Source: an uncultured Clostridium sp.
GTDB taxonomy: Bacteria; Bacillota_A; Clostridia; Lachnospirales; Lachnospiraceae
DNA length: 8,172 nucleotides
NCBI GenBank assembly: GCA_947174825.1
Contig: CAMWKN010000046.1
Coordinates: 1 to 8,172 of the forward strand
Reading direction: 5' to 3'
The position numbers were made by a program, and so were the translations under genes. Positions 1 through 8,172 of this stretch are shown in pieces. The first letter of the stretch is position 1. Each line of letters opens with the position of its first letter. The notes under the pieces are model-generated. The model was not told the DNA's origin. It did no database searches and saw only the letters and a program-made list of their open reading frames with translations.

Positions 1-72
1 ATATTCTGATTTGATTCAGTTTTGTATATTCATTGTTGCCCTTGTTGGTCTTTGTGATAAGATTTTCAAGGA

Positions 73-122
73 CAAAAGAAAATAGCCGCCATTACCCACA
101 TAATGACGGCTGACCTTGAAAA
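73..122 (-). terminator. Rho-independent terminator of the XRE-methyltransferase gene, inside a nested inverted repeat
   Basis: Read on the minus strand, positions 111 to 84 form an 11-bp stem (AGCCGTCATTA with TAATGGCGGCT, one G-U pair) with a 6-nt loop, followed by the T-rich run ATTTTCTTTT (83-74). On the plus strand the same G-U position becomes a C-A mismatch, so the signal favours minus-strand transcription. A second, outer inverted repeat, TTTTCAAGG (63-71) with CCTTGAAAA (114-122), encloses the hairpin. The rest of 1-235 has no convincing gene; a weak AAGCC/GGCTT hairpin sits at about 147-164. The terminator lies about 125 bases beyond the stop of the upstream gene, giving it a long 3' untranslated region. 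Confidence 0.6.
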
Positions 123-235
123 AGATAAGTAACTGTTGTTGAGGGTAAGCCGTGTTTCTGGCTTTCCCTTTCTGCTCTTAATATAACATATCTGGCAGTA
201 GGGTGCAAGGGAAAAGTCAAAGAAGAACGACATGT

Positions 236-1066
236 CTAGATTGTGTGATTTTGCTTCTGTGCAATTAAAGTATTCATGCAATGTTTATGTGATATTCCAC
301 TGCTATCGCAGTCAAATACATCTTCTCTGCAGGTATGAAAGAACCAGTCATGATAATACCCAAACAGTTCTCCGGAGTGCCAAGGATATTTTTCCTCCTC
401 ATCGGATGCATCTGGAGCACGTGATATAAAAGGCTTTTTGACAAATACATTCAAGGCATTAATACCATTTTCTGTGGTATGTTCTTTTAAGTGATCACAC
501 AGGGCATTTCTTTCCGATGTTGGGATAAAATGCATTGCGCCACTGCAGAAGATAATATCATAGTCACTATCCAGTCGGTAATCCAACATATTCGCCTGGA
601 AAAAATTCACTTCGGTCTGATTGTGTCTGGCAAGGAGTTTTGCCTTTTCAATGCCACGGCTGGAAAGGTCAAATGCTGTCACGACATAACCGCATTTTGC
701 AAAGAAAACCGCATCTTTTCCCTCGCCGCATCCGATATCCAGTACCCGGTATGGTTTGGTAGGAGGGAGGATTTTCATAATATCATAGCAGATAGAATTT
801 GGCATCAGTCCCCAATAATATTCCTCATCATGATAGCGTTTGTCGTAGTCAGTTACGACACTGCTGTAGCCAAGCAACGCATCGATGGTAGTGTGGAGGG
901 CAGCCGCCAGTTTTGGCAGAGTGAGCACATCGGGATATGCTGCATTATTTTCCCATTTGGAAATTGCCTGGAAAGACAGATTAAGCATTCCAGCAAGCTG
1001 ATTCTGGGTTAGTCCTAATTCTTTGCGTTTTTTGCTAATGACTTCTCCAATTTTCAATTGATCCAT
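236..1066 (-). CDS. XRE-family HTH domain fused to a class I SAM-dependent methyltransferase
   Basis: A 276-residue cytoplasmic protein. Residues about 6-65 are a Cro/CI-type helix-turn-helix (motif LGLTQNQLAGMLNLSFQAIS followed by KWENNAAYPDVLTL). Residues about 105-210 are a Rossmann-type methyltransferase: motif I VLDIGCGEG at 108-116, the acidic end of strand 2 in AFD at 131-133, and motif IV-like DIIFCSGAMHFI at 170-181. The sequence resembles TehB/UbiE-type small-molecule methyltransferases. This domain pairing is common in Clostridia, where the protein is annotated only generically, so the methyl acceptor and the DNA target are unknown. The start is supported by AAAGGAG (minus strand, about 1083-1077) 10 bases before ATG. 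It is transcribed divergently from the HTH-amylase gene. Domain calls are secure; function is inferred. Confidence 0.9.
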   Translation of the reverse strand: MDQLKIGEVISKKRKELGLTQNQLAGMLNLSFQAISKWENNAAYPDVLTLPKLAAALHTTIDALLGYSSVVTDYDKRYHDEEYYWGLMPNSICYDIMKILPPTKPYRVLDIGCGEGKDAVFFAKCGYVVTAFDLSSRGIEKAKLLARHNQTEVNFFQANMLDYRLDSDYDIIFCSGAMHFIPTSERNALCDHLKEHTTENGINALNVFVKKPFISRAPDASDEEEKYPWHSGELFGYYHDWFFHTCREDVFDCDSSGISHKHCMNTLIAQKQNHTI

Positions 1067-1153
1067 TTTATGGTGTCTCCTTTCTTGGTACAGGCAAATG
1101 TTTCCGAGATTCCATATTTCTTGTACTGCTTTGCTTTGTTCATATCCATGCTT

Positions 1154-1182
1154 ATATTAGAGCAGTTTCCTGGAAAGTTCAA
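1154..1182 (-). promoter_or_regulatory. Candidate sigma-A promoter for the XRE-methyltransferase
   Basis: On the minus strand TTGAAC (1182-1177) and TAATAT (1159-1154) are separated by 17 bases, each matching the consensus at four of six positions. The predicted 5' untranslated region would be about 80 nt. The spacing is ideal but the hexamers are only moderate. Confidence 0.4.
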
Positions 1183-1279
1183 TAACGGAACGGGAGAATG
1201 AGAGAGGATTATTCAATGGGTGGTTGAACAGATGGCAATGTCCTTTACAAAAGACGAAAACTCAAGAATAATGAAAATG

Positions 1280-1308
1280 TTGACAATATAGGATATATCC
1301 TATATAAT
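1280..1308 (+). promoter_or_regulatory. Perfect-consensus sigma-A promoter with a palindromic operator in its spacer
   Basis: TTGACA (1280-1285) and TATAAT (1303-1308) are exact consensus hexamers with the optimal 17-bp spacer. The spacer and the first half of the -10 box form a perfect 20-bp palindrome, ATATAGGATATATCCTATAT (1286-1305). A dimeric repressor there would block RNA polymerase directly. XRE antitoxins of the HigA type usually repress their own promoters through such palindromes, and the next gene begins with that kind of domain, so autoregulation is the natural reading. The binding partner is inferred. Confidence 0.85.
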
Positions 1309-1322
1309 TTGAAGAAGCTATT

Positions 1323-1406
1323 ATGAGGAACAATAGTAAGGTTGCAAAATCATTGGCTTATTTTGATACCAGAAAGGATGGAAAGGGTGAAAAAAGTGGC
1401 TCATAA
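1323..1406 (+). CDS. 27-codon mini-ORF overlapping the start of the HTH-amylase gene
   Basis: An ATG at 1323, 15 bases after the -10 box, opens a 27-residue basic peptide (begins MRNNSKVAKSLAYF, ends GKGEKSGS) with stop TAA at 1404-1406. Only a weak GAAGAAG lies upstream, and the transcript leader would be very short. It occupies the place where a HigB/RelE-type toxin would sit in a toxin-first operon, and it overlaps the probable GTG starts of the following antitoxin-like frame in another frame. It could therefore be a translational-coupling leader or the fused remains of a deleted toxin gene. I do not recognise it as a known family, and translation is unproven. Confidence 0.35.
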   Translation: MRNNSKVAKSLAYFDTRKDGKGEKSGS

Positions 1407-2979
1407 GTACAAGACAGATATTGCTGCCGATTTAGCAGAAAATTTGACTAGATCAAGGGAGATGCTTGGTCTTACGCAGAAACAGCTATCGGATCTGACA
1501 GGGATTTACCAGTCAGATATCAGTAAGATAGAGCGGGGCATTGCCAATCCCTCTGTATCCACCCTAAAACGGCTGGCAGACGGCATGGGATTAAAATTAT
1601 GGATTGATTTTGTTGCAATAACAGATGCAACAGGTGTTGCATCTGTGGAAAGTATGGAGGAAGAATTCATGTGGGCATATGAAAGTGTATTTTATCAGAT
1701 TTATCCCCTGGGATTTTGTGGGGCACCTTTTGAAAATGATGGAAAGCAGGAGTCTCGTATCTTGAAGGTATTGGATTGGATTCCGCACATTCAGAAATTG
1801 GGAGCGAATGCAATTTATTTTTCGCCAATTTTCGAGTCGGACACCCATGGATATAATACCAGGGATTACCAGAAAATTGATTGCAGATTAGGGACGAATG
1901 AGGATTTTGCCAAAGTGTGTGAGGAGCTGCACCAGGCAGATATACGAGTGGTGTTGGATGGTGTGTTCAATCATGTGGGCAGAGGATTCTGGGCATTTGA
2001 GGATGTTTTGCAAAACCGGGAAAATTCCAGATACCGGGATTGGTTCCATATTGATTTTAATGGCAATTCCCACTATAATGATGGTCTGTGGTATGAAGGC
2101 TGGGAGGGCAACTTTGATCTGGTTAAGCTGAATCTTCAGAATGAGGAAGTGATCCAGCATATTTTTGCCGCAGTAAAATATTGGGTGGAGACTTTTGATA
2201 TTGACGGGCTGCGTCTGGATGTGGCATATTGTCTGGACAGGGAGTTTTTGAAACGCCTGCGGCAGTTTACGGACACTTTGAAGGAGGACTTCTTTCTGGT
2301 GGGAGAGACACTGCATGGGGATTATAAGCAATGGGCAAATGATGAGATGTGCCATTCTGTTACGAATTATGAATGTTATCATGGGATGCACTCCAGCTTT
2401 AACAGCATGAATATGTTTGAAATCTGCCACTCCCTGTTAAGGCAGTATGGGCCGGAGGAATGGACTTTATATAAAGGAATGCATTTGTTAAACTTCGTGG
2501 ATAACCACGATGTGAGCCGTGTTGCCAGTGTTCTGAAGAATGAAAAGCATCTGCCGTTAATTTATGCGCTGTGCTTTGGAATGCCGGGGATTCCTTGTGT
2601 TTACTATGGAAGTGAATGGGGTACTAAGGCAGATAAGAGTGAAGGAGATCCGGCACTTCGTGTGAGTTTTGACGAACCGGAGACCAGTGAATTGACAGAG
2701 TGGATTGCCAAATTGGCAGAGGTAAAGAAAAACAGTAAGGCTTTGAATTACGGTGGTTTTCGTTCGGTAGTATTGACGAATCAGCAGTGTATTTTTGAGC
2801 GCAAATGCGAAGGAGAGAGGATACTGGTGGCGATTAACGCATCCGGAGATCCATATACAGCCCACTTTGATGCAGGCTGCGGCATGGCAGAGGATCTGCT
2901 GACAGGGAAAGATCATGATTTCGGTGGCGGCAGTGAATTACCACCTTATTCTGCTGCCTATTGGAAGATGGAGAGATAG
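1387..2979 (+). CDS. HigA-like XRE domain joined in frame to a GH13 alpha-amylase-family glycoside hydrolase
   Basis: One uninterrupted frame of 530 residues (GTG 1387 start). Residues about 16-75 are an XRE helix-turn-helix of the HigA antitoxin type (MLGLTQKQLSDLTGIYQSDI, then SKIERGIANPSVSTLKRLAD). From residue 95 a complete GH13 enzyme follows: YQIYPLGF near its start, region I DGVFNH (191-196), region II GLRLD with nucleophile Asp278, region III GE with acid/base Glu307, region IV VDNHD with Asp375, and a C-terminal beta domain. There is no signal peptide, so it should hydrolyse or transfer alpha-glucans or maltodextrins in the cytoplasm; the exact specificity cannot be told. The start is uncertain: GTG 1387 (AGAAAGGA 8 bases upstream), GTG 1396 (AAAGGG upstream), ATG 1378 and TTG 1342 share the frame. 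An internal ATG at 1669 with a strong ribosome site would give the 436-residue enzyme alone, which is the usual size for such an amylase. The joint looks like a lost antitoxin stop codon rather than an ancient fusion. Confidence 0.85.
   Translation: MKKVAHKYKTDIAADLAENLTRSREMLGLTQKQLSDLTGIYQSDISKIERGIANPSVSTLKRLADGMGLKLWIDFVAITDATGVASVESMEEEFMWAYESVFYQIYPLGFCGAPFENDGKQESRILKVLDWIPHIQKLGANAIYFSPIFESDTHGYNTRDYQKIDCRLGTNEDFAKVCEELHQADIRVVLDGVFNHVGRGFWAFEDVLQNRENSRYRDWFHIDFNGNSHYNDGLWYEGWEGNFDLVKLNLQNEEVIQHIFAAVKYWVETFDIDGLRLDVAYCLDREFLKRLRQFTDTLKEDFFLVGETLHGDYKQWANDEMCHSVTNYECYHGMHSSFNSMNMFEICHSLLRQYGPEEWTLYKGMHLLNFVDNHDVSRVASVLKNEKHLPLIYALCFGMPGIPCVYYGSEWGTKADKSEGDPALRVSFDEPETSELTEWIAKLAEVKKNSKALNYGGFRSVVLTNQQCIFERKCEGERILVAINASGDPYTAHFDAGCGMAEDLLTGKDHDFGGGSELPPYSAAYWKMER
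1621..1646. repeat. Perfect inverted repeat at the HTH/amylase junction
   Basis: ACAGATGCAACA (1621-1632) and its exact complement TGTTGCATCTGT (1635-1646) are separated only by GG. There is no T tract, so it is not an intrinsic terminator. In DNA it has the form of a dimer operator; in RNA it would be a tight hairpin ending 9 bases before the amylase ribosome site. It lies in the linker codons (reads TDATGVASV). It could be a relic of the amylase gene's former upstream control region. Confidence 0.75.
1656..1671 (+). promoter_or_regulatory. Internal ribosome binding site and ATG for free-standing amylase
   Basis: GGAGG (1656-1660) stands 8 bases before ATG 1669-1671, in frame with the upstream HTH. 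The protein from here begins MWAYESVFYQIYPLGF, which is where a normal GH13 domain begins. This is a better initiation site than any of the candidate starts for the upstream HTH part, so at least part of the amylase is probably made independently. Confidence 0.75.
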
Positions 2980-3053
2980 TGCTTTTATCTATGATAATGC
3001 GTTTGCAGTGGCATGGGAGATATGATATGGTCAATAAATGGAGGTAATATTTT

Positions 3054-3587
3054 ATGTCAAATCAAGTATTAGAAATAATCGAGAAGAGAAGTTCCGCCAG
3101 AGCATACAGTGAGGAGAAACCGACACAAGCTGAGTTGGATGCCATACTGGAAGCCGGATTACAGGCTCCAACTGGGATGAACCAGAAGGAGATCCGTTTT
3201 TCGGTGGTAGATGGAAATAACCCGATTCTGGCAGAGTTAGATGAGGAAAAGAGAAGACTGCGCGGGCAGGAGAAACAGCCGCATAATTTCTACTATGAGG
3301 CACCAGTGCTTATTTTTCTCAGTGCAGAGGACGATTTCAAATGGAGTAAGGTAGATGCTGGAATCGCAGTCCAGAATATGGCGCTGGCAGCAGAAAGCCT
3401 GGGACTGGGGAATCTGATCATTGGTTGTGTTTATGATGCCCTGCGTGGCGAGAAAAAAGAGTATTTTTCTCAGGCATTGCAGATTCCAGAGGGATATTCC
3501 TTTGAGATTGCTTTGGCAGTGGGGCATAAGACAGATAATAAGACGCCACATGACTATAGTTATGAGGAGCAGGTAAAGATTGTATAG
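3054..3587 (+). CDS. Small nitroreductase-family flavoprotein
   Basis: A 177-residue cytoplasmic protein of the FMN-dependent nitroreductase superfamily, which reduces nitro compounds, quinones or other electrophiles with NAD(P)H. Visible family marks are the N-terminal FMN-phosphate motif KRSSARAY (11-18), QAPTGMNQ (37-44), the core helix DAGIAVQNMALAAESLGLGN (101-120), and a C-terminal ALAVGH (153-158). The length fits the short single-domain subgroup, which acts as a homodimer. GGAGG (3040-3044) lies 9 bases before ATG. It begins 74 bases after the amylase stop with no clear terminator or promoter between, so it may be co-transcribed with it. Substrate is unknown. Confidence 0.9.
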   Translation: MSNQVLEIIEKRSSARAYSEEKPTQAELDAILEAGLQAPTGMNQKEIRFSVVDGNNPILAELDEEKRRLRGQEKQPHNFYYEAPVLIFLSAEDDFKWSKVDAGIAVQNMALAAESLGLGNLIIGCVYDALRGEKKEYFSQALQIPEGYSFEIALAVGHKTDNKTPHDYSYEEQVKIV

Positions 3588-3680
3588 GGATTTTTAGAGA
3601 CACTTCCTGTTAGAATGCAAGTGTTTGTGGCATTAGCGAAGGGGTTTGCGGGAAAAACATTTGTGTTATGGGGGATTCGT

Positions 3681-3851
3681 ATGGAATGTGAAACCTGTGC
3701 AAATTATTTTTACGATGAGGAATACGAAGAATATATTTGCGATGTTAATATGGATGAAGATGATTATGTCCGTTTTATTACTAACAAACGGGAGGCTTGT
3801 CCTTTTTACCGTAACGGGGATGAGTACCGTGTGGTGCGGAAACAGATGTGA
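3681..3851 (+). CDS. Small four-cysteine acidic protein, DUF6472-like
   Basis: A 56-residue protein with CxxC at residues 3-6, then single cysteines at 20 and 40, in a very acidic, tyrosine-rich background (YFYDEEYEEYICDVNMDEDD) and ending EYRVVRKQM. Four spaced cysteines suggest a bound metal, zinc or iron-sulfur, but this is inference. It matches my memory of DUF6472, a Clostridia family of unknown function often found near Gx/heptaprenyl-synthase-I-type genes, as here. I chose ATG 3681, with GGGGGA 5 bases upstream, over the in-frame ATG 3615, because the extra 22 residues do not look like the rest and have no good ribosome site. Confidence 0.75.
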   Translation: MECETCANYFYDEEYEEYICDVNMDEDDYVRFITNKREACPFYRNGDEYRVVRKQM

Positions 3852-3895
3852 AAAGTTGGCTGGTTTGGTATGAATAGGGTTGTAGCGTTAGAACT

Positions 3896-3924
3896 TTGGC
3901 TGAATCATGACATCCGTGTAGAAT
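3896..3924 (+). promoter_or_regulatory. Candidate sigma-A promoter for the Gx transporter gene
   Basis: TTGGCT (3896-3901) and TAGAAT (3919-3924) are 17 bases apart, with 4/6 and 5/6 consensus matches. It lies 30 bases before the ATG of the next gene, in a 102-bp gap without a visible terminator. Confidence 0.4.
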
Positions 3925-3953
3925 GATATATAGGAAGAGCAGGAGGGCCAGAC

Positions 3954-4457
3954 ATGGCAGAAAATCGAAAAACACCCAGACTGGCATTATTAGGAATGCT
4001 GATTGCCTTGGCGATGGTGCTATCCTGGTTAGAGGCACAGATACCGACGATGGTGGCAGTTCCCGGTATGAAACTGGGATTGACGAATCTGGTGGTTTTG
4101 ACTGCGTTATATGGTTTGGGTGCAAAAGAAGCGATGTTTTTGAATTTTGTCCGGATTCTGCTGGTGGGCTTGACCTTCGGTAATATGGTCTCCTTTTTGT
4201 ACAGTCTGGCAGGGGGAATCCTCAGTGGCATCGTAATGATTGGATTGAAGCAGACAAAACATTTCTCTGTTACCACGGTCAGTCTGGCAGGAGGCGTGTC
4301 CCATAATGTAGGACAGATTTTGGTTGCCATGGCAATTTTGGAGACAGCATCGTTGATTTATTATCTGCCCTTTTTGTGGCTGGGAGGAATGATATCCGGT
4401 TTGCTGATTGGTATTGTGGGGGCACAGTTGGTAAAAAGATTGCAAGGGCTGTGGTAA
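3954..4457 (+). CDS. Gx transporter family protein (heptaprenyl diphosphate synthase component I-like)
   Basis: A 167-residue integral membrane protein with about five hydrophobic segments (roughly 9-27, 43-57, 64-98, 107-130, 135-160). Signature stretches are PGMKLGLTNLVVL (37-49), FVRILLVGLTFGN (65-77) and SHNVGQILVAM (116-126), typical of the family named heptaprenyl diphosphate synthase component I (PF07456), now often called Gx transporter. Its fold and size resemble ECF-transporter S components, so import of a small molecule or an isoprenoid/quinone-linked role are both possible; the synthase name is probably historical. AGGAGG (3941-3946) is 7 bases before ATG. In related genomes it neighbours NusG-II and FMN-binding proteins (from memory); neither is present here. 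Confidence 0.85.
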   Translation: MAENRKTPRLALLGMLIALAMVLSWLEAQIPTMVAVPGMKLGLTNLVVLTALYGLGAKEAMFLNFVRILLVGLTFGNMVSFLYSLAGGILSGIVMIGLKQTKHFSVTTVSLAGGVSHNVGQILVAMAILETASLIYYLPFLWLGGMISGLLIGIVGAQLVKRLQGLW

Positions 4458-4484
4458 TGAATGAAAGATAAATGGGGTGAAAGA

Positions 4485-4541
4485 ATGAATACAGCAGATC
4501 AGAATAACGGAGGAAAATGGGATGAGAGAACGATTACATAA
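4485..4541 (+). CDS. 18-codon leader ORF overlapping the DUF6518-like gene
   Basis: ATG 4485 preceded by GGGGTG (4474-4479) opens MNTADQNNGGKWDERTIT and stops at TAA 4539-4541. It runs over the ribosome site and first codons of the following gene in another frame. It may couple translation from the upstream Gx gene to the next gene, or be chance. No homology is recognised. Confidence 0.25.
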   Translation: MNTADQNNGGKWDERTIT

Positions 4542-5160
4542 GATCAGAATGTCAGAAAAGGAGCTGTCTTTTCAAAAGAAAATGGCAATTACAGCTGCGA
4601 TTCTGCTAGGTGGATGCCTGCTGGGTATCATGCAGAAATGGCTGGATGGAGGGGCGTATAATGCCTTTCCTATATGGCTGCAGAACTTAGATCCAGCTAA
4701 TTATTTTGGCAGATTGTCTTTCTGGATCCTGATGTCGGTTGTAATCTCCATCTATGCGGAAAATCCTTTTCGGGCATCTGTGAATACCTTTTCATTTTTG
4801 ATTAGTATGGTGGCAGGGTATTATGTTTATTGTAAATTTGTGGCAGGATTTTTGCCGGTATCTTATATGATGTTCTGGGTTCTGGCTGCATTTGCTGCGA
4901 TTCCGGCTGCCTTTGTCTGCTGGTATGCCAGAGGGGAGGGAGTGGCAGCGATCTGCATATCGGCTGTTATATTAGGCGTGTTATTTTCACAGGCGATTCT
5001 GGTAACACAGAGAGTTCATGTGACACATTTGCTGGATCTTCTAACTTGGGGAATAGGGGTGGTAATTCTACATCGGAAACCGAAGGAATATGTGGTAACG
5101 TTTTTGTTGTCTTTAGTGGTGGCTGTGGTTTATCAGTTGATTTTTCCTTATTTTGGATAG
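4522..5160 (+). CDS. Polytopic membrane protein, DUF6518-like
   Basis: A 212-residue protein with about seven hydrophobic spans, near 21-38, 66-79, 88-108, 115-135, 140-161, 168-183 and 190-208, after a short basic N-terminus. The pattern GIMQKWLD, then ISIYAENPFRASVNTFSFLISMVAGYYVY and SYMMFWV...CWYARG, matches my recollection of DUF6518, a Firmicutes membrane family without known function. There are no catalytic motifs. GGAGG (4509-4513) is 8 bases before ATG. It follows the Gx gene by 64 bases and is probably in the same transcript, which ends at the terminator just downstream. Confidence 0.8.
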   Translation: MRERLHKIRMSEKELSFQKKMAITAAILLGGCLLGIMQKWLDGGAYNAFPIWLQNLDPANYFGRLSFWILMSVVISIYAENPFRASVNTFSFLISMVAGYYVYCKFVAGFLPVSYMMFWVLAAFAAIPAAFVCWYARGEGVAAICISAVILGVLFSQAILVTQRVHVTHLLDLLTWGIGVVILHRKPKEYVVTFLLSLVVAVVYQLIFPYFG

Positions 5161-5179
5161 TAAATAATAGACAGAGTAG

Positions 5180-5214
5180 ATGCTTCACAATTTTGTGGGG
5201 CATTTCATTTTTTT
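5180..5214 (+). terminator. Intrinsic terminator after the DUF6518-like gene
   Basis: ATGCTTCACA (5180-5189) pairs with TGTGGGGCAT (5194-5203), ten pairs including two G-U, loop ATTT. It is followed by TTCA and seven T residues (5208-5214). It lies 20 bases after the stop codon and separates this operon from the sigma-factor operon. Confidence 0.75.
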
Positions 5215-5273
5215 ACTTTTTTGAGGGGTTGTAAAAGAGTATTTTTCTTTTGCCAAAGTTTTTTGAGAAGAGT

Positions 5274-5301
5274 TGTAACAAATGTGGTGATAGTTCGTCT
5301 A
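5274..5301 (+). promoter_or_regulatory. ECF-sigma-type promoter of the sigma/anti-sigma operon
   Basis: TGTAAC (5274-5279) with its AAC core and CGTCTA (5296-5301) are exactly 16 bases apart, the geometry of Gram-positive ECF promoters of the SigW/SigX/SigV kind (TGAAAC or TGTAAC, N16, CGTM). No comparable sigma-A promoter is visible nearby. Since the next gene is an ECF sigma factor, autoregulation is likely. The transcript would carry a leader of about 155 nt (roughly 5308-5461), A-rich, in which I see no further recognisable element. Confidence 0.75.
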
Positions 5302-5461
5302 ATTGACAGGAGAAAAAAATAGATGAGAAAATAGAGTGGTCAACAGGTTGAAAATAAATAATAAAAATGGAAGCTGTTAGCTGAATAAAGACAGTTGGTA
5401 AATAATGGCTTGAAATATGGCAGTGGGATTGCAAATAGGAACAGAAAGGGGGAGAGCAGTG

Positions 5462-5977
5462 ATGGATATGGATGAAATCTATCAGGAATATGCGGAATTG
5501 ATCTATCATTATCTTCTGGGTTTGTGCCATAATCCCTCTCTTGCTGAGGATATTGTGCAGACGACTTTTCTAAAAGCCATTGAATCCATTGATTCCTTTC
5601 GGCATCAGTCAAAAATCTCCACCTGGCTGTTTCAGATTGCGAAACATGAATATATGGATGTTATGCGGCGGAAGGAGAATCAGAATATATCCATGGAGGA
5701 ATTTCAGCAGGATTCTTCGCCGGGGGAAATGAATTTTGCAAAGAATGGTCCCTCCATACTGGAACATTTGATTGAGAAGGAGCAGAAAGAGAGGGTTTTG
5801 TGGCATCTACACCAATTGCCGGAACCGTACAAAGAGGTCTTTTTGCTGCATATATATGGGGAGTGTTCCTACCGGGAGATTGCCGAGGTGTTTGGAAGGA
5901 CGGAGGTATGGGCGAGAGTGACCTGTTTTCGGGCAAAGGAAAAATTGGTCCAGTGCTTAAAGCAGGAGAATGATTAA
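5462..5977 (+). CDS. ECF-type RNA polymerase sigma-70 factor
   Basis: A 171-residue sigma factor with only regions 2 and 4. Region 2 spans about 5-70: AEDIVQTTFLKAIESIDSF (28-46) and the -10 recognition segment KISTWLFQIAKHEYMDVMRR (51-70). Region 4 spans about 113-163, with LPEPYKEVFLLHIYGECSYREIAEVFGRT containing the helix-turn-helix that reads the -35 element. The ATG at 5462, with AAGGGGGA (5446-5452) upstream, is preferred over the in-frame ATG at 5417, which has no ribosome site and adds non-family residues. The next gene encodes its anti-sigma factor, 77 bases downstream, so the pair probably forms an envelope-signal response module. The inducing signal cannot be read. Confidence 0.95.
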   Translation: MDMDEIYQEYAELIYHYLLGLCHNPSLAEDIVQTTFLKAIESIDSFRHQSKISTWLFQIAKHEYMDVMRRKENQNISMEEFQQDSSPGEMNFAKNGPSILEHLIEKEQKERVLWHLHQLPEPYKEVFLLHIYGECSYREIAEVFGRTEVWARVTCFRAKEKLVQCLKQEND

Positions 5978-6054
5978 AACGACGGCAGCATCCGTTTGGT
6001 GTTTTCGTTGTGTATCGTTTGTATTATGTAAGAATTACGAGGAGAGTGATGGAA

Positions 6055-7449
6055 ATGAAGTGTAATGTAGTCAGAGATTTATTACCTCTATATCTGGATC
6101 AGTTATGTGAGGAGGAAACCAGTGAAGAGATCAAAGATCATTTGGAGGGCTGTGAAGAGTGCAGACAGAGATGGGAAGAGATGGGAAGCCCGGTGGAGAG
6201 CGTGATCGGTCAGTTGGAAAAGGAAACGGTCTCCATTGAACCGATGAAAAAATATCGAAAGAAAATTAAAAGAAAAAATAGTATGCTGGTGTTGACTATT
6301 CTGTTGTCGGTGGTTGTGATTGGGCTACTGTCTTATTTGAGTTATGGGCAGATCCGACATATCGGACACAGTTTTGAAACCATTTCTCAGTATATCCGTT
6401 TTACCCATATTGGAAAGGAATTTGCAAAGGGGAATCTGGAGCCATTATTATCCAGTCTTGCTATTGTAGGAGATGATTCAGAGCATGCGTATTATGCGAA
6501 ACAGGCTTATAGAGATGATGAAGATGATGAAGATGCCTCTATTAGGGATGCCTATATTAAGGATGCCAAGGAATATATCCGAAAGCTTTATCCAGATTAT
6601 TTTCAAGGAAAGCCTTTGAAGTTGCGAAAGGTGATCGTGGAATATCATACGGAGCAGGTGTATATGAACAAAAATCTGTCGGTGATACTGATTTATGAGA
6701 TTGATGGTATAGAATATTGTATCCAATTAGAACGGAGGGCGGGAGAAAAATATTATGTGACCAGAGATGAATTTGTGGAATCGGCAGAGCCAGTTACGTA
6801 TACTGCAGAGAATGAGGATGATGAAACAGAAGATACAGATGGCGAAACAGAGGATACAGATGGTGAAACAGAGGATACAGATAGCGAAATAGGGGATACA
6901 GATGGCGAAACAGGGGAAAATGTTGTTGAAGAGGAAATGACAGATAGCGGGACAAAATCATCGTTTTTGGAGTGCCGGGAGTCTTTGTTCCGAAGTCTGC
7001 CGCCCTTTGATGATAGCTACCTTTTTGTGGCAAAAAAAATCATCCGTGGAAGCTATAAGATGCGGAGGGATTCAGGGGATACTTTACCCCCTAATATGTT
7101 TATGACTTCCATGTTGTATATAACGGAAGAATGTCTAAAGGATCATGAATTTTGGATTGAATATCAGGAAATTATGTTGCGGCATGCAGAGCAGATTATT
7201 CAGCAGAATTACTGGATGCAGGATATAGATTACCAGATCCTGTCCTATGACAAGGAAAAGCATATGTTTCGTTATCGGATAAACCTTTTCATGGTTAATG
7301 TGGAGACGGAGAAAGAGTGTGTACTGTCGGTGGAATGCTACAGGCATGTATCGGAGATGATAGTGATTCCGGGAACAGAAAAACTCATAGGGGAGAATAT
7401 AGCAGAAGAGGCAAAGAGGGCAATGTTGAATCTATGGAAGGTTGACTAG
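6055..7449 (+). CDS. Zinc-finger (ZAS) transmembrane anti-sigma factor with a large extracytoplasmic domain
   Basis: A 464-residue protein. Residues 1-36 are a zinc-binding anti-sigma domain: Cys3, then His29-x3-Cys33-x2-Cys36. A basic stretch (65-75, KKYRKKIKRKN) precedes one membrane helix at about 76-97, so the remaining 365 residues should lie outside the membrane. The outer part has two globular-looking segments (about 100-250 and 295-464) joined by an acidic repeat linker at 256-290. It should hold the upstream sigma factor at the membrane and release it on a signal, by proteolysis or ligand binding. GAGGAG (6039-6044) lies 10 bases before ATG 6055 and 4 before ATG 6049; either start is possible, and the in-frame GTG at 6010 is unlikely. 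It is unusually long for this family, and the outer domains match nothing I recognise. Confidence 0.88.
   Translation: MKCNVVRDLLPLYLDQLCEEETSEEIKDHLEGCEECRQRWEEMGSPVESVIGQLEKETVSIEPMKKYRKKIKRKNSMLVLTILLSVVVIGLLSYLSYGQIRHIGHSFETISQYIRFTHIGKEFAKGNLEPLLSSLAIVGDDSEHAYYAKQAYRDDEDDEDASIRDAYIKDAKEYIRKLYPDYFQGKPLKLRKVIVEYHTEQVYMNKNLSVILIYEIDGIEYCIQLERRAGEKYYVTRDEFVESAEPVTYTAENEDDETEDTDGETEDTDGETEDTDSEIGDTDGETGENVVEEEMTDSGTKSSFLECRESLFRSLPPFDDSYLFVAKKIIRGSYKMRRDSGDTLPPNMFMTSMLYITEECLKDHEFWIEYQEIMLRHAEQIIQQNYWMQDIDYQILSYDKEKHMFRYRINLFMVNVETEKECVLSVECYRHVSEMIVIPGTEKLIGENIAEEAKRAMLNLWKVD
6820..6924 (+). repeat. 21-bp tandem repeat encoding an acidic seven-residue linker
   Basis: Five consecutive 21-bp units start at 6820, 6841, 6862, 6883 and 6904; units two and three differ by one base and the last is degenerate. 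They encode DETEDTD, GETEDTD, GETEDTD, SEIGDTD and GETGENV. The repeat keeps frame, so copy-number change would alter only linker length between the two extracytoplasmic segments of the anti-sigma factor. Confidence 0.95.
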
Positions 7450-7499
7450 AAAATAGTCATGTCCTGCATGAAAGATAATAGAATTTTAAGCATATATAT

Positions 7500-7528
7500 A
7501 GCGCAAGTCATGTGGCTTGCGCTTTTTT
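7500..7528 (+). terminator. Intrinsic terminator of the sigma/anti-sigma operon
   Basis: AGCGCAAG (7500-7507) pairs with CTTGCGCT (7516-7523) over an 8-nt loop, followed directly by a run of T to 7528. It lies 50 bases after the anti-sigma stop. Confidence 0.9.
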
Positions 7529-7562
7529 ATCGAATAGGAGATTCCTCCTATTCGATAAAAAA
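7523..7562. repeat. Perfect 18-bp hairpin immediately after the terminator
   Basis: TTTTTTATCGAATAGGAG (7523-7540) and CTCCTATTCGATAAAAAA (7545-7562) are exact complements around the loop ATTC. The left arm shares the T tract of the preceding terminator. It is the left edge of the GC-rich element that follows. Confidence 0.9.
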
Positions 7563-7669
7563 CGCTCCGCGTGGATGCGCACTCGCGCGAAGATGAAGAT
7601 GTCGCTTATGCGACCGCGCTCGGCGCGAGAGTTTCGCAAGCGAAACTCTTTGTTCAATAGGAGATTCCT
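7533..7669. repeat. GC-rich palindromic intergenic element flanked by 14-bp direct repeats
   Basis: The 14-mer AATAGGAGATTCCT occurs at 7533-7546 and again at 7656-7669. Between them, 7561-7650 is 60% G+C (54 of 90), far above the A/T-rich DNA on both sides, and folds readily: GTCGC/GCGAC (7601-7605 with 7610-7614), enclosed by CTCGCGC/GCGCGAG (7582-7588 with 7623-7629), then AGAGTTTCG/CGAAACTCT (7628-7636 with 7641-7649). One frame reads VDAHSREDEDVAYATALGAR then VSQAKLFVQ, stop at 7658, but it has no proper start. I recall closely similar sequence recurring between genes in Lachnospiraceae, which suggests a dispersed REP- or MITE-like element; this is memory, unverified. Confidence 0.65.
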
Positions 7670-7747
7670 TGAATATAGTGATTTCCAACTGGTTTTATGG
7701 CATTTTACACAAAAACAAAGGAAGTTATTTGTGAAAATTCAATAATT

Positions 7748-7855
7748 TGAAATATTTTGAAAGAAAATGAAAGAAAATGATTGAAAATAGGGATAAATTA
7801 TGTTATTATTCTTTCAAATCACTGAAAACCAATCAAAACCAATCAAATTCTTTCA
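7748..7855 (+). promoter_or_regulatory. Sigma-A promoter within a phased DeoR-type operator array
   Basis: TTGAAA (7781-7786) and TATTAT (7804-7809) are 17 bases apart, each 5/6 consensus. Upstream, four TGA-beginning 10-mers follow at exact 10-bp steps from 7748, 7758, 7768 and 7778 (TGAAAGAAAA twice, then TGATTGAAAA), the last overlapping the -35 box. Downstream, AAAACCAATC is repeated at 7825 and 7835, and TTCTTTCA, the complement of TGAAAGAA, occurs at 7809 and 7848. Sites in opposite orientation on both sides of a promoter fit a DeoR-family repressor acting on its own gene, perhaps by looping. The remainder of the gap (7670-7747) is A/T-rich with an imperfect TTTTACACAAA/TTTGTGAAAA pair. 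Confidence 0.7.
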
Positions 7856-7874
7856 GCAGAAAGGAGGGAAGAGA

Positions 7875-8172
7875 ATGCTGACAGAAGAGAGACAGTCTCT
7901 TTTATTGGAGGCAGTCAACCGAAATCACAGCATAGGATTAAATGAACTATGTCAGATCCTTCAGAGTTCTGAATCTACGGTTCGGAGAGATCTGAATTTT
8001 TTGGCAGAGAAGGGTTTGCTGACAAAAGTACGTGGTGGAGCGATGGCGCTGGATGAAAAATTTACACCTATAGAACGGAACATGGATGAAAAGGCTGTGC
8101 TTATTATTCAAGAAAAGGATCCCATTGCCCGGTATGCAGCATCTTTCGTGCAGAATCGACAAGTCTCTTATA
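7875..8172 (+). CDS. DeoR-family transcriptional regulator, 5' part only
   Basis: The first 99 residues are in the window and the frame is still open at the edge. Residues about 6-56 are the DeoR N-terminal winged helix-turn-helix: ERQSLLLEAVNRNHSIGLNE, then the recognition helix SSESTVRRDLNFL and the wing KGLLTKVRGGAMAL. The start of the sugar-phosphate-sensing domain follows (EKAVLIIQEKDPIARYAASFV). AAGGAGGG (7861-7868) lies 6 bases before ATG. Such regulators respond to phosphorylated sugars and usually sit first in a sugar-uptake operon; the sequence resembles those ahead of 1-phosphofructokinase and fructose PTS genes, but the downstream genes are not visible. Confidence 0.93.
   Translation, partial: MLTEERQSLLLEAVNRNHSIGLNELCQILQSSESTVRRDLNFLAEKGLLTKVRGGAMALDEKFTPIERNMDEKAVLIIQEKDPIARYAASFVQNRQVSY

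What the first reader, a model, noticed from the sequence alone, without database searches (positions are those of the whole stretch)
1387..2979. HigA-like XRE repressor fused in frame to an intact GH13 amylase, with an internal start
No stop codon separates an antitoxin-type DNA-binding domain from a full amylase with all four conserved regions. Because the enzyme also has its own GGAGG-ATG, the locus could make two products: an enzyme tethered to an autorepressor and a free enzyme. This would be an unusual arrangement in which substrate binding or enzyme level could feed back on transcription, or alternatively a recent accident in which an orphan antitoxin lost its stop.
Basis: partly seen in the sequence, partly recalled or inferred. 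Interest (0 to 1): 0.72.

Follow-up and report, generated by a model that had tools for sequence, protein, structure and literature searches.

The report
Starch enzyme fused to antitoxin repressor
A gut-type bacterium has welded the DNA-binding half of a toxin-antitoxin repressor, together with that repressor's own promoter and binding site, onto a starch-degrading enzyme with intact active-site motifs, so the enzyme probably controls its own gene.

Summary
The fusion is real. One uninterrupted frame (start 1378, 1387 or 1396; stop 2979) encodes an XRE helix-turn-helix (HTH), a flexible linker and a complete GH13 enzyme with all catalytic motifs. Two other distinct genes (P0002, 89%; L001, 86%) carry the same fusion with different in-frame linkers.

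"HigA-like" is only partly right. The HTH's nearest kin are the C-terminal HTH of DUF2442-XRE proteins encoded beside DUF4160; DUF4160/DUF2442 pairs are the dhiTA toxin-antitoxin family. The finding missed the strongest clue: a 12-of-12 consensus promoter with a 20-bp palindrome (1280-1308), identical in front of L001 and exact or near-exact in front of DUF4160-DUF2442-XRE operons. It is absent upstream of the 78 unfused relatives that could be checked.

So a promoter-operator-repressor cassette of a toxin-antitoxin operon, without toxin or DUF2442, drives and tags a metabolic enzyme. The enzyme's own ribosome-binding site survives inside the frame, so a free enzyme is a likely second product. 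Most likely mechanism: negative autoregulation by the fused enzyme. Binding, repression and both products are inferred; sugar sensing is possible but unsupported. The fusion is rare (0 of 79 ortholog-bearing genomes in a 397-genome family sample). Whether it arose once or twice is open.

The parts
1280..1308 (+). Promoter TTGACA-17-TATAAT, the same 29 bases as in front of the fused gene of L001 and, exact or with up to 3 mismatches, in front of DUF4160-DUF2442-XRE and Gp49-XRE operons
   Evidence: 12 of 12 consensus positions; L001 identical; 9 distinct sites in 9 of 397 family genomes, reversed control 0
1286..1305 (.). Perfect 20-bp palindrome ATATAGGATATATCCTATAT, presumed operator of the HTH
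   Evidence: 1 match in the window, 0 of 200 shuffles; position inside the promoter; binding not tested
1309..1395 (+). Leader of unknown origin between promoter and HTH; holds the candidate starts 1342, 1378 and 1387
   Evidence: No convincing match to DUF4160/DUF2442 operon DNA; start signals
1396..1614 (+). XRE helix-turn-helix domain (translation may start at 1378, 1387 or 1396)
   Evidence: Pfam HTH_3; folded in the AlphaFold2 model; keeps 37 of 37 positions conserved in 119 relatives
1615..1668 (+). Linker of 18 codons, predicted disordered
   Evidence: pLDDT under 50 for P0001 residues 74-93; 9 and 10 codons in P0002 and L001
1656..1660 (+). Internal Shine-Dalgarno GGAGG, the counterpart of the leader of the unfused gene
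   Evidence: Upstream alignments; duplex energy
1669..2979 (+). GH13 enzyme (neopullulanase/cyclomaltodextrinase-like, 436 aa) with its own ATG

Best explanation
A promoter-operator-repressor cassette from a DUF4160/DUF2442-XRE toxin-antitoxin operon has been captured by a cytoplasmic-type GH13 enzyme, making a self-regulating HTH-enzyme fusion. Shown by sequence: same promoter and palindrome, same HTH, toxin and DUF2442 domain missing, HTH frame running into a complete GH13 gene, the enzyme gene's own ribosome-binding site kept inside. Inferred: fused protein binds the palindrome between -35 and -10 and blocks its own promoter, so enzyme amount limits transcription; free enzyme from ATG 1669 on the same mRNA degrades maltodextrin- or cyclodextrin-type sugars without binding DNA.
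For: Same fusion in three distinct genes, one of them also seen as an identical 108-aa fragment on another contig (P0122). Operator/promoter identical in L001 and shared with antitoxin operons; absent upstream of the 78 other loci that have upstream DNA. Nearest HTH relatives are DUF2442-XRE proteins. The L001 start region matches the DUF2442 gene start in 3 of 8 donor operons at 0 of 200 shuffles. HTH keeps 37/37 (window, P0002) and 35/37 (L001) conserved positions. HTH and GH13 are both 92% identical between window and P0002. Codon-position differences window/L001: HTH 18/7/36 of 65, GH13 47/16/194 of 436. Internal Shine-Dalgarno kept. DUF4160/DUF2442 operons are autorepressed in Dickeya (PMC8198452, passages).
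Against: No binding, expression or enzyme data. Upstream start signals in the window are weaker than the internal one, so fused protein may be scarce. The window's leader is unexplained. P0002 has protein only, so its operator is unknown. L001's MAG looks mixed: one of its contigs is 99.8% identical over 6.3 kb to another genome. Rare (0 of 79 orthologs), so it could be young. In the Dickeya system the antitoxin is called DUF2442 only; whether it has an HTH was not checked.
Confidence: 0.62

Rival explanations
1. Vestigial capture. The enzyme gained a strong toxin-antitoxin promoter; the in-frame HTH is a by-product and only free enzyme from ATG 1669 matters.
For: The internal start signal is stronger than any upstream one in the window; the fusion is rare.
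Against: HTH conserved at 37 of 37 key positions in window and P0002 and no faster-evolving than the enzyme between them; frame kept over three linker lengths; in L001 the outer start signal is as strong as the internal one (-11.6 against -11.9).
Confidence: 0.18
2. Sugar-sensing trigger enzyme. Substrate or product in the intact active site changes DNA binding, so the fusion is a maltodextrin-responsive repressor.
For: Catalytic residues intact; [quoted passage not shown]
Against: The linker is predicted disordered, so no obvious path for a signal; the catalytically active BzdR-like chimera, unlike the inactive one, did not respond in vivo (PMC3602430, Concluding Remarks); no data here.
Confidence: 0.13
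3. The fusion still works as an antitoxin against a DUF4160 toxin elsewhere in the cell.
For: The HTH comes from such operons.
Against: The DUF2442 domain is missing, and DUF2442 alone is listed as the antitoxin in two described systems (PMC8198452 and PMC12724237, passages); no DUF4160 gene is seen between promoter and fusion.
Confidence: 0.04
4. Assembly or sequencing error joined two genes.
For: The window belongs to no genome held here.
Against: Three distinct fused sequences from different records; P0001 stands for 13 member sequences.
Confidence: 0.02

Closest known systems
DUF4160/DUF2442 (dhiTA) type II toxin-antitoxin operons, in their DUF2442-XRE form
   Same: Same promoter/palindrome, same HTH (HTH relatives listed are 60-78% identical over the matched part); dhiTA is autorepressed (PMC8198452, passages)
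   Different: No DUF4160 toxin gene, no DUF2442 domain; HTH fused to a GH13 enzyme
BzdR (XRE HTH + shikimate-kinase-like domain) and the synthetic Q1 chimera
   Same: N-terminal XRE HTH, linker, C-terminal enzyme fold; Q1 kept enzyme activity (PMC3602430: abstract, Introduction, Concluding Remarks seen)
   Different: BzdR's enzyme domain has lost activity and senses benzoyl-CoA; here the enzyme is a GH13 hydrolase with intact motifs, and the HTH and operator come from a toxin-antitoxin operon
BirA, PutA and other enzymes that repress genes (recalled, not looked up)
   Same: Enzyme and DNA-binding repressor in one polypeptide
   Different: Other folds and pathways; old, widespread fusions rather than a rare one
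Unfused GH13 orthologs of Lachnospiraceae (P0004, L002, L003 and others)
   Same: Up to 91% identical enzyme; same type of Shine-Dalgarno and start as the internal start here
   Different: No HTH; in-frame stop within 48 codons upstream and no operator in all 78 loci that could be checked
HigBA (Gp49/XRE) operons
   Same: Same HTH superfamily; two such operons carry the palindrome with 2-3 mismatches (L138, L143)
   Different: No Gp49 toxin gene here; HTH sequence nearer to DUF2442-XRE proteins

Membership tests
   No such ORF between promoter 1280-1308 and the HTH, nor in Pfam results of the eight window proteins scanned
   Best database relatives are DUF2442-XRE proteins; a solved HigA is a weak match (6af3, 2.4e-4)
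DUF4160/DUF2442-XRE toxin-antitoxin system | XRE HTH of this family | tested here: met
   37 of 37 conserved positions
DUF4160/DUF2442-XRE toxin-antitoxin system | Family promoter/palindrome upstream | tested here: met
DUF4160/DUF2442-XRE toxin-antitoxin system | DUF4160 toxin gene and DUF2442 domain | tested here: not met
   Neither found in window or L001 fusion
GH13 neopullulanase/cyclomaltodextrinase-like enzymes | Conserved regions I-IV with the catalytic Asp, Glu, Asp | tested here: met
   fold match to 6a0k, 1j0h and others
GH13 neopullulanase/cyclomaltodextrinase-like enzymes | Hydrolytic activity on cyclodextrin, pullulan or maltodextrin | not testable with these tools
   Needs an enzyme assay; NCBIfam models of named enzymes score below their cut-offs
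Trigger enzyme / self-regulating enzyme | Enzyme and DNA-binding domain in one polypeptide with a matching operator | tested here: met
   Sequence only:
Trigger enzyme / self-regulating enzyme | Regulation responds to metabolic state | not testable with these tools
   Needs reporter or binding assays with and without sugar

The most novel reading that the evidence does not exclude
A natural 'missing link' in the birth of a sugar-responsive repressor: a toxin-antitoxin operon gave its promoter, operator and DNA-binding domain to a catabolic GH13 enzyme that keeps its catalytic residues, perhaps twice independently (window/P0002 and L001 lineages). Enzyme level or active-site occupancy now gates transcription, while an internal start supplies DNA-free enzyme from the same message.
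Probability: 0.2. Interest if true: 0.82.

Novelty: new variant of a known kind. Interest (0 to 1): 0.62.

Why it matters
Regulators are thought to arise when enzymes recruit DNA-binding domains, yet for BzdR the stage with both parts intact had to be built synthetically (PMC3602430). This locus looks like a natural example of that stage. It also suggests another fate for toxin-antitoxin operons: a ready-made promoter-operator-repressor cassette that an ordinary gene can take over. One reporter assay and one gel shift would test it.

Tried and rejected
Remnants of toxin or DUF2442 in the window's leader (1309-1405): 16 local comparisons with 8 donor operons gave at best a score reached by 6 of 200 shuffles. 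Not convincing; the leader stays unexplained. For L001 the match to the DUF2442 gene start holds for 3 of 8 donors (L140, L145, L146; 0 of 200 shuffles) and not for the other 5 (alignments for 5 of the 8 printed).

One origin or two: in GH13 trees window and P0002 join (100/99) but L001 does not; 0% of 200 bootstrap trees make the three one clade, yet the AU test does not reject one clade (p 0.188). The HTH tree has too few columns to decide. Recurrence is therefore not claimed in the best explanation.

Synteny: none of the other nine window proteins or protein parts tested matched in L001. A neighbour (window 4522-5157) has relatives in 6 of 36 genomes, only 29-54% identical. No empty site could be compared.

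Second copy in L001's genome: its unfused copy (L006) lies on a contig 99.8% identical over 6.3 kb to another genome (L007), so that MAG is probably mixed and I draw nothing from the copy.

Odd matches checked: G455:C10 matched from residue 45, but its protein has no HTH. G002's match from residue 64 crosses three stops.

Wider regulon: one operator in the G001 assembly at up to 3 mismatches, one in the window, no exact 29-mer in viral contigs, no relative of the fusion there. Rfam: nothing at gathering score. PADLOC: generic HTH and GlgB-type matches only, no cut-offs given.

Discarded: alignment (short HTH proteins smeared over the enzyme). dS of the HTH was saturated and YN00 failed, so only codon-position counts are used.

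Literature: four searches gave 0 papers; listings only. This covers only the open PMC library held.

Full report
What is there. The window holds one open frame from TTG 1342 to the stop at 2979. From 1378 it encodes an XRE helix-turn-helix (HTH_3, residues 27-73) and a GH13 catalytic domain (Alpha-amylase, 131-420). Regions I-IV are intact and the catalytic residues are invariant in a 24-row alignment. An AlphaFold2 model (mean pLDDT 81.9) has a folded HTH (helices within residues 9-66, strand 72-75), a linker with pLDDT under 50 (74-93) and a mostly well-predicted GH13 part, with a weak stretch at 496-513. Best fold matches in the PDB are cyclic maltosyl-maltose hydrolase and neopullulanase. 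The start codon is uncertain: P0001 is this gene read from 1387, and the internal ATG 1669 has the strongest start signal.

It is not unique, but rare. A search of 5.8 billion proteins scored 7,997 relatives and listed 120; by their Pfam domains two of the 120 have the HTH, P0001 (this gene, 13 members) and P0002 (521 aa, 89%). A search with the HTH part among proteins of similar length found P0001, P0002 and P0121, a DUF2442-XRE-Uma2 protein. In one-per-species genomes 243 stretches encode a relative and the best 80 were kept. One of them, L001, is fused. One (L055) starts inside the gene and cannot be judged. The other 78 have an in-frame stop within 48 codons upstream of the enzyme's Met, and only L001 has a detectable homologous HTH in front. 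P0122 is an identical 108-aa fragment of the L001 protein on a contig of other length.

Frequency by genome. Genus of G001, the L001 genome: 28 genomes searched, 26 with a match at 1e-20, one fused. Two other genus samples: 23 of 26 and 36 of 39 genomes with a match at 1e-100, none fused. In these, the G002 match begins at residue 64 but crosses three stops, and a distant GH13 of G455 begins at residue 45 but has no HTH. Family sample: 79 of 397 genomes with an ortholog at 1e-220, none fused (earliest matched residue 72, crossing a stop). Some genomes occur in more than one sample, so the counts are not summed.

Where the HTH came from. The best database relatives of the HTH part, apart from the P0122 fragment, are mostly 153-162-aa proteins with DUF2442 in front of the same HTH (120 of 379 hits listed). 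In the loci read here they follow a DUF4160 gene. DUF4160/DUF2442 was described as the dhiTA type II toxin-antitoxin system, toxin gene first, its promoter about halved by the antitoxin and reduced 70-99% by the toxin-antitoxin complexes tested (PMC8198452; passages). A DUF4160/DUF2442 pair enhanced plasmid persistence in Thermus (PMC12724237; one passage), and a survey table lists the pair (PMC12654330; one passage).

The operator came along. A 12-of-12 promoter lies at 1280-1308; the same scan reports 9 promoter-like sites against 4.7 expected, of which only this is perfect. It contains a 20-bp perfect palindrome, 1286-1305, not reached in 200 shuffles. The same 29 bases precede the fused gene of L001. 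With up to 3 mismatches they occur 10 times in 9 of 397 family genomes, reversed control 0. Two of the ten are one palindromic site on both strands, so there are 9 sites. They are followed by the fusion (1); a DUF4160 gene and a DUF2442-XRE gene (5: L135, L139, L140, L141, L142); a DUF4160-like start and then a transposase-like ORF by eye (1: L137); a Gp49-type gene, in one case incomplete, and an XRE gene (2: L138, L143). Three further operons of the same genus (L145-L147) have the palindrome or a near copy. In the 78 unfused loci with upstream DNA, no core of this palindrome occurs in up to 600 nt (75 with the full 600 nt). In L001 the ribosome-binding site and first codons match the start of the DUF2442 gene (3 of 8 donors). 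So L001 has lost the toxin gene between promoter and antitoxin start, and the DUF2442 domain between that start and the HTH. The window's leader (1309-1405) shows no convincing match.

Constraint. Of 37 HTH positions conserved at 95% or more in 119 relatives, window and P0002 keep 37 and L001 35 (K to R, L to V). HTH and enzyme are both 92% identical between window and P0002. Window against L001 differs at 18/7/36 codon positions of 65 HTH codons and 47/16/194 of 436 enzyme codons. Linkers of 18, 9 and 10 codons keep the frame. If there were two captures, part of the window/L001 constraint would predate fusion; the window/P0002 comparison does not have that weakness.

Two products. Unfused relatives have leaders such as aggaggacataaca before ATG; L001 keeps aaggaggacataact and the window atggaggaagaattc, both inside the fused frame. 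Duplex energies: window internal -9.3; L001 outer -11.6 and internal -11.9; unfused L002 and L006 -10.2. P0002 has no DNA here; its residues ENKEEKI before the Met only permit such a signal.

Mechanism. Most likely the fused protein represses its own promoter through the palindrome, while free enzyme from the internal start does not bind DNA. The architecture is shown; binding, repression and both products are inferred. Sugar sensing is not supported: the linker looks flexible, and in the BzdR work the catalytically inactive chimera, unlike the active one, responded to inducers in vivo (PMC3602430; abstract, Introduction and Concluding Remarks seen).

Novelty and limits. Self-regulating enzymes are known (BzdR read about here; BirA and PutA recalled). 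My searches of the open library found no GH13 enzyme with an antitoxin HTH and operator (0 papers; 46, 62, 63: listings only), which is weak evidence of absence. I rate it a new variant of a known kind. Limits: no genome for the window, no DNA for P0002, a probably mixed MAG for L001, number of origins open.

Noticed in passing
window 236-1066 (-): A second XRE-enzyme protein in the same window: HTH_3 (residues 10-63) followed by a SAM methyltransferase domain (108-201). It reads away from the fusion.
   Followed up: no
window 6817-6917: 4.8 copies of a 21-bp tandem repeat inside the zf-HC2 anti-sigma-like gene 6010-7449, next to a sigma-70-type gene (5462-5977).
   Followed up: no
window 7523-7562: Perfect 18-bp inverted repeat with a 4-nt loop and flanking A/T runs, probably a terminator or a small repeat element.
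   Followed up: no
L006 and L007: The unfused GH13 contig in the MAG that holds L001 (SRR13428092_bin.28) is 99.8% identical over 6.3 kb to a contig of genome CAJSYQ01, so that MAG probably mixes two species.
   Followed up: partly
P0121 (protein, no locus): DUF2442-XRE fused to a Uma2-type nuclease domain: another enzyme joined to this antitoxin-type HTH.
   Followed up: partly
P0003 (protein, no locus): 559-aa GH13 with its first 123 or so residues duplicated head to tail; may be an assembly error.
   Followed up: no
L137: A DUF4160-type operon start with the palindrome, followed by a transposase-like ORF instead of the rest of the operon (named by eye).
   Followed up: no
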